DNA of 61,013 nt from an uncultured Verrucomicrobiota bacterium (GTDB lineage Bacteria > Verrucomicrobiota > Verrucomicrobiia > Opitutales > Opitutaceae), in NCBI GenBank assembly GCA_903960515.1, contig CAJCBL010000186.1, forward strand, positions 1-61,013. Reading direction: 5' to 3'. Positions 1 through 61,013 of this stretch are shown here, piece by piece; position 1 is the first letter of the stretch; each line of letters starts with the position of its first letter. A program made the translations under genes and the position numbers. The notes under the pieces are model-generated. The model searched no databases, was not told the origin of the DNA, and saw only the letters and a program-made list of their open reading frames with translations.

Positions 1-133
1 CATCTGCAAACCCTGACCTGCCAGTTCATCAGAGTGGTGCGCAACCTAATTGCTCGATCAACCCCCTGGGAAGAGGCACTGCCGCTGTTTAAGCTACGGC
101 TAGATAGCTACCTATGAGTGCGCCCGGACACCG

Positions 134-1318
134 TTGGCCCGCTACGAAGCCTGTTACAGGGAGAGCACGGTCCTGCGAAAGCACTTCTCCAATATCGCGC
201 CACGCGAAATCGTTGCGCAAGTTGATGCACTCTACAACGACGAGCGCGGCCGTTGGATCGACGAGAAAGTAAACACGTTTTTGGCCGCCAATAACCCGAC
301 CTTTCACGACTTCAGTCCCCATCGGGAACTGGCGAAGGAGCTTAGCCTAAAGGGCGAAGGGCGAGTTGCAGACTTGGCCAAGATCTTGGGTGGGCTTCGC
401 GACGACATCATGAACTATACTGCGGCCAAAATCACCGAGTTGTCGTTCAAGCGTAACGTCACAGCCATAATTACCATAATGGCGATCAGCCTCTCGATCG
501 GATTCACCCTCTGGTTCGGAACCACCATCTCCCGCATGATCGCGTCGGTAACCCGCGAGATCGCCGACGGTGCCGCGCGGGTGTATGCAGCTGCGCGGCA
601 GATCACCGAGGCCAGCGAGAGCTTGGCCCATAGTTCCACGTCCCAGGCGGCCAGCGTCGACGCAACGCTAACGATGATAGGCCAGATCCGCTCGATGGCC
701 GATGCTACAAGCAGCACAGCCCAGAAGGCCACTGCGGCAATCAGTAACACCTCATCTATAGTGGCTGAATCCAACGCGATTATGGGAGAGATGGGCACTT
801 CAATTGAGCAGATCACCACCAATAGCGTGGAAACAAAAAAGATTTTGCGGACGATCAATGAGATCGCATTCCAGACCAACATCCTCGCCCTCAACGCCGC
901 CATCGAAGCAGCACGTGCGGGCGAGGCGGGGGCTGGATTCGCCATCGTGGCCGAAGAGGTACGCACCCTCGCCCAACGCTCAGCGGCCGCTGCCAACAGC
1001 ACCGAACAACTCACCGAGCATTCCAACAAATGTATCAGCGCCGGCACCGTAGCCGCCAAGCGGGCCAGTGATTCACTTGGCCGGGTGCTGAGCAGCACAG
1101 GGGAGGTATCGAATTGCATCACCGACATTGAGGCGCACGTCCAGCAACAGACGACAGCAGTAGGAGAGATCGATGGAGCCGCCACGAAGGTCGGTGAGAT
1201 CACCCACGCCACTGCGGCCGCTGCGGAGCAGACTGCCGCCTCTGCCTTTTCGCTCAACGAAGAAGCCAACCGTCTGGAGGACTGCGTCGTACAACTGGAA
1301 AAGATCGTACTCGGGTGA
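134..1318 (+). CDS. Methyl-accepting chemotaxis protein, 5'-truncated
   Basis: Chemoreceptor that would signal to CheA/CheW. The 394-residue reading frame has about 95 residues of helical sensor remnant, one membrane segment (about residues 110-132), then a long methyl-accepting coiled coil. The hairpin tip is canonical: [20 protein letters not shown], followed by [17 protein letters not shown] complete four-helix-bundle receptor should start with a cytoplasmic tail and a first membrane helix; both are missing. The only available start in frame is a TTG at 134, and the frame is closed by stops at 101-103 and 47-49. Another frame is open from base 1 to 117, so either a frameshift or a replacement of the 5' end has occurred. 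The signalling half is confident; whether a functional receptor is made is doubtful. Confidence 0.8.
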
Positions 1319-1581
1319 GCGGGCCCCTCCTCATGGGCGATTCCTCGAGCCCCGCCCGCCGCCGGCCCCGAAGTGCTTCCCTGCCCTCGCCACCCAGCAA
1401 CTGCTGGATTGAGGAGGCATGGCTCGCGACGAACCGGAGTGCGTAGGCATCTAGAAGGAGGCGTGCCGTTCGAGGCACTGCCACTTGCCAATCTTTACCC
1501 GACCCTAATCCGCCCCCCGTCCCTAATCCGACCCCAAGCAACGGAAGCCATACCGGAAGATTGGAGTTCACCTTTTACCAC

Positions 1582-2565
1582 CTACCCGAAGGGGCTTTGG
1601 CGCAGTGCGCGCAGGACGGTGAGTCCGCCCCAATCTGTTACGGGCAGAAGCGGACGCGGGGCGCTGCGCTCACGCCCCCCGTAACGGCGCCAATATGCGG
1701 CCAGATGCAGGGCGACAAAGGCCTGCGAACCAAGCACGGCCGAGTCGGTGAAGTATCGTACCCGGCAACGCAGCACCGTAGAGAGGGGCAGTTGGCCTTT
1801 TTGCCCCAATACCTTTTGGAAGGCGGCCGGGGCAATGGTGGGGCCGGCAAGACGCGGAGCCGAACCGGTGCCAAACAGTCCAATACGATGCGCGGCATGG
1901 GCTTGTTGCCACCTCCCGCCATGCACCTGGCAAAGTCCTGCTCGGGCGGTGGCATTGCCGGCGACGGACTCGCCGTAGCCGCAGAATCGGTAGTCCTTGG
2001 GATCTGCCACCAAGCCGGCGCGCACGGGGTTGAGGTCGATGTAGAAGGCCATGGTGCGCAAGGCGTTGCCGGAGCACTCCACCAATACGGACTTAAAGCG
2101 CTCGGCAAAGAGCGTGCCGTAGCGGCCGTGGGCCCTGTTGAACCAGATGGCGAAACGCTGCTTCAAGAGCTTCATGAAGTTGGAGACATCGCCCATGAGC
2201 GCCAACTGGCGACGCCGCCAAGCCTCGCCCTCGGGGCCGCCGGCCACCAACTGCGCCTCGATCACCTCGATACGAGCCTGCTGGTACTTGGTCGGCTTGG
2301 GGTGGAGCAGCCGGTAGCGCCGCAGCAACTCCGTATCCGAAGGCGTGGTCTTCTGAGGCACCCGCACCAGGATGTGGAAGTGGTTGCTGAGGATCGCGTA
2401 GGTGAGGATTTCGACTCCGCAGTATTCGGCCACCAGCCATAGCTGGCGTCGCAGGATTTCTTTTGCCGGGTCGTCGATGAGGCGCTCCCCCGCCACCACC
2501 CGAGTCATGCAGTGGTAGGCTGCCGGCCCCTCCTCAGGCGAAACCTTGATACGCCCCAGCCTCAT
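1582..2565 (-). CDS. REP-associated tyrosine transposase (RAYT, Y1/HUH family)
   Basis: Single-strand DNA transposase of the IS200/IS605-like Y1 superfamily, of the domesticated RAYT type that acts on REP palindromes. The N-terminus has the family pattern (PAAYHCMTR at about residues 14-22), the metal-binding HUH motif appears as SNHFHILVRVP, and the YIDLNPVRAGLV segment is characteristic. The length of 327 aa is in the usual range for the longer family members. It stands alone, with no partner accessory gene and no flanking IS ends, which fits a RAYT rather than a self-mobile IS. Palindromic repeats of the right size occur in the window (7.5, 10.9, 35.2 and 42.2 kb) and are candidate substrates. 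The link to those repeats is inference. Confidence 0.88.
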   Translation of the reverse strand: MRLGRIKVSPEEGPAAYHCMTRVVAGERLIDDPAKEILRRQLWLVAEYCGVEILTYAILSNHFHILVRVPQKTTPSDTELLRRYRLLHPKPTKYQQARIEVIEAQLVAGGPEGEAWRRRQLALMGDVSNFMKLLKQRFAIWFNRAHGRYGTLFAERFKSVLVECSGNALRTMAFYIDLNPVRAGLVADPKDYRFCGYGESVAGNATARAGLCQVHGGRWQQAHAAHRIGLFGTGSAPRLAGPTIAPAAFQKVLGQKGQLPLSTVLRCRVRYFTDSAVLGSQAFVALHLAAYWRRYGGRERSAPRPLLPVTDWGGLTVLRALRQSPFG

Positions 2566-2750
2566 AACGCCCCAATTTGGTCACTATGGTGCTGATGTCT
2601 AAAATTTCCGACCTGTCCCTTCTGGGTAGGGATCGAAGGTGCTGGTGTGGGGGCAGCGAAGGTATGCATCGGCGCTGGTGCCTCCGGCGCGAGGAACCTT
2701 TAATGGGACGGGCCAAGATTAGCGGCAAAGGCCGGTTCCATCACTCCGGC

Positions 2751-3323
2751 TCACGCCGCCGCCACTCTCCGGTAAAAACACGCCGAGGCCTCGCGCGGGC
2801 CGCCTCCGAGGCGCTTGATGAGTTCCCAGCCGGGCTGGGACAACTGCAACTCACCCGGCATCTCGAATACAACCAACCCATCGCCACCGGCCACCAGCAA
2901 CCGGTCGAACTGCTCAAAGAACCGCCCCGGCTGAGCCTGAATCATCGCGTACGGAGGATCGGCAAACACGAGCCCGGCACGCGCGCCATCGGCCGGCGCC
3001 CAGGTGAGCGCATCAGCTTTCGTCACCACACAGGCAGCAGCATCGACCTGCAGGCTTTTCGCGACAGCGGCGAGATTGACCCGCAGACAGTCCAGCGCCT
3101 CTCGGCCCTGCTCGACAAACGTGCCGCACTCCGCCCCGCGGCTCCACGCCTCCAGCCCATAGGAACCGCTGCCTGCAAAAAGATCCACAAACCGAACACC
3201 GACCGCACGCGGCCCCAGGCTGGAGAACACGGACTGGCGCAGCCGGTCCATGGCGGGGCGAGTCGCGTCGCCTTTCGGCACGCGTAGTGGAATTCCGCGG
3301 GCATTGCCTCCGGTGATGCGCAT
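2751..3323 (-). CDS. rsmD: 16S rRNA (guanine(966)-N(2))-methyltransferase RsmD
   Basis: SAM-dependent N2-methylation of a guanine in helix 31 of 16S rRNA. The start chosen at 3323 gives the family N-terminus MRITGGNARGIPL (190 aa); a GAGGG sits about 12 bases upstream. SAM-binding motif I is FVDLFAGSGSYGLEA and the catalytic motif is DPPY. The frame stays open to 3587 but the extra 88 residues are unlike any RsmD and overlap the promoter area of the divergent gene. It stands alone, divergent from the WPL-repeat/Mla operon. Confidence 0.9.
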   Translation of the reverse strand: MRITGGNARGIPLRVPKGDATRPAMDRLRQSVFSSLGPRAVGVRFVDLFAGSGSYGLEAWSRGAECGTFVEQGREALDCLRVNLAAVAKSLQVDAAACVVTKADALTWAPADGARAGLVFADPPYAMIQAQPGRFFEQFDRLLVAGGDGLVVFEMPGELQLSQPGWELIKRLGGGPREASACFYRRVAAA

Positions 3324-3487
3324 GCCCCAGCCAAACCCTCCCGCCCCGGCTGCACAAGCGCCCACATCGCGATTGCATCCTGCGCAGAGCATCGTTAGCC
3401 AACTACCAAACCGACAGGCTCTGCCGGTTCCGGCCCGACCCCGGAACCGTTTCATGGGCCGCGGTCCTACAAACTCTATTGCGCTCG

Positions 3488-4990
3488 ATGAAACTGCCCG
3501 GACAAAGGTGGCTGGTGGCCTTGCTTTGCCTCGCGGCGCCCGCATGGCTGCGGGCGTCCGACGAGAATCTGTGGCCATTTCGCACAACCCAGGAATCGAG
3601 CGACGGCACCTCCACGCGCACCAACGCCCTGGGTCCCCTGTTCTTCGACACCCGGCTGCCCGACCGCCACGAAACCGGCCTGCGCCCGCTTTACCTCCAC
3701 CGCGAGTTCACGGGCACCGATCGCACTCAGGACTACATCCTGTTTCCCCTCTTCTTCCGCGAGGCTCGCGGCGGCGACGCCCGCTGGAGTTTCTTTTCGC
3801 TGGTCAACTCCGACCGCCGCTCCGAGCCGGCCGCCGCCGGAGCCTCCCCCGCCCCCGAAGACAAGTGGCAGGCCTTCGACCTGTGGCCCTTCTACTTCTC
3901 GCGCCAGACCGGCGACCCCGCAACCAGCTACCAGGCACTCCTGCCGCTGCACGGAACAATCAAGCACCGCTTCGGCGACGACCGTATCGATTTCACTCTC
4001 TTCCCGCTCTACAGCCGCTGGCAGAAGGGCGAGAGGGTGGAGACCGACTGGCTCTGGCCCTTCGTGCGGGAAATCCACGGCGGCGGTGAATCCGGCTTCG
4101 CCCTGTGGCCGCTCTACGGAGAACGCGAGAAATCTGGCGACGCTGCATCCACTTCCCGGTTTGTACTCTGGCCCCTGTGGCTTCAGCGCGACCGCAAGCT
4201 CGAGGACGGCAGCGAGCGCACCCGCGCCCTGTTCCCCCTCTACTCCGGGCGCCACTCGCCCACCGTCAACGACGACAGCTATCTGCTTTTCTTCGGACGC
4301 ACCCACGCCACCGCGCCCGCCGCCTACGACGAGACGCGCTACCTCTGGCCACTCTTCGTGCAGGGCCATGGCGCCGACGGCCGGCTCACCGACCGCTGGG
4401 CCCCGTTCTACACGCACTCCGCCAAGCCCGCAGGCGATACCAAGACCTGGGTACTCTGGCCGCTCTACCGCGAGGCGAACTGGACCGACGCCGGCCTCGC
4501 GCAGCGCAAGACCCAGCTTCTGTATTTCTTCTATTGGAACCTCGATCAGCGCGACCCGCTGCGCCCAGGCGCCCAGCACGCCTCCAAAACCCACCTCTGG
4601 CCCCTCTTCAGCGCGTGGGACAACGGCGCAGGTCGCCGCCAGTTGCAGGTGCTCAGCCCGTTCGAGGTCTTCTACCCTCACGACGCCCAGGTGCGCACGC
4701 TCTGGTCTCCGCTCTTCTCGCTCTACCGCTTCGACCGTCGCTCGCCCGAGGCGGTGGCGACTTCGTTGCTCTTCGACTGCGTGACCTACCGGCGCAAGGC
4801 GGCCAACTGGCAGCTCGACCTCGGCCCGCTGTGCCGCCTCACACGCGCCGAGGGCCGTACCCGTTTCTCCCTGTTCCCGGCGCTCTTCGCCCGCCCCGCT
4901 GCCCCCACTACGCCTCCGGCCCCCGGCCCCGAGTCCGGCCCTTTTCCTGCAACCGTTCCCGCCCCGGCCTCAGCCGCCGGCCAACCATGA
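3488..4990 (+). CDS. Exported WPL/FPL-repeat protein, first gene of the Mla-like operon
   Basis: Unrecognised family. A signal peptide is clear (MKLPGQRWLVALLCLAAPAWLRA). After it comes a tandem series of about fifteen short units ending in an L-W/F-P-L/F-aromatic pattern (LWPF, LFPLFF, LWPFYF, LFPLYS, LWPLYG, LWPLFV), spaced about 25-45 residues apart and separated by polar charged loops. This alternation would suit a beta-barrel or a beta-solenoid. A TTG at 3479 adds three residues; the ATG at 3488 is preferred because the signal peptide then starts normally. The stop overlaps the mlaE start by four bases (ATGA), so it is translationally coupled to the phospholipid transporter. A role as the outer-membrane or periplasmic partner is inferred only from this context. 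Confidence 0.7.
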   Translation: MKLPGQRWLVALLCLAAPAWLRASDENLWPFRTTQESSDGTSTRTNALGPLFFDTRLPDRHETGLRPLYLHREFTGTDRTQDYILFPLFFREARGGDARWSFFSLVNSDRRSEPAAAGASPAPEDKWQAFDLWPFYFSRQTGDPATSYQALLPLHGTIKHRFGDDRIDFTLFPLYSRWQKGERVETDWLWPFVREIHGGGESGFALWPLYGEREKSGDAASTSRFVLWPLWLQRDRKLEDGSERTRALFPLYSGRHSPTVNDDSYLLFFGRTHATAPAAYDETRYLWPLFVQGHGADGRLTDRWAPFYTHSAKPAGDTKTWVLWPLYREANWTDAGLAQRKTQLLYFFYWNLDQRDPLRPGAQHASKTHLWPLFSAWDNGAGRRQLQVLSPFEVFYPHDAQVRTLWSPLFSLYRFDRRSPEAVATSLLFDCVTYRRKAANWQLDLGPLCRLTRAEGRTRFSLFPALFARPAAPTTPPAPGPESGPFPATVPAPASAAGQP

Positions 4991-5742
4991 AACGCATATT
5001 CCACGACACCTGCGACGGCATCGGCAGCGGTGTGCTTCTCGCCTACCGCGCCTTCGCCTCGCTGCCCACCGCCCCGCGTATCCTCAAGCGCGTGGTCGAG
5101 CAGGCCTACCTGGGCAGCTACACCACGCTGCCAATCGTGGTCATCCTCAGCTTCTTCATCGGCGCCGTGCTCGCCCTGCAAACCGGCATCACGATGGCGG
5201 GGATGAGCATGCAGGGCTACATCGGCACCATCGTGGGCGAGTCGCTCACCCGCGAACTCGGCCCGGTGATGGTGGCCATCATGCTGGCCGGCCGCGTGGG
5301 TTCGGCGATCACAGCCGAGCTGGCCTCGATGAAGGTGTACCAGGAGGTGGATGCGCTGGTGACGATGAACATCCCGCCCGAGCGCTTCCTGGTGCTCCCG
5401 CGCCTGCTCGCCGTGCTGCTCTTCATGCCCTTGCTCACCATGGTGGGCATCGTGGTGGGCTGGCTGGGCGGAGCGGTGGTCTGCCACTACGTGCAGATCA
5501 TCAACATCGCCCCCGAGATCTACTTCCGCAGTCTCCAGAGTTTTCTCACCCCGACCGACCTCACCCACGGCCTGCTCAAGGGCGAGATCTTCGGCTTTGT
5601 GATCATCCTCACCGCCTGCAACACCGGGCTGCGCACCACCGGCGGCCCGCGCGAGATCGGCGCTGCGGTAACCCGCTCGGTCGTGCTCTCGCTCATCCTC
5701 ATCCTGGTTCTGGATTACTTCATCACCAAAGTCCTCGCCTGA
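4987..5742 (+). CDS. mlaE: MlaE-family ABC transporter permease
   Basis: Inner-membrane permease of an Mla-type (MlaFEDB) glycerophospholipid transporter. It is 251 aa with five or six hydrophobic segments. Family hallmarks include the amphipathic N-terminus, SFFIGAVLALQ, the loop LTRELGPVMVAIMLAGRVGSA, and ELASMKVYQEVDAL. It overlaps the upstream gene by ATGA and lies five bases before the ATPase gene, so one operon is very likely. Its presence with MlaF and MlaD points to a complete inner-membrane core; an MlaB-like STAS partner and an MlaC-like carrier are not visible here. Confidence 0.93.
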   Translation: MKRIFHDTCDGIGSGVLLAYRAFASLPTAPRILKRVVEQAYLGSYTTLPIVVILSFFIGAVLALQTGITMAGMSMQGYIGTIVGESLTRELGPVMVAIMLAGRVGSAITAELASMKVYQEVDALVTMNIPPERFLVLPRLLAVLLFMPLLTMVGIVVGWLGGAVVCHYVQIINIAPEIYFRSLQSFLTPTDLTHGLLKGEIFGFVIILTACNTGLRTTGGPREIGAAVTRSVVLSLILILVLDYFITKVLA

Positions 5743-5747
5743 GCCCG

Positions 5748-6554
5748 ATGAAAACCACCACCCACCACATAGCGAGAAGCTCCGACCGCCAGCCGGTCTC
5801 CATCGAGGTCACGGGCCTAGCCAAGACCTTCGGCTCCCAGCGCGTCCTCTCCGATATCAACCTCTCCGTGAAGCCCGGAGAGATCTTCGCGATCATGGGC
5901 CCCAGCGGCTCGGGCAAGAGCGTGCTGCTGCGCCAGATCGCCGGCCTCGACCTGCCCACCTCCGGCACCGCCCGTATCAATGAGCAGGACCCAGCCGACC
6001 CCGATACCCGAGACCGCTTCGCCCTCGCCCTGGTCTTCCAGGCCGGCGCGCTCTTCAACTCCCTCACCGTCTACGACAATCTCTCGCTCTACCTGCTTGA
6101 GCACCGCCTTTGTCCCGGTCAGGAGATCCGCGAGCGAGTGATGCGTGCGCTCAAGATCCTTTCGCTGGAAGGGGCCGCGCACAAGTTCCCCTCCGAGCTC
6201 TCCGGCGGTATGAAGAAACGCGTGGCCATCGCCCGCGCCTTGGTGATGGAGCCCCAGCTCATCCTCTTCGACGAGCCCACCTCGGAGCTCGACCCCACGA
6301 TGTCGGCCACCATCGCCGAGATCATTGCCACGTTGCGCCAGCACATCGCGGTTACCACCATCGTCGTCACCCACGACCGCGACCTAGCCCTCACCATCGC
6401 CGACCGCGTGGCCATCCTGATGAAGGGAAAACTGGTCTGCGTGACCACGCCCGCTGAGCTGCGCACGCTGCCCAATCCGGCCGTCCAAGACTTTCTCAAT
6501 CCGAAAATCGATCTGCAAAATCCTCGTTTCAAGCAATTGGAGGTTTCCTCATGA
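5748..6554 (+). CDS. mlaF: MlaF-family ABC transporter ATP-binding protein
   Basis: ATPase that drives the MlaE permease on the cytoplasmic face. It has Walker A GPSGSGKS (residues 51-58), Q-loop around FQAG, signature LSGGM (151-155), Walker B LILFDEP (171-177) and the switch histidine in VTHD. The 268 aa length is normal. The signature continues as MKKRVAIARA, as is usual in MlaF proteins. It is in the operon with mlaE and mlaD, overlapping mlaD by four bases. Confidence 0.93.
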   Translation: MKTTTHHIARSSDRQPVSIEVTGLAKTFGSQRVLSDINLSVKPGEIFAIMGPSGSGKSVLLRQIAGLDLPTSGTARINEQDPADPDTRDRFALALVFQAGALFNSLTVYDNLSLYLLEHRLCPGQEIRERVMRALKILSLEGAAHKFPSELSGGMKKRVAIARALVMEPQLILFDEPTSELDPTMSATIAEIIATLRQHIAVTTIVVTHDRDLALTIADRVAILMKGKLVCVTTPAELRTLPNPAVQDFLNPKIDLQNPRFKQLEVSS

Positions 6555-7543
6555 ACAACGCCCAAATGTCGGCCCGCGTAGGCCTCTTCTTCCTCATCGG
6601 CGTAGCGCTGCTCTGGATCACCTACGAAGCGCTCAACGGCGGCTCGCTCTCCCATAAGAAGGGATACAGCGTAACCGCCAGTTTCGCCACGCTCAAGGAG
6701 CTCAAACCCGGCGACGACGTGCGCCAAGCCGGCGTGAAGATCGGCTCCGTGGAGTCCACCCGCCTGGCCGACCGCCGCGCCGAAGCCGTGCTGCTCATCG
6801 ACGAGAAGTCCCTCATCGCCAAGGACGCCACCGCCTCCATCGCGATGGCCGGCATGCTTGGCGGCGGCTATATCTCGCTGGATTTCGGCACCCCCGCCGC
6901 GGGCACCGTCGAAGCCGGCGGCCAGCTACGCACCAAGGAGAGCGCGGACATCAACACCCTCATGGCCGACCTCGGAGACCTCACCGGCGACATCAAAGGC
7001 GCCATCTCCGGTATCAGCAAAGTCACCGGCTCGGCCAACGGCGAGGGCGGGCTGTTCCAGAAACTAGACAAGCTGGTCACCGACAACAGCGCCAACCTCA
7101 CCCAGACCGTCGACAACCTGCAGACGATCACCACCGAGATCCGCAGCGGCAAGGGCACCATCGGCAAGCTCATCAACGACCCCACCGCGCACGACCAGCT
7201 CATCGCCGCCCTGGCCGAAATCCGCACCGCAGCGGGCGAGGCCCGGACCTTCGTAGCGGATACCAGCGGCATCGTTGCCCAAGTGAAATCCGGCAAGGGG
7301 GCCATAGGCGCCTTGCTCTACGACGATGCAACCGCCGAGAACCTGCGCCTCACCGTCTCCAACTTCCGAGACCTCTCCACCAAGCTCAACAGCGGCCAAG
7401 GCACACTCGGCAAGCTGCTCAGCGACGACACGCTCTACAAGGACGCGCAAGGTGTGATCAAGAAAGCCGACCGCGCCCTCGACGGTATGAGCGACCAGGG
7501 CCCGATCAGCGCCGTGGGCATCGCCGCCAACGCGCTGTTCTGA
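6551..7543 (+). CDS. mlaD: MlaD-family MCE-domain protein
   Basis: Substrate-binding ring subunit of the Mla transporter, anchored in the inner membrane and facing the periplasm. An N-terminal transmembrane helix (about residues 8-25) is followed by one MCE domain (about 38-120; GDDVRQAGVKIGSV). A long C-terminal helical region contains repeated G-KGTIGKL, G-KGAIGAL and G-QGTLGKL units, which are typical of long single-MCE proteins. The ATG overlaps the mlaF stop, with a GGAGG at 6539-6543 as ribosome-binding site. The stop codon lies inside the left arm of a palindromic repeat (7540-7680). Confidence 0.92.
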   Translation: MNNAQMSARVGLFFLIGVALLWITYEALNGGSLSHKKGYSVTASFATLKELKPGDDVRQAGVKIGSVESTRLADRRAEAVLLIDEKSLIAKDATASIAMAGMLGGGYISLDFGTPAAGTVEAGGQLRTKESADINTLMADLGDLTGDIKGAISGISKVTGSANGEGGLFQKLDKLVTDNSANLTQTVDNLQTITTEIRSGKGTIGKLINDPTAHDQLIAALAEIRTAAGEARTFVADTSGIVAQVKSGKGAIGALLYDDATAENLRLTVSNFRDLSTKLNSGQGTLGKLLSDDTLYKDAQGVIKKADRALDGMSDQGPISAVGIAANALF

Positions 7544-7680
7544 GGCGTAACCATTCCGTCGTAGGAGCGTGGTTGCACGCGATCCAGAGCGCAGATCGCA
7601 TGCAAGCACCCTCCTACGACTGACAGGCACTTGCGCACGATAGAATGGGGAAACGTCTCAATTGCACGGTCACGGCCAAG
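7540..7680. repeat. REP/MITE-like palindromic element, copy 1
   Basis: The core 7558-7620 is a long imperfect hairpin whose outer arms GTCGTAGGAG and CTCCTACGAC are perfect, with inner arms around TTGCA and TGCAA. Flanks resemble the terminal arms of the better preserved copy at 35157-35299 (left GGCGTAACCAT, right end ACGGCCAAG). The left arm contains the mlaD stop codon. Confidence 0.75.
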
Positions 7681-7742
7681 CCGCCGTACCTCGTAGCGGA
7701 GCGGCTCCCCGCTCCGCCAGGCCAAAGATCCTTCAATTAACA

Positions 7743-7772
7743 CAAAGGCCCGGTCGCGAGACCGGGCCTTTG
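7743..7772. terminator. Bidirectional rho-independent terminator
   Basis: Perfect 13-bp stem with arms CAAAGGCCCGGTC and GACCGGGCCTTTG and a GCGA loop. It lies between the converging ends of mlaD and the TonB-dependent receptor gene, so it can serve both. Each strand ends the stem with three T residues rather than a long T-run. Confidence 0.85.
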
Positions 7773-7798
7773 TATGAGCGTTGGGCTCCGGGCCGAGT

Positions 7799-10780
7799 TC
7801 AGAATTCCCGCTCCAAACTCAAATACCAGAACGCCGGCTGGGGATCATTCACTCCCGCCGTCGTGCCCGTCGCCTCCTGCGGGTCGAGCGGGGGCCGGCT
7901 ATTCAATAAATTATTCACCCCCACCGTGACCGTGAGCTTCTTGAATCCCTTGTAGGACACCGAGCTATTCAGGGTGAATTGAGGCCGAATGTCGTACTCC
8001 ACAAAGAAGTCGTCCGGCTGCTCCACATAGTCGGCATCGCTAGCGAAGTCGCTTGCCCCAAACACCGTGCCCAAGTCGATCCTGCCGGTGCGCCCGCCCT
8101 TGAACACTCCATAGCAATTGGCCTCCCAATTGCCGCGCCGCCAACCCAATGAAGCGGTCGCATTCCAACGGGCATTGAGCTGCGAGCCCACATACTCCTC
8201 GCCATCCACTTCCACTTTGTCGTACCAAGTCGCCGTGGCACCCAGCATTATATCGCCAAGCGACGCTGTGGCCCAGTGGTAGTTGGCGGCAAAATCCACG
8301 CCCTGAGTCACCCCATTTGACAGGTTCGCGAAGTCGTCGCGAATATACAGCAACGGCCCGTAGAGTTCGCCCGGCGCCGGGGTGTCGCGAAATACCCGCC
8401 CATAATAAGGCGAAGAGGGCCGCGCTGCTTCGGTAAGGAAGTTCGAATAGCCCATATAATAACTGGGCTGCTGGAGGATGTTCTGCTGAGCGTAGCGGAA
8501 TCCATCCACCGAAACCTGCAGGTTCTTGAGGGCCCCCTTGGGCTCGATCACCACGCCTGCGTACCAACTGTCAGTAAGCTCGGGCTTCAGACCGGGATTC
8601 CCCACGGTGACAATCTTCATCTCGCGGAGCTGTGTCTGCGTCAGGGGATCCCAGACCGAAGAACCAGTGAACGTGGTTTTGCTGGAGGTGTAAAGGTAGG
8701 CGAGGTCCGGCGCCTTGAACGATTTGCTGAACGAGGCACGCAATAGCAACCAGTCGGTAGGACGAAATTTCAACCCGACCTTGGGGCGCACGCTTTGGCC
8801 AAATCCCTCGTCGCTGTATTTCTCGAAGCGCCCGGCCAATTGCATCTCTACCCGCTTGACCACAGGCACATTCAACTCCCCGTATACCGAAGTCACGCTG
8901 CGGTCACCCTTGCTGCTGGTGCCCTCAGAGCCCGACACAATATTAGCAGTGGCGTTGAGCGCCGTGCACTCGTTTAAGAAATTTTCCTGTCGATGCTCAG
9001 CCCCTACCGACAGCCCAACCGGGCCGGCAGGCAAGTCGCAGACGGTCCCGCTGGTGTTGAAATCGAAACTCAGGTATTCCAGCTCGGACCGGTTTGGATT
9101 TTCGGTCGTAAGAAAGTTCACGAAACCCGGGTCACTAGGCCCGAACCAGTTGAAATAGACGCGTTCCCCCACAGGCGTCGCGGGGTTCCACGCCAAGCTG
9201 CCCGCCGTGTCGCGAGTGAGCCCCAACAACGCCTTTTGCATGCAATCATCGGTCACAACGCCCTTGGACATGTTGTTTACCCGGTTGCGTGAATAGAGAG
9301 CCGCCGTTTCCCAGGTCCATTTATCGAGCCCGGCCAAGGCGCCCCCCAGGCCCAAGACGACACGCGGAGTATCGGAAGAGATGTCGCTGATGCGGTTGCC
9401 CATTTCCACCAACCGACACCTTCCACTGAACAAATCCTCGCCGAAGGGATTATACGGATTGTCCGCCGGGATCATCAAGTTCACGGCATCGGTGAGGCGG
9501 GCGGAGCCGTCGTTGTCCGCAATCAGGTATTCGTTCTCAAGATCTACTGGCGTTGGGGCCGAATGGACCTCGGTCTTCACTCTGGAAAAGGACACATCGG
9601 CGAACATATATAGCTTCGCGGAAAATTCGTGCCGTATCGTCGAGAACAAGGATAGTCGCTCCTCCTTGGGGAAGAGCCCGCTAACCACTTGGTAGTTGTA
9701 CGGGTTGTAGCCGGGACCGGTGGAGACTGCATCAAGCGTAGGCTGGCTGGTCGGGCTGTCGTAAGTATTCCAGTTGCCGTCGCTGGTAACAACATAGCCG
9801 GGGTAGCCACGCGAAGAACGCTGGTCGAACCAGGCCCAACCCGCACGCGAATCAGCCACCGGGTCGATGCTAAGCCCGTAGCCTTGCGAAACAAACGACA
9901 CATACTCGGCCTCCGATTTGAACTTCGGCACGTCGGGGTTCGGCACATCCACCCTGTCCCAACCAGTGCCTCGATAGCGGGGGTGAGTCTTTCCTGCATC
10001 GGCCTCTTTATTGGCGTCGCCGGTATAACCCAAATCCCGGGCAAATACCGGGTCGCTCTGTTGCCAGTCAACGACCGTCAGCACGCTGGTCTTGCCCTTG
10101 ACCACACCATAGGTGAGCGTGCCCTGTTTAAGCAGGCCACCAGTGTCGAAATAGTTTCCAACCTTCACCTTGGCGATGCCCCCCTGGAAATCCCGCTTCA
10201 TCTTGAAATTCACCACCCCAGCGACGGCATCCGAACCATAAATCGCAGAGCCGCCGTCCTTGAGAATCTCTACGCTATCGATCGCGGCGTCCGGGATGCT
10301 ATTGAGGTCGAATACCGTCTGAAACCCGTCGAAGGCGGGCGCAGAGTAGGGGGCGGCACGCCGGCCATTGATGAGCACCAGCGTCTGATTATTGCCCAAT
10401 CCGCGCAAATTCATCGTGCTCACGCCGGGGGCGAAGTTCGAACCGGCGTCGGTGGTCGTGACAGCTTGCCCGCTATTGAACGAGTACGACCGCAGGGCGT
10501 CCGAAATACTCACAAAGCCGGTGGATTTGAGTTCGCCCCCGTGGATCTGCACCACCGGGCTCACCGTCTCGGCGTCGATGCGCTTGATGCGCGAGCCAAC
10601 CACCTCGAACTTCTCCAGTATCACCAGTTCCGGATCGACCTCGACGTTCTTCCCCATTTCCACAGACGAAGGCCGCGCTGCAGCCTGAGAATAGAGGTAG
10701 ACCGACAACAGCACGGGCGATGCAAAGGCCAAGATCAAGGCTCGCGCCAGTCCCGGCAAACTAACCGTAGGCAGTTTCAT
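7799..10780 (-). CDS. TonB-dependent outer-membrane receptor
   Basis: Outer-membrane active transporter of about 993 aa. The start at 10780 gives a signal peptide (MKLPTVSLPGLARALILAF). The frame is open 51 codons further upstream but that part runs through a repeat and looks non-coding. A plug domain (about residues 60-190) includes VVGSRIKR, MNLRGLGNNQTLVLINGRR, SIPDAAIDSVEILKDGGSAIYGSDAVAGVVNF. A long 22-strand barrel region follows and the protein ends in an aromatic (SLEREF), as barrel proteins do. The plug resembles the large group of receptors with unknown organic substrates. No siderophore or vitamin genes lie nearby, so the ligand cannot be called. Confidence 0.92.
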   Translation of the reverse strand: MKLPTVSLPGLARALILAFASPVLLSVYLYSQAAARPSSVEMGKNVEVDPELVILEKFEVVGSRIKRIDAETVSPVVQIHGGELKSTGFVSISDALRSYSFNSGQAVTTTDAGSNFAPGVSTMNLRGLGNNQTLVLINGRRAAPYSAPAFDGFQTVFDLNSIPDAAIDSVEILKDGGSAIYGSDAVAGVVNFKMKRDFQGGIAKVKVGNYFDTGGLLKQGTLTYGVVKGKTSVLTVVDWQQSDPVFARDLGYTGDANKEADAGKTHPRYRGTGWDRVDVPNPDVPKFKSEAEYVSFVSQGYGLSIDPVADSRAGWAWFDQRSSRGYPGYVVTSDGNWNTYDSPTSQPTLDAVSTGPGYNPYNYQVVSGLFPKEERLSLFSTIRHEFSAKLYMFADVSFSRVKTEVHSAPTPVDLENEYLIADNDGSARLTDAVNLMIPADNPYNPFGEDLFSGRCRLVEMGNRISDISSDTPRVVLGLGGALAGLDKWTWETAALYSRNRVNNMSKGVVTDDCMQKALLGLTRDTAGSLAWNPATPVGERVYFNWFGPSDPGFVNFLTTENPNRSELEYLSFDFNTSGTVCDLPAGPVGLSVGAEHRQENFLNECTALNATANIVSGSEGTSSKGDRSVTSVYGELNVPVVKRVEMQLAGRFEKYSDEGFGQSVRPKVGLKFRPTDWLLLRASFSKSFKAPDLAYLYTSSKTTFTGSSVWDPLTQTQLREMKIVTVGNPGLKPELTDSWYAGVVIEPKGALKNLQVSVDGFRYAQQNILQQPSYYMGYSNFLTEAARPSSPYYGRVFRDTPAPGELYGPLLYIRDDFANLSNGVTQGVDFAANYHWATASLGDIMLGATATWYDKVEVDGEEYVGSQLNARWNATASLGWRRGNWEANCYGVFKGGRTGRIDLGTVFGASDFASDADYVEQPDDFFVEYDIRPQFTLNSSVSYKGFKKLTVTVGVNNLLNSRPPLDPQEATGTTAGVNDPQPAFWYLSLEREF

Positions 10781-10918
10781 AATTTCTAAGGCTGCAGGTT
10801 GGACAAAAGCCGGCCAAGGGGGCGAGCCGGACTGCGGGAACGCGCGGCACAACAGCCGCAGCGCTAAGTGTTGGCAACGGCAAAGCGAGGCCAGTGCAGA
10901 GTGCTCCACCCGGCAACG

Positions 10919-11050
10919 CCTCAGCCGCAACAATTCCGTCGTAGGAGAGTGCTTGCACGCGATTCAGGGCGCAGATCGCGTGCAAGCGCATCTACGACCA
11001 ACACCGGAGTTCGGGCAGAGTCCGAGGCCAAAGCGGTGTTATTGCTTGCT
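10919..11050. repeat. REP/MITE-like palindromic element, copy 2
   Basis: The core hairpin pairs GTCGTAGGAGAGTGCTTGCA with TGCAAGCGCATCTACGAC (about 10938-10998). The following bases (ACACCGGAGTTCGGGC, then GTCCGAG) match copy 3 at 35.2 kb, so a longer shared element is present. It lies in the 338-bp gap upstream of the TonB receptor, close to where its promoter should be. Confidence 0.72.
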
Positions 11051-11096
11051 CGCAGTTCTCCTCCCCTCAGCGCCCCGTAGCTGAAGCGCGAAGCGA

Positions 11097-11130
11097 TTCA
11101 GCCTTCCCGTTTCAGCCTTCAGCCTTTCCC
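11097..11130. repeat. C/T-rich mini-repeat (TTCAGCCTT type)
   Basis: Imperfect tandem of TTCAGCCTT/TTCCCGTTTCAGCC units, one of four such tracts in the window (also near 15847, 23959 and 29121). It lies just past the end of the SemiSWEET gene. Nothing else is seen in the gap 10781-11118 besides this tract and the palindromic element. Confidence 0.55.
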
Positions 11131-11388
11131 TGGCCGGCGGTAGCGGAGCGTGAGCATGACGATCGCCACGGTCAGGCAGAGCGTGAGTACGTTGGCTACG
11201 ACGATTGGCCAGGCGCGCAGCAGGAGGCCGTAGGCCAGCCAGAGCACGATGCCCACCGAGAAGGCGGCAAAGGTTACCAGCGAAATGCCCGAGGCATCCT
11301 TGGTGCGCCAGAGGCGGGCGATTTGCGGAATAAACGAACCGGTGGTCAACGTGGCCGCGGCAAGCCCAAGCATATCAACTAAGGTCAT
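11119..11388 (-). CDS. SemiSWEET-family sugar transporter
   Basis: Small membrane protein of 89 aa with three hydrophobic helices, the size of a bacterial SemiSWEET that works as a dimer. The PQ-loop is clear: GSFIPQIARLWRTKDASGIS (residues 17-36). The ATG overlaps the upstream HAD gene's TGA by four bases, so the two genes are coupled. A joint role in sugar uptake and sugar-phosphate hydrolysis is plausible but only inferred. Confidence 0.85.
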   Translation of the reverse strand: MTLVDMLGLAAATLTTGSFIPQIARLWRTKDASGISLVTFAAFSVGIVLWLAYGLLLRAWPIVVANVLTLCLTVAIVMLTLRYRRPGKG

Positions 11389-12224
11389 CGGGCGGAGGTG
11401 AACCAAGGGCTGCCGAGGAGAAGGTCCACCCCGCGAGCGAAGGCCGACTCCGCGGGGCCGGCCGTTGCCGTCACCGAGGCCTGGGCACGCACGCCGGCCC
11501 GCGCGTGAGGCATCGCCACGGAGAACCCGGCCCAGTTGAACAGCGCCAAGTCGTTGTCGGCATCGCCGAAGGCGGCCACTTGCGTCGCCTCCAGCCCGAG
11601 CCGGTGGGCAAGGGCTGCGGTGCCGGAGGCCTTCGAGACCCCGCGCGGCACATACTCGAAGACGATGCGGTGCGAGCGTACCGAATCGGCGGATGCCGGG
11701 TTGCAGCCCTGGTGGCCACCGGCGGCGAGGAAGGAGTCGAGCCGCTCCCCATCCCCTATCCACATCACCTTGAATACCCGCTCGCGGGCCAGCGCAGCCG
11801 CCTCGAGTAGCACCACCTCGGTGTGGACCACCTTGCGGTAGAGCGCCACCTCAGGGCTCTCGACGGGGGTAAGTTCGCCGTGTTCGGAATAGGCGATCAC
11901 TCCAAACCCGTGGTGCAGGCCGGCAGCCATTGTCTCCGCCACGGCATCGCGCTGCATGAACGTCTGGGACAAGATCTGCTGGCGGTCCGGATCGGACACC
12001 TCACAGCCCTGGCAGGAGACAAGCGCGCACACCATGGGCAGTGCAGCAGCGATGTCGGCCATGTTGCGCGGATGCCGGCCCGAGGCCAACGCGATGGCGA
12101 AGCCGTGCTGGGCCAGGCGTTCGAGCGCCGCGTAATTGGCCGGATCGATGCGGCTATCCGGTCCGAAGAGCGTGCCGTCGAGGTCGATGGCGGCGAGAAA
12201 TCTGGTGGTGGGCGCGCGGTTCAC
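11385..12224 (-). CDS. HAD-IIB (Cof-type) sugar phosphatase
   Basis: Cytoplasmic haloacid-dehalogenase-superfamily hydrolase of the Cof/YbiV type, which removes phosphate from sugar phosphates or nucleotides. Motif I is DLDGTL near the N-terminus, motif II ALASGR, and motif IV GDADNDLALFNWAG; a C2B cap lies between. The start is a GTG at 12224 (VNRAPTTRFLAAIDLDGT), because DxDxT normally lies within 10-20 residues of the start. The frame is open to 12407 but the extra 61 residues look non-coding. It is coupled to SemiSWEET downstream. Confidence 0.82.
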   Translation of the reverse strand: MNRAPTTRFLAAIDLDGTLFGPDSRIDPANYAALERLAQHGFAIALASGRHPRNMADIAAALPMVCALVSCQGCEVSDPDRQQILSQTFMQRDAVAETMAAGLHHGFGVIAYSEHGELTPVESPEVALYRKVVHTEVVLLEAAALARERVFKVMWIGDGERLDSFLAAGGHQGCNPASADSVRSHRIVFEYVPRGVSKASGTAALAHRLGLEATQVAAFGDADNDLALFNWAGFSVAMPHARAGVRAQASVTATAGPAESAFARGVDLLLGSPWFTSAR

Positions 12225-12503
12225 GGAGAGGGAGCGGACCAGCGAAGGCCCCTCACCGGCAACGACAATTCCCCTGCCGCGTGCACAATCCGGAAACCGG
12301 CCGGCCGGAAATGCATCGGGAATATGGATTCCATCCGCCAGCCGGCGTACCTCCGCCAGCGTACCTGCACCACAAGCCTTCGGGGCGGGCGGCAGGATAT
12401 CCGCCAAGTGAGGGCAGTTGAATCCCTACAGCGGAGACCGCCTGCCCGCCTTCGAACCAGTCACTCGACAATCCGAAAGGGGGCACGGCGGGCCGCACCG
12501 CGC

Positions 12504-14546
12504 TCACACCAGCGGCGCCGACTTCGGCACCCGCACAACCACCGTGCCGGCCACCTTGTCGTGCCACGTCTGGCACTCGGGGTCCCACAGGCACCAGAGG
12601 AAGCCCAGGCCCATGGCAAATACCGACAGAAACGCCACCAGCGTGCGCACCAGCGCCGTAGCCGGATCCATAGCACGTCCGTCGAGCCTCACCACCTTCA
12701 GATTGAAGACGATGCCGCCCACGGTGGTGCCTCTCCATAACCAGAAGCCGAACACGTAGCCTCCGAATACCAACGGGAAGGGCAGGAAGGCAAAGATCAC
12801 AGATACGCCCGAAGCCACCGCCACCAGCACGATGTCGATGAGGATCGCGCCGAGGCGCTGCCCGAAGTCCGCGCGCGGCAGCGTAGTCTCATCCAGTGAA
12901 AGCCCGAGGGCGGGCAATGGCAGCGCCGGCGGTATCACCGGGGGCACAGAGGCCGGTTGGCCGACGCCTGCCGCCGCTTCCACCTCGGCCACTGGTGATG
13001 CCGGCCCGCTGGCGTCCAACGTGGGCTCTTGGGCAACCGCCGCCGGCGCCGCTGGCATCTGACCCAAGGACATCCATGGCGCAGAGCGCGAAACCGCCGC
13101 GCTCGCCGCCTGCCTCCGCGCCTCAGCGCTGGACCTCGCGGCCCGGCGATTCGCAGCAATCGCCGCCACCACCATTCCGAAGCCTACCCAAGTCGTGAGG
13201 GCCCACACCAGCAGCCCCACCACCGGCAGGCAGTAGAGCAAGCCCAGCAAGACCGCTCCCACCAGCACCGTAAGCCACGCCCTCTCCAGCGCCGCTGCGG
13301 CACCGCAAGCCCGCAGCAGGCTGCGGCCGAGAAACGCCAGCATCGCCGCTTTGCCGAAGGCGACAGCGAGCAGCACCACCAGCCCCAGGAAAGGGACAAA
13401 CAGAATTCCGACCACCGTACAGACCAGCAGCAGCAACAACAGCGGCAACAGCGCCACCAGGACGACGGCTGTGCCCAGGGTGGAGCCGGGGATCTCCTCC
13501 AGAACTCGAGCACAGGCGTTGACGCCGCGCCCGAAGATCGCCGCCAGTCCCAGGAAGAACAGCACGCCCGCGCCGAACACGTACCATGGCCAGGCGACAT
13601 GGGGGGTAAGTGGCCGTGCATGGAGTCCGGCATCACACACCCAGGAAAACACCGGCGCCAGCTTGGGCCAAACCCCGCCGGTTTCCACCGTCTTGCCCCC
13701 GACCGGCGCATGGTCCGGGTTGCGCACGTGTCCACCAGCCGAGACAGCCTCGCCCGCCACGCTCGCCTTCGGCCCAAGTGTCACATCGCCCAACACAGCA
13801 ACCACTTTGCCGACGGGCCCGTCGATGGTCACATCACCGCCGAGGGCAACGACTTCGTGGTCCACGCGCCCTCTCATCGCCACATCCCCGCCGATCGCCA
13901 CCGCCTTACCGACGGGCCCGGCGATGGTCACATCGCCGCCGATGGCGACCACTTCGCCATCCACGCGTCCCCGAATTTCGACGTCCCCACCGATGGCGAC
14001 CACCTTGCTGGCCCGCTCGTTCTCGCGGATGACCACGTCGCTGCCGAAGATCTCCACCGAGCCACGCTCAATCCAGTGCGGCGCAGGTGTATCCGCCCCC
14101 TTGTTCCCCGCAGGGTCAGGCCTCGTGGCCGCACCGCTTTGAAGTTCAGGTGCGACCGAGGGCGTCGGCGCCTCAAGCACTACGGCTGAAGCTGGTGGGC
14201 CCGGGGCCACCGGAGCGGGAGCCGCCTCCGCCGTACCCTGCTTCTGCGTATCCGTAGGTACCGGGTCCTTGACCGGACCGCTTTGGGGCACCGGTGCAAC
14301 CACGGCCGCAGCGGGCGCCTTGTCCTGATCGGCCGGTGCCGCCTCTTGCGCCCGCAGCGGGGCGACAAGCGCGAGCGCCAGCGAAAGTGCCGCCAGCCAA
14401 GCGTGAGGCCTGCGCCACTCGAGCGCCTTGGCGACGCAGGCGCGTGCCTGCACACCCCCAGTGCCGGGAACCGCGTGCAAGCACGCGCCGCCGCCCCACG
14501 CATCTGGACCGGACGAGCAGAAGATCTGTGTGAATCGAAGTTTCAT
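12504..14546 (-). CDS. Bactofilin-like repeat / RDD-domain membrane protein
   Basis: Mosaic protein of up to 680 aa. A signal-like hydrophobic stretch is followed by a Pro/Ala-rich linker (about 65-155). Six or seven short repeats of the type VVAIGGDVEIRGRVDGE come next (about 170-270), as in polymer-forming beta-helical (DUF4097/bactofilin-like) proteins. Four or five membrane helices follow (about 300-460), then a second Pro/Ala linker and a C-terminal RDD domain with three helices (LGAILIDIVLVAVASG, VGGIVFNLKVVRLDGR). The first 40 codons contain a REP-like half palindrome, so the true start may be the GTG at 14453, just before the signal sequence. The gene follows the sigma/anti-sigma pair at 14560-15608 with a 13-bp gap, suggesting joint expression. 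Function is unknown; an envelope-stress or surface role is a guess. Confidence 0.72.
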   Translation of the reverse strand: MKLRFTQIFCSSGPDAWGGGACLHAVPGTGGVQARACVAKALEWRRPHAWLAALSLALALVAPLRAQEAAPADQDKAPAAAVVAPVPQSGPVKDPVPTDTQKQGTAEAAPAPVAPGPPASAVVLEAPTPSVAPELQSGAATRPDPAGNKGADTPAPHWIERGSVEIFGSDVVIRENERASKVVAIGGDVEIRGRVDGEVVAIGGDVTIAGPVGKAVAIGGDVAMRGRVDHEVVALGGDVTIDGPVGKVVAVLGDVTLGPKASVAGEAVSAGGHVRNPDHAPVGGKTVETGGVWPKLAPVFSWVCDAGLHARPLTPHVAWPWYVFGAGVLFFLGLAAIFGRGVNACARVLEEIPGSTLGTAVVLVALLPLLLLLLVCTVVGILFVPFLGLVVLLAVAFGKAAMLAFLGRSLLRACGAAAALERAWLTVLVGAVLLGLLYCLPVVGLLVWALTTWVGFGMVVAAIAANRRAARSSAEARRQAASAAVSRSAPWMSLGQMPAAPAAVAQEPTLDASGPASPVAEVEAAAGVGQPASVPPVIPPALPLPALGLSLDETTLPRADFGQRLGAILIDIVLVAVASGVSVIFAFLPFPLVFGGYVFGFWLWRGTTVGGIVFNLKVVRLDGRAMDPATALVRTLVAFLSVFAMGLGFLWCLWDPECQTWHDKVAGTVVVRVPKSAPLV

Positions 14547-14559
14547 GACGGGAAAGATT

Positions 14560-15024
14560 TCAACGCTTGAGGGTGAGGCTGCGGTAGATCCCGGAGCCGA
14601 GGGCGATCAGCGCCGCGTAGGCTCCGGTCATCAAGACCGCGAGACCGAGCAGAACGGGTTGTAGTTTGCGGGCACAGAGTGCGCATGCCTCAAGCAGGGT
14701 GGCGGCGGCTGAGCCGAGCGTTGCCAGCCACGGGGCGTGCGAACCGATCCAAGTGGTCAAGGAAAACGTCTCCGCTGCATGGGCACCCTCAAAGAAGCCC
14801 CAGGCCACCGCCAGCGTCGCAGCCCCAGCGGCGGCCAGCACCGCTACCTGCGGCACCACCGGCCAGGCCCGCCAGCCGGCCTGCCACCACGGCAGGCGTT
14901 GCCGGGAGCGCAGCGCGGCGAGCACTCGCGCCTCAAGCGCCGCCGGGGCGCGCTGAGCCGGCAACTCGCGGAGCGCGCGCTGCACGAAGGCTTCGAGTGA
15001 TTGATGGGGGTCGTGGTTGGGCAT
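14560..15024 (-). CDS. Putative membrane anti-sigma factor
   Basis: A 154-aa protein, not recognised by family. A hydrophilic N-terminus (MPNHDPHQSLEAFVQRALRE) with an arginine-rich helical region is followed by about three hydrophobic segments (near 55-75, 90-115 and 125-145). It lies 23 bp downstream of an ECF sigma factor, the usual place for the cognate anti-sigma factor, and the N-terminal cytoplasmic helices would be the sigma-binding part. The zinc HxxxCxxC motif is absent; CALCARK occurs in the third quarter. The role is inferred from position. Confidence 0.6.
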   Translation of the reverse strand: MPNHDPHQSLEAFVQRALRELPAQRAPAALEARVLAALRSRQRLPWWQAGWRAWPVVPQVAVLAAAGAATLAVAWGFFEGAHAAETFSLTTWIGSHAPWLATLGSAAATLLEACALCARKLQPVLLGLAVLMTGAYAALIALGSGIYRSLTLKR

Positions 15025-15047
15025 GACGGGGAAAGTTGCCGAGAGCT

Positions 15048-15608
15048 TCAGCCGGTCTGTTGGCGACGGTCGCCGGCCGGGCGGGAGAGATGCAGGGCGA
15101 GGGCTTGGCGGGCGCGCATGATGTCTGTCTTCACCTTGGACAGCGATACCCCCAGCCGCGCAGCGATCTCCTCGTAGGAGAGCTCGTCGAAATGGTAGAG
15201 CACCAGGGGCACGCGCTGCTTGTCGGGCAGTCTCGCCAGCGCCTCCTGTACCCATTCGCTCCGTTCGGCGGCATCGAAGTCTCGGAAGAAGTCATCCGGC
15301 GCCGGGAAGTCCACCGGCGGCGCGTCGCCCTCGGCGCCGGCATCGCGGTGCAGCAGTTCGGAAAAGAAGCGCCAGCGCCTCCGGTAACGTTGCAGGTGGT
15401 TGAGGCTGAGGTTTGTGGTGACGGTCTTGAGCCAGCCGCCCGCGCCCACTCCGCTCTGAAGATCTTCAAAATGCTGGTACGCCTTCAGGAACACCTCCTG
15501 CGAGATATCCTCGGCCTGGGCGGGATTGCCGAGGAGTCGGACCGCAGTGGTGTAAACCATGTCCTGATAGCTGCGCATAAAGGTAGTGAAAGCGGCGTGG
15601 TCGCTCAT
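15048..15608 (-). CDS. ECF-type RNA polymerase sigma factor
   Basis: Sigma-70 family regulator of 186 aa. Region 2 reads MVYTTAVRLLGNPAQAEDISQEVFLKAY, the standard core-binding/-10 recognition segment. Region 4 reads LPDKQRVPLVLYHFDELSYEEIAARLGVSLSKVKTDIMRARQ, a helix-turn-helix. The ATG at 15608 places region 2 at the usual distance; a GTG 33 bases upstream is possible. It heads a minus-strand set with the putative anti-sigma protein and the bactofilin/RDD gene, which may be its targets. Confidence 0.9.
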   Translation of the reverse strand: MSDHAAFTTFMRSYQDMVYTTAVRLLGNPAQAEDISQEVFLKAYQHFEDLQSGVGAGGWLKTVTTNLSLNHLQRYRRRWRFFSELLHRDAGAEGDAPPVDFPAPDDFFRDFDAAERSEWVQEALARLPDKQRVPLVLYHFDELSYEEIAARLGVSLSKVKTDIMRARQALALHLSRPAGDRRQQTG

Positions 15609-15846
15609 TCCGGCGGGTGAATTGGATGGTGACTCGTTCACGACGAAAACACGGCAGAGGGGCCAAAGTCGCAGAAATCCCTGGCCAATGAAATCCCGGA
15701 AGCCGCCACGGGCAGCCCGAGGCCCCCGCGCTCGGCCATCGCCCGCTTTCAGATCGGAACGAGCGCACACGGCGCGACTTACCTGCGTGCTTCACGGCGA
15801 AGCCCAAACCATCTCGACCAGCGCGATTCCTGATTTCCGGGTTCGG

Positions 15847-15880
15847 CCGTCCTCCGCCTTCCGCCTTTGGCCTCTCCGAT
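15847..15880. repeat. C/T-rich mini-repeat (TTCCGCCTT type)
   Basis: CCTCCGCCTTCCGCCTTTGG tract, same family as at 11097, 23959 and 29121. It lies in the 420-bp gap between the divergent sigma-factor and thioredoxin-like genes, in which nothing else is recognised. Confidence 0.5.
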
Positions 15881-16028
15881 ACCGGCACCACTCCACCAGT
15901 GTACTACAGATCCGAGCGACGCCGCCAGCTGCGTGATTCCGGCCGGAGGGCGCCGCTATCCGGTTTTCAGCGACTCCTGTGCTGGCCTTTTCAATCCCGC
16001 CCACCATAGTCCGCCAACCATCCATCCC

Positions 16029-16658
16029 ATGCGAAAACTGCTTCTGGCCGCCCTGTCCTTGCTCTCCCTCATTGCCGTAGGCGCCGTCAATTTCGGCGAC
16101 TCCCTTGAGACCGTTATCGCTGGAAAGGGCCAGCCCGACAACACCCTCTCCCGCGGTAACATCACCATCCTCACCTATTCCGATGCGGTGATCCGCCTGG
16201 AGGACGGCAAGGTGGTGGATCTCAAGGACCCCAACGCCCTCCCGGGCGCTTCCAGCTCTTCCAATACGAAGTCCGGCGGGGTGGGTACGACCGGCCAGTG
16301 GACCACCGACTACGCGTCCGCTCTCGCCGGCGCCCGCGGCACCGACCGGAAGATCCTCCTCTTCTTCACCGGGTCCGACTGGTGCGGCTGGTGCAAACGT
16401 CTCGATGCAGAAGTCCTCAGCACTTCCGATTTCCGCGCCTATGCCCGGCAGAACCTAGTGCTCGTGAAACTCGATTTCCCCCAGGGCATACCGCAATCCG
16501 CTCAGCTCAAGCGGCAGAACCGGGAACTCGGCGACAAGTACGGTATTGACGGTTACCCCACCGTGATCGTGCTCAATAGTTCCGGTGGCAACATCGGCAA
16601 GCTTGGCTACATGGCTGGCGGCCCCGCTCCTTTCATCGCCCGGATCAAGCAGTATTGA
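16029..16658 (+). CDS. Exported thioredoxin-fold protein (WCGWC)
   Basis: Periplasmic thiol-disulfide protein of 209 aa. Signal peptide MRKLLLAALSLLSLIAVGAV, a ~70-residue N-terminal domain with a lower-complexity linker (about 72-88), then a thioredoxin_7-type domain. The redox motif is WCGWC (118-122) in the context FFTGSDWCGWCKRLDAEVL, and the cis-proline loop is YGIDGYPTVIVL. Proteins with this pattern are common in Verrucomicrobia and Planctomycetes. The frame extends upstream to 15867 but without signal-like sequence. It stands alone. Confidence 0.85.
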   Translation: MRKLLLAALSLLSLIAVGAVNFGDSLETVIAGKGQPDNTLSRGNITILTYSDAVIRLEDGKVVDLKDPNALPGASSSSNTKSGGVGTTGQWTTDYASALAGARGTDRKILLFFTGSDWCGWCKRLDAEVLSTSDFRAYARQNLVLVKLDFPQGIPQSAQLKRQNRELGDKYGIDGYPTVIVLNSSGGNIGKLGYMAGGPAPFIARIKQY

Positions 16659-16793
16659 ACCGGCGGAGTCATCCGCTGCGCCGGCGCCGGAAATCTTCTG
16701 CGGCCGGCACAGTGGCGAGCGGCCCCTCCCGCTCCGGTGCCATGCCGGCACTCCGGGGCGGCGGGCGGTTTCACCGGCGCATCGAAAGAGCCA

Positions 16794-18830
16794 TCACGGC
16801 CGCCGGCCGCGCCCCTGCCGGTGACTTTGATTCTGCCCCGGGGCGCCACCTTTGCCCTGCTCCGGGCGCAGGCCCTTCGCCGGCTGCGGCATCTTCCCTG
16901 GCGCAGGCGCGTATCCGCGACCCGGACCCGACGTAGCCACCGGCGCTGCCGCCCCCGGCCCGTCGCCCAGCAACGCCTTGATAAAACGCTCCAGCCCAAA
17001 CTGCCGCAGCGAGCCGCGCACGGCCTCCCGCAGCTCCGGCTTGTACCAGAAGAAGAAGCTGCGCTGCGCCTCCTTCTCCTCCCGTGTCCGTGCCACCGGC
17101 ACAGGCTTGCCGTCGTACGGGTGCACTCCCGTAGCGTAGATCTCGGTGGCCACCGTCATCGGCGTGGGCGTGAAGTCCTGCACCTGCTCCAGCTTGAAGC
17201 CCAGCTCCTTGGTCTGCACCGCGAGGTCGGCCATGTCCGCGGGCGTAGAGCCCGGGTGCGAGCTGATGAAATACGGGATGAGCTGGAGCTGCTCGTTGCC
17301 CGCCTTCTGCTCGGCCGCCTCGAAGCGTTGCTTGAACTCGCGAAACAAGGAGAAGCTCGGCTTGCGCATCACCTTGAGCACCGCGTCCGAGGTGTGCTCG
17401 GGCGCCACCTTCAGCCGCCCGGATACGTGGTGGCCCACCAGTTCGTCGAGGTAGCGCGCATGGCTGCGCGCCACCGCCGCATCCTTGGTCTCATGCAGGA
17501 AAAGGTCGTAGCGCAGCCCGCTGGTCACGAAGGCGTGCTTTATGCCCGGCGTCTCCCGCACCGCCTTGTATACATCGAGCAGCGCGGTGTGGTCGGTATC
17601 GAGGTTGCCGCACATCTGCGGCCACATGCAGCTGGGGCGGATACACTCGTCGCAGATCCACTGCTCCTTGCCCTTCATGCGGTACATGTTCGCCGAGGGT
17701 CCGCCCAGGTCGGTGATGGTGCCGTGGAAATCGGGCATCGCCTTCACCGCCGCCACCTCGCGCAGGATGCTCTCCTTGCTGCGGCTGGCGACGAACTTGC
17801 CCTGGTGCGCCGAGATCGTGCAGAAGCTGCACCCGCCGAAGCAACCGCGGTGCAGGTTGATCGAGTGCCGAATCATCTCATACGCCGGGATCGGTCCGCG
17901 CTTGCGGTAGCGCGGATGCGGCAGCCGCGTAAACGGCAGCCCGAAGCTCCCGTCGATCTGCGCCTCCGTCATCGTCGGATACGGCGGGTTCACCACCAGC
18001 ATGCCCCCGCCCACCGGCTGCAACAACCGGCGCGCCTTCACCCGGTTCGACTCCGTTTCTATGTCACGGAAGTTCGCCGCGTAGAGCGTGCGGTCGCGCA
18101 GGCACTCCTCGTGCGAGTGCAGGGTGAAGTCCTCCCAGTTGGCGTTCTTGGGCAACGGCGCCTCGGGCGCCAGCAGCACCGCCGTCTGCGCGATGGTCTT
18201 GAGCGACGCGAATGGCACCCCGCGCCCCAGCAGTCGCAGCAACTCCACCAGCGGCAACTCGCCCATCCCATACACCAGCAGGTCTGCGCCGCTCTCCGCC
18301 AACACCGTAGGCCTGATCGTATCCGACCAATAGTCGAAATGGGAAACCCGCCGCAGGCTCGCCTCGATGCCGCCGATCATCACCGGCACATCGGGATAGA
18401 GTTGTTTGAGGATGCGGGTGTAGGTTGTCACCGCATAGTCGGGACGGAACCCCGGAGCGCCGTCGGGCGTGTAGGCGTCGTCCGAGCGAAGCCGCCGGCC
18501 GGCCGTGTAGCGATTGACCATCGAGTCCATGCAGCCGGCGGTCACCCCGAAGAACAGGCGCGGGCGTCCGAGCTTCTTGAAGTCGCGCAGGTCGTCGCGC
18601 CAGTTGGGTTGGGGCAGAATGGCCACCCTCAGCCCCTCGCGCTCGATGATGCGGCCCACCACCGCCGCGCCAAACGACGGATGGTCCACATAGGCGTCGC
18701 CCGTCACCAAAATCACATCCACCTCGTCCCAACCGCGAGCGTCGAGCTCGTCGCGGGTGGTGGGCAGCCAGCGGGAGGTGTCCCATAGCGGGTCGCGAAC
18801 GGATACAGGCGGTGATGAGGGCGGTGGCAA
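16794..18830 (-). CDS. YgiQ family radical SAM protein
   Basis: Large radical SAM protein of unassigned reaction. The N-terminal half has RWLPTTRDELDARGWDEVDV and LVTGDAYVDHPSFG, both YgiQ hallmarks. The cluster motif is HRGCFGGCSFC (CxxxCxxC), followed by DLGGPSANMYRMKG and the extra cysteine motif CIRPSCMWPQMC. The C-terminal tail is a Gly/Pro/Arg/Gln-rich, positively charged extension, frequent in this family. The frame is open to 19064; the family N-terminus fits a TTG at 18830, while the upstream 78 residues look unconserved. No ATG is near, so the start is uncertain. If 18830 is right, 18831-19199 is a 369-bp gap with no recognised content. Confidence 0.88.
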   Translation of the reverse strand: MPPPSSPPVSVRDPLWDTSRWLPTTRDELDARGWDEVDVILVTGDAYVDHPSFGAAVVGRIIEREGLRVAILPQPNWRDDLRDFKKLGRPRLFFGVTAGCMDSMVNRYTAGRRLRSDDAYTPDGAPGFRPDYAVTTYTRILKQLYPDVPVMIGGIEASLRRVSHFDYWSDTIRPTVLAESGADLLVYGMGELPLVELLRLLGRGVPFASLKTIAQTAVLLAPEAPLPKNANWEDFTLHSHEECLRDRTLYAANFRDIETESNRVKARRLLQPVGGGMLVVNPPYPTMTEAQIDGSFGLPFTRLPHPRYRKRGPIPAYEMIRHSINLHRGCFGGCSFCTISAHQGKFVASRSKESILREVAAVKAMPDFHGTITDLGGPSANMYRMKGKEQWICDECIRPSCMWPQMCGNLDTDHTALLDVYKAVRETPGIKHAFVTSGLRYDLFLHETKDAAVARSHARYLDELVGHHVSGRLKVAPEHTSDAVLKVMRKPSFSLFREFKQRFEAAEQKAGNEQLQLIPYFISSHPGSTPADMADLAVQTKELGFKLEQVQDFTPTPMTVATEIYATGVHPYDGKPVPVARTREEKEAQRSFFFWYKPELREAVRGSLRQFGLERFIKALLGDGPGAAAPVATSGPGRGYAPAPGKMPQPAKGLRPEQGKGGAPGQNQSHRQGRGRRP

Positions 18831-19199
18831 AACGCCGCCACCTTCACTGGCCCCCCTCCGGCGTGCAAGCGCGGGCTGCGCCGCCGCTGCGAGGTAGCAG
18901 CGCTGCGCTCCCCGCGCCTGCTCAGCATCAGCGTCGAGCAGCCGGAAGGGCGCGGGCACCCCGCCGCCTCGCACCTCCGAACCGGGTAAACACGAAGCCG
19001 AGTTGCCCCGCGAATCGGTACACTCTGCGTACGCCCGCTGTCCCGCGCCGATGTTTGTGACCAACCGTCGGGTTCAGGCGGATTCGCTTCAGCCTTTTTC
19101 CGTTGAACCGCCCCGACGCACCCAGCCAGATTGCAGCCCGTCACCACACCGCACCTTCCGGCTCCCTCAACGCTACCCGCCCCTCTCTTCCTCCTAAAA

Positions 19200-20207
19200 A
19201 TGAACATCAGCGTGCTGAGCGATGGCGGTTGGGGCACGGCCCTGGCCATGGTCCTGTGTGAGAACAAACATGTGGTGAGCCTCTGGGGACCCTTCCCCGA
19301 CTACCTCGCCGAGATGGAGCGCACCCGCCGCAACGAGCGTTTCCTCAAGGGAGTGGAGCTCCCGGCCGCCCTGCGCTTCGAGCCCGACCTCGCCCTCGCC
19401 TGCGCCGCCGCCGATATCGTCGTGCTGGCCTCCCCCAGCCAATACATGCGCGGCCTTCTGAGCAAACTCGCCGCCGTGCCGCGCCCGGCCGGCCTCATCT
19501 ACGTCAACGTAGCCAAGGGCATCGAGAGCGGCTCCTGCAAGCGCATGAGCGAGCTCGTGTCCGAGATCCTCGGCGACGTCCGCTACGCCATCCTTTCCGG
19601 TCCCAGCCACGCCGAGGAGGTCGCACGCCGCGTACCCACCGCTGTGATGACAGCCTCCCGCGACCCGCAGGCCGCCACCGCCGTGCAGCAGGCTTTCATG
19701 AACGAATACCTGCGCGTCTACACCTCCGACGACGTCGTGGGCGCCGAGCTCGGCGGCTCGTTGAAGAACGTCCTGGCCCTCGCTGCCGGTATCCTCGACG
19801 GCATGGGCATGGGCGACAACACCAAGGCCGCCCTCATGACCCGCGGCATCGTGGAGATGGCCCGCTTGGGCGAGGCGCTCGGCGGCCGCCCAGAAACCTT
19901 TTCCGGCCTCAGCGGTATCGGCGATCTCATCGTCACCTGCACCAGCAAGCACAGCCGCAACCGCCATGTGGGCGAGGAGTTGGGCAAGGGCCGCAAGCTC
20001 GCCGAGATCCAGAAGGAAATGGGCATGGTGGTAGCCGAGGGCGTGACCACTGCCAGCGGCGCCTACCAACTCGCCCGCCGGGCCGGCACCGCCTCCCCCA
20101 TCATCGACGAAGTCTACGCCAGCCTCTACGCCGACAAGGATCCGCGCCTAGCCGTCCGCGAACTCATGATGCGCGACGCCAAGCCCGAGATACACCGCGA
20201 GGGGTAA
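19200..20207 (+). CDS. gpsA: Glycerol-3-phosphate dehydrogenase [NAD(P)+]
   Basis: Makes sn-glycerol 3-phosphate from dihydroxyacetone phosphate for phospholipid synthesis. It is 335 aa. The N-terminal Rossmann segment is MNISVLSDGGWGTALAMVL, the middle contains LSGPSHAEEVA, and the catalytic/substrate segment is GGSLKNVLALAAGILDGMGMGDNTKAALMTRG followed by FSGLSGIGDLIVTC. The first glycine of the GxGxxG dinucleotide motif is serine here (S-D-G-G-W-G). The rest is intact, so it is most likely active. It stands between divergent YgiQ and convergent rluB. Confidence 0.93.
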   Translation: MNISVLSDGGWGTALAMVLCENKHVVSLWGPFPDYLAEMERTRRNERFLKGVELPAALRFEPDLALACAAADIVVLASPSQYMRGLLSKLAAVPRPAGLIYVNVAKGIESGSCKRMSELVSEILGDVRYAILSGPSHAEEVARRVPTAVMTASRDPQAATAVQQAFMNEYLRVYTSDDVVGAELGGSLKNVLALAAGILDGMGMGDNTKAALMTRGIVEMARLGEALGGRPETFSGLSGIGDLIVTCTSKHSRNRHVGEELGKGRKLAEIQKEMGMVVAEGVTTASGAYQLARRAGTASPIIDEVYASLYADKDPRLAVRELMMRDAKPEIHREG

Positions 20208-20226
20208 GAGGGCTCGCTGCCCATCA

Positions 20227-21105
20227 TCAGTACCTCGGTCCCCGCGGCGCCCGCGTTTCCCGGGGAGGCATCGGCGGCCTCGAGTCCCGCCGTATCGTCG
20301 GCTGCCGCACCGGCGCCGGCCGCGGAGCCACCGGCGCCGACTGCGGAGCCACCGGCCTCTGCAGAGGCGCCACCGGCGCGACTGGCGCTTCGCCGCGCGG
20401 CGCCAGCCCCAAGGCCACGCGCATCGGATCGATCTCGGCAGCGCCCAGCTCCCGCCACTCGGCGGACCCCAGGCCGTCGAGCGTCCACTGCCCAACGCCC
20501 ACCCGGCACAGATCCACCACCGTGCGCCCCAGCGCATCCATCATCCGGCGGATCTGGCGGTTGCGCCCCTCGCGCAGCTCCATCATCAGAGTGCGCCCCC
20601 GCTGTTCCACCGCCACCGGCTTGAGCGGCAGCTCGCCGACAAGCTCTATACGGCCCTCGCGGATACGCGCGAGATCCGGGGAAGAAAGCGCGGCGTCGAG
20701 TTCCACGATGTAGCGCTTCGGATGGTCCCAGCGCGGATGAGTGAGCCGATACAGCAGCTCGCCGTCGTCGGTGAGAATCACCAGCCCGCGCGAGGCGTAG
20801 TCGAGCCGCCCGGCATAGACCAGCCGGCGAAAGGAGGCTGGCACCAGATGATAGATCGTGGCGCGCCCCTCGGGATCGTCGCGGGTGGTCATTACGTTGA
20901 CCGGCTTGTGTAGGAGCACAACGCGCACGCCCTCGCTGGAAAGCACGCGCTTGCCGTCTACCTCCACCTCCGAGTCGTCGGTCACCTGGACCGAAAGGCT
21001 TTCGATGCGCTCGCCATCGACCTTCACGCGGCCGGTGACCACGAGATCCTCCACGGCCCGGCGAGAGCCGAGCCCGCAAGCGGCCAGATATTTATTGATC
21101 CTCAC
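20227..21105 (-). CDS. Pseudouridine synthase, RluB/RsuA type
   Basis: Isomerises a uridine of rRNA (RluB-type enzymes modify 23S U2605). An S4 RNA-binding domain (VRINKYLAACGLGSRRAVEDL, residues 1-60) precedes the catalytic domain with GRLDYASRGLVILTDDG; Asp is the nucleophile, and Ser replaces the more common Thr. REGRNRQIRRM is the family motif III. A Pro/Ala/Arg-rich tail of about 60 residues follows. The GTG start at 21105 is chosen because the S4 domain normally begins at residue 1-3; the frame is open to 21147. Confidence 0.88.
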   Translation of the reverse strand: MRINKYLAACGLGSRRAVEDLVVTGRVKVDGERIESLSVQVTDDSEVEVDGKRVLSSEGVRVVLLHKPVNVMTTRDDPEGRATIYHLVPASFRRLVYAGRLDYASRGLVILTDDGELLYRLTHPRWDHPKRYIVELDAALSSPDLARIREGRIELVGELPLKPVAVEQRGRTLMMELREGRNRQIRRMMDALGRTVVDLCRVGVGQWTLDGLGSAEWRELGAAEIDPMRVALGLAPRGEAPVAPVAPLQRPVAPQSAPVAPRPAPVRQPTIRRDSRPPMPPRETRAPRGPRY

Positions 21106-21177
21106 GTGCCGAACAAACTCCCGCCGCCCGCCTCCAGGGCCAACCACAAAGTTCAGCGCGGAGCAGAACGCCGGCTA

Positions 21178-21269
21178 GTAGGTCCAGTCTCCGACTGGAC
21201 CGCTGAGCCCTCGCGCAAATACTCGATCACCGCTCTGGCCCACCGATGCCGGTCGGAGACCGGACCTAC
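21178..21269. repeat. Palindromic repeat, GTAGGTCC...GGACCTAC type
   Basis: Composite inverted repeat of 92 bp. The left end GTAGGTCCAGTCTCCGAC and right end GTCGGAGACCGGACCTAC are near-perfect complements, and each half itself folds. The same design occurs at 50406-50495. It fills the gap between the divergent rluB start and the rsmH end. Confidence 0.75.
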
Positions 21270-22336
21270 CCCCGTCGCGCCCAGCGCAACTTGGTGGGGG
21301 TGGCGCGCGGGTTGGAGCCGCACTCCGCCGGTGTGGGCCGGATAACCTCCTCGGAAATCGCAGCGTAGAGCCCGTCGCGCAGCCCGGCGGCGAACGCCTT
21401 CTTCACCCGCCGGTCCTCGCCAGAGTGAAACGTCAATACGGCAACCCGCCCGCCGGCCCGGAGACAGCCGGGCAGGTTGCGCAGAAAGGTGTCGAGCGCG
21501 GAGAACTCGTCGTTCACCGCGATGCGCAGCGCCTGGAACACCCGCCGCACCGCCAGATCTGCATCCTCTTTGTCCAGACGCTGCGGCAGCGCTGCGCGTA
21601 TGGCATCGGCAAGCGCGGTGGTGGTGGCGAAACTCCTCCCCGCAAGCAACGGCGCGAGGGTGGCGGCCCGGGGCTCGTCCGCGTTGTCGGTGAGCAGTTG
21701 CTCAAGCGCAGCGGGCGCGATTCCGGCTAGCAGGGCCGAAGCGGACGCTCCGCGCTGCGGGTTCATGCGCATGTCGAGCGGGCCGGCGAGTTTCACCGAG
21801 AAGCCGCGCGCCGGATCGTCGATCTGCATCGAGGATACGCCGAGGTCGGCCAGGATCACGTCGACACCGGTCAGGCCAGCGGCGGCGAGCACCTTGGGCA
21901 GGCCGGCGAAGTTGCTGCGATGCGCAGTGAATACCTCCGGGCCGTGCCCGAGGGCGCGCAGGCGTGCCTCGGTTTTCGGAAGCTCGACCGGGTCGGCGTC
22001 GAGTCCGAGCAGGCGCCCGCCGGGCAGGAGCCGGGGGAGAAGCTCACGGCTGTGGCCGCCGTATCCAAGGGTGCAGTCGACGGCCACCTCGCCCGGCACC
22101 GGGGCGAGCACCTCGAGGATTTCCTCCACCATAATGGGCCGGTGGGTACCGGCCACGGTCTTGCCGGAGGCGATGACCTTGGCCACGGTTTCCGCGTAGC
22201 GGGCGGGATCGTGCTCCTTGTATTTGTCCTCGAAGCGGCGCGGATTCTTGCCCGCGTAGCGCTGCCGGCGGCGATGCGGTGTGGCAGTCTCGGGTGTTGG
22301 TTCGGGTGTAGGACCCGGCGCTGGCTCGTCGGACAT
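21266..22336 (-). CDS. rsmH: 16S rRNA (cytosine(1402)-N(4))-methyltransferase
   Basis: MraW/RsmH methylates N4 of C1402 in 16S rRNA. It is 356 aa from the ATG at 22336, with a Pro/Thr/Arg-rich N-terminal extension of about 50 residues. The SAM-binding segment is VDCTLGYGGHSRELL, then LGLDADP; ADLGVSSMQID and RGFSVKLAGPLDMRM are strongly conserved; the end has LTFHSGEDRRVKKAF and CGSNPRATPTKLR. The frame remains open far upstream (to 23515), but that part is antisense to the OleC-like gene. It is not in a dcw cluster here. Confidence 0.92.
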   Translation of the reverse strand: MSDEPAPGPTPEPTPETATPHRRRQRYAGKNPRRFEDKYKEHDPARYAETVAKVIASGKTVAGTHRPIMVEEILEVLAPVPGEVAVDCTLGYGGHSRELLPRLLPGGRLLGLDADPVELPKTEARLRALGHGPEVFTAHRSNFAGLPKVLAAAGLTGVDVILADLGVSSMQIDDPARGFSVKLAGPLDMRMNPQRGASASALLAGIAPAALEQLLTDNADEPRAATLAPLLAGRSFATTTALADAIRAALPQRLDKEDADLAVRRVFQALRIAVNDEFSALDTFLRNLPGCLRAGGRVAVLTFHSGEDRRVKKAFAAGLRDGLYAAISEEVIRPTPAECGSNPRATPTKLRWARRG

Positions 22337-22579
22337 GGCCGCCGACCCTTGCTGCAACGCCCCCGCCGAGCCAGCGGGAAAACGAAGGACCCAACGCAAC
22401 CGCGCGACCCCAGCCCCTCTTCCCGCTGGCCCCAGACCAGCGGTAACCACGAACTGCCTCCACTGCGCAAGTGACGGCCGTTCGACGTCGGTCCCCCAAA
22501 CCGCGGCTGGCCATCTCCGCACCGCGCCCCACAGCCCTTTTCGTTGACCCGCCCGGGCGCGCCCCGGTTTGATCGCCCA

Positions 22580-24457
22580 ATGCCCGAAGCCGAGTCCGTC
22601 AACATAGCCCGCCACCTCTGGGCCATGGCTGCGCAACAGCCCTCCGCACCGGCATTGCGCATCCCCACCGGCACTGCGCGCTACGGCACCATCCCCTACG
22701 CCGAGCTCTCCTTCGCCGAGCTCGCCGCCGAGGCCGACGCCTGGGCCTGGCGCCTCACCCGCGCCGGCGTGCAGCGAGGGGATCGCGTTCTCGTCCTCGT
22801 GCGGCCGGGACTCCCGCTGATCGCCGCCGTATTCGCACTCTTCAAACTCGGCGCGCCGCCCATCGTGATCGATCCGGGCATGGGCCGCAAACACCTCCTG
22901 GAGTGCGTGCTGCGCACCCAGCCTCGGGTGCTCCTCGGAATCGCACGCGCCCAGGTGGCGTCGTGGCTTTTCCGAACCTCCTTTCACTCCGTACGCCGCC
23001 GCATCTGGGTGAGCGGCAATCCCGCCCACCGGCTCGCCCGCGGGCCGGTGCCGGAGTTCCCCGCCGCCCCCACCCAAGCCGACGACCTCGCCGCCATCCT
23101 CTTCACCTCCGGCTCCACAGGCGCTCCCAAGGGCGTGTGCTACGAGCACGGGATGTTCGAGGCACAGGTGCGGCTCGTGCGCGCCACCTACGGCATCGCC
23201 CCGGGCGAGGTGGACCTGGCGGTGCTGCCTGTATTCGCGCTCTTCAACCCCGCACTCGGTATGACCACCGTGGTGCCACAGCTCGACCCTTCGCGCCCCG
23301 CCGCCGCCAACCCCGCCCACCTGGTGCAGGCGATTCGCCAGAACAAGATCACCAACAGCTTCGGCTCGCCCGTCATCTGGGCGAAAATCGCCCGCCACTG
23401 CGCCGACCGCGGCCTCACCCTGCCCGGGGTAAAGCGTATCCTGATGGCTGGCGCACCCGTGCCGCCCGCGCTCTTTGCGCTCATGCGCCAAGTCTTCCCC
23501 GGAGCCGCGCTGCACTCGCCCTACGGCGCCACGGAAGCCCTGCCGGTTTCGAGCGTCTCGGCGGACGAGGTGCTCGGGAAACCCGAGGCCGGCGAGCGGG
23601 CAACCGAGCCAGGAGTCCGGAAACTGGTGACCGGGAAAGTCCCTGCCCCCCGAGCAGGTTCGCCGGCACCGGAACCCAAAACACCCAGCTCAGCACCCGC
23701 CGGTTCAGCACAGCTCACCCTGCGCGGCCGCGGCACCTGTGTGGGCCGCCATGTCGCCGAGATGGAAGTACGAGTGATCGCAATCACCGACAGCCCTATC
23801 GCCACTCTCGACCAAGCACACGAACTCCCCCTCGGCCAGACCGGCGAGATCATCGTGCGCGGCCCCGTTGTCACCACCGCCTACGATCTGCTCCCCAGCG
23901 CCACCGCCCGCGCCAAGATTTTCGAGCCCCTGGCGGATGCCGCGCCGGAACCGCCCGACCTTCCGCCCTCCTTCCCTCTTCCGGCCTCCGCCTTCAACCT
24001 TCAGCCTTCAGCCCCCGCCGGCGCAGCGGTGTGGCACCGCATGGGCGATGCCGGATACATCGACGCCGACGGCCGGCTCTGGTTTTGCGGCCGAGTGGCA
24101 GAGAGGGTCGAGACTCCTCACGGCTCGCTCTACCCCGACTGCGTGGAGCCCATCTTCAACCAGCACGCCCGAGTCGCCCGCACCGCGCTGATCGGCTTCG
24201 GCCCTCGCGGCAAACAGGTGGCCGCCCTCGCCGTGGAATGTCATCCCGGCAGCCGACCCAGGGGCGCAGCCGCGCAGCGCGCTCTGGGCCGGGAACTACG
24301 CGAGCTCGGCGCCGCCCACCCGCACACCGACGTGATCCGGATCTTCTACTTCGTCGACCGCTTCCCAGTGGACGTGCGCCACAACGCCAAGATTCACCGT
24401 CTCCAGCTCACCCGTACCCTCGCCAGCCGCCCCGGCCTGGAGCTCGACAAGCGCTGA
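22580..24457 (+). CDS. OleC-like AMP-dependent ligase (beta-lactone synthetase family)
   Basis: ANL-superfamily adenylating enzyme of 625 aa. The P-loop is AAILFTSGSTGAPKG (172-185), the A5 motif is YGATEAL, and the C-terminal lobe has RMGDAGYIDADGRLWFCGR. The sequence around CYEHGMFEAQ and FGSPVIWAKI, and pairing with an OleD-like reductase, match OleC, which closes 2-alkyl-3-hydroxy acids to beta-lactones in long-chain olefin synthesis. Two low-complexity Pro/Ala inserts (about residues 333-377 and 450-481) interrupt the fold; the second is built from the C/T mini-repeat. OleA and OleB are not in the window. Alternative: a generic fatty acyl-AMP/CoA ligase. Confidence 0.8.
   Translation: MPEAESVNIARHLWAMAAQQPSAPALRIPTGTARYGTIPYAELSFAELAAEADAWAWRLTRAGVQRGDRVLVLVRPGLPLIAAVFALFKLGAPPIVIDPGMGRKHLLECVLRTQPRVLLGIARAQVASWLFRTSFHSVRRRIWVSGNPAHRLARGPVPEFPAAPTQADDLAAILFTSGSTGAPKGVCYEHGMFEAQVRLVRATYGIAPGEVDLAVLPVFALFNPALGMTTVVPQLDPSRPAAANPAHLVQAIRQNKITNSFGSPVIWAKIARHCADRGLTLPGVKRILMAGAPVPPALFALMRQVFPGAALHSPYGATEALPVSSVSADEVLGKPEAGERATEPGVRKLVTGKVPAPRAGSPAPEPKTPSSAPAGSAQLTLRGRGTCVGRHVAEMEVRVIAITDSPIATLDQAHELPLGQTGEIIVRGPVVTTAYDLLPSATARAKIFEPLADAAPEPPDLPPSFPLPASAFNLQPSAPAGAAVWHRMGDAGYIDADGRLWFCGRVAERVETPHGSLYPDCVEPIFNQHARVARTALIGFGPRGKQVAALAVECHPGSRPRGAAAQRALGRELRELGAAHPHTDVIRIFYFVDRFPVDVRHNAKIHRLQLTRTLASRPGLELDKR
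23959..24014. repeat. C/T-rich mini-repeat inside the OleC-like gene
   Basis: Imperfect CCTTCCGCC/CCTTCAACC/TTCAGCC units, translated in frame as PPSFPLPASAFNLQPSA. Same family as the tract inside the EamA gene. Confidence 0.65.
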
Positions 24458-24605
24458 GCCGCCCCTCCCCAACCCGGAGGAACCCACCTGAACGCTCTCG
24501 ATACAATGAGAACCACTTGCTGTCGCTCTACAGCGGCCCTCGGCGAAATAAGTTCGTGAACACGGCGCTGGGCCATTGGCCTTTGCCGCAGTCTCCAACA
24601 CACAG

Positions 24606-25628
24606 ATGAAAGACTCCCCACTCGCGCTGCTGACCGGGGCCAGCGGTTTCGTAGGAGGCAAAATCACCGAACGCCTCCTGCGTGAAGGCCGGCGCGTGCG
24701 CGCCTACGCACGACGCCCGTTGCCAGGGCTCGCAGCGCTCGGAGTCGAGGTCGTGCTTGGAGATCTGAACGACGAAGCGGCGATGCGCCGTGCCTGTACC
24801 GGGGCGACCACGGTCTTCCACGTCGCCGCTCGAGTGGGCGTGTGGGGGCCGGAGAAGGAGTTCCGGCGTGTGAACATCGAGGGCACAGCGGCGCTGCTGG
24901 CCGCCGCACGCGAGGCGGGAGTGGAGCGGTTTGTCTACACGAGTTCGCCAAGCGTCGTCTATTCCGGCGGCAACCTGCGAGGGATCGACGAATCCGCGCC
25001 TCTGTGCACGGCCGCGCCGTGTGCGTATCCTACCTCCAAAGCTGAGGCCGAGCGCCTCGTGGCTGCGGCCAACTCGCAGGGCATGCGAACCGTCTCCCTG
25101 CGCCCCCACCTGGTGTGGGGCCCCGGCGACCACCACCTGGTGCCGCGCATCCTCGCCCTCGCCCGCTCCGGGCGGCTGCGCATCGTGGGCGACGGAGAGA
25201 ACCGCGTGGACCTCACCCACATCGACAACGTCGTAGCCGCCCACCTGCTGGCCGAGCGCGCACTCGCCACCGCCGATGCCTCCGCCGCGGGTCGCGGCTA
25301 TTTCATCACAAACGGAGACCCCGTGGCCCTCTGGCCATGGATCAACAACCTGCTCGTTCGCCTCGGGGAGAAACCGATACACCGCCGCCTCTCTCTGCGC
25401 AGAGCCGCCACAGCCGGAGCAATTTGCGAAGCGCTCTGGACCCTGTTGCCCCTGCGCGGCGAGCCGCCGATGACTCGCTTCGCCGCCAAGGAACTCGCCA
25501 CCGACCACTGGTTCTCCATCGAGGCCGCCCGCCGCGACCTCGCCTACTCACCGCAGGTGTCGATGGCCGCCGGACTAGAGGACTATCTAGCCGGCCTCCA
25601 AGGCTCGGCGACAGCGCTGCCGTCCTAA
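24606..25628 (+). CDS. OleD-like NAD(P)-dependent reductase (3-beta-HSD/SDR family)
   Basis: Extended short-chain dehydrogenase of 340 aa. The N-terminal nucleotide motif is TGASGFVGG (about residues 9-17) and the catalytic pair is YPTSK, with SSPSVVYSGG supplying the Ser. The strand RPHLVWGPGDHHLVPRI and the WPWINNLL/KPIHRRLS region fit the 3-beta-HSD/OleD group. OleD reduces the 2-alkyl-3-keto acid made by OleA before OleC acts. It follows the OleC-like gene by 148 bp on the same strand. The ATG at 24606 gives a normal Rossmann N-terminus. Substrate is inferred from context. Confidence 0.82.
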   Translation: MKDSPLALLTGASGFVGGKITERLLREGRRVRAYARRPLPGLAALGVEVVLGDLNDEAAMRRACTGATTVFHVAARVGVWGPEKEFRRVNIEGTAALLAAAREAGVERFVYTSSPSVVYSGGNLRGIDESAPLCTAAPCAYPTSKAEAERLVAAANSQGMRTVSLRPHLVWGPGDHHLVPRILALARSGRLRIVGDGENRVDLTHIDNVVAAHLLAERALATADASAAGRGYFITNGDPVALWPWINNLLVRLGEKPIHRRLSLRRAATAGAICEALWTLLPLRGEPPMTRFAAKELATDHWFSIEAARRDLAYSPQVSMAAGLEDYLAGLQGSATALPS

Positions 25629-25791
25629 ATAGCTGCCTACGCCGCCGGGCTCGAAAGTGGATCGCTTGCCTCCGGCTGGGAGCCCGGCTTATTTCGGACC
25701 GCGCATCAAACCCGACTCTTTTCCATTCTGATTGGTTCCGGCCACCCTGAGTGCGGCCGGTTTCCCTCGTCGAACTCAGGTTCATCTTCCC

Positions 25792-26022
25792 ATGACAACG
25801 CCCGCCAACCGCTCCAACGACCCGCTGCACGGCGTCACCCTCGAAACGATACTTGAACGGCTCGTCGAGCAGCATGGCTGGGCAAAGCTGGCCGGGTGGG
25901 TGCCGATCCGCTGTTTCATGTTCGACCCGAGCATCACCTCCAGCCTGAAGTTCCTGCGCCGCACGCCGTGGGCGCGCAAGAGGGTTGAAGACCTCTACGT
26001 CGCTTCGTTGCCGCTGGAGTAG
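25792..26022 (+). CDS. VF530 family (DUF2132) small protein
   Basis: A 76-aa protein matching the VF530 family throughout: [55 protein letters not shown]. The family is thought to bind DNA through its compact helical fold, but its cellular role is not established. The start at 25792 gives the normal length. It is monocistronic, convergent with the HAD gene. Confidence 0.88.
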
Positions 26023-26184
26023 GCACCTGGCGGCTCCGCCCCCCCAGCAGAGCCTAAGCGAATCGAGCCTCGCCCCATAACCCGGGCCGCCCATGGCCGC
26101 GCCGCACATCGCCCGGATACCAACGCTCAACTCCCTTGGTCGAGCTGGGGCAGGAGCGCAACCGCAGGTAATAGAGGCGTGGTC

Positions 26185-26793
26185 TCACACCGGCCGCGGG
26201 CCACGACTGGGCACATGCACCGACGGCATACCGGCAGCCTCCGCAGCGCGGTGACCGGGCTCGGCGTCCTCAAACACCAGGCACCGCCCCGGCGGCACGC
26301 CCATGCGCTGGGCGGCGAGCAGAAACATGTCGGGCGACGGCTTGCCGTGCACCACATCGTCGGCCGTCACCACAATCGGGAACAAATGCGCCAGCCCGGC
26401 GAGCTCAAGCGAGCGCTGCACCACCACTCGAGGCCCGCCCGAGGCCACCGAAACCGGTTTGCCCTCGGCCACGGCGCGTCGCGCGAAAGCCACCACCGGG
26501 TCGATCAAAGCCACATCGACCAGCAGCTTCACAAACAGCTCCTCCTTCTGGTGGAACACCACCTCTGTATCGATGGTGAGCCCATAGTGTTGCGCGATCC
26601 GCTCCGCCACCTGCCGAGTGGGCACCCCGCCCAGCGAATAGAAGAGCTCCTCGCTGAGCGTCTCGCGCAGGCCGTTGCGCCGCATGGCCGCATCCCAGGC
26701 GCGGTAGTGAATGGGCATCGAGTCGATCAGCGTGCCGTCGCAGTCGAAGATGTATCCGGCGAAATCGCCGGCGGGAATGCAGAGCGCGAACAT
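26185..26793 (-). CDS. HAD-superfamily phosphatase/phosphoglucomutase-like
   Basis: HAD subfamily IA hydrolase of 202 aa with a helical C1 cap. Motif I is FDCDGTLIDSMPIHYRAW, motif II VASGG, motif III around HGKPSPDMFLLAA and motif IV FEDAEPGHRAAEAAGM. The sequence after motif I resembles YqaB/beta-phosphoglucomutase-type enzymes, so a sugar or fructose 1-phosphate substrate is likely; the exact substrate is unknown. No operon partner is seen. Confidence 0.85.
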   Translation of the reverse strand: MFALCIPAGDFAGYIFDCDGTLIDSMPIHYRAWDAAMRRNGLRETLSEELFYSLGGVPTRQVAERIAQHYGLTIDTEVVFHQKEELFVKLLVDVALIDPVVAFARRAVAEGKPVSVASGGPRVVVQRSLELAGLAHLFPIVVTADDVVHGKPSPDMFLLAAQRMGVPPGRCLVFEDAEPGHRAAEAAGMPSVHVPSRGPRPV

Positions 26794-26977
26794 AAGCAGG
26801 CAAGCACAAGGGGCCGCTCAGCACGACGCAAGCCCGGCGCCCGGCCCGACGCCGTGCGCTAGCGCTGGTTCCCCGTCCGTCTCCGCCGCCCCAGTTCATC
26901 GCGGGCAAACTCGCTGCCCCAATCGAGGCGATCGGCCAAGGCAACCGCCTCGACATGGCGGCATCCTCCCTCGCCTG

Positions 26978-27013
26978 AAAAAAAGGACCGGCGGCCCGAA
27001 GGCTCGCCGGTCC
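26978..27013 (-). terminator. Rho-independent terminator of the MFS gene
   Basis: On the minus strand, the stem GGACCGGCG...CGCCGGTCC is followed by seven T residues (an A-run at 26978-26984 on the plus strand). It lies about 20 bp past the stop of the AmpG-like transporter. Confidence 0.85.
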
Positions 27014-27034
27014 CAATTCTCAAGTACTGTGAGT

Positions 27035-28759
27035 TCAGAACGCCATCCGGGCGCCGAAGGCCAGAATGCCCAGCGTGATGACTCCGCAGATCCATGTAGC
27101 GATCTTGGCCCCGCGGGCGTTGGCGCGATAGGCATTGCCGGGGCAGGCAGCGCTCTCGTCGTCGGCTTGGGCTGCGATCTTGAAGGTTTGCAGCGAAAGG
27201 AAGACCTTCAGCGCAGCAGCGGCGAGAAGGAGAGCAAGTTCGATCTGGCCAGTGCCCACCGTCTTGCCCTGCAGGTTGCCTAGGATTTTGGCGTCGATGA
27301 TCAGCAGGGTAAGAACGTTGAGCATCGCATACATCGAGGCCCGGCCGGCGGTGCGCTGCACCTGTTGCTCGGCCGCACTCAGGCGGGTCGCATCGTCGGC
27401 CGTGACTATAATCCCCTTCGCCGCGTCCTCAGACGCTCCTTTATGGTCGTCGCCGTCCAGGGGGAACGGGGCTCTATAGGCCACCCACACGCTGGGCACC
27501 GAGGCGAACATGACCACGATAAAGAAGGTCGAGAAGCCCAGCCATTCGGCGAGCGGCCCCGAGGCCATGGTCGTGGGTGCGAGCACGAAGTTCATCAGCG
27601 CGGTGGCGAAGGCGTAGTGGGTCATCGTGCAGCGCCCCGGGGCGATCTGCTGCATCATATAGACCATGTTGCCAATGAAACCGAAGCCGTAGCCGAACTT
27701 TTCGATGCTCACCAGCGCCGCAATTGTGCCGTAATCGAGTCCGTGTTTCGCGGCACCATAATGGCTGAGAATGACAAAGGTGAAGTGCGGGATATTCAGG
27801 CAGAGCCCGAGGAAGGGGAGGGCCTTTCTGAGGCCAATCTTCCCCAAGAACAGGCCACCGAGGATACCGCCGGCGATGTTCGCGACGGTGCCGTAGAGCG
27901 CGTCGATGTTGGCCACCTGCCCGGCATTCAGGCCCAGGCCACCGCTGTCGATGCCCGACTGGATGAAGAGTTTGCCCTCGACCATGAGCAGACCCTCGCC
28001 AAGGCGGTAGAGGAAAACAAAAGCGATCATCCCCCAAAACGCCCGCTTGTGGAAGAAGGTGGTCGCCGATCCGACAAAATCCTCAAGCACCTGCTTGGTG
28101 CTGTGTGGGCGGTGGGCGATGCTGCCCGTGGGCAGGAAGAAGAAATGATAGATGGCGAGAAGGGCCATCACGATGGCGGTCACAATCCATACTCCACTCC
28201 ACATCTTCTGCGCGGACCAGCTATGGGCATCGGCGAGCAATTGCATCCCGCTGATGAGCGCGCCCGTGGCGAGCACTTTACCCAGATTCCAGAATACGCC
28301 CTGCACGCCGGCGTAGTTGGCCTGTGCCTTCTTGTCGAGTGCGGTGAGGTAGATGCCGTCGGCGCAAATGTCCTGCGTGGACGAGGCAAAGGCGGCGACC
28401 CAGAGCAGGGCGATGGCGATCTGGAAAAACCCGGGGAGCGGCAGCGACATCGCGATGCCCACAAAGAGCAGAGGCATGAGCAGCTCCATCGAGAGCACGA
28501 AGAATTTCTTCGTGCGGTACATGTCCAGGAAGGCGGCCCAGAGCGGCTTGAGCGACCAGGCAATGATCACACTGCCCAGCGCCACCGTATTCTGCCCGTC
28601 GCTCACCCCGAGCGACTTGAACATCGTTGAGGCGGTGCTGTTGATCACGTTAAACGGGATACCCATCGCCAGATACAGCGTGGGGACCCAGAATAACGGG
28701 TTCTTGAGGATTTTTACGGCCGCGGGCGGCGGACTCACCGGAGAGAGAGTTGGGGTCAT
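27035..28759 (-). CDS. AmpG-like MFS transporter
   Basis: Inner-membrane permease of 574 aa with about 12-14 hydrophobic segments. The opening PLFWVPTLYLAMGIPFNVIN and the central region SSTQDICADGIYLTALDKKAQANYAGVQG are typical of the AmpG/PAT family that imports muropeptides (anhydro-GlcNAc-MurNAc peptides) or related molecules. A soluble loop of about 60 residues (about 430-490) and two extra helices at the end make it longer than E. coli AmpG. The ATG at 28759 is chosen; 22 extra codons upstream are possible. Muropeptide import is plausible but unproven. Confidence 0.83.
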   Translation of the reverse strand: MTPTLSPVSPPPAAVKILKNPLFWVPTLYLAMGIPFNVINSTASTMFKSLGVSDGQNTVALGSVIIAWSLKPLWAAFLDMYRTKKFFVLSMELLMPLLFVGIAMSLPLPGFFQIAIALLWVAAFASSTQDICADGIYLTALDKKAQANYAGVQGVFWNLGKVLATGALISGMQLLADAHSWSAQKMWSGVWIVTAIVMALLAIYHFFFLPTGSIAHRPHSTKQVLEDFVGSATTFFHKRAFWGMIAFVFLYRLGEGLLMVEGKLFIQSGIDSGGLGLNAGQVANIDALYGTVANIAGGILGGLFLGKIGLRKALPFLGLCLNIPHFTFVILSHYGAAKHGLDYGTIAALVSIEKFGYGFGFIGNMVYMMQQIAPGRCTMTHYAFATALMNFVLAPTTMASGPLAEWLGFSTFFIVVMFASVPSVWVAYRAPFPLDGDDHKGASEDAAKGIIVTADDATRLSAAEQQVQRTAGRASMYAMLNVLTLLIIDAKILGNLQGKTVGTGQIELALLLAAAALKVFLSLQTFKIAAQADDESAACPGNAYRANARGAKIATWICGVITLGILAFGARMAF

Positions 28760-28855
28760 CGGGTTCAGGGAATTCTGGCCAACCCTAGAGCTCGCTCCGC
28801 GCCGGTCGATTCCATTCCCGCCCAAAATCGCTCATTCCTTGGAACACTGGCGGCA

Positions 28856-29887
28856 CTACCGCAGCGCGCCCAGCCACCCGGCGATCCGAGGCCAAAACAA
28901 CGCCACCGTGGCCGCCACCGCCAGCCCAGCGCCGACGAAATACCTCCAGCGCGGCACCGCCTCGCCCATCCGCCAGGCCAGCGCCGCAGTGAGCAGCGGC
29001 GCCAGCGCCACCACCGACTGCACCACCCCGGCGGGAGTCGAGCGCAGCGCCCATTGCAGGCAGACCACGCCAAGCACCGGCCCGGTGAGGGCGTTGAGCC
29101 CCACCCAGTGCCAAGCGGGGGAAAAGGCGGAAGGCTGAAGGCGGAAGGCGGAGGGCGTAGGTGAACCGTAGGGCAGAGTCGGCGACCCGGCGTGCGATGG
29201 AGCAGAGCCAACCAAACCTTTGTGACAGGTAGCGCCCATGCCGGCGCCGGCTCGCGCGCTCCGCCGTCGCCGCCACGCCCACACCGCCCCCAAGGCCAGC
29301 GCCGCCACCAGCAGGCCAGCCACACCGCGCTCGAAGGCGGCCGTAACCGGGTCCACGGGCGCAGCCAAGCCGAGCGCCACCGCAAAGGCCTTGCGACTGA
29401 ACACCTGCCCCGCGCCCTGCCCGCAGGCGGACAACGCCGCCAGCGCGGCCCCGATACGCAACTGCCGCGGCTCGAACTGCGGCAGCCCGCCCGGCGCCAA
29501 CCCCAGCAGCACACCCGCGAGTATCGCCCCGATGCACACCAACTGGTGCCCGCTGGGCGCGGTGCCCAGCAACAGCCATTCGCCGACAAGGGCAACCGCC
29601 ACCGAGCCGCACTGCACCGTGAGTGTTGAAAGGTTGGAGCCGGCGCGCGGCAACGAGTGGAACATCGCCAGCCCGCCCAGCCCGAAGCCCGCCACGCCCC
29701 CGAGCAAGAACCAGCCCCACGCCACCCCCAGCCCGCGCCCGGCCAGCGCCGTCCATGCTCCGAGTACGGCCGTGGCCAGCAGCAGCCGCCAGAAATTCGC
29801 GGCCGTAGCCCCCAGAAGGAGGGCCGCCCGCCGTGCAAACACTGCGGTTACGGCGAAGAATCCGGTGGTAAGCAGCGCAGCGAGCAT
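28856..29887 (-). CDS. EamA/DMT-family transporter
   Basis: Inner-membrane protein of 343 aa with ten predicted helices in two EamA repeats, as in drug/metabolite exporters. The first repeat includes ANFWRLLLATAVLG and GLGGLAMFHSLPRAGSNLSTL; the second ends with VVALAPLLTAALAWRMGEAVPRWRYFVGAGL. Between the repeats, residues about 213-258 form a non-homologous loop containing the peptide SAFRLQPSAFS, encoded by the C/T mini-repeat. The frame is open to 30694, but the upstream part is antisense to the LplA-like gene. It is divergent from that gene by 99 bp. Confidence 0.85.
   Translation of the reverse strand: MLAALLTTGFFAVTAVFARRAALLLGATAANFWRLLLATAVLGAWTALAGRGLGVAWGWFLLGGVAGFGLGGLAMFHSLPRAGSNLSTLTVQCGSVAVALVGEWLLLGTAPSGHQLVCIGAILAGVLLGLAPGGLPQFEPRQLRIGAALAALSACGQGAGQVFSRKAFAVALGLAAPVDPVTAAFERGVAGLLVAALALGAVWAWRRRRSARAGAGMGATCHKGLVGSAPSHAGSPTLPYGSPTPSAFRLQPSAFSPAWHWVGLNALTGPVLGVVCLQWALRSTPAGVVQSVVALAPLLTAALAWRMGEAVPRWRYFVGAGLAVAATVALFWPRIAGWLGALR
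29121..29160. repeat. C/T-rich mini-repeat inside the EamA gene
   Basis: Plus-strand tract of GGCGGAAGGCTGAAGGCGGA units (complement of TTCCGCCTTCAGCC). It is read in frame on the minus strand and lies in the loop between the two EamA repeats. Confidence 0.7.
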
Positions 29888-29986
29888 CGGAGTGCGCCCA
29901 GCCTGCCCCAATGGCCGGCGAAGGGGAAGCGCGGAGACACATTTTCCGCCTTCCCTCCCGGGCCGGCCTGCGCCACCCCTTTGCGC

Positions 29987-30727
29987 ATGATCCTCGACGT
30001 CCTCCCGGTGCGCACCGGCAATGCCCCGGAGAACATGGCACACGACTTCCTGCTGCTGCAGCGCTATCCGCGCCCGGCTGGCGCGCGCTTCCGCCACTAC
30101 CTCTGGCGCGGCCCGGCCTGGACCTTCGGGTACAGCCAGAAGATCGCCTTCGTGCGCACCCAGATGCCCGCCGACGCACGCGACCTCTGCCGGCGCACCA
30201 CCGGCGGCGGCGTAGTGGACCATACCGACGACTGGACCTACGCCCTCGTAGTACCCCGGGGTCACGCGCTCTACGAAGCCCGCGCCACGGAGAGCTACCG
30301 CATCGTCCACGAAGCCCTTACGTCCGCCCTTGTCGCCCAGGGCGTGCCCGCCGAGCTGGAAAAGCGCGCGGCCACCGCCGACGAGTCCGAGCCCGCCTCT
30401 CCTGCAGCCGGCCCCACCGCAGGCCCGGCCGGTGTGTGTTTTCATCGCGCGGAGATCTTCGATGTAGTCCACCGCAGCAGCCGCGAGAAGATCGCCGGTG
30501 CCGCCCAGAAGCGGAACAAAAACGGGCTGCTCCTCCAGGGCTCGATCTGGAAACCCTCCTGCGCCGCCACTCTGGACTGGGAACGTCTCCACGACGACTT
30601 CACCACCGCCCTCGCCGCCGCCCTCGCCGCCGAAATCGAGCACCCCGGATGGCCGGAATTTGGTTACGACGAGGAGCAGGCGTTGATCGATCAATACTCG
30701 ACCACGGAATGGGTCGAGTACCGGTAA
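29987..30727 (+). CDS. LplA/BPL-family protein ligase-like protein
   Basis: Member of the biotin/lipoate protein ligase (BPL_LplA_LipB) superfamily, 246 aa. The signature RRTTGGGVVDHTDDWTYALVVP (substrate-adenylate loop) is intact, preceded by RGPAWTFGYSQ. The middle has VCFHRAEIFDVV and KIAGAAQKRNKNGLLLQGSI, with the conserved lysines of the family. The length is shorter than two-domain LplA, so it may be an octanoyl/lipoyl transferase or an LplA-like single domain. No lipoylated subunit gene is near. Confidence 0.83.
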   Translation: MILDVLPVRTGNAPENMAHDFLLLQRYPRPAGARFRHYLWRGPAWTFGYSQKIAFVRTQMPADARDLCRRTTGGGVVDHTDDWTYALVVPRGHALYEARATESYRIVHEALTSALVAQGVPAELEKRAATADESEPASPAAGPTAGPAGVCFHRAEIFDVVHRSSREKIAGAAQKRNKNGLLLQGSIWKPSCAATLDWERLHDDFTTALAAALAAEIEHPGWPEFGYDEEQALIDQYSTTEWVEYR

Positions 30728-30839
30728 GTGAACCGGCGAGATGCGCGCCGCGGCAGTGCCCTAGCCCTACGTGGGACCGGGATCCAGACGAACTTCGGTT
30801 TGCCCTCGCGGCCGCAGTCGTGCACCAATCCACCGATCC

Positions 30840-31223
30840 ATGAAACAACGACTCCTATCCCTGCTTCTCCTCACCGGCTTGGCCTTCACCCTGGGCGCCT
30901 GCACCCATGTACGTGAAGCCACCAGCGACGCCGTCGCTTGGGTACGCGACGCACTCCAGACCACCGTAGACGCACCGCTGGAGCGCACCGTCAAGGCCAC
31001 CACCTCCGCCCTCAAGGCGCTTCAGTTCTCTGCTGTTACCACGCGGGCCGACGCCATCTACGGCATTGTAACCGCGAAGACAGCGCGCGACGAGACCATC
31101 GAAATCACGATCACCTCAGTTACTCCCGTGCAGACGCGCCTGGACATCCGTGTGGGGGCCTTCGGCGACAGGCCCGTCTCCCAGCGCATCCTCACCGAGA
31201 TTCAGCAACACCTCCGCAAGTAA
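30840..31223 (+). CDS. DUF3568-like lipoprotein
   Basis: Small lipoprotein of 127 aa. The lipobox is LGAC following a signal MKQRLLSLLLLTGLAFT. The mature part has ALQFSAVTTRADAIYGIVTAKTARDETIEITITS and ends with a basic helix, the pattern of DUF3568 proteins, which have no known function. It lies directly before the aryl-polyene-type locus but converges on it, so it need not belong. Confidence 0.75.
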   Translation: MKQRLLSLLLLTGLAFTLGACTHVREATSDAVAWVRDALQTTVDAPLERTVKATTSALKALQFSAVTTRADAIYGIVTAKTARDETIEITITSVTPVQTRLDIRVGAFGDRPVSQRILTEIQQHLRK

Positions 31224-31253
31224 GCCTCGGGCGGCTCCGCGCCTCCAGCCAGC

Positions 31254-31277
31254 AGGTCCAGCCACCGGGCTGGACCT
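31254..31277. terminator. Palindrome between convergent genes, probable bidirectional terminator
   Basis: Arms AGGTCCAG and CTGGACCT around a short spacer that extends the pairing. It lies in the 58 bp between the converging stops of the lipoprotein and the radical SAM gene. It resembles half of the 21178 and 50406 repeats. There is no T-run, so terminator function is a guess. Confidence 0.45.
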
Positions 31278-31281
31278 TGCC

Positions 31282-32706
31282 TCACCCCTGCTGCATGCGT
31301 TGCAGAAGTTCGGCGTATTCCCACATCGGACCGCTCACACCTCGGCGACGCAGCTTGCCCATCGTCTCCACGAAAGCCTGCGGTGGATCGCCCACGATCC
31401 AGTTGGAGTTTTCCTTCTGGTGTTCACGCATCCGGGCATGGAGCGATTCCACAGTGAACTCCGGCTCCAGATGGAAGCGCGGCTCCACCAGGTAGTCTGC
31501 CGGCGCCTCGCCGCGAGCCTCCGGTGCGAGCTGACGCCACAGCGGGGTATCCGGATAGATGCGCATCCCAAGGGTGCCGAAGAAAAACGCCCCCGGCAGC
31601 ATCCGAGCCCGCGCGAGGGTCTCCTCCACGGTGGCCGCCGTCTCGCCCGGCCCGCCAAAGATGATGAAATGGCTGTAGTGCAGGCCCAGTGAGTGCGCCT
31701 GCTCGCTGGCCGTGCGAATTTCCTCGAAACTGAAGCTCTTGCCGTAGCTTCGCAGCACCGGATCGGAGAGGCTGTCGGAGCCGAATTCGATATGGCTGAG
31801 CCCTGCGCGCTGCATGAGCTCCAGCAGTTCCCGGGTAATGCCCCGGGGCCGCAGAAAACACTCCCACTTCACTCCGAGATCGGCGCGGATCAGGGCCTCG
31901 CAAACCTCTACCACATGCTCGGTGCGCGTGTTGAAGACCGAGTCGACAAAGAACACGAACTTCACGCCCAGCCCCGCCATCCGTCGCATCTCGCCAACCA
32001 CAGCATCCGCCCCCAGGAAGCGGCTGCGGCTGCCCTCGATCAACGGGTACGTACAGTAGCAGCAGTGCAACGGGCAGCCGCGCTGGGTCTGCACGCCCGG
32101 CAAAGATCCCTGCGCGAGGTAGGCGCGCATCAACTCCGGGTCGTGGTGCGGCTCGGTGCAGAAAGCGGAATCCTGCGCGCTGCACGGCACGGCACGCACC
32201 GCACCGTCGGCTGCGCGAAACACCAGCCCCGACACCTGCCCGAGCGCCGCCTCGCCGCCGCCGGCCCGCAGCACCCCGAGCAACTGCGGCAGCGTTCGTT
32301 CGCCCGCACCGTGGATACCGTAGTCGATGCCGCCGAGCGCAAAGATTTCCCGGGGGAACACCGAGAACCCGCTGCCCCCCAGCACGAGCGGCGCAGCCGA
32401 CACCGCGCGCAGCCGCCGGCAGAAACCAACCAGATCGTGGATAAACGACTTCGGGTTGTGGCACTGCACATTGTCGATGTTGCGCATCGAGAGCCCGATG
32501 AAGTCCGGCCGGAAGCGCGCCACGCATTCCTCCAGCGAAGCACCCGCCATCCGCGCATCCCAGATTTCGGTGACATAGCCCGACTGCCGAAGTGCGCCGT
32601 CGAGGTACGCCAGCCCGAGCGGATAGACGGGATACGGTTGGTCGTAGCTGTTGAGGTTTACGAGCAACACCCGGGAGGGCGCCGGCTCATTGGTGTCGGG
32701 CGGCAT
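31282..32706 (-). CDS. B12-binding-type radical SAM protein 1
   Basis: Class B radical SAM protein of 474 aa: an N-terminal cobalamin-binding-like Rossmann domain (RVLLVNLNSYDQPYPVYPLG to about residue 150), then the 4Fe-4S motif CPLHCCYC (C211, C215, C218) in a TIM-barrel-like domain with FGGPGE for SAM contact. The start at 32706 follows the MMPL stop by 35 bp on the same strand, so it is the last gene of the minus-strand operon (40494 to 31282). The reaction is unknown. Such enzymes methylate or rearrange unreactive carbons. Position with lipid-tail and export genes suggests it modifies the polyene or its lipid. Confidence 0.85.
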   Translation of the reverse strand: MPPDTNEPAPSRVLLVNLNSYDQPYPVYPLGLAYLDGALRQSGYVTEIWDARMAGASLEECVARFRPDFIGLSMRNIDNVQCHNPKSFIHDLVGFCRRLRAVSAAPLVLGGSGFSVFPREIFALGGIDYGIHGAGERTLPQLLGVLRAGGGEAALGQVSGLVFRAADGAVRAVPCSAQDSAFCTEPHHDPELMRAYLAQGSLPGVQTQRGCPLHCCYCTYPLIEGSRSRFLGADAVVGEMRRMAGLGVKFVFFVDSVFNTRTEHVVEVCEALIRADLGVKWECFLRPRGITRELLELMQRAGLSHIEFGSDSLSDPVLRSYGKSFSFEEIRTASEQAHSLGLHYSHFIIFGGPGETAATVEETLARARMLPGAFFFGTLGMRIYPDTPLWRQLAPEARGEAPADYLVEPRFHLEPEFTVESLHARMREHQKENSNWIVGDPPQAFVETMGKLRRRGVSGPMWEYAELLQRMQQG

Positions 32707-32741
32707 GGCGTTGGTTTTCGTTGGGGCAATCGCGCCGCGGC

Positions 32742-35123
32742 TCAAGCGCGAACAGCGCTGCTGCTGGGCCTTCCAGGCGCCCGCTTCCTCCGCGCGATCG
32801 GTCCCAACTCCACGGCGACCAGTGCGCACATCACGATCATCGCCACCATCTCGCCCAGCGCAGCCACCACGGGGATCGAACTCAGCGCCAATACGCCAAA
32901 TGAGGCGGCGGTCGTCAGAGCCGAAAGCCGGATCGAGGGCGGCGGCTCCTCGCCGCGCGCAGCGTTCTCGGCGGAGAAGATCGCATAGTTGTGGCTCAGG
33001 CAGACGCCCAGAAATGCGCCGAGCAGGTGGAAGAGGTTTAGAGTCTGTCCGGCCAGTCCAAGCACGCCGAACGCGAACAGGCACGAGCCGGAGGGCAGGG
33101 CAAAGATCCACACGCCTCTCCTCAGCCCGTACAGCACGAAGACGCTCAGGCCAACCAGCGACAGACCGAGCGCGCTCAACTGCAGCGCCGACACCCGGTA
33201 GCGCGAGAACAGCCGGTTGAGCGACTGCAACTGGTCGAGACCGACCGTAGCCAAAGCCGGCGGAGGCTCCGCCCCCGGCGCATGCTCGGCCACTGTCACA
33301 AACCAGCTCGCACCCGGAGCCGCGGCCAGCGCCAGCGCCGTGGGCCCTTGCAACGCCCCGGCGAGCGTTCGGACCGCGAGATCGTAGTCGCCAGGCGGAG
33401 CGGCGAGCCACTCGCGCCACCCGGCAAGGAACGGCACGAACGCCTCCGCGTCGAAACCATGCCGCTCCAACGCCGTGCGCAGGGCGGGCTCATAACCGGC
33501 TAGCTGTGACCGCTCGGCGGCCACAGCGGCGAAATCCTCGGGCGCCGGCACCGCCAGCCCGAGCGAGGCCACCGGCACCCCGGCAAACTGCCCGGAGTGC
33601 CAGGCAAGAAAACGGGAAAGCGCGGCCCGCGCCGCCGTGGGCGATTCGCCGCGGGTTAGATAGATCGTGCGCTGCGCCGACTCGCCAAAGAGGGCGCGCA
33701 CCTCCTGCGCCTCGATACGCATCGCCGGAGGCAGCGCCTCCAGCTCGCGGATATCGTCGCGCCAGTGCAGCCGCCACGGCCCCACCAGCGCCACCGCCCC
33801 TCCGGCGAGCAGCAGCAAACGCGCACCGCGCCGCCAGGCCGGGTGCTCCCCATGCAGCCGCGCCCGCGCGAAGGCCCAGGTCTCCGTATACGTCACGTCG
33901 AGCTGCCCAAACCAAAGCAGCGCCGTGGCCAAAGCCGCAACCAGCCCGGTGCTCACGAATACGCCGAGCTGCCGGATCAGCGGCAGCTCGGAAGCCAGCA
34001 GCAAGGAGAATCCAATCACCGTGGTGAGCATGCTTGCCAGCAGCGGCTTGAGCAGGCGCCGCACCTTCCCCCGGTACGGCTCGCCCGGCCGTATCGGCGG
34101 CTGAAGGAAAAGATAGAAGCCGTAGTCGATCGCCACCCCTCCCAGCAGCGAACCGACCACAAACACCAGCACATGCACCCGTTCGAAGAACAGGGTGGTG
34201 CCCACCCACGCCCCCAGCAGCGCTCCGAGCATTACCGGGGCAAGGTGCAGCGTCTGATGGACGCGCCGCAGGCACAGCGCCGCCACACCGAGCACCGCCG
34301 CGAGCGAAATCAGGTTGAGCGACGACATCTCACCCTCGATACGACGGCGGTTCTCGGCGGCGAAGCGGCCGATAGAGGCCCACTGCAATTTCGCCGCCGG
34401 GGCGCCCTCGCGGGCCGCGGCCAGTGCCCGCTCCACCGCTACGATCACCGGTCCCTGCCCCGCGTCGCTCAAAGGTGCAGCAACGGTGCGGGCCCAGACC
34501 AGCGCCCGATCACCCACCGTGCCGGTGGTCTCGGCGAAGCCGGGCATCTGTGCCACCAGCCCCGGCAGCAGCAGCAGCGGATCGGCCGGCACCAGATCCT
34601 GGAACGCCATCGCCTCGGGCTTCGCCATGAATGCCTCCAAGTCCGCCGCCGTGCGCTCGGCCAACCATTCCGGCCACGGAGTAGCCTGGCCCGCCGCGGA
34701 GTATTCCCCCTTCCGTGTCGCCAGCCAGCCGGGCAGCAGCAACTCGAAACGCTGGAGGAAGAGCTGGCGCCCGAGGGCGTCGCGCGGAGCGGTGTCGCTC
34801 ATCAGGCGCACCTCGGCAAAGGCGGGGTCGGCCCGCAAAGTCTCCGCGAAACGCTGCGCCGCGCTCTCGCGTAGGCAGTCGTCGGGTACGCGCAGAGCGA
34901 GCAGCACCACCCGCGCCTGCCGTGCGCTGGCCATGCTGCGGGCCAATGCCAGCTCGGGGGAGCGCTCGCCACCGGGGATCAGATCGAGGACGTCGGTGGA
35001 GATCTTCTGGGCATAGTCGAGCCGCACCAGCCAGAGCAGGCCCAGCAGCGCGCCAACAAAGAGCAGCGCTCGCGCCGCCCACTTCTGCCGTGGCGGTTCC
35101 ATGGATTCAGCGGGGGGCTTCAT
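32742..35123 (-). CDS. MMPL/RND-family lipid or polyene exporter
   Basis: Inner-membrane exporter of 793 aa, equivalent in position to the exporter of aryl polyene loci. It has two halves, each with one helix, a ~200-residue periplasmic domain and a five-helix bundle. The first periplasmic domain starts DYAQKISTDVLDLIPGGE; the first bundle includes VFVVGSLLGGVAIDYGFYLFLQP and the second LLGAFLGVCLSHNYAIFSAENA. The start at 35123 (MKPPAESMEPPRQ) is one of three near ATGs (35156, 35123, 35102). A palindromic element lies between it and the lolA-like gene. Confidence 0.87.
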   Translation of the reverse strand: MKPPAESMEPPRQKWAARALLFVGALLGLLWLVRLDYAQKISTDVLDLIPGGERSPELALARSMASARQARVVLLALRVPDDCLRESAAQRFAETLRADPAFAEVRLMSDTAPRDALGRQLFLQRFELLLPGWLATRKGEYSAAGQATPWPEWLAERTAADLEAFMAKPEAMAFQDLVPADPLLLLPGLVAQMPGFAETTGTVGDRALVWARTVAAPLSDAGQGPVIVAVERALAAAREGAPAAKLQWASIGRFAAENRRRIEGEMSSLNLISLAAVLGVAALCLRRVHQTLHLAPVMLGALLGAWVGTTLFFERVHVLVFVVGSLLGGVAIDYGFYLFLQPPIRPGEPYRGKVRRLLKPLLASMLTTVIGFSLLLASELPLIRQLGVFVSTGLVAALATALLWFGQLDVTYTETWAFARARLHGEHPAWRRGARLLLLAGGAVALVGPWRLHWRDDIRELEALPPAMRIEAQEVRALFGESAQRTIYLTRGESPTAARAALSRFLAWHSGQFAGVPVASLGLAVPAPEDFAAVAAERSQLAGYEPALRTALERHGFDAEAFVPFLAGWREWLAAPPGDYDLAVRTLAGALQGPTALALAAAPGASWFVTVAEHAPGAEPPPALATVGLDQLQSLNRLFSRYRVSALQLSALGLSLVGLSVFVLYGLRRGVWIFALPSGSCLFAFGVLGLAGQTLNLFHLLGAFLGVCLSHNYAIFSAENAARGEEPPPSIRLSALTTAASFGVLALSSIPVVAALGEMVAMIVMCALVAVELGPIARRKRAPGRPSSSAVRA

Positions 35124-35156
35124 TTCCCAAAACAGGGCCGGCAGCATGCCCGTCAT

Positions 35157-35299
35157 CTAAGCCGTAACCATTCAGTCGTAGGAGCGTGCTTGCACGCGAT
35201 TCATAGCGCAGATCTCGTGCAAGCACGCTCCTGCGGCGGACACCGGAGTTCGGGCGCTGTCCGAGCGCAAAGAGGTACGATTGCATGGTTACGGCTAAG
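35157..35299. repeat. REP/MITE-like palindromic element, copy 3 (best preserved)
   Basis: 143 bp with terminal inverted arms of 15 bp and one mismatch: left CTAAGCCGTAACCAT (35157-35171), right ATGGTTACGGCTAAG (35285-35299). Inside is the core hairpin TCGTAGGAGCGTGCTTGCA...TGCAAGCACGCTCCTGCG. It lies between lolA-like and MMPL genes within the operon. Copies 1, 2 and 4 are at 7540, 10919 and 42230. Confidence 0.8.
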
Positions 35300-35320
35300 A
35301 ATGGAACGCCCGCCATCGGT

Positions 35321-35965
35321 TCAGCGGAAAAACTTCTTCTCCTCCTCGGCGGTGAAAGCCACGCCGGTCTGTGTCTGCTCGATGAGCACCTCGACCCGCT
35401 GCTTGGCGGAGCGGCGAAACTCCAGCCGGCGCACGCGCTCGCCCGAACCCTCGACGACGATCACGCTCAGGTGGCGCGCGAGCTCGGGGGTGCGGGGTTC
35501 AAAGTCGAGCCGCCAGTCTTCGCCCTCGCGCGCGGCGTGCAGGGTGAAGAGCTGGAGCAGGGCCGGCAGGTCGAAGCGCAGCACCGGCAGCAGAGCGGCG
35601 TCGATGCGCGGGGCGCGGGGATCCGCCGCGAGGGTACGCGTACGGCCATCGCCATTGCGCATCAGCAGCCCCTTGTCGTCTACGACCATCAACTGCTCCT
35701 CCGGCCGGGTGTAGCGCAGGCTCAGGCCGCGCGTAGGCGAGTGCCTCAGCTCGCCGTGGAGCACCACCGGAGTCTTCTTCACGCTGAACCAGCGGTTCTC
35801 GGTAAAGGTCGAGTGCACACCGCCCTGCCCCGCCAGCGCCGTGAATAGAGGCCGCCACGTACTGTCGTTCTCTGCGGCCGGGATCTCGGGGCCGGCAGCC
35901 GAGGGCACCGCAGCCCGGGCGGCGGCGGCAACAGCTAGGCAGAGGGAGAAGCAAAGTCTTTTCAT
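35321..35965 (-). CDS. LolA-like outer-membrane lipoprotein carrier homologue
   Basis: Periplasmic carrier-like protein of 214 aa. Signal peptide MKRLCFSLCLAVAAAARA, then a LolA-type region: GGVHSTFTENRWFSVKKTPVVLHGELRHS and GLSLRYTRPEEQLMVVDDKGL. Such proteins occur in most aryl polyene loci and are assumed to move the lipid-linked product across the periplasm. The ATG overlaps the upstream glycosyltransferase stop (ATGA). Confidence 0.82.
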   Translation of the reverse strand: MKRLCFSLCLAVAAAARAAVPSAAGPEIPAAENDSTWRPLFTALAGQGGVHSTFTENRWFSVKKTPVVLHGELRHSPTRGLSLRYTRPEEQLMVVDDKGLLMRNGDGRTRTLAADPRAPRIDAALLPVLRFDLPALLQLFTLHAAREGEDWRLDFEPRTPELARHLSVIVVEGSGERVRRLEFRRSAKQRVEVLIEQTQTGVAFTAEEEKKFFR

Positions 35966-36729
35966 GTGGAGGAAATGCTGCGCCGCACCCGGCGCACGGT
36001 TACCCAGCGCCCGAGGATCAGTTCGACGATCAGCCGGGTATGCAGGCCGATCATGCGCAGGTTGTCGCGCAGATAGTGGAAGTGCGACACTCCCCCCTCC
36101 GCACGCGAGAGGTAGCGGCAGGTCGCGGGCAGGTTGCGCATCGGCGTGCCGGCCCAGAACAGGCGCACGGCCACCTCGGGATCGAAGTCGTAGCGCCGGG
36201 CGAAGCGGGTGCTGCGCAGCACCCGCACCGTCGCCTCCAGGGGATAGACACGGAATCCGAAAAGCGGATCGTCGATGCCCGCACCCCCGGTCTCGAAATG
36301 CACCAGGCCCACACTGAGCTGGCGGCCCTTGAGGCGCACCAGCGGCGCCTCCGGTCCGAATACCGGCCGCCCAAGCACGAGCGCCGCCGGCTCCGCGGCG
36401 GAGGCGCTCATAAAATCGCCGATACGATCCGCCGGGTGCTGGCCGTCGGCGTCCATCACCAGGGCGTGGGTGAAGCCGGCGGCCAACGCGGCCTCGGCCC
36501 CGGCGAGCACGGCCGCCCCCTTGCCTCCATTGCGCGCTTGCACGAGCACCCTCAGCCGCGGGTCGGAGCGCGCGAGCGCGACCACCCCCGCCTCGCTGGC
36601 GTCGGTGCTGCCGTCCACGACCACCCATACGTCGGGCCAGTTTGCCAGCGCCTCACTCACCGTGGCGAGCAGGCGCGGCCCTCCCGTATTGTAGGTGGGG
36701 ATGAGAACGAGATGGGTTGCTGTACTCAT
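35962..36729 (-). CDS. Family 2 glycosyltransferase
   Basis: GT-A fold transferase of 255 aa that uses a nucleotide-sugar or polyprenyl-sugar donor. It opens with VLIPTYNTGG, has VVVDGSTD, NGGKGAAV and the DxD-type metal motif MDADGQHP (DAD 93-95). No membrane helix is obvious. In E. coli-type aryl polyene loci a GT2 domain is fused to a HtrB-like acyltransferase; here the two are separate genes (36 and 37.5 kb). It overlaps both neighbours by four bases. Confidence 0.87.
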   Translation of the reverse strand: MSTATHLVLIPTYNTGGPRLLATVSEALANWPDVWVVVDGSTDASEAGVVALARSDPRLRVLVQARNGGKGAAVLAGAEAALAAGFTHALVMDADGQHPADRIGDFMSASAAEPAALVLGRPVFGPEAPLVRLKGRQLSVGLVHFETGGAGIDDPLFGFRVYPLEATVRVLRSTRFARRYDFDPEVAVRLFWAGTPMRNLPATCRYLSRAEGGVSHFHYLRDNLRMIGLHTRLIVELILGRWVTVRRVRRSISST

Positions 36730-37469
36730 TGGGCGGACTCCGATAGCCGGGCGTGCAGATGGCGCTCAACCTCCTCGGTCAACACCGTGGGCGAGCGTGC
36801 AGAATCGTATTCCCAACGGCGATCCAGGGTGATCTCCACAGTGGCCGGCAGTACCGGGGGCAGCCGCCACCACGCCCGCCCCCGCGGCACAAAGCCGCCA
36901 GATGATCTTACACACAGCAGCTGCACCGGCGCCTGCGCCCGCGAGGCGATCAGCGCGAAGCCCGGCCGCAGCGGGTTGAGCACCCGCCCGGCCTCGGTCC
37001 GCGTACCCTCGGGGAAAATCAGCAACGACTGGCCCGCGCCGATCTTTGCCGACACCTCGCGCACCAGATCGACCCCGGGAACTCCACCTACATAGCCCGC
37101 CAGTATCGCCGCTGGCCCCACTGCAGGGTTGCGCAGCAGCACCGGCTTGAAGATGCAGATCGCGTCGGGCAGCCGGGCGAGGATGAAGGTGGCGTCGACC
37201 AGCGTGGGATGGTTCGCTATGAACACCGCTCCCGGGGCCAGCGGCGCCTCGAAGCCGCGCCACTCCACCCGCACCACCCCGGTGGCGTGCATCCAGCCCA
37301 GCCAGAAGTCGAACAGCCAGCGGATCACCCGGCGCATCCGCGCCCCGCCCGTCTCGCAACGCGGACACAGCAGCAGCGGCAGGCAGACGAGATTGAGAAG
37401 CAGGCTCACGCCCGCGAACACCCCCCAGGATGCGTAGTAGGCGACGGCAAAATACGCCCTGCGCATCAT
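36726..37469 (-). CDS. PlsC-like 1-acylglycerol-3-phosphate acyltransferase family protein
   Basis: Membrane-associated acyltransferase of 247 aa. One N-terminal helix (about residues 10-35), then the catalytic HX4D motif NHPTLVDA (H87, D92), GYVGGVPGV and the substrate-binding FPEGTR (152-157). In aryl polyene loci such enzymes are proposed to join the polyene carboxylate to a lipid or sugar anchor. Two adjacent ATGs exist (37469 and 37466). It overlaps the next upstream gene by four bases. Confidence 0.86.
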   Translation of the reverse strand: MMRRAYFAVAYYASWGVFAGVSLLLNLVCLPLLLCPRCETGGARMRRVIRWLFDFWLGWMHATGVVRVEWRGFEAPLAPGAVFIANHPTLVDATFILARLPDAICIFKPVLLRNPAVGPAAILAGYVGGVPGVDLVREVSAKIGAGQSLLIFPEGTRTEAGRVLNPLRPGFALIASRAQAPVQLLCVRSSGGFVPRGRAWWRLPPVLPATVEITLDRRWEYDSARSPTVLTEEVERHLHARLSESAQ

Positions 37470-38389
37470 GGGGACGCCGCCTCCGGCCGCGCCGCCACCG
37501 GGTTGAGCGCCGTGAAATTGAACCACAGGTACGGATCGCGCCGCAGCAGCGCCTCCACCTGCCGAAGGAACGCCTGGAAGTGCTCCCGTGCCCGGGCCAG
37601 CGCCACCTCGCGTCTCTCGCCTGGAATCGGGTCGAAACGCGGCGAGGCGTGCAGGGTGGCCAGCTCCGGCCCCTCCGGCACACCGACCGAGAACAGCACC
37701 GGCCGGCCGAAGATCAGCGCGAGATGGTAGATACTGAAGGGGAACAGCCGGCGCGCCCCGAGAAACTCGAACGCCTCCGTGCGCGCGGCGAACTCGACCC
37801 GGTCGCACTGCAGCGCAATCGCAGCCGGCGTGGCCGCAGCATCCTTGAGCGCGAAGATCAGCTCACCGGGTTCGTTGATCCAGAGGAACTGGAGCCGGCC
37901 GCCGAAGCGCTCGGCCAGTTTGTCGGTGTCGTAGGAATTGCCCACCCGCTGCCGCACAACATACACCCGCTGCTTGTCCTGGCCTCCGATCTGGCAGCCC
38001 TGAAGGTCGGATACGCCGAAGTGGAAGGTTCCCAGCAGCACCGGCCCGCCGCCCTCCATCCAGGCGCGGAAGTCGCCGGTCCCGGGCGCGTAGACGGTGC
38101 GATGCGGCCGGCCGTTGATCACGCGCAGCTTGGTCAACAGCGCCTCCTCGAAAGCGAAGAAGTGCCGGAATACCTCGCGCCGGCGCGGGCTCCGTCCGAG
38201 CACCACGGCGAGGTAGTCGCGCGAGTGCCGCCGCTGCTCCGGCATGCCCAGCAGCGCGATAAACGTGCCTATCGCCCGCATCGGCCGATAGACACACTCG
38301 GGAAGCACCCGGTCGGCCGTGCGCAGAAACCAATACCCCCAACTGGGGCCCGGGTTGCGCGGTGCGTGGGCGGAGGCGCTCACAGCCAT
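37466..38389 (-). CDS. LpxL/HtrB-like (LABLAT) acyltransferase
   Basis: Acyltransferase of 307 aa of the lipid A late-acyltransferase type. The opening GPSWGYWFLRTADRVLP and the catalytic HX4D in LLGTFHFGVSDL (H123, D128) are typical, as are ALQCDRVEF and FPFSIYHLALIFGRPV. It corresponds to the C-terminal half of the fused GT2-acyltransferase in other aryl polyene loci. The chosen ATG at 38389 overlaps the upstream gene by 10 bases; the frame is open to 38461. Confidence 0.84.
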   Translation of the reverse strand: MAVSASAHAPRNPGPSWGYWFLRTADRVLPECVYRPMRAIGTFIALLGMPEQRRHSRDYLAVVLGRSPRRREVFRHFFAFEEALLTKLRVINGRPHRTVYAPGTGDFRAWMEGGGPVLLGTFHFGVSDLQGCQIGGQDKQRVYVVRQRVGNSYDTDKLAERFGGRLQFLWINEPGELIFALKDAAATPAAIALQCDRVEFAARTEAFEFLGARRLFPFSIYHLALIFGRPVLFSVGVPEGPELATLHASPRFDPIPGERREVALARAREHFQAFLRQVEALLRRDPYLWFNFTALNPVAARPEAASP

Positions 38390-39036
38390 TCCAGCGTCAG
38401 TCGCCAACCCGGCGCGACAGCTCCAGCGAAGGCGCGGCGGTTGTGCAGAAGGTCGAACCATTCGGCCAGCGCCAGCGCACCGGCGGCGTCCGCCACCGGC
38501 TCCAGCGCGAGACGGCCCACCGCCCCGGATTGGCGGGTACGGTTGAGCGCCAGGGCGAAGGCGAAGGCGAGGTCGCTCGCCGCCCCGGGCGCCACGAGCC
38601 AGGTACCGCGTTCCTCGCCGCCACAGAGCAGCACACGCTCGGAGGCCGCCAGCAGCGCGGCCTGCACGGTGCAGGAAACGAGCTGCGCCCCTCCGGCGAG
38701 TGGGAAGAATTCGCGCACACTGCGCTGCCGCCCGATCAGGCCCTGCTGCGCACCGCTGGGGTGAATGGAAGTCTGGAACAGCGTGGGGCTGGCACCAGGG
38801 AAACTCTCGAGATAGCCCTCAAGCGCTCGGCTCTCGCCGAACTGCGAGGCGTAGACAAGCGTGTCCTCCTCGCCTGGATCCATCTCGCCCAGCGCCGCGC
38901 CCACGAGCATGCCGAGCTGCGTCATGCGGCGCACGGCCCCGGGGGCGAAGCGGGACTTCAGCCGCTCGCGCGTGGCGGCGGGTTCCTCGTTGCCGGGAGC
39001 ATCGGTGCGAACAGCCTGGATATAGCGTTCAAGCAT
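38380..39036 (-). CDS. Beta-ketoacyl synthase N-terminal-like protein (chain-length-factor-like partner)
   Basis: A 218-aa protein resembling the 'ketosynthase-like N-terminal' family found beside aryl polyene ketosynthases. Visible traits are RMTQLGMLVGAALGEMD, TLVYASQFGESRALEGYLESFPGASPTLFQTSIHPSGAQQ, and a central SCTVQAALLAA where the active Cys region would be. It lacks the two His motifs of a full ketosynthase. It overlaps the genes on both sides (10 and 8 bases), implying coupled translation and probably complex formation. It may act as non-catalytic partner of the ketosynthase next to it; that is inference. Confidence 0.75.
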   Translation of the reverse strand: MLERYIQAVRTDAPGNEEPAATRERLKSRFAPGAVRRMTQLGMLVGAALGEMDPGEEDTLVYASQFGESRALEGYLESFPGASPTLFQTSIHPSGAQQGLIGRQRSVREFFPLAGGAQLVSCTVQAALLAASERVLLCGGEERGTWLVAPGAASDLAFAFALALNRTRQSGAVGRLALEPVADAAGALALAEWFDLLHNRRAFAGAVAPGWRLTLEWL

Positions 39037-40144
39037 GGCTGAGGAGCAGCGCCGCGTGGGCGCCGCCAAAGGCGTTGCTGGCACAGACGACACCGTCGAA
39101 GGCGGCGTTGTCGAACGGGGCTAGGGCCACGGAGTCGGTAAAAGCCGGTGGCGCGCTCCCGACCGTTCCGGGAGTGCGGCCGGCACCGATCGCTGCGGCG
39201 GCGACCGCCAGCTCGACCAGTCCGCAACTACCCAGCGTATGGCCCAGGCTGCCCTTCCAGCCCACCAGCGGCGCGCCGGGAAAGGCACGGGCGATGGCCG
39301 CGGCCTCAAGGCGACCGGCCTCCAACGTGCCGGTGCCATGGCCTTTCACCCACAGCCGGCGCCCCGCGGCGGCAGCGGCCAGCGGACCAAGCGCGGCGGC
39401 AAACCCGGCGCCGTCGGGCCGGTTGGCGGTAAAGTGATACATCTCGTTGTGCAGGCTGTGAGCGGCCAGCGCGAGGCCGCCGCGGTCGCGCGAGAGCACG
39501 GCGTAGCCGGCACCGTCGCCCAGGCCGATGGAGCCGGTGGCGCGATCCTGGTACGGAGCGGGGAAATCGGCGTTGAGAATCTTCAGCGCATGGAAGCCGC
39601 CGGCGACAAACGGGCTGAGGAAATCGTAGCTCACCACCAGCGCCTCGTCGGCCGCACCCGCCGCGAGCAGGCGCGTGGCGTGGACGAGTCCCAAGTGAGC
39701 GGACACGCAGGCATGGGAAAAGATCGCCACGTTCTCGCCCCAGCCGAGCGTACGGCGCACGAGAGCAACCGAGCCGTGGGGCGTGCCCTGCGCGGCATGG
39801 CCGGTCTCGCCGGTACGGCGCAGTTCGTAGAGGCTGCCTACGCCGAAGTTGCTGCTCGTAACACAAACCGGGCGACGCGAGGTTCCCCACTGCGGGCCGG
39901 CCACCGGCGCCAGCAGCGTCTGCAAAGAGTGGAGCCAGGCGGGAGGATTGGTCTCATCGAGGGCACGGCCGGGCAGGAGAGCCATCGGCACGGCATCGCC
40001 GCCCTCGAGGCCAAGCACCGGCACGGGTTGCAGCGCGCGTTCGCCGCGCAACAGCGCTGAGAGTGTGGCGGCCGCGTTGCCAAACGGCGTGAGGCAGTCG
40101 CAAGAGGCGAGGCGCACTGCGGAGGTTTCTGCGGAGGAAGCCAT
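39029..40144 (-). CDS. Beta-ketoacyl-ACP synthase (FabF-like) 1
   Basis: Condensing enzyme of 371 aa with the Cys-His-His triad: HACVSAHLGL (C146), VKGHGTGTLEAG (H269) and GSLGHTLGSCG (H302). The length is short for FabF, and the N-terminal domain is compact (CDCLTPFGNAAATLSALLRGE). It elongates ACP-bound chains with malonyl units. It lies in the operon with the N-domain partner downstream and an ACP 74 bp upstream. Start at 40144 gives the family N-terminus; the frame continues to 40657 with non-coding-like sequence. Confidence 0.86.
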   Translation of the reverse strand: MASSAETSAVRLASCDCLTPFGNAAATLSALLRGERALQPVPVLGLEGGDAVPMALLPGRALDETNPPAWLHSLQTLLAPVAGPQWGTSRRPVCVTSSNFGVGSLYELRRTGETGHAAQGTPHGSVALVRRTLGWGENVAIFSHACVSAHLGLVHATRLLAAGAADEALVVSYDFLSPFVAGGFHALKILNADFPAPYQDRATGSIGLGDGAGYAVLSRDRGGLALAAHSLHNEMYHFTANRPDGAGFAAALGPLAAAAAGRRLWVKGHGTGTLEAGRLEAAAIARAFPGAPLVGWKGSLGHTLGSCGLVELAVAAAAIGAGRTPGTVGSAPPAFTDSVALAPFDNAAFDGVVCASNAFGGAHAALLLSHA

Positions 40145-40218
40145 GAACTGTTCAGTCGGAACGGTTCGGATGCAGGAGCCCGCTTGCAGAGGATTTCGCG
40201 CGCTGCATGGCGGCTTCC

Positions 40219-40494
40219 TCAGGCAGGCAGCTTGGAAGCGTCGGCCCGCGCGCGGATGAAGGCGGCCAGGCTGGCCACGCTGGCGAGGGCCTGCCTCGAT
40301 TCCTCGGCACTGCTGATCTTGATCCCGAACTCCTTCTCTATCTTCACCACGAGTTCCAGCGCGTCGATGGAATCCAGCGACAAGCCCGAGCCGATCAGCG
40401 GCTTGTCGTCCTCGATCTGGGCGGGGGTGACGTCCTCCAGGTGGAGGGTTTCGACAATGAGGAGCTTGAGGCGGTCGGAAAGTGGGTCGGCCAT
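40219..40494 (-). CDS. Acyl carrier protein 1
   Basis: ACP of 91 aa. The phosphopantetheine site is in GLSLDSIDALELV (Ser42); the usual DSL is DSI. The start at 40494 is typical (MADPLSDRLKLLIVETLHLE). It is the first gene of the minus-strand operon that ends with radical SAM protein 1, and is divergent from radical SAM protein 2. The 232 bp between them must hold promoters for both directions, but no clear -35/-10 pair is seen. Confidence 0.88.
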   Translation of the reverse strand: MADPLSDRLKLLIVETLHLEDVTPAQIEDDKPLIGSGLSLDSIDALELVVKIEKEFGIKISSAEESRQALASVASLAAFIRARADASKLPA

Positions 40495-40726
40495 GGGTGT
40501 GGGAGGGGGCAAAGTTGGCGGGACTCTGTTTCATGGCGCAAGCCCGGATCGGGGGCGAAGGGACGCTGGCGAGGCTGCGGTTTCCCGCGACTTGTCGCCA
40601 AACCGAGGAGGTTTCGGCGCGTGGAGACACCGCCCCGGCCAACGCCAGCGACCACAATCCGCGCGCAACGACCGGCCAGGGCGATTTCGATTGTCTCGGC
40701 CCGGCCTATCCGGGCACGGTCAAGCG

Positions 40727-42217
40727 GTGACCCCTATCGCGAACGGCAGTGCCCCCGAATCCGGAGTACGCCCGCGCCGCGCACTGACCATTCTGCTGGT
40801 CAAGCCCAAGGCCCGTCTGGCCACCATCCACGCGTTGCAACGTTTCCAAGTACTGGAGCCGATCGAGCTCGGATACCTCGCGGCGATGGTCCCGGCCGGC
40901 CACCAGGTCGCAGTGCTCGACTTGCGCTTCAGCCGCAACCCTGTCTCGGCGCTCCAACGCCGGATCCGCGACCTCGCGCCGGACATCATCGGGCTCACCG
41001 GCTACTCGCACGAGGGCTCCATCGTGAAGGAGTTGGCAGCACACGCCCGAGCGGCAGCGCCGAAGGCCTTGATCGTGGTGGGCGGCCACCACGCCTCGGT
41101 GGCGGCGGAGGACTACAATATTCCCGCGATCGACCTCATCGTGCGCGGCGAAGGCTGCCTGCCCTTCCGGGAGATCGTCGAGGCTACGGCGCGGGGCGAA
41201 CCGGCGGAAGGGATCGAGGGAGTGCTCGGTACAGGCGAGCGTTTCGATCCCGCGGCGCTGCTGGCGTGGCCGCGGTTTCCCGACGCCTCGGAACTGCCAA
41301 TACCCCGGCGCGATCTCTGGGACCATCGCCTCTACACCTGCGCTTGGGTATGCGAGCAGGGGACACCGTGGGCCACGAATTTCCCGGCCACCTCCATGGT
41401 GCGCAGTTCCTTCGGCTGCCGGATGAAATGCACCTTCTGCATCGTGCCCCAACTCTGCGGGGGCCAACACCGCCCGCGCCCAGCCGACCAAGTGGCCGAG
41501 GAGATCGGCGCCCTGCCCACCGACCACGTCTACTTCTGCGACGACGAGAACTTCATCGACGCGGACTTCGCGATGGAGCTCGCCGAGGCGATCGCGAGGC
41601 GCGGCATCAAGAAACGCTATTTCGCGTGGACTCGCGCCACGACGGTGAACCGCCATCCCGAGGTCTTCAAGACATGGAGGCAGCTAGGGCTAGACGGGGC
41701 CTTTCTCGGCTTCGAGTTCCCCACCGACGAGCAACTGCGCCGAGTCAAGAAGGGCTCGACCGTGGCCGACAACGCCAATGCACATACCGCCCTGCGCTCG
41801 GCCGGCGTGGCGGTGCATGCGGCGTTCATGCTCATGCCGGAACTCTCCCGCGAGGATTTCGCCACCCTGCGCGGCTATGTGCAGGCGATGCCGCCGGCCC
41901 AGTGCAGCATCACCGTCTGTACCCCTTCGCCGGGCACAGAGGACTACAAGGCCATGCAGTCGCGCATCTGGGTCAAGAACCCGCACGACCTGCACGACTG
42001 CATGCACCCGCTCACGCCCACCAAGCTGCCCCTGAAGGAATTCTGCGGGCTCTACGCGCGACAGCTTGCCGAGGCCGGGGCGAAGAACCCGCTGCGTATT
42101 CAGCGCCGCCCGATCCCGATCAGCGACATGATCCGCGTGGCCCACGCCACCTACCGTTTCCAGAGCGCCTACCGCAATCTCTACCGCGACTATCCGCGGG
42201 AGCTGTGGGGTACGTGA
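40727..42217 (+). CDS. B12-binding-type radical SAM protein 2
   Basis: Class B radical SAM protein of 496 aa. The N-terminal domain (about 20-145) reads ILLVKPKARLATIHALQRF, IGLTGYSHEG and IVVGGHHASVAAEDY, the core of a cobalamin-binding-like fold. The cluster motif is SFGCRMKCTFC (C231, C235, C238), then DDENFIDADFAMELAEAI and FMLMPELSRED. The start is a GTG at 40727; the frame is open back to 40184 but overlaps the ACP gene antisense. It resembles hopanoid/BchE-type enzymes in layout. The reaction is unknown. It is divergent from ACP1 and not coupled to a neighbour. Confidence 0.84.
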   Translation: MTPIANGSAPESGVRPRRALTILLVKPKARLATIHALQRFQVLEPIELGYLAAMVPAGHQVAVLDLRFSRNPVSALQRRIRDLAPDIIGLTGYSHEGSIVKELAAHARAAAPKALIVVGGHHASVAAEDYNIPAIDLIVRGEGCLPFREIVEATARGEPAEGIEGVLGTGERFDPAALLAWPRFPDASELPIPRRDLWDHRLYTCAWVCEQGTPWATNFPATSMVRSSFGCRMKCTFCIVPQLCGGQHRPRPADQVAEEIGALPTDHVYFCDDENFIDADFAMELAEAIARRGIKKRYFAWTRATTVNRHPEVFKTWRQLGLDGAFLGFEFPTDEQLRRVKKGSTVADNANAHTALRSAGVAVHAAFMLMPELSREDFATLRGYVQAMPPAQCSITVCTPSPGTEDYKAMQSRIWVKNPHDLHDCMHPLTPTKLPLKEFCGLYARQLAEAGAKNPLRIQRRPIPISDMIRVAHATYRFQSAYRNLYRDYPRELWGT

Positions 42218-42229
42218 GGCCCCCACCTA

Positions 42230-42315
42230 GCATGGCCGTGACCTTCCCGCTGTAGCAGCGTGCTCGCGCGCGATGCCGAATCGCTGAATCGCGTACACGC
42301 TCCTCCACAAGAAGG
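42230..42315. repeat. REP-like palindromic element, copy 4 (decayed)
   Basis: Hairpin arms AGCGTGCTCGCGCGCGAT and ATCGCGTACACGCTCCT, related to the core of copies 1-3 but more diverged. It lies between the converging radical SAM 2 and ketosynthase 2 genes, so it could also act in termination. Confidence 0.55.
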
Positions 42316-42325
42316 ATTCGCAAGC

Positions 42326-43615
42326 TCAGCCCGCCCAGCGTCGCAAAACATGGCAGACGTTGCTGCCACCAAAACCGCTGCTGTTGTTGAGCACCACACG
42401 CGGGGCCAGCGCGACACTTTCCCGGGGCAGGTCGAGGCCCTCGCACACCGGGTCGACATTGCACAGATGTGCGTTGCCGGGGATGAAACCCTCGGCGAGG
42501 GCGAGAGTGCAAAACGCCGCCTCCATCGCACCGGCCATCGAGAGCGGGTGGCCGGTAAGACCCTTGGTGCTGCCGATGCGCGGCCGCGCGCCGGCCTGGG
42601 CAAAGACGGCGCGCAGCGCCAGCGCCTCGGCGCGATCGCCCACCGGAGTGGACGTGGCGTGGGCGTTCACGTAGTCGACTTCTGCGGGCGTGGCGCCGGC
42701 GTCGGCCAGCGCGCGCTGCATCGCCAGCCTCAGGCCGGCCCCCTCGGGGTGCGACATCGCCACGCTATGGCCGTCTGCGCTCTGTCCCCAACCGGCAACT
42801 TCAGCAAGCACCAGAGCGCCACGCTCCTGCGCCAGATCAGCGGCCTCGATGATGAGCGCCACCGCCCCGCCGGCACCGACAAAGCCGCTGCGCGCCACGT
42901 CGAAAGGGCAGGAGGCCAGCGCAGGGTCGCTCTGGCCGGAGAGTGCGCGCATGGCGGCGAAGGGCAGGATAGTTTCGGCGTTGTGCTCCTCGGCACCCAC
43001 AACGATCACGCGCCGCAAACGGCCCAGCCGGATCTCGTCGCAGGCGTAGCCCAGCGCATGGCTGGAGGAGGCGCAGGCGGAAACGAAACCGCAAACCGCA
43101 CCCGTGATGTGAAAGTGGGCACCGAGGTTGAAGTTGAGCGTGCCGCTGATCGAGCTGAGCACGCCCATCGGGTTGCCGCGTTCCCCGCGAGCGGCATCGA
43201 GCTGGCCGAGGTGGTGGTGTAGCAACCGCGCGGAACCGGCCGAGGCGCAGAACAGCCCGGTGCCCGGCTCGTGCGCAACAGCCCCCAGGTCGAGACCGGC
43301 CTCCTGTAGCGCCTGCTCGATCGCGCAGAGAGCGAACACACCGTGGGGCGCGAGCCCTCGCAGCGTTTCCCGCGGGATGGTGTAGCGTGCCGGCCAGGTC
43401 CAATCGCGGCTGTTGGTCGAGGATACGTCGAAGTCCTTGACGGTGCCTGCGAGCTTGACCGCCAAATTCGGGTTGCCGAAAAACTCGACCGGGGCGAGCC
43501 CGTGCCGGCCCTCGCGCAGGCTGGCGGCAACGGCGGCGCGGTCATTGCCGATGGGGGTGATGAAACCCAGCCCGGTGATCACCGGCCTGCGGGCGTCGGG
43601 CCGATTCGGGTTCAC
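42326..43615 (-). CDS. Beta-ketoacyl-ACP synthase (FabF-like) 2
   Basis: Full-length FabF-type condensing enzyme of 429 aa. Catalytic residues are C181 in SACASSSHALG, H319 in NAHATSTPVGD and H356 in STKGLTGHPLSM, with K351. N-terminus RRPVITGLGFITPIGND is standard. It overlaps the upstream ACP2 by four bases (ATGA), forming a two-gene unit. With ketosynthase 1 it gives the two condensing enzymes normal for aryl polyene assembly lines. Confidence 0.9.
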   Translation of the reverse strand: MNPNRPDARRPVITGLGFITPIGNDRAAVAASLREGRHGLAPVEFFGNPNLAVKLAGTVKDFDVSSTNSRDWTWPARYTIPRETLRGLAPHGVFALCAIEQALQEAGLDLGAVAHEPGTGLFCASAGSARLLHHHLGQLDAARGERGNPMGVLSSISGTLNFNLGAHFHITGAVCGFVSACASSSHALGYACDEIRLGRLRRVIVVGAEEHNAETILPFAAMRALSGQSDPALASCPFDVARSGFVGAGGAVALIIEAADLAQERGALVLAEVAGWGQSADGHSVAMSHPEGAGLRLAMQRALADAGATPAEVDYVNAHATSTPVGDRAEALALRAVFAQAGARPRIGSTKGLTGHPLSMAGAMEAAFCTLALAEGFIPGNAHLCNVDPVCEGLDLPRESVALAPRVVLNNSSGFGGSNVCHVLRRWAG

Positions 43616-43971
43616 GAGGAAGGAGTTTTCCCGCGCAACCGGAGTGCAACGAAATCGCCGAGCTCGCCCACGGTACGCAGCGCCATGATCTCCTCGTTCT
43701 TGATCGTCACCTGGAACAAGTCCTCAAAGAAAAATACCGTTTCGGCCACGGCGAGGGAATCGAAGCCCAGATCCTCGATCAGTCGGTGCCCGCCGCGCAG
43801 CGGCTCGGCCCGCGGATGGGCGCTGTTCTTCGGCATGAAATCGAGCACTGCGGCAAAAATCACCTGCTTGAGAGCCTCCTCGTCGCGGGAGCTGCGGAAG
43901 TTCTGATACGCCTCGCGCACCTCGGCAGGGAAACGCAGCAGGGGTTGCGGGATAGTGGAGGGCGTGGACAT
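43612..43971 (-). CDS. Acyl carrier protein 2, with N-terminal extension
   Basis: ACP of 119 aa. The modification site is EDLGFDSLAVAE (Ser72). A 30-residue N-terminal extension (LLRFPAEVREAYQNFRSSRD) precedes the domain and the C-terminal part has FQVTIKNEEIMALRTVGE. Most ACPs are about 80 residues. Start at 43971. It is coupled to ketosynthase 2. It is followed upstream by a 1.03-kb gap with the duplicated palindrome units. Confidence 0.84.
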   Translation of the reverse strand: MSTPSTIPQPLLRFPAEVREAYQNFRSSRDEEALKQVIFAAVLDFMPKNSAHPRAEPLRGGHRLIEDLGFDSLAVAETVFFFEDLFQVTIKNEEIMALRTVGELGDFVALRLRGKTPSS

Positions 43972-44182
43972 GGAGTGGAACCGCAAGCAAAGGGCCCGCC
44001 CCCGCCGGTTCAAGCCTCGGCTTGAGGGGGCACCCGGCATGGGGTGCAACCGGAAGTGAAGTTTCGTTTCTCTGCCAATCGCGACCCCGCTGGCAGTTGA
44101 ATCGCAGGGGGGCGCGGATGGCAGCCGGTTTCCCTGTCCCCAAACCACACGTCCAGTTCCTCCCCAGAAACAAGCCGATCGG

Positions 44183-44403
44183 AGATCAGATCGGCCGCGA
44201 GCGTGATTCCGTGAACGTCACCGTCGATCTGACACTCATCGCCCGGCTCCGGACGTTCCACGAAATCCTCACGGCTACGGTGACGGGGGCAAAGCCCGCT
44301 CCTGCGTGCAAAGCCGTCCAAAACGAATCAACCCCACTCCTCGCATAGCCCGGCCGTATAAACTGACGGTCGTCAGTTTATACGGTCGGCAAGACAGCGA
44401 AGC
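44183..44403. repeat. ~215-bp direct repeat, unit 1
   Basis: Shared with unit 2 (44614-44826), offset about 422 bases. Conserved blocks include GATCTGACACTCATCGCCC, GGCAAAGCCCGC/TGCAAAGCCCGC and ATCAACCCCACTCCTCGCA, then the palindrome. No plausible coding sequence. Both copies lie in the 43972-45004 gap, in which nothing else is recognised. Confidence 0.75.
44354..44385. promoter_or_regulatory. Perfect 32-bp palindrome, putative operator, copy 1
   Basis: Arms CCGTATAAACTGACG and CGTCAGTTTATACGG with a GT centre, a perfect 15-bp inverted repeat. The A/T-rich arms stand out in this GC-rich DNA, and the ACTGACNNNNGTCAGT layout resembles TetR-family operators. It lies between divergent ketosynthase 2/ACP2 and the lipoprotein/radical SAM 3/ligase set. 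No regulator gene is in the window, so an operator role is inference; a cruciform or hairpin role is possible. Confidence 0.55.
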
Positions 44404-44613
44404 TGAACGTTGCCGGGCCCCAGGGTGGCCGGCGGCACTGCGCACACCAAAGCGCCCGCCCAAAAGCAGACTCACCACACGGCACGACGGCCACAGCCAA
44501 CGCGGGGCGCACCGCACAATTCGTCGCCGGCACACCAGCAACCAGCGGTGAAAACCCTTCGGCTTCCATAGTACTCCAATACGCGCTCAACCTTGAAGAA
44601 TGACAGGGGACAC

Positions 44614-44826
44614 GATCAGCGAGCGTACTTCCGTGATCCTCACCGGCGATCTGACACTCATCGCCCAGCTCCGAACGCTCCACACAATCCTCACACCTAC
44701 GTTGGCGGGTGCAAAGCCCGCGCCACCGTGCAAAAGCCGCCCAGATCAAATCAACCCCACTCCTCGCACAGCCCGACCATATAAGACTGACGGTCGTCAG
44801 TTTATACGGTTGGCAGAATAGCCGAA
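44614..44826. repeat. ~215-bp direct repeat, unit 2
   Basis: Second copy of the unit at 44183-44403, roughly 75-80% identical by eye with a few small indels, same order of blocks and the same terminal palindrome. Confidence 0.75.
44777..44809. promoter_or_regulatory. Palindrome, putative operator, copy 2
   Basis: Same as copy 1 except for an A for G and one inserted G in the left arm (TATAAGACTGACG against TATAAACTGACG). The inner ACTGACG GT CGTCAGT core and the right arm are unchanged. It lies 196 bp before the lipoprotein start. Confidence 0.5.
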
Positions 44827-45004
44827 GAGCGAATCCGGCACTGTGCGCAAACTTAACGTCCAGTCCCACCCGGCATGGCCGGCCGGTGACACAGCTTGAC
44901 CGGGTGGCCCCCAGCGACTCGAATCACAAACTTCGGATACCGAAGCCCTGCCTGCACCGCGCACCAGACAACAGCAACCACCCGCAAATTCCCTGGATAC
45001 AACC

Positions 45005-45652
45005 ATGAAGAAACTCGCATTCATCACCGCCATTGCCGCCTGCAGCCTGCTGCTCACCGGCTGCGTCACCGGCCGGCGCACCATCGAACTTCCCATCACT
45101 CAAGTGGGCGGCAGCACTGGAGCCAAAGGCGCCATTTTCCTTAGCGCCGTTGAGGACGCCCGCGTTTTCGAGAACAAGCCCAAGGAGGCCTCCACGCCCT
45201 CTGTCGATGGCGACGTAAATAGTCTCACCAAGGAGCAGTTGGCCACAATGATCGGCCGTCAGCGCAACGGATATGGCAAGGCCCTGGGCGACATCGGACT
45301 GAACCCGGGGGATACGGTCGTCAAACGCACCCGCCTGCTGCTGGAGGAAGGACTGCGCCGCCGCGGATACACGGTTACCGACAATGCGACGGATCCCGAC
45401 ACCATGAGCGTCAAGATCGAGCAGTTCTGGGCCTGGTTCACCCCGGGCATGTGGGTGATATCCTTCGACGCCAACGTCGCCTGCAAGATCACCATCACCC
45501 GGGGCGGTACAACCAAGACAATCACAGTGAGAGGTTACGCCAACAACAAGGGGCAAGTCGCCAGCAACGCCAACTGGCAGCTCGCCTACCAGAAGGCCTT
45601 CGACGACTTCCTGGCAAAACTCGATACAGAGTTGGCGCAGGCCGGCCTCTGA
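45005..45652 (+). CDS. YajG-like lipoprotein
   Basis: Predicted lipoprotein of 215 aa: signal MKKLAFITAIAACSLLLTGC with lipobox LTGC. The mature part has TIELPITQVGG, AIFLSAVEDARVFENKP, a central LLLEEGLRRRGYTVTDNATDPDTMSVKIEQFWAWF and a C-terminal AYQKAFDDFLAKLDTEL. This resembles the YajG group of periplasmic lipoproteins of unknown function, but I am not certain of the family. It is the first plus-strand gene after the operator-like repeats. A terminator follows, separating it from radical SAM 3. Confidence 0.72.
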   Translation: MKKLAFITAIAACSLLLTGCVTGRRTIELPITQVGGSTGAKGAIFLSAVEDARVFENKPKEASTPSVDGDVNSLTKEQLATMIGRQRNGYGKALGDIGLNPGDTVVKRTRLLLEEGLRRRGYTVTDNATDPDTMSVKIEQFWAWFTPGMWVISFDANVACKITITRGGTTKTITVRGYANNKGQVASNANWQLAYQKAFDDFLAKLDTELAQAGL

Positions 45653-45673
45653 TCCTCGACTCCCGTCTTGAGC

Positions 45674-45706
45674 AAACCCGCCCCGGGAAACCGGCGGCGG
45701 GTTTTT
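45674..45706 (+). terminator. Rho-independent terminator after the lipoprotein gene
   Basis: AAACCCGCC...GGCGGGTTT stem with a T5 run (45702-45706), 21 bp past the lipoprotein stop. Confidence 0.8.
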
Positions 45707-45802
45707 GTTGCCCTCGCTGCGCTTGTAACCGCCACGGCCCGCCGCTTGTCTTCGCCGGGCCCTCGGCCCCTCTCCCCCCCACCCACAGCGCCCACCCGAC
45801 GC

Positions 45803-47365
45803 ATGCGCGTCACCCTCGTACATCCCGCCGGTTTCAACTTCGTGCCCGGCCAGCCCGACTTCTCGGTGCTGGCCAACCGCATGGCGCCCATCGGCCTGCT
45901 CCAGCTCGCCGCTTGGCTCGAGCAGCACGGCCACCCCACCGCCGTACACGACTGCCTCGGGCCTGTCGCCCCGGTCGGCCTGACCGGCAACGTCGAGCTG
46001 ATCCTGGCCACGAAACCCGACCTCGTGGGCTTCTCCTCCACGACCTCCGGATTCATGGATACGGTGGACCTTGCCGCCGAGATCCGCCGCCGCCGCCCGG
46101 AAATCCGCCTTGTGGTTGGCAACGTCCACGCCACCTCCATCGGCGCTCCGCTGCTGCAACACTTCCCCGAGATCGACGCCCTCTGCATAGGCGAGGGCGA
46201 GGGCGCGATGCTCGACCTCGCCGAGGGGCGCCCCTGGAAGGACATCCCCAACCTGGTCTACCGCGAGGGCGACGCGATCCGCGCCAACCCCCGCCGCAAC
46301 CGCATCCTCGACCTGGATTCGCTGCCCTTCCCCGCCTACGAGAAGCTCGCCGGCTTCCCCCGCGGCTACCACCTGCCGCTCTTCTCCTACGAGAAGCGCT
46401 GGGGCGCCACGATGATCACTTCGCGCGGCTGCCCCTATACCTGCTCGTTCTGCGACCGCACCATCTTCGAGCGTCTCCACAAGTTCAACTCTGCCGCCTA
46501 CATCCATGAGCACATGCGGCACCTGCGCGACCGCTTCGGCGTGCGCCACATCAACATCTACGACGACCTCTTCACCGCCCACAAACAGCGCGTCGACGAC
46601 CTCTGCCGCCTGCTGGTCGACCGCCCCCTGGGCGTGAATTTCAACTGCGCCATCCGCACCGGCCACACCTCCACCGAGATGCTGCGCGATCTCAAGCGCG
46701 CCGGGGCGCTGATGGTTTCCCTCGGTATCGAATCCGCCGACCCCGAGATGATGCGCCGCCACAAGGCCGGTGTCACCCTCGGGGCCGTACGCGACACGGT
46801 GGACAAAATCCACGCAGCCGGCCTGCGGGCGAAGGGCCTGTTCATCTTCGGCCTCCCGGGCGAGACGCCGGCCACACTGCGCGCCACCAGCGATTTCGTC
46901 CTCTCGCTCGATCTCGACGAGATGAACATGACCAAGTTCAGCCCGATGTACGGCGCCCCGATCTGGGAGGAGTGCACCAGCGGCCGCTCGGGCGACTTCC
47001 ACGAGGACTGGCGCCTGATGAACTGCCTGAACTTCGTATTCAAGCCCTCCGGCTTTGCCAGTCGCGAGGAAATGGACGCCCTGTACAACTGGCACGTTCG
47101 GCGATTCTACGACAGCAAAGGCTTCCGCCGGCGCTTCGCCCGCCGCCTGTGGGCGCACCGCTGGAGCCTCTGGCATGTGGTGAAGAACCTGCCACGTATC
47201 GTACAAGCGGCGCGCTATTTCAGCGCGAACAAGGCCCAACTCGACGCCGCGCGCCGCGACTTCCCCCTGCACCCGCGCCAGCCCCGCGATCTCCCACCCT
47301 TCCTCAGCCCCGAGCTGCGCGCCGACGCCGCCACCGCCATTGCTCCAGTGCAGCCGCCACGCTGA
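45803..47365 (+). CDS. B12-binding-type radical SAM protein 3
   Basis: Class B radical SAM protein of 520 aa. The N-terminal domain (1-165) has VTLVHPAGFNFVPGQPDFSVLANRMAPIGLLQLA, LVGFSSTTSGFMDTV and LVVGNVHAT. The cluster motif is SRGCPYTCSFC (C210, C214, C217), followed by INIYDDLFTAHKQRVDDLCRLL and FIFGLPGETPATLRAT, then a C-terminal helical domain rich in aromatic residues. The layout is that of HpnJ/BchE-like enzymes. Start at 45803 follows a terminator, so it needs its own promoter. It lies four bases before the ligase gene, so the two are co-transcribed; it may therefore act on the starter or an early intermediate. Confidence 0.85.
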   Translation: MRVTLVHPAGFNFVPGQPDFSVLANRMAPIGLLQLAAWLEQHGHPTAVHDCLGPVAPVGLTGNVELILATKPDLVGFSSTTSGFMDTVDLAAEIRRRRPEIRLVVGNVHATSIGAPLLQHFPEIDALCIGEGEGAMLDLAEGRPWKDIPNLVYREGDAIRANPRRNRILDLDSLPFPAYEKLAGFPRGYHLPLFSYEKRWGATMITSRGCPYTCSFCDRTIFERLHKFNSAAYIHEHMRHLRDRFGVRHINIYDDLFTAHKQRVDDLCRLLVDRPLGVNFNCAIRTGHTSTEMLRDLKRAGALMVSLGIESADPEMMRRHKAGVTLGAVRDTVDKIHAAGLRAKGLFIFGLPGETPATLRATSDFVLSLDLDEMNMTKFSPMYGAPIWEECTSGRSGDFHEDWRLMNCLNFVFKPSGFASREEMDALYNWHVRRFYDSKGFRRRFARRLWAHRWSLWHVVKNLPRIVQAARYFSANKAQLDAARRDFPLHPRQPRDLPPFLSPELRADAATAIAPVQPPR

Positions 47366-47369
47366 CACC

Positions 47370-48746
47370 ATGACGGCCACCATCCTTTCCAGCTGGCAGG
47401 CCACCGTAGGCCGCGCCCCCTCCGCCCTGGCCCTGATCGACGGCGCAAGCGGGCGCCGGTGGTCGCGCGCCGAGCTCTCCGCCGTCGCCGAGGAGTGGAG
47501 CCAGACCGCCTGCGCGGGGCCCGCCCTGGCCGGCCGGCGCGTGCTGCTGGCCGAGCCCAACGGCCCTGGCTGGTGGCGCGCCTTTCTCGGCCTGCTGCAA
47601 CTCGGCGCCATCCCTGTGCCGGCCGACTCCACCGAACCGGCCGCCGTGCTGGCCGAGCAGGCGCGAGGACTGCGAGCCGGCGCACTCTGGCACGCGGGCG
47701 CACTGCATCCGCTTCCAGGATCGATCCGGCACCGCTGCGGCGACCTCTGCCTGCTCAAGCTCACCAGCGGCAGCACCGGCACGCCGAAAGCGCTGCCCTT
47801 CACCCATGCCCAGATGCTCGCCGATGGCCGGCAGGTCTGCGCTTCGATGGGCATCGGCCCCGAAGACCTCAACCTCGCCGTGATCCCGCTGGGCCACTCC
47901 TACGGGCTAGGCAATCTCGTCGTGCCACTATTGTCACAAGGAACGCCGATGGTCTGCGTAGCCAGCCCGTTGCCACAGGCGCTGGCCGCCGACATCGCCC
48001 GCTGGAAGCCCACCGTTTTTCCCGCCGTGCCCACGCTGCTGCGCGCGATGGTCCGCAGCGATCTCGACCCCGCACAACTCTCCAGCCTGCGACTTGTCGT
48101 CTCCGCCGGTGCCGCTCTGCCTGCCGAGGTTGCCACAGCCTTCTCCGAAAAGTTCGGCCACCGCGTGCACGGCTTCTACGGAGCGAGTGAGACAGGCGGT
48201 ATCTGCTACGACCGCACCGGCGAGGACACCCTCACCGGTCGCTCCGTAGGCACGCCGCTTGAGGGAGTGCAACTGCACTTCCGCCACGGGCAACGTTTCA
48301 CCGTAGCGAGCGCAGCGGTGGGCCGGCGCGGGCGCCACTCGCCCGCGGACCGCGCCACGCTCGATGCCGACGGCGGGCTCGTCCTCCTCGGCCGCGCCGG
48401 CCGTATCGTGAAGATCGCCGGCCGCCGGCTCGACCTCGCCGAAGTGGAGAACGCCCTGCTGGCGCTCCCCGGCGTACGGGCGGCCTGCGTACTGGCGCAT
48501 CCGCAGCGTACCGACGCCCTGATCGCCGCCGTGGCCGCCGACCGTCCCGGCACCGACCTGCGCGCCGAACTGGCCCCGCGGCTCGCTCCCTGGAAGATCC
48601 CCGCCCACATCCACGTGCAGCCGGAGTTGCCCCACTCCGCTCGAGGAAAGCTGGATCGCCGGGCGGTTGAAACTTGGTTGATCTCCGCACCGCCCGCCAC
48701 CAGTAGAGCGTCAACCAAGGTCGCACGTTCTACCCGCCTCCAATGA
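47370..48746 (+). CDS. AMP-dependent ligase (starter-loading, ApeH-like)
   Basis: ANL adenylating enzyme of 458 aa that is expected to activate an aryl acid and load it on an ACP. P-loop LKLTSGSTGTPKALP, A5 FYGASETGGICYD, A7/A8 GRAGRIVKIAGRRLDLAEVENAL and the A10 motif ARGKLDRRA with the catalytic lysine are present. Its short length matches the ligases of aryl polyene loci. The region 48247-48631 is about 98% identical to a truncated copy at 49811, and a 20-residue tail beyond the A10 motif (ISAPPATSRASTKVARSTRL) has no family counterpart. A chorismatase gene 1.7 kb away points to hydroxybenzoate as substrate (inference). Confidence 0.86.
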   Translation: MTATILSSWQATVGRAPSALALIDGASGRRWSRAELSAVAEEWSQTACAGPALAGRRVLLAEPNGPGWWRAFLGLLQLGAIPVPADSTEPAAVLAEQARGLRAGALWHAGALHPLPGSIRHRCGDLCLLKLTSGSTGTPKALPFTHAQMLADGRQVCASMGIGPEDLNLAVIPLGHSYGLGNLVVPLLSQGTPMVCVASPLPQALAADIARWKPTVFPAVPTLLRAMVRSDLDPAQLSSLRLVVSAGAALPAEVATAFSEKFGHRVHGFYGASETGGICYDRTGEDTLTGRSVGTPLEGVQLHFRHGQRFTVASAAVGRRGRHSPADRATLDADGGLVLLGRAGRIVKIAGRRLDLAEVENALLALPGVRAACVLAHPQRTDALIAAVAADRPGTDLRAELAPRLAPWKIPAHIHVQPELPHSARGKLDRRAVETWLISAPPATSRASTKVARSTRLQ

Positions 48747-48813
48747 ATAAACCCGGCCGAGAATTCAGGCGCGGTAATCAACTGCGGCCAAAGGGCTCGC
48801 TACCCGACCGAAA

Positions 48814-49602
48814 TCAGAGGTCGATGCCGAAGTCAAAGCAACTGCCGTTGGCCAACCCCATCAGCCCGACAACGGTTTGATCGGAGGACATGACCATCGC
48901 GTATTCACCGACGGTCAATGCCCGCTGGGGCACCGCCCGGTAGATGACAAATCCCTTTGGCGCCCTCACCTGCTCGAATCGCTCAAACTTCATGGCAACC
49001 ACTCGCTGAGGAGGGAATCCGGTCGAGTAACTGGCGTAGCCGCCGCCGGTCATGACTTCCCGGCTCCCGTTCTTGCGAACCGCAAAATTGACGAGATCCA
49101 CAGCACTGTTCGGCTGAGCGCGCTCCGGAATACAGAGAAGGAAATTCGGCGTGGAGTTCTTGAGCCGAATGTTGCTGCGCACGCCGCTCAACACGCAATA
49201 GCTTGCCACCCCACCGAATCCCAAACCCCGCGCCGCCGCGCGAACCTGTAACTTCGAATACTGCAATACAGTCTCGGTACCGCCATCGAGCAAGATCACG
49301 TCGGAGGGCGACATCAGATCGCCACTTCTCGCTTCCACCGTTTTGGTCTCGGTAGACTTGCCAGCAACCCGACTAATCACGGCAGTCACGATGGTCTTAG
49401 ACACCTTGGCTTCCCCCAGACCAATCAGGCCGTCGGGTGTAGCGTCAAACTTCGGTTCACTATTCTGGATCGCAGACAAAATGATACCTTCGTCGAGGCC
49501 GGAGCGAACCATCTTGATGACATCATCGTTGGTCATGGGGGCAGCCATCACAGCCGCGCCGAGCAGAGACAGGGACAACAAGAGAGAACTAAGGAGTCGC
49601 AT
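48814..49602 (-). CDS. Exported protein of unknown function
   Basis: Predicted periplasmic protein of 262 aa; family not recognised. Signal peptide MRLLSSLLLSLSLLGAAVMA. The mature N-terminus MTNDDVIKMVRSGLDEGIIL resembles the short helical motif found in many exported proteins of Acidobacteria and Verrucomicrobia. The rest is beta-rich (DVILLDGGTETVLQYSKL, VDLVNFAVRKNGSREVM, MKFERFEQVRAPKGFVIYR). Base composition is visibly less GC-rich than its neighbours. It lies between the ligase and the rearranged ligase/chorismatase relics, so it may be an insertion. Confidence 0.7.
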   Translation of the reverse strand: MRLLSSLLLSLSLLGAAVMAAPMTNDDVIKMVRSGLDEGIILSAIQNSEPKFDATPDGLIGLGEAKVSKTIVTAVISRVAGKSTETKTVEARSGDLMSPSDVILLDGGTETVLQYSKLQVRAAARGLGFGGVASYCVLSGVRSNIRLKNSTPNFLLCIPERAQPNSAVDLVNFAVRKNGSREVMTGGGYASYSTGFPPQRVVAMKFERFEQVRAPKGFVIYRAVPQRALTVGEYAMVMSSDQTVVGLMGLANGSCFDFGIDL

Positions 49603-49659
49603 AGCCCGAACCGTGTTCAGTGCCTCCCGACGTGTCGAACCCTATTTCCGAAGCGGTAC

Positions 49660-49799
49660 TATTCCCGCCGGCCTCCGCGCTCATCAGCGTACCCTATATC
49701 TCAACACCGAGTTCCCGGTGACAGATATCGGAGCGCAGATAGCTCACCCGATCAGCCGGCCGCAGCATAGCGCGCGCGAGCACAGCCAACACCGCCCCA
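49660..49799 (-). pseudogene. Chorismatase 3' relic
   Basis: Reads on the minus strand as RVSYLRSDICHRELGVEI, stop, GTLMSAEAGG. It aligns without gaps to the end of the intact chorismatase (QVSYLRSDICRRELTIEIEATLIGAEVGG), about 82% identical in DNA over 85 bases. The stop replaces the Glu of the conserved EIE segment. Only about 45 codons remain. Confidence 0.8.
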
Positions 49800-49810
49800 C
49801 GATCGCATTC

Positions 49811-50250
49811 TAGGCACGCCGCTTGAGGGAGTGCAACTGCACTTCCGCCACGGGCAACGTTTCACCGTAGCGAGCGCAGCGGTGGGCCGGCGCGGGCGCC
49901 ACTCGCCCGCGGACCGCGCCGCGCTCGATGCCGACGGCGGACTCGTCCTCCTCGGTCGCGCGGGCCGTATCGTGAAGATCGCCGGCCGCCGGCTCGACCT
50001 CGCCGAAGTGGAGAACGCCCTGCTGGCGCTCCCCGGCGTACGGGCGGCCTGCGTACTGGCGCATCCGCAGCGTACCGACGCCCTGATCGCCGCCGTGGCC
50101 ACCGACCGTCCCGGTACCGATCTGCGCGCCGAACTGGCCCCGCGGCTCGCTCCCTGGAAGATCCCCGCCCACATCCACGTGCAGCCGGAACTGCCGGTTA
50201 CCGAACGCGGAAAGACCGACCGGCAAGCCGTGGCGAAGCTGCTGGGCTAA
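49811..50250 (+). pseudogene. 5'-truncated ligase copy
   Basis: Encodes only the C-terminal lobe of the ANL ligase, from GTPLEGVQLHFRHGQR to the end. The first 385 bases match 48247-48631 of the intact gene with about nine differences and no indels, then the tails diverge: VTERGKTDRQAVAKLLG here against HSARGKLDRRAVETWL there. Without the N-terminal domain it cannot adenylate. A short open frame remains, but no start with a Shine-Dalgarno is visible. Confidence 0.85.
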
Positions 50251-50365
50251 ACGCCCTTCCCTCCTCATAGCAGAAGCGCTTCGCTTCCCCGCGAAGGACC
50301 GGTGAAGTGCAGCACCGAAGCGGGCGCCGACTGAGCGTCCTGGCCGAACCCCTCAGTCCATGCGG

Positions 50366-50400
50366 GTCGGTCGGAGACCGGACCTGCTTCGGACCGACCA
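50366..50400. repeat. Half palindrome, GGTCGGAGACC type
   Basis: GGTCGGTCGGAGACCGGACC followed by CGGACCGACC. Half unit of the family seen in full at 50406-50495. Confidence 0.6.
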
Positions 50401-50405
50401 AGCGA

Positions 50406-50495
50406 GTAGGTCCGGTCTTTGACCGGACCAGGGACGTAAACGTTTGTTGGTGGTCACACCAAGCGCGGTATGGACCGGTCGGAGACCGGTCCTAC
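50406..50495. repeat. Palindromic repeat, GTAGGTCC...GGTCCTAC type
   Basis: 90-bp composite inverted repeat; left GTAGGTCCGGTCTTTGACCGG and right CCGGTCGGAGACCGGTCCTAC-type arms as at 21178-21269. It overlaps the chorismatase stop and may serve as its terminator. Confidence 0.72.
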
Positions 50496-51430
50496 TCGCC
50501 GCCTACCTCAGCGCCAATCAGCGTAGCCTCGATCTCGATAGTGAGTTCCCGGCGACAGATGTCGGAGCGCAAATAGCTCACCTGATCCCCCGGCCCAAAC
50601 AGTTCCCGATCGAGCAGAGACCTCACCGCACCAAGGTCGGCCGCGTCCCGCAGGTACACCTTGAAATGCCGGACCGCGGCCCGGCCTCGCGCGAGATCGG
50701 CACCCAGCCCGCAGGCCACGGAAATCTCGCGCAGGTTCTCCAGGGTTGAGGCGAGTTGCGGCAGGGTTTCACCTGGCGCCAGTGTCGCATGTCCACGGAT
50801 GGCTGCCGTTCCAGAAATGAATACGTCGTGTCGTCCGTCCACGCCCGGCACCACAGTAGCGCGAGCGAAGCTCGGCGGCCGCGGCCCGTGCTCGACCGGA
50901 TACTCGTAGGCGGGCAACTGCCGGGGATTCTCAACATGGCGCAGTCGGCGATGGGTGGCCGCGAAGATCACCACGAGCTTCGCCGCGTCGGTGCCCACGG
51001 CCGAGGCCGCCGGCACAAAACGCTGAAAATCCCGTCCGAACTCCGCCTCAAACGCCAGCGACCGCCCGCGGCTGAATGCACGGTAACGCTCAAGTCCACA
51101 CGCCTCCGGGGCGTTGATCGCGGGCACATAGTTCCAAACGCGGGCCAAGTGCATCCCTCGCGTCACCGCAAAGAGCGCAGTATAGAGTTCGCGCGTCGCC
51201 AGTTCGATGATTCCCCCTGTAGGTACCGTCGCCGCACCCAGCAACCATCCCTCCGCCCGGGAGAGCATGAACGGCCCGGCCATCCCCGCAGACTCGGCAG
51301 CCGGAAACACCCGCTCGACGGCCAGACCGTCGAGCACAGGCAACCCGGTGGAGAAGCAAGCTCCTCCGGTCGCCGCCAAAACAACACCCAACCGCGACCG
51401 CTCTGCCGCGGCTGGAGACAGATCGTGCAT
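50492..51430 (-). CDS. Chorismatase (FkbO/Hyg5/XanB2 family)
   Basis: Hydrolyses or eliminates chorismate to give a dihydroxycyclohexadienoate or 3-/4-hydroxybenzoate plus pyruvate. The 312-aa protein has the family blocks VWNYVPAINAPEACGLERYR, AFSRGRSLAFEAEFG, FISGTAAIRGHAT and, near the end, SYLRSDICRRELTIEIEATL, where the Cys and Glu belong to the active-site region. XanB2 of this family supplies hydroxybenzoate for xanthomonadin, an aryl polyene; the nearby ligase, ketosynthases and ACPs make the same role likely here. The subtype (which product) cannot be decided by eye. The gene is on the minus strand, convergent with the ligase copies. Confidence 0.86.
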   Translation of the reverse strand: MHDLSPAAAERSRLGVVLAATGGACFSTGLPVLDGLAVERVFPAAESAGMAGPFMLSRAEGWLLGAATVPTGGIIELATRELYTALFAVTRGMHLARVWNYVPAINAPEACGLERYRAFSRGRSLAFEAEFGRDFQRFVPAASAVGTDAAKLVVIFAATHRRLRHVENPRQLPAYEYPVEHGPRPPSFARATVVPGVDGRHDVFISGTAAIRGHATLAPGETLPQLASTLENLREISVACGLGADLARGRAAVRHFKVYLRDAADLGAVRSLLDRELFGPGDQVSYLRSDICRRELTIEIEATLIGAEVGGE

Positions 51431-51436
51431 GCAGGC

Positions 51437-51838
51437 CTATTTGCTCAGCAAAGCCCGGCCCAGGAACACATCGATGTCCGACTTCAGAAAATTGATCCAG
51501 TTCGTCGGCGCCCCGCCGTTCCGGGACTGGCCCAAGGCATAGATCTCGATCTTGGAGGAGTCGTAGCGGATGGTCAGCGTAGCCACATTCTTGCCGCGCT
51601 CGTAGTGGGCCACGATCTGCCCAGGGGCCTTGTCGCGCACCACCCACTTACGGCCGATCAGCGCCTGCTGGATAGCCGACTCGGCATCGGCAACCGTGAG
51701 CTTGGGCGACACCGTGATGGTGGCGACGTTGGCACCGATGTTGGCATCGGCAGCCCGGGATGAGGGCACGAGGCTGAACATGGCGCAAAACGCCAGGACC
51801 ATCAGGGCGCGAAGGATGTTTTGGGAGAATGCTTTCAT
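51437..51838 (-). CDS. Small exported protein of unknown function
   Basis: 133 aa with a signal peptide (MKAFSQNILRALMVLAFCAM...SSRA). The mature domain has ATITVSPKLTVADAESAIQQALIGRKWVV, IVAHYERGKNVATLTIRYDSSKIEIYAL and NWINFLKSDIDVFLGRALL. Similar small beta-alpha domains occur in exported proteins of unknown role. Six bases before the chorismatase start on the same strand, so the two could be co-transcribed, with this gene first. Confidence 0.72.
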   Translation of the reverse strand: MKAFSQNILRALMVLAFCAMFSLVPSSRAADANIGANVATITVSPKLTVADAESAIQQALIGRKWVVRDKAPGQIVAHYERGKNVATLTIRYDSSKIEIYALGQSRNGGAPTNWINFLKSDIDVFLGRALLSK

Positions 51839-51949
51839 GGCTATGTGGGGCTCAGGCTAGGCCCCGAGCATTTCCCCTGCAAGTGAGATATGGGCACACA
51901 CTAAGCCGTTGAATCGCTTGGCCCACGGGATTGCGTGTTGGTCCCAGCT

Positions 51950-52693
51950 TTACGGGCGCGAGCCGGTCGCCTCGGGACTGGCGGTCGTAGAACCTGCCGC
52001 CTGGCCAGCTGCGCACTGCGCCCGGCGCTTGCGCAACAGTTGCACCAACGTCGCCACAAACCCAAGCGCGGCGAACGCGAGCAGTGCCGCCCTCCCGCGG
52101 CCGCGCACCAGGGCATCGCCGCCTACGATGGTAGCGGCAATGTAACCGGCTGGAATCAGCGTCGAGAGCACCATGTATGGGACAAACGGAGCGCGAATCA
52201 CGCCCAGCAAATAGCTCTGCATCCAAAATGGCAGCCCCGGGGCCAGCCGCACCACGGTGACCAGTTGCCACGCCGTGCCCCTGCCAGCCTCGGGCAATCT
52301 GTATCCAAGCCATTCCGCCAGACGAACCACCTGCGGCCGCAGGGCACCGGAGGCCAGCCAGTAGGAAAAGGCCACGTTGGCCGCCACCGCTGCAATGGCG
52401 CAGCCGATCGTCACCCCAACTCCGAGTTGGTGGCCAAACACCGGGCCGGCGATCACGGTGAAAGGCATGAGCGGAAAACCAAACGCGGGCAGCACCGCCA
52501 TCGAGACAAAGAATACCGTTGGCCCGGCTTCGCGCAGCCAGCCGGCCAAGGCCAGCCACAGCGCTTGGGGACCGCCGCTGCGGGCCGCCAACAGCACCAG
52601 CACAGCCACCGCCCCCAGTCCGCCCACCAAAAGCCACAGGCGCCTCCGCTGGCGGAGTCGCTGAGGCGGGACCGATTTGAGGATGGATGGCAT
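51950..52693 (-). CDS. TVP38/TMEM64 family membrane protein
   Basis: Inner-membrane protein of about 247 aa in the DedA/VTT superfamily. Helices are separated by the family core VFFVSMAVLPAFGFPLMPFTVIAGPVFG, and later AWQLVTVVRLAPGLPFWMQSYLLGV. A role as lipid scramblase or flippase has been proposed for VTT proteins; the substrate here is unknown. An upstream ATG at 52732 is possible. Confidence 0.82.
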   Translation of the reverse strand: MPSILKSVPPQRLRQRRRLWLLVGGLGAVAVLVLLAARSGGPQALWLALAGWLREAGPTVFFVSMAVLPAFGFPLMPFTVIAGPVFGHQLGVGVTIGCAIAAVAANVAFSYWLASGALRPQVVRLAEWLGYRLPEAGRGTAWQLVTVVRLAPGLPFWMQSYLLGVIRAPFVPYMVLSTLIPAGYIAATIVGGDALVRGRGRAALLAFAALGFVATLVQLLRKRRAQCAAGQAAGSTTASPEATGSRP

Positions 52694-52735
52694 CACTGCA
52701 GAAATTGTCCGGGAAGCTCCTGAGCTGGGCACTCG

Positions 52736-53155
52736 CTATTGGCCCTGCACGGTGATCACCAAGCCCCGTTGCTGAGGCCCGCTGCGGTGCTCCCAAAGAA
52801 AGATCCCCTGCCAGGAGCCGAGCATCAGCCGCCCGTCCGAGAACGGCACCGTCTCGCTGGTACGCGTGAGCGCCATCTTGATATGCCCGGGCATGTCGTC
52901 CGGCCCCTCGGCTGTGTGGGTGAAATTCGGATCTCCGGCGGGTACCAGACGGTCCAGCCAGGCCTCAAGGTCGGCGCGGGCGGAGGGGTCGGCATTCTCG
53001 AAAATCACCAGGCTGCAACTGGTGTGCCGGCAGAAGAGGTTCACCAGCCCGCGATTCAGCCCGCTGCGCCGCACCTCGGCTGCTAGGCGGTCGGTGATCT
53101 CGTAGGTGCCGGGGCCCTCGGTGGAAACGGTGATGACGGCCTGATGGACGGACAT
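52736..53155 (-). CDS. YjbQ family (UPF0047) protein
   Basis: 139-aa protein of the YjbQ family, reported to have weak thiamine-phosphate-synthase-like activity but of unsettled role. Motifs are GLVNLFCRHTSCSLVIFENADPS, DMPGHIKMAL and GTWQ-like GSWQGIFLWEHRSG. Start at 53155 gives the full family length. The 301-bp gap to the next gene (53156-53456) holds nothing recognised. Confidence 0.9.
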   Translation of the reverse strand: MSVHQAVITVSTEGPGTYEITDRLAAEVRRSGLNRGLVNLFCRHTSCSLVIFENADPSARADLEAWLDRLVPAGDPNFTHTAEGPDDMPGHIKMALTRTSETVPFSDGRLMLGSWQGIFLWEHRSGPQQRGLVITVQGQ

Positions 53156-53456
53156 GGTGGCTGGGGTCAAGGGATCATGTAGGCCCCACGCCGGCGAGCG
53201 AAACCGACGCCAGTCGCCGGAAACTCCCGCCACCAGCGCACCTCAGTTACTTAACAATCCAGCCATCTCCGCTCTGGCAGCGTGAGGGAAGGCCTCCCCA
53301 GCGAACGGAAGCCAAGCACTTCCGCTACGGACACAAGAGGAGCGATCCTGCTAGGAACGGAAAACGCAAGCGAAGCGCTCCCGCAAGGGCGGACTGCCGA
53401 GATGCCGGTTGACCGTCCCAGAACCGACAATGGTCTCCGGCCAACCGATGAGGAGA

Positions 53457-54302
53457 TCAGAATTTGATCGAAACGCTCGAACCCTTGACTCCAAAGCGTG
53501 AATCCAGGTCACGGAACTCGCGCTCGTTGAGTGCCCGGCTGTTGCGCCCACTGTCGGCCACCAACTGGGTGGCAACCGCCGGAGCCGATGCTGAGGCGTA
53601 CGACACCGAGGAGTTGAGATTCATAGAGGCAAACTGCAGCACCCGTGCCTCGGACTGCTCTGCCGAGAGATCACGGACCATCTCGGTGAAACGCGACGTC
53701 CAGGAACTGTTTGGACGGCGGGACTCGTGGGCCACCTGGCGCACAGGATGAAAAGCCCCGGTGCCAAAATCGGAAGTATTGGAATAGCCGAGCGTGGCTG
53801 CCGACCAAGGCAGCGCATGCTCGGAAGCGGCAGCCACCGCCAACTGAGGCGACGAGGGTATGGTCTGAGCCTCCCCGCGGTCGACAACCGCCGCGGTCTC
53901 CTGAGGGGTGGACGTCCCGGACTGCACCTGCGCGACCACGGTCGAGAGCGCGACCACCGGCAGCGGTGCGGGTTGCTCGGCTACGGCCACGGGCAGCGGC
54001 CGGGGGGACGGCGAGGCCGCCTGCTGCTGCCGCCTAGCGCCCGAACCGTTGGGCACCTGCAAGATCACCAGCGCCACGGCGGCCGCAGCAGTGGCGGGCA
54101 CGCCCCAGCGCAATCCATGAACCAATACCGGGCGCAGCCTCGCCCAGCCCTGAGTGCGCTTCATAAGCGCGGAAAGCTGCTTCTGCCGTAGTCCGCGATC
54201 AAACTCCGTCCAGAATTCCTGCGGCGGCCGCTCGGCACGTTTGAAGCGTAGCAGATCCTCAAGCGTAGGACGTGGCGGTTGTTGATGCGGTGCGGTGCTC
54301 AT
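53457..54302 (-). CDS. Putative anti-sigma/regulatory membrane protein
   Basis: 281-aa protein, family not recognised. A cytoplasmic N-terminus (LEDLLRFKRAERPPQEFWTEFDRGLRQKQLSALM) precedes one membrane helix (about residues 68-85, WGVPATAAAAVALVILQV) and a low-complexity Pro/Ala/Gln periplasmic part. The N-terminal 'LLRFKRAERPPQEFWTEFDRGLR' pattern is common in proteins encoded next to ECF sigma factors in Verrucomicrobia. It starts two bases after the sigma gene stop. A zinc-binding HxxxCxxC motif is missing. An anti-sigma role is inferred. Confidence 0.62.
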   Translation of the reverse strand: MSTAPHQQPPRPTLEDLLRFKRAERPPQEFWTEFDRGLRQKQLSALMKRTQGWARLRPVLVHGLRWGVPATAAAAVALVILQVPNGSGARRQQQAASPSPRPLPVAVAEQPAPLPVVALSTVVAQVQSGTSTPQETAAVVDRGEAQTIPSSPQLAVAAASEHALPWSAATLGYSNTSDFGTGAFHPVRQVAHESRRPNSSWTSRFTEMVRDLSAEQSEARVLQFASMNLNSSVSYASASAPAVATQLVADSGRNSRALNEREFRDLDSRFGVKGSSVSIKF

Positions 54303-54304
54303 GT

Positions 54305-54937
54305 TCAGCGTTTCATCAGATCCTGCAGATCAGCCTGGAGCTGGAGCTTGGCGTAGTGGAGCCGCGAGCGCACCGTGCCCTCGGAGCTTCCCATGACTTC
54401 GGCAATCTCTGCGTGGCTGAGTCCATCGATTTCGAATAGCGTAATGACTGTTCGGTGCTTGATAGACAGTTTTTGGAACGCCTCGTTCAATCTTTGCTTA
54501 AGATCGCGTGCGAAGATCTCCTTTTCGGTGCTGGCCTCCACGGCCAACTGGGTCAGCCACTCGGGGGTTTTCTCCTCTTCGGCGGCCTGTTCGATGCTGA
54601 AAAACGTCCTCAGCCGGTTCTTACGCAGATGGGAGTGTGCGGTGTTAACAGCGATCCGGTACAGCCAGGTGAAGAACGACGACTGCCCGCCGAAGCGGTT
54701 GATCGACTGGAAGGCCTTGATGAAGGCGTCCTGGGTGAGGTCGGCGGCGTCCTCCCGATTGGAGGTGAGGTGGTATACGATCGAGTAGATGCGCTCCCGG
54801 TATTTGAGAACCAATTGGTCGAAGGCCGCCACATTGCCCGCCCTCACCTCCTGCACGACCAAAGCGTCCACGTCGGCCTCCGCCTTGCGCTCAGGCGAGG
54901 CGACCAGGAGACGACCTACAGCTTTGATCAGTTCCAT
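54305..54937 (-). CDS. ECF RNA polymerase sigma factor (RpoE-like)
   Basis: 210-aa sigma-70 family protein. Region 2: ERIYSIVYHLTSNREDAADLTQDAFIKAFQSINRF, then SSFFTWLYRIAVNTAHSHLRKN. Region 4: LSIKHRTVITLFEIDGLSHAEIAEVMGSSEGTVRSRLHYAK. A longer linker between the regions (EQAAEEEKTPEWLTQLAVEASTEKEIF) is as in RpoE-like factors. Start at 54937 (MELIKAVGRLL); the frame reaches 54991. Translated with the downstream membrane protein. Confidence 0.9.
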   Translation of the reverse strand: MELIKAVGRLLVASPERKAEADVDALVVQEVRAGNVAAFDQLVLKYRERIYSIVYHLTSNREDAADLTQDAFIKAFQSINRFGGQSSFFTWLYRIAVNTAHSHLRKNRLRTFFSIEQAAEEEKTPEWLTQLAVEASTEKEIFARDLKQRLNEAFQKLSIKHRTVITLFEIDGLSHAEIAEVMGSSEGTVRSRLHYAKLQLQADLQDLMKR

Positions 54938-55013
54938 AAGGAGGTTACGGCGAAGTGGGCGACAGGCTATGGCCCGAGGCCGGTCTGGCAAGTCCGGGAA
55001 CGCATACCCGGGC

Positions 55014-56039
55014 TCAGGCTAAAAGACTGTCGAGTTGACCTTCGAGGTAGGCTGCCAGATCCCGCAGCAATTCTGTGGCCGGCAGTTCCGGCCAATCCGC
55101 CAACTCGGCCAGCGCAGCCGCAATCTCGGTACGGGCTTCGTCGGCCACAGCGCGGAACACCCCCGCCCCCGCCATCAAAGCGGCGATCTCCACTCCGGCC
55201 TCCAGTGAACCGCTACGCAATTGCTCCAGGAGCCGCTCCCGCTCTGCCTCCTGCGAGCGCTCCAGCAGGCAGAGCACGGGAAGGGTGAATTTGCCGCTGG
55301 CCCAGTCGGTGCCCAGCGTCTTGCCGGCGGCCTCCGCCGAGGAGGCGAAATCGGTGAGGTCGTCGTAAATCTGGTAGGCGATGCCCAGCTTGCGCCCGAA
55401 GCGGCCGGCCGCCTCTACAAAGCCCTCCGGGCTGCCGCCCAGCCGCGCCCCGAGCCGGCACGACACATGGAAGAGCTCGGCTGTCTTCAGATCGATGATG
55501 CGGCGGTAGCGCTCCCGCGAAGGCTGCGCGCCGGGCCCGCCCAGGGTCTGCACGATCTCACCGGTACACACCTGCCGGGTGGCCACCGCCACGCTGCGGC
55601 ACACCTCTGTGGTTGGAAACTGGGTAGACAGCCAGACCGACTGGGCGAACAGGGCATCGCCCAGCAGCACGGCCACCGCCGGCCCGTCCTTGGCCGATAC
55701 CGTGGCGCGCCCGCGCCGCAGCTTCGCGTGGTCCATGATGTCGTCGTGCACGAGTGTGGCCAGATGTGTCATCTCCACCACTGCCGCAGCCCGCACCAGC
55801 AACAATTCCGGGGAGCGCCGGCCGTTCCATCCCGCCATAAAGACCAACAGCGGCCGCAACCGCTTGCCGGTCGAATCAAGACAGTAGGCCGCCAAGTCGC
55901 GCACCTCCGGCTCGAAATGCGCGACCTGTTCTCGCAACACCTCGTCGAGGGCGCTCATGCCGGGCTGAAACAACTCCAACAACGCCGCAAAGTTGCGCGC
56001 TGCTGGATACTTTGGGCTCGACGGATTCGAAACCGACAT
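55014..56039 (-). CDS. Polyprenyl diphosphate synthase
   Basis: Trans-prenyltransferase of 341 aa that condenses isopentenyl diphosphate units. First Asp-rich motif DDIMD (99-103) with THLATLVHD before it, and the second DDLTDFASS. GKRLRPLLVFMAG is the family N-terminal signature. It may serve quinone or cell-wall lipid carrier synthesis; chain length cannot be read reliably. The 5' end is divergent from the CPBP gene by 51 bp. Confidence 0.9.
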   Translation of the reverse strand: MSVSNPSSPKYPAARNFAALLELFQPGMSALDEVLREQVAHFEPEVRDLAAYCLDSTGKRLRPLLVFMAGWNGRRSPELLLVRAAAVVEMTHLATLVHDDIMDHAKLRRGRATVSAKDGPAVAVLLGDALFAQSVWLSTQFPTTEVCRSVAVATRQVCTGEIVQTLGGPGAQPSRERYRRIIDLKTAELFHVSCRLGARLGGSPEGFVEAAGRFGRKLGIAYQIYDDLTDFASSAEAAGKTLGTDWASGKFTLPVLCLLERSQEAERERLLEQLRSGSLEAGVEIAALMAGAGVFRAVADEARTEIAAALAELADWPELPATELLRDLAAYLEGQLDSLLA

Positions 56040-56090
56040 GCTCGCTAGGTTGAGGCTGGGTTGAGAAATGGCTAACCAATACTAGGAAGC

Positions 56091-56702
56091 ATGAGCGAAG
56101 ATCCCCTGATGGTGGCGGCGATGATCGCGGTGGCGGCGGTGGTCTTGCACCTTTGGTGGGGAGATCTGCGCGCCCACAGCGGCGGCGCCCCGCACAGCCG
56201 CGCCTTTCCCGGGGCCGTGCCGTGCAGCCGCCAGTCCGTCCTCATCGCCGTAGCCGGAGCACTGATCCTGCTGGCATTGGAAACCGGAGGCGAAGTGGTC
56301 CTGGGCATCGCCGACCAGCAAAAGACGGTCACCGTGCTCTGGAGCGCGTACACCTTCATGGCGGCCTTTGTCGAGGAGCTGACATTCCGAGGCTTCCTTG
56401 TGGTCACCTCCCGTGGCCGGTCCTGGCTTTGGGCCAGCGTCGTGCTGTTTTCGGTACTCTTCGCGCTCTGCCACCCGTTTCTCTGGACTTGGGAAGACGG
56501 ACGGCTGCTGCTGCACTTCACCGCCAAGGGATGGTTCAGCACCGTAACGGTGTTCGGCTGCTCGCTCTGGTTCTACACCGTGCGCTTCTTCCCGATGAAC
56601 CCCGGCGGCTCGCTGCTGCCCTGCATCGCCGCCCATTTGACCAAGAACCTCGGGGTCTTCGCGCTTAAGGCCGCCGGAGATTTTGTGTCCGGCTGGTATT
56701 GA
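56091..56702 (+). CDS. CPBP family intramembrane metalloprotease homologue
   Basis: Inner-membrane protein of 203 aa with about five helices. CPBP (Abi/Rce1-like) motifs: FVEELTFRGFLV (the EExxxR motif), FALCHPF (His) and IAAHLTKNLGVF (second His). The Arg in motif 1 is present, so activity is possible. A proteolytic substrate is unknown. The spacing between motif 2 and 3 is somewhat longer than usual. Weak AGGAAG Shine-Dalgarno. Confidence 0.8.
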   Translation: MSEDPLMVAAMIAVAAVVLHLWWGDLRAHSGGAPHSRAFPGAVPCSRQSVLIAVAGALILLALETGGEVVLGIADQQKTVTVLWSAYTFMAAFVEELTFRGFLVVTSRGRSWLWASVVLFSVLFALCHPFLWTWEDGRLLLHFTAKGWFSTVTVFGCSLWFYTVRFFPMNPGGSLLPCIAAHLTKNLGVFALKAAGDFVSGWY

Positions 56703-56743
56703 CCGTAGGCAGCCATAGGGCCACCGAAACGGGGACTGGCACT

Positions 56744-57367
56744 TCAGGCAACGGCTGCGCCGTGCACCAGCCAGATGGCGAAAGCCAGCAACGCCACCCC
56801 GAAGGCGCGGGGAAGCCAGCGCTGGGCGCGCCTGAGCTGCCCCGCGATCGGAGACGAGCGCAGCGCCAACACGATGAGGCTCCAGAGCACCAGCCCGTGA
56901 AGCACAACGGCACCCGGCACCAGAAGCCGCCAACCAAGAGTGGCCTGAGGCGGGATCACTTGGGTGAACACGCCTACGAAGAAGATGAATACCTTGGGGT
57001 TGGTCACGTTGCACACCAGCCCGTCGAGAAAGCCGCTGAGGGCTCCGGTTGACTCGCTCTCTTGCCCGGTGGCCGCCGGCCCGGGGCGGCACAGCAGCGC
57101 CCGCAGCCCGAGGTAGGCGAGATAGGCGGCACCGCCAAATTGGAGAACCCGCATGGCGGCCGCTGGCAGGGCTGCGAAACCGAGGGCAATGGTTACCGAT
57201 TGCGCCGCCAGCCCACAAACGATTCCACCCACCGTCCCAAAGGCTCGGGCACGCGAGGGGCCGGCGCTGTTGCGCAGAATCAGCAGAAAATCCGGCCCGG
57301 GGCTAAGCAGGCCAAGCGTGAGCACCCCGAACAGTGCGGCAAAGATGGCGACCATGATGCCTGGCAA
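56744..57367 (-). CDS. LysE/RhtB family amino-acid exporter
   Basis: 207-aa inner-membrane exporter with six helices. The N-terminus LTLGLLSPGPDFLLILRNSAG is the family hallmark, followed by GTVGGIVCGLAAQS, AYLAYLGLRAL and CNVTNPKVFIFFVGVFTQ. It exports amino acids or homoserine-type molecules. It starts six bases before the end of the upstream penicillin-acylase homologue on the same strand, so it may be co-transcribed with it. Confidence 0.9.
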   Translation of the reverse strand: MPGIMVAIFAALFGVLTLGLLSPGPDFLLILRNSAGPSRARAFGTVGGIVCGLAAQSVTIALGFAALPAAAMRVLQFGGAAYLAYLGLRALLCRPGPAATGQESESTGALSGFLDGLVCNVTNPKVFIFFVGVFTQVIPPQATLGWRLLVPGAVVLHGLVLWSLIVLALRSSPIAGQLRRAQRWLPRAFGVALLAFAIWLVHGAAVA

Positions 57368-57373
57368 GACGGC

Positions 57374-59776
57374 CTAGTGTTCCTCAGGGACAAAGAGCAG
57401 ATGGTCCTCGACCCGCCCGGGCTGGAGCGGGGTGGGCTCGCCGCCTACCCAATCCTTGTGGCCGGCCGAATAGTAGGGAGACAGCGGATGTGCGCTCTGG
57501 CCGCCGGGCATGTGAAGCAGACTGCCGGCTTCCCAGCCGGGCTGGACGGCCATGCGCACCGTGGCACCGAAATCCGTGGTTTGGGTACGCACGAGGCCGG
57601 TGTCGCCCGGGAGAGGGGCGGCCGACATGTCCAGGAAGCGACCCAGCCAGGGCATGGCCGCGCTGAGCGGATGGCGCATGCTCAGGTGGTTGGCCTTGCC
57701 CCAGGTATGCTCGCCGAGGCGGAGCGGCCCGCCGGCCTCGGATATGACGGCTGTGATGGAGTCATCGATGAGCGCCTTCCATCCCGGGTGGCCGGCGGGA
57801 AGCCAGCCGGCGGGTTGTTGGCTGGCGAGGGAGTAGAGGATGCGTTCGCGTTGCAGGCTCGTGGAATCGAAGGCTGGCAGCATGGAGCGGCAGCGAGCGA
57901 ATACCAGAGTATCGATACGCTGCTCCACGGCGGCGCGAAAGTCGCGCACCAGCCGGTAGCCGGCGGACTCGGGCACGGCGCGCCCGCCCCAGCCCGCAGC
58001 GAGCCGGCGCAGTTCGGCCCGGCCGAAATCCTGGGCGACCGCCTCGGGAGGGATCGCCGCGAGCAGCATTTCCTGCCAGCGGTCGAGCTGGCGTGCGCGG
58101 TCGTCGAACTGGATCTGCATCAGCGCCTCGGGGGTGAGCTGCTTGAGCTCGCCTAGGCGTTCGCGTAGCCGGCGGGCGCTGGCACCGGACTGGTAGCCCC
58201 CGTCGCCCAGCAGGCCGAGGGACTCGCCGCCTACCATGCGGTTGCCGGTCGCCCAGATCATGCCGCCGCGGGGGTTGAAGACTTGTGGATACCGGTCGCT
58301 GGTGAGCCAGCCATCCCAGCGGGCGGTGCCGTCGGCCCAGGAGACGGGGGTAGAGCCGTCGAAGCCTATGCGTTTGGGCAGGCGGCCGGCGATGGTCCAG
58401 CCGATGGAGCCATCGCGATCGGCCACCACGATGTTGAGCTGGGGCAGGCCGGAGCTTTTGGCAAACGCGAGGGCGGACCGCGCCGAGTTTACGTTCTCAA
58501 TACCGGCAAGCTGCAGGTTGTAGGCGGTGGGGTCGGCCATGATCCACTTCAGTGCCAAGGTGCGGCCGCGGTGGTCGGTGCCGATCACCGGGCCCCACAC
58601 CGTAGAGCGGAAGGTGAGGGTTTCGGCGGCCGCGTTGCGAACGGCGATGGTTTCGCTGTGGGTGTCGAACTCGCGCCAGCCATCGGGAGTGCGGTAACGC
58701 TGCGGGTTGGCGGGGTCGGTCTCGACCACGACCAAGTCGCTGGTGTCGACGCCACTCGCGGTGAAGCCCCAGGCCACCGAGCCGTTGCTGCCGGCGATAA
58801 GCATGGGGAGGCCGGGGATCGTGATGCCGTCGATCTCGCGGTTGTGGAGAGGATCGACCCGCCAAGTAATCTGGGCGCGATACCAGAGGTTGGGAAGGGC
58901 CAGAGGGAGGTCGATGGAGTTGGCGAGCAGGGTGGCCCGGCGTTCGCCCTGTTGGCCGGACACGGCGAAGGCAGTGCCGCCAGCATGCGGTGCTCGCAGG
59001 ATGAAGGGGGCGGCTGGCGCGCCCGAAGCCGGCGGCGCCTCGACCGTCCCGCTCGGGACAGCGGCCGGGGATTCCAGGGCTGGAGGCAGTGGCGGGGCCT
59101 CAAGGTGGGAGCCGTCGAGGGCGGACTCGAAATCGTCGGCCGCAGAAAGCAGGAAGGCGGAGACCTCCGGACCGAAGGCATCGCGGACGGCAGCGCGAGA
59201 GAGTTCGGGCTCGCCGTCGGTGCGCTGGAAGGCGAGGGCGAGGGCGGCGGACACGAGCATGGAGTCCTCCGATTTCCAAGGTCGCGGAGTGGTGTGCAGC
59301 AAGTGGTATTCGAACGGCGGAGCCTCCAACTCGCGCAGCCCCATCGTCACGCCGAAGGCGTAATCCTCGACCAGTTCGCGCTGGGGCTCGGGCAAGAGTT
59401 CGAGGGCGGCGCGGGCGACTTCGCGCAGGCGGTGCACCCGATTGGCGCGGTCCTGGGGCAAGGAGGCCGGCCCAAGCAGTTCGGCCAGTTCACCGGCGGC
59501 GGTGCGGCGCAGCAGATCCATCTGGAAGAAGCGGTCCTGCGCGTGAGCGAAGCCGAGCAACTTGGCGGCGTCGCGGCGGTTGGCGGCGCTCACGCGGGCC
59601 ACACCCAAGGCGTCGCGTTGGATTGCCGAGGTATCGGCGAGTCCGGGCATCAGCACTCGGGTTGATCGATCGGGCATGCTGCGGTAGAGCGGCACGAGGA
59701 CGAAGAGCGCCAGGACCACCAGGCAGAAGGCGAGGAGGTAACCGGTCAGGCGCAGCCAACGGGGGAACTTGGGCAT
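57374..59776 (-). CDS. Penicillin-acylase-family protein, nucleophile position altered
   Basis: Ntn-hydrolase homologue of 800 aa. An N-terminal signal/anchor (LTGYLLAFCLVVLALFVLVPL) and an alpha-subunit-like region (AKLLGFAHAQDRFFQMDLLRR) are followed by a Pro/Ala linker (225-262) and the beta-subunit-like region. Here the self-cleavage site normally reads G-S-N-x-W with Ser as new N-terminal nucleophile. The corresponding stretch is HAGGTAFAVSG (residues 264-274), with Gly267 at the Ser position and Thr next. Other beta-subunit motifs remain (LPNLWYRAQI, GSNGSVAWGFT, GTDHRGRTLALKW, GKANHLSMRHPLS). So it is either inactive or uses the Thr. Acyl-homoserine-lactone or beta-lactam acylase activity should not be assumed. 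Confidence 0.85.
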   Translation of the reverse strand: MPKFPRWLRLTGYLLAFCLVVLALFVLVPLYRSMPDRSTRVLMPGLADTSAIQRDALGVARVSAANRRDAAKLLGFAHAQDRFFQMDLLRRTAAGELAELLGPASLPQDRANRVHRLREVARAALELLPEPQRELVEDYAFGVTMGLRELEAPPFEYHLLHTTPRPWKSEDSMLVSAALALAFQRTDGEPELSRAAVRDAFGPEVSAFLLSAADDFESALDGSHLEAPPLPPALESPAAVPSGTVEAPPASGAPAAPFILRAPHAGGTAFAVSGQQGERRATLLANSIDLPLALPNLWYRAQITWRVDPLHNREIDGITIPGLPMLIAGSNGSVAWGFTASGVDTSDLVVVETDPANPQRYRTPDGWREFDTHSETIAVRNAAAETLTFRSTVWGPVIGTDHRGRTLALKWIMADPTAYNLQLAGIENVNSARSALAFAKSSGLPQLNIVVADRDGSIGWTIAGRLPKRIGFDGSTPVSWADGTARWDGWLTSDRYPQVFNPRGGMIWATGNRMVGGESLGLLGDGGYQSGASARRLRERLGELKQLTPEALMQIQFDDRARQLDRWQEMLLAAIPPEAVAQDFGRAELRRLAAGWGGRAVPESAGYRLVRDFRAAVEQRIDTLVFARCRSMLPAFDSTSLQRERILYSLASQQPAGWLPAGHPGWKALIDDSITAVISEAGGPLRLGEHTWGKANHLSMRHPLSAAMPWLGRFLDMSAAPLPGDTGLVRTQTTDFGATVRMAVQPGWEAGSLLHMPGGQSAHPLSPYYSAGHKDWVGGEPTPLQPGRVEDHLLFVPEEH

Positions 59777-60057
59777 GGGTGGCGAGATAAGACTGGTGGA
59801 GCGGGGGGCCCGCGACGGGCGGCAATCCTGCGGCTGCGGCCAGCCGGGTCAATCGCGAGAGCGCGGATCAAGGATTTTCAACTAACGGAGGACGAAGGGG
59901 ATAGCATTTCCCGGCTCCTTCGCCCACCGGGTTCTCCTCTGGCGCCATTGAGAGGCATTACAATAAGAGGTGCAAATGCCTCAGCCACGGTCACTAACCA
60001 AATGATACGAAAGCCCGGCGTGCCGGAACTGGCCGGGGTGCTATTTTAGTGGCCGTC

Positions 60058-60687
60058 ATGAGCTCCACCCTGCAGTTCCACCGCTCCTCGGATGAAACCG
60101 ACGTTGCCGGATTGATTGCCCAAATGATGACCCTGGACCGACAGCTCTATGTCGAGGCCACCGAAGAGGACCTTGGTTCCTTCGAATACTGGCGGGCGCG
60201 TTTCGCTCGCTGCCCGGAATCGCTGAGCCTGGCGCGCATGCCCGACGGGGCACTGGCCGGCTACTACCAATTTCTCCCGGTTACGGCGGCCTATCGGGAC
60301 GAGATTCTTGCGGGGCGGGTGCGCGATGGCTCGATTCCGTTGGAAGCCATCGTGCCGTATCAGGATCGAGGAGCCCCCTACCATCTCTACCTGTGCTCGA
60401 TGGCAGTGAGGCCGGAATGGCGCCGACGAGGCGTGGCGAGCCGGCTCTACCGCGAGGAAGCCGCATTCCAACAGCGGATGGCTTTAAGCGGTCGGCGACT
60501 GGAGTCGCTAGTCAGCGTGGTCTGGTCGGCGTGCGGAGCACGTTTCTTCGAACGAATCGGGCTGCCGCGCGCCAGCACCGATTTCGGTGGGCGAGCGATA
60601 CACTACCGCACCCTTCCCGAGGGGCTGCTGCCGGAGATCGCCTCACCGGCACTGCGGCGCATCGAGGCGCTGCCTCAAGCGGCGTAG
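60058..60687 (+). CDS. GNAT family N-acetyltransferase
   Basis: 209-aa acetyl-CoA-dependent transferase. The acetyl-CoA pyrophosphate loop is MAVRPEWRRRGVASRLYRE, with a preceding LYLCSMAV strand and later SLVSVVWSACGARFFERIGL. An ATG at 60058 is preferred over a GTG at 60049. The substrate is unknown. Alone on its strand; 281 bp upstream hold no other gene. Confidence 0.82.
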   Translation: MSSTLQFHRSSDETDVAGLIAQMMTLDRQLYVEATEEDLGSFEYWRARFARCPESLSLARMPDGALAGYYQFLPVTAAYRDEILAGRVRDGSIPLEAIVPYQDRGAPYHLYLCSMAVRPEWRRRGVASRLYREEAAFQQRMALSGRRLESLVSVVWSACGARFFERIGLPRASTDFGGRAIHYRTLPEGLLPEIASPALRRIEALPQAA

Positions 60688-61013
60688 AGGCGCTGGCCGT
60701 TGGGGAGTTGCGGGCGCTCGGAGATCCTTCGGGCTCACGCTCAGGCGGGCAGCGACCTACCGAACATCCGAGCATCAGCGCATCAGCGCACACAGGCACC
60801 TGATAACCACGAAATTCTACCCCGGCTGGCCGGTCCTTTTTGCGAGCGGCCACCATGAACTTGGCAAAGCCGTGCGCCTGAATCGTGGGGCGAAACTAGG
60901 AGCCTGTCGGACTGAGAAATCAGCCCTGCCGTCGGTGCGACCCATATTTTCACGGTTATTGGCCTAAAACCGTTTTCCGAGGAACCGAAACCGATTGCGT
61001 CCTCGCATCGGGC
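60688..61013. other. Terminal non-coding stretch
   Basis: 326 bp at the window end with no recognisable gene. It contains a short TCAGCGCA tandem near 60772 and a less GC-rich end (from about 60940). Confidence 0.5.

Follow-up and report, generated by a model that had tools for sequence, protein, structure and literature searches.

Possible C-terminal displacement in an AMP-forming ligase gene of an uncultured Opitutaceae bacterium

In a contig of an uncultured Verrucomicrobiota bacterium (Opitutaceae), an intact gene for an AMP-forming ligase is followed by a second, headless piece of a ligase gene. The two share an almost identical segment and then run into different 3′-ends, which raises the question of which end is the original one and how the locus came into its present form. 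The window, i.e., the whole stretch of DNA analyzed (61,013 nucleotides), makes up contig C186; the genome draft comprises 379 contigs and has a completeness of 96.8%. A gene for a B12-binding radical SAM protein ends at position 47365, directly in front of the ligase gene, and open reading frames nearby match ketosynthase, LolA-like and acyltransferase families. The locus may belong to an aryl-polyene or xanthomonadin-like pathway; a literature search on aryl polyenes in Opitutaceae did not disclose any report.

The 385-bp repeat and its two tails

The intact ligase gene (47370 to 48746, plus strand) encodes 458 amino acids, for which both AMP-binding and AMP-binding_C exceeded the Pfam cut-offs. 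It includes the first copy of a direct repeat, hereafter R (48247 to 48631, plus strand). The second copy (49811 to 50195, plus strand) constitutes the headless ligase piece, copy B, for which only AMP-binding_C exceeded its cut-off. Comparison of the two copies base by base at an offset of 1564 confirmed the original prediction of a 385-bp repeat without indels and with about nine substitutions at these coordinates. The copies are identical at 376 of 385 positions, contain no indels and differ by exactly nine mismatches (48357, 48377, 48392, 48398, 48537, 48551, 48557, 48626 and 48627), seven of which are synonymous by codon and two residue-changing. Identical runs of 110, 138 and 68 bp were found between the copies, the first of which opens R at the junction, where the edge is free of erosion. 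Both edges of R are abrupt, with four of four bases mismatched on the left (48243 to 48246) and five of five on the right (48632 to 48636). In front of the four left mismatches, the bases TCGC (48239 to 48242) match again, which describes the present sequence and not the one before the event. The R pair is the largest direct repeat in the repeat listing, where it appears as an ungapped family of 300 nt at 97%, and its likeness is too long to be due to chance.

Downstream of R, the intact gene continues into tail A (48632 to 48746, plus strand), a diverged ligase end with an extension, as judged by codon and tail comparison and by the predicted structure. Copy B continues into tail B (50196 to 50250, plus strand), which ends with a stop codon and was assigned by codon and tail comparison to the native type. 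It had been proposed that the tails differ in almost every codon and nevertheless keep an RGKxDRxA motif. This description holds, since 16 of the 18 codons compared from P421 onwards differ (only GGA and AAG are identical) and the motif is present in both tails. K427, the lysine of the RGK, does not vary among 14 aligned ligases, one of which carries tail A, and is aligned with the GK of the benzoate-CoA ligase 4rlf; presumably, it is the C-terminal lysine of the A10 motif, which is catalytic in ANL ligases. The predicted structure of the ligase with tail A (mean pLDDT 84.7) has an ANL fold matching solved ANL ligases, with a predicted tail A helix formed by residues 430-439. Confidence was lower in the stretches 341-350 (pLDDT 61) and 421-430 (pLDDT 69), and residues 133-138 and 442-458 remained below 50. 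With K427 kept and a helix predicted, tail A is still a proper ligase end, and the chimeric enzyme may be active. Codons ending with G or C are rarer in tail A (11/18) than in the ligase body (353/420; p 0.02), a finding which fits decay and another source of the tail alike.

Tail B and the native order of the locus

Family searches were performed with 200 genomes, our own included, drawn from a larger group. G001 and G002, the sole other genomes of the same genus in this set, served as sisters. The intact ligase is 76% identical to the sister ligases. Inspection of the sisters for two intact ligases revealed only one ligase in each of them, and this close ligase is convergent to a chorismatase gene with 118 (G001) and 41 (G002) bases between the matches. 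A convergent arrangement within at most 300 bp was found in 32 of the 58 other family genomes that possess both genes. Another 16 of the 58 have the convergent pair with a gap of 0.4-1.7 kb (G050, G133, G072, G125, G042, G134, G096, G036, G117, G148, G189, G028, G024, G071, G153 and G053), and in ten the genes are otherwise placed, five of these being split across contigs. At the loci L049, L058 and L060 (genomes G198, G147 and G113), the matches of the convergent ligase and chorismatase genes share approximately 27-51 bases, and the ligases have long tails.

In the window, the neighbor of tail B is an intact chorismatase-like gene (50492 to 51430, minus strand; 312 amino acids), the same neighbor as in both sisters. 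Of the two models for FkbO/Hyg5 chorismatases, its product matched PF21168 with 81.7 bits, above the cut-off of 27. The match to TIGR04444 had an E value of 2.5e-58, but its 197.8 bits lie below the cut-off of 325. The spacer between tail B and this gene contains REP-like palindromes. The REP-like sequence GGTCGGAGACCGG is located at 50369 and 50477, both within the spacer, and at 21251; it has 23 exact copies in the genome, while the reversed pattern used as control gave none.

The tails were compared with those of the sisters and of other ligases, the latter taken from the best 29 of 62 loci from other genomes (E 1.3e-127 or better); a Novosphingobium protein (26% identical) is among three loci from named relatives. 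Tail B agrees with G001 in 40 of 54 bases (74%) and with G002 in 38 of 54 (70%), and it is closest to both sister tails. Tail A is not: the respective values are 31 of 54 (57%) and 30 of 54 (56%), and two ligases of other genera within the best 29 of 62 loci tie with it at 31 of 54. As far as two sister genomes can tell, the tail on the truncated copy thus appears to be of the native type and to lie beside its native neighbor. Because tail B is sister-like and keeps the chorismatase neighbor, the tail of the intact gene has been replaced or has decayed. The suggestion that the intact gene has lost its original tail is supported by these data, the usual tail being found on the truncated copy together with the native chorismatase neighbor.

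The origin of the mosaic had been sought in recombination or gene conversion between two ligase paralogues. A mosaic shaped by recombination or conversion is supported by our data, but two paralogues are not: the next ligase match in the own genome is only 34% identical, and the DNA between the R copies has no further copy there.

Upstream of the ligase, the stretch from 44028 to 45004 has no DNA match in the sister stretches. Inside it resides a diverged tandem duplication (44197 to 44398 and 44619 to 44822; 84-89% by piece), both copies of which carry ACTGACGGTCGTCAGT. This sequence, presumably similar to a TetR-type operator, occurs five times in exact form in the genome; the control gave no hit.

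The block between the repeat copies and the age of its parts

The R copies enclose a block of approximately 1.2 kb comprising tail A, an orphan gene of 262 amino acids on the opposite strand (48814 to 49602, minus strand) and the dead end-piece of a chorismatase gene (49665 to 49805, minus strand) with an in-frame TAG. The GC content of the block (0.53-0.61) contrasts clearly with that of the ligase body (0.65-0.80), and only weakly with that of the spacer and the chorismatase gene (0.59-0.69). Homologues of the orphan gene were found in six of the 199 other family genomes, and neither of the sisters is among these six. Its product gave no match to Pfam or NCBIfam profiles at E 0.01, nor any to PDB sequences at E 1. 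The protein has a hydrophobic N-terminus and is sporadic in the family. Around its two best homologues, inspection by eye of open reading frames of at least 100 amino acids did not reveal any ligase.

The chorismatase end-piece repeats positions 50499 to 50639 with 107 of 141 identical bases and is more diverged than R. It is nearest to the gene of its own genome (64/78 bases), the next value among 29 others, the best of 62 loci, being 52/78. Trees of the chorismatase end were not used, the piece being too short: IQ-TREE paired the fragment with L108 (support 50), unlike FastTree, which placed it beside the own gene plus L109 (0.92). Since the trees were unsettled, we relied on site counts at positions where G001 and G002 agree. 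The non-coding parts of the block were also aligned locally with the native spacer; none of the six tests beat its shuffles.

The site counts revealed 37 lineage-specific changes common to both R copies, two private changes in each copy and one site where both differ. The chorismatase fragment and the intact gene have 13 changes in common, along with 12 and six private ones, respectively (Fisher p 2e-5 for the contrast with R). Plain divergence gave the same picture with 9/385 in R versus 34/141 in the chorismatase ends (p 9e-14). We therefore concluded that the fragment arose within the own lineage, at a time when the R copies had not yet become as alike as they are now. The later split of the R copies implies that recombination was recent or repeated. 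The tails share one change, with 11 private changes in A and four in B, and they are more diverged (26/51) than the chorismatase ends (p 7e-4). Thus, the parts of the block seem to be unequally old. Of the tandem rearrangement in the original prediction, the repeat itself is real; however, more than one tandem event must be assumed, as the orphan gene is absent from the sisters and the decayed chorismatase end is older than the likeness of R.

We lean towards a C-terminal displacement in a biosynthetic ligase as the explanation of the locus. The ancestral order would have been ligase body, R, tail B and chorismatase, as in both sisters. Through recombination with its anchor in the 3′-part of the ligase gene, a block consisting of tail A, the 262-aa gene and the dead chorismatase end would then have come to lie behind the gene body, with the 385 bp now present twice. 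The ligase body would now read into tail A, and the old tail B would have been shifted downstream on a headless piece, which is probably silent. In the simplest one-step route, R would have undergone one crossover with a 1,564-bp unit, circular or in tandem, that consisted of R, tail A, the 262-aa gene and the chorismatase end. This route and the source of tail A are reconstructed. The comparisons themselves show the structure of the locus, that tail B is of the native type and that the R copies split late. The direct repeats might recombine again, by which the copies would be kept alike or the native gene restored.

Several observations speak against a displacement. The chorismatase fragment appears to stem from the own lineage, which argues against an entirely foreign origin of the block, and its components seem to differ in age. 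Its GC contrast is weak on the right side. A DNA search of the own genome and the 199 other family genomes, in which two candidates were scored per genome, yielded no donor for tail A or the block, and only 18 codons of tail A are comparable. In three genomes, the best foreign matches to the block (E 8e-9 to 2e-6) fall on the orphan gene or the chorismatase end, and among the matches listed only short pieces of the tail A stretch are covered. The nine differences between the R copies are weakly clustered (p 0.04; p 0.05 without the last two), which might instead point to patchy gene conversion.

The clustering would also suit the main rival explanation, an old tandem duplication within the lineage that reached from R to the chorismatase end and was followed by gene conversion of R. 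In the first copy, the spacer, the tail and the chorismatase end would have drifted and gained the 262-aa gene, and the conversion tract would have ended near 48631. This accounts for the order of the parts, for the 13 changes that the fragment has in common with its nearest relative, the own gene, and for the age contrast between R and the fragment, which is to be expected if conversion was limited to R. Yet the headless copy would have been dead since the duplication, and it is this copy whose tail is of the native type, whereas the tail of the intact gene has drifted. Moreover, the unequal divergence of tails and chorismatase ends is unlike that of parts of one duplication, and the first 110 bp of R, at the junction, are identical and the edge there is uneroded. 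We regard this duplication as possible but rather doubtful.

An artefact of assembly or strain mixing, in which the native locus and a separate block-bearing molecule or strain variant were fused via the 385 bp, is a still less probable explanation. The draft assembly is broken into 379 contigs, and the exact run of 138 bp would allow an assembler with k ≤127 to cross-join the halves. On the other hand, in the contig R adjoins the block at both ends, and some molecule in the sample would thus still carry the two joined; moreover, a chorismatase end of the own lineage is not expected in a chimera of unrelated stretches. Resolved the other way, the assembly graph would give the native locus with the block apart from it, as a circle or an array; in both cases, the block would be real. 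Finally, the ligase tail might be a reversible cassette, the 1,564-bp unit leaving and re-entering via the R copies, perhaps as a circle, so that either tail would occur within one population; we consider this very improbable.

Comparison with known systems

In gene conversion between duplicated genes, identity changes sharply from high to low inside homologous copies. Unlike in ordinary conversion, the partner of the ligase gene is headless and the unusual tail is found on the intact gene.

The favored displacement has closer counterparts. C-terminal displacement with a detached old tail has been described for Rhs loci (PMC2935791) and for T6SS effector loci (PMC5361080). For Rhs, a circular intermediate and a single crossover were proposed (Jackson et al. 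2009, PMC2935791). The ligase locus resembles the Rhs loci in three respects: a conserved body has acquired a new tail with intervening genes, the old tail being found further downstream on a piece of that body; the two bodies, attached and detached, hardly differ (here 376/385); and the detached tail is the ancestral one, as suggested here by the two sister genomes. It differs in that it concerns a ligase of a biosynthetic locus in one case in one genome, and in that the ligase tails are distant homologues with a common motif, whereas Rhs tips are described as non-homologous alternatives. Nor does anything at the ligase locus suggest a toxin or immunity function.

The flanks of 29 other ligase loci, the best of 62, were inspected over up to approximately 1.5 kb (in five loci one of the flanks was shorter, the shortest having 281 bases), and no convincing second ligase C-terminus was found. 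Two protein matches on the opposite strand (E 0.005 and 0.006) were judged to be due to chance, as were short DNA matches, the best of which covered 21 bases at L053 (E 5e-5). Recurrence or arrays of detached tails in the manner of Rhs were likewise not found at these 29 of 62 loci, and for this reason we do not class the ligase locus as a member, although it works like a displacement that happened once. A narrow literature search for such displacement involving adenylation domains gave one paper, which from its title concerns Xenorhabdus, and we make no claim to priority from this result.

For the crossover itself, a laboratory plasmid inserted into Escherichia coli offers a parallel. Of 60 clones, 56 gave a product with the duplication, which measured 109-950 bp in the 14 clones that were sequenced (Amarir-Bouhram et al. 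2011, PMC3240628). At the ligase locus, too, part of the target gene is present on either side of the inserted DNA. All native parts (body, R, tail B and chorismatase) are present and R is duplicated; the combination of no native loss and a duplicated R fits insertion by a single crossover as outlined there. Unlike in the plasmid experiment, donor and route are deduced from the scar.

A close alternative to the crossover with a circle is homology-facilitated illegitimate recombination, which has been proposed for the displacement of T6SS effectors (PMC5361080). As in this process, one end of the block would be anchored by homology and the other joined without it, and the old parts moved downstream (PMC3240628). 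The same study states that such recombination usually, though not absolutely, deletes target sequence of similar size, whereas the ligase locus has lost no native part and has R duplicated. A further feature of this process is microhomology of 3-10 bp at the illegitimate junction.

The locus is thus a single recombination scar of evolutionary interest and not a new kind of system. If the scar in this biosynthetic ligase is indeed one of displacement, it would suggest that displacement is a general outcome of recombination at homologous gene bodies and not a property of toxin-type loci. The locus also provides an ANL ligase that is a chimera by nature and has a testable tail.
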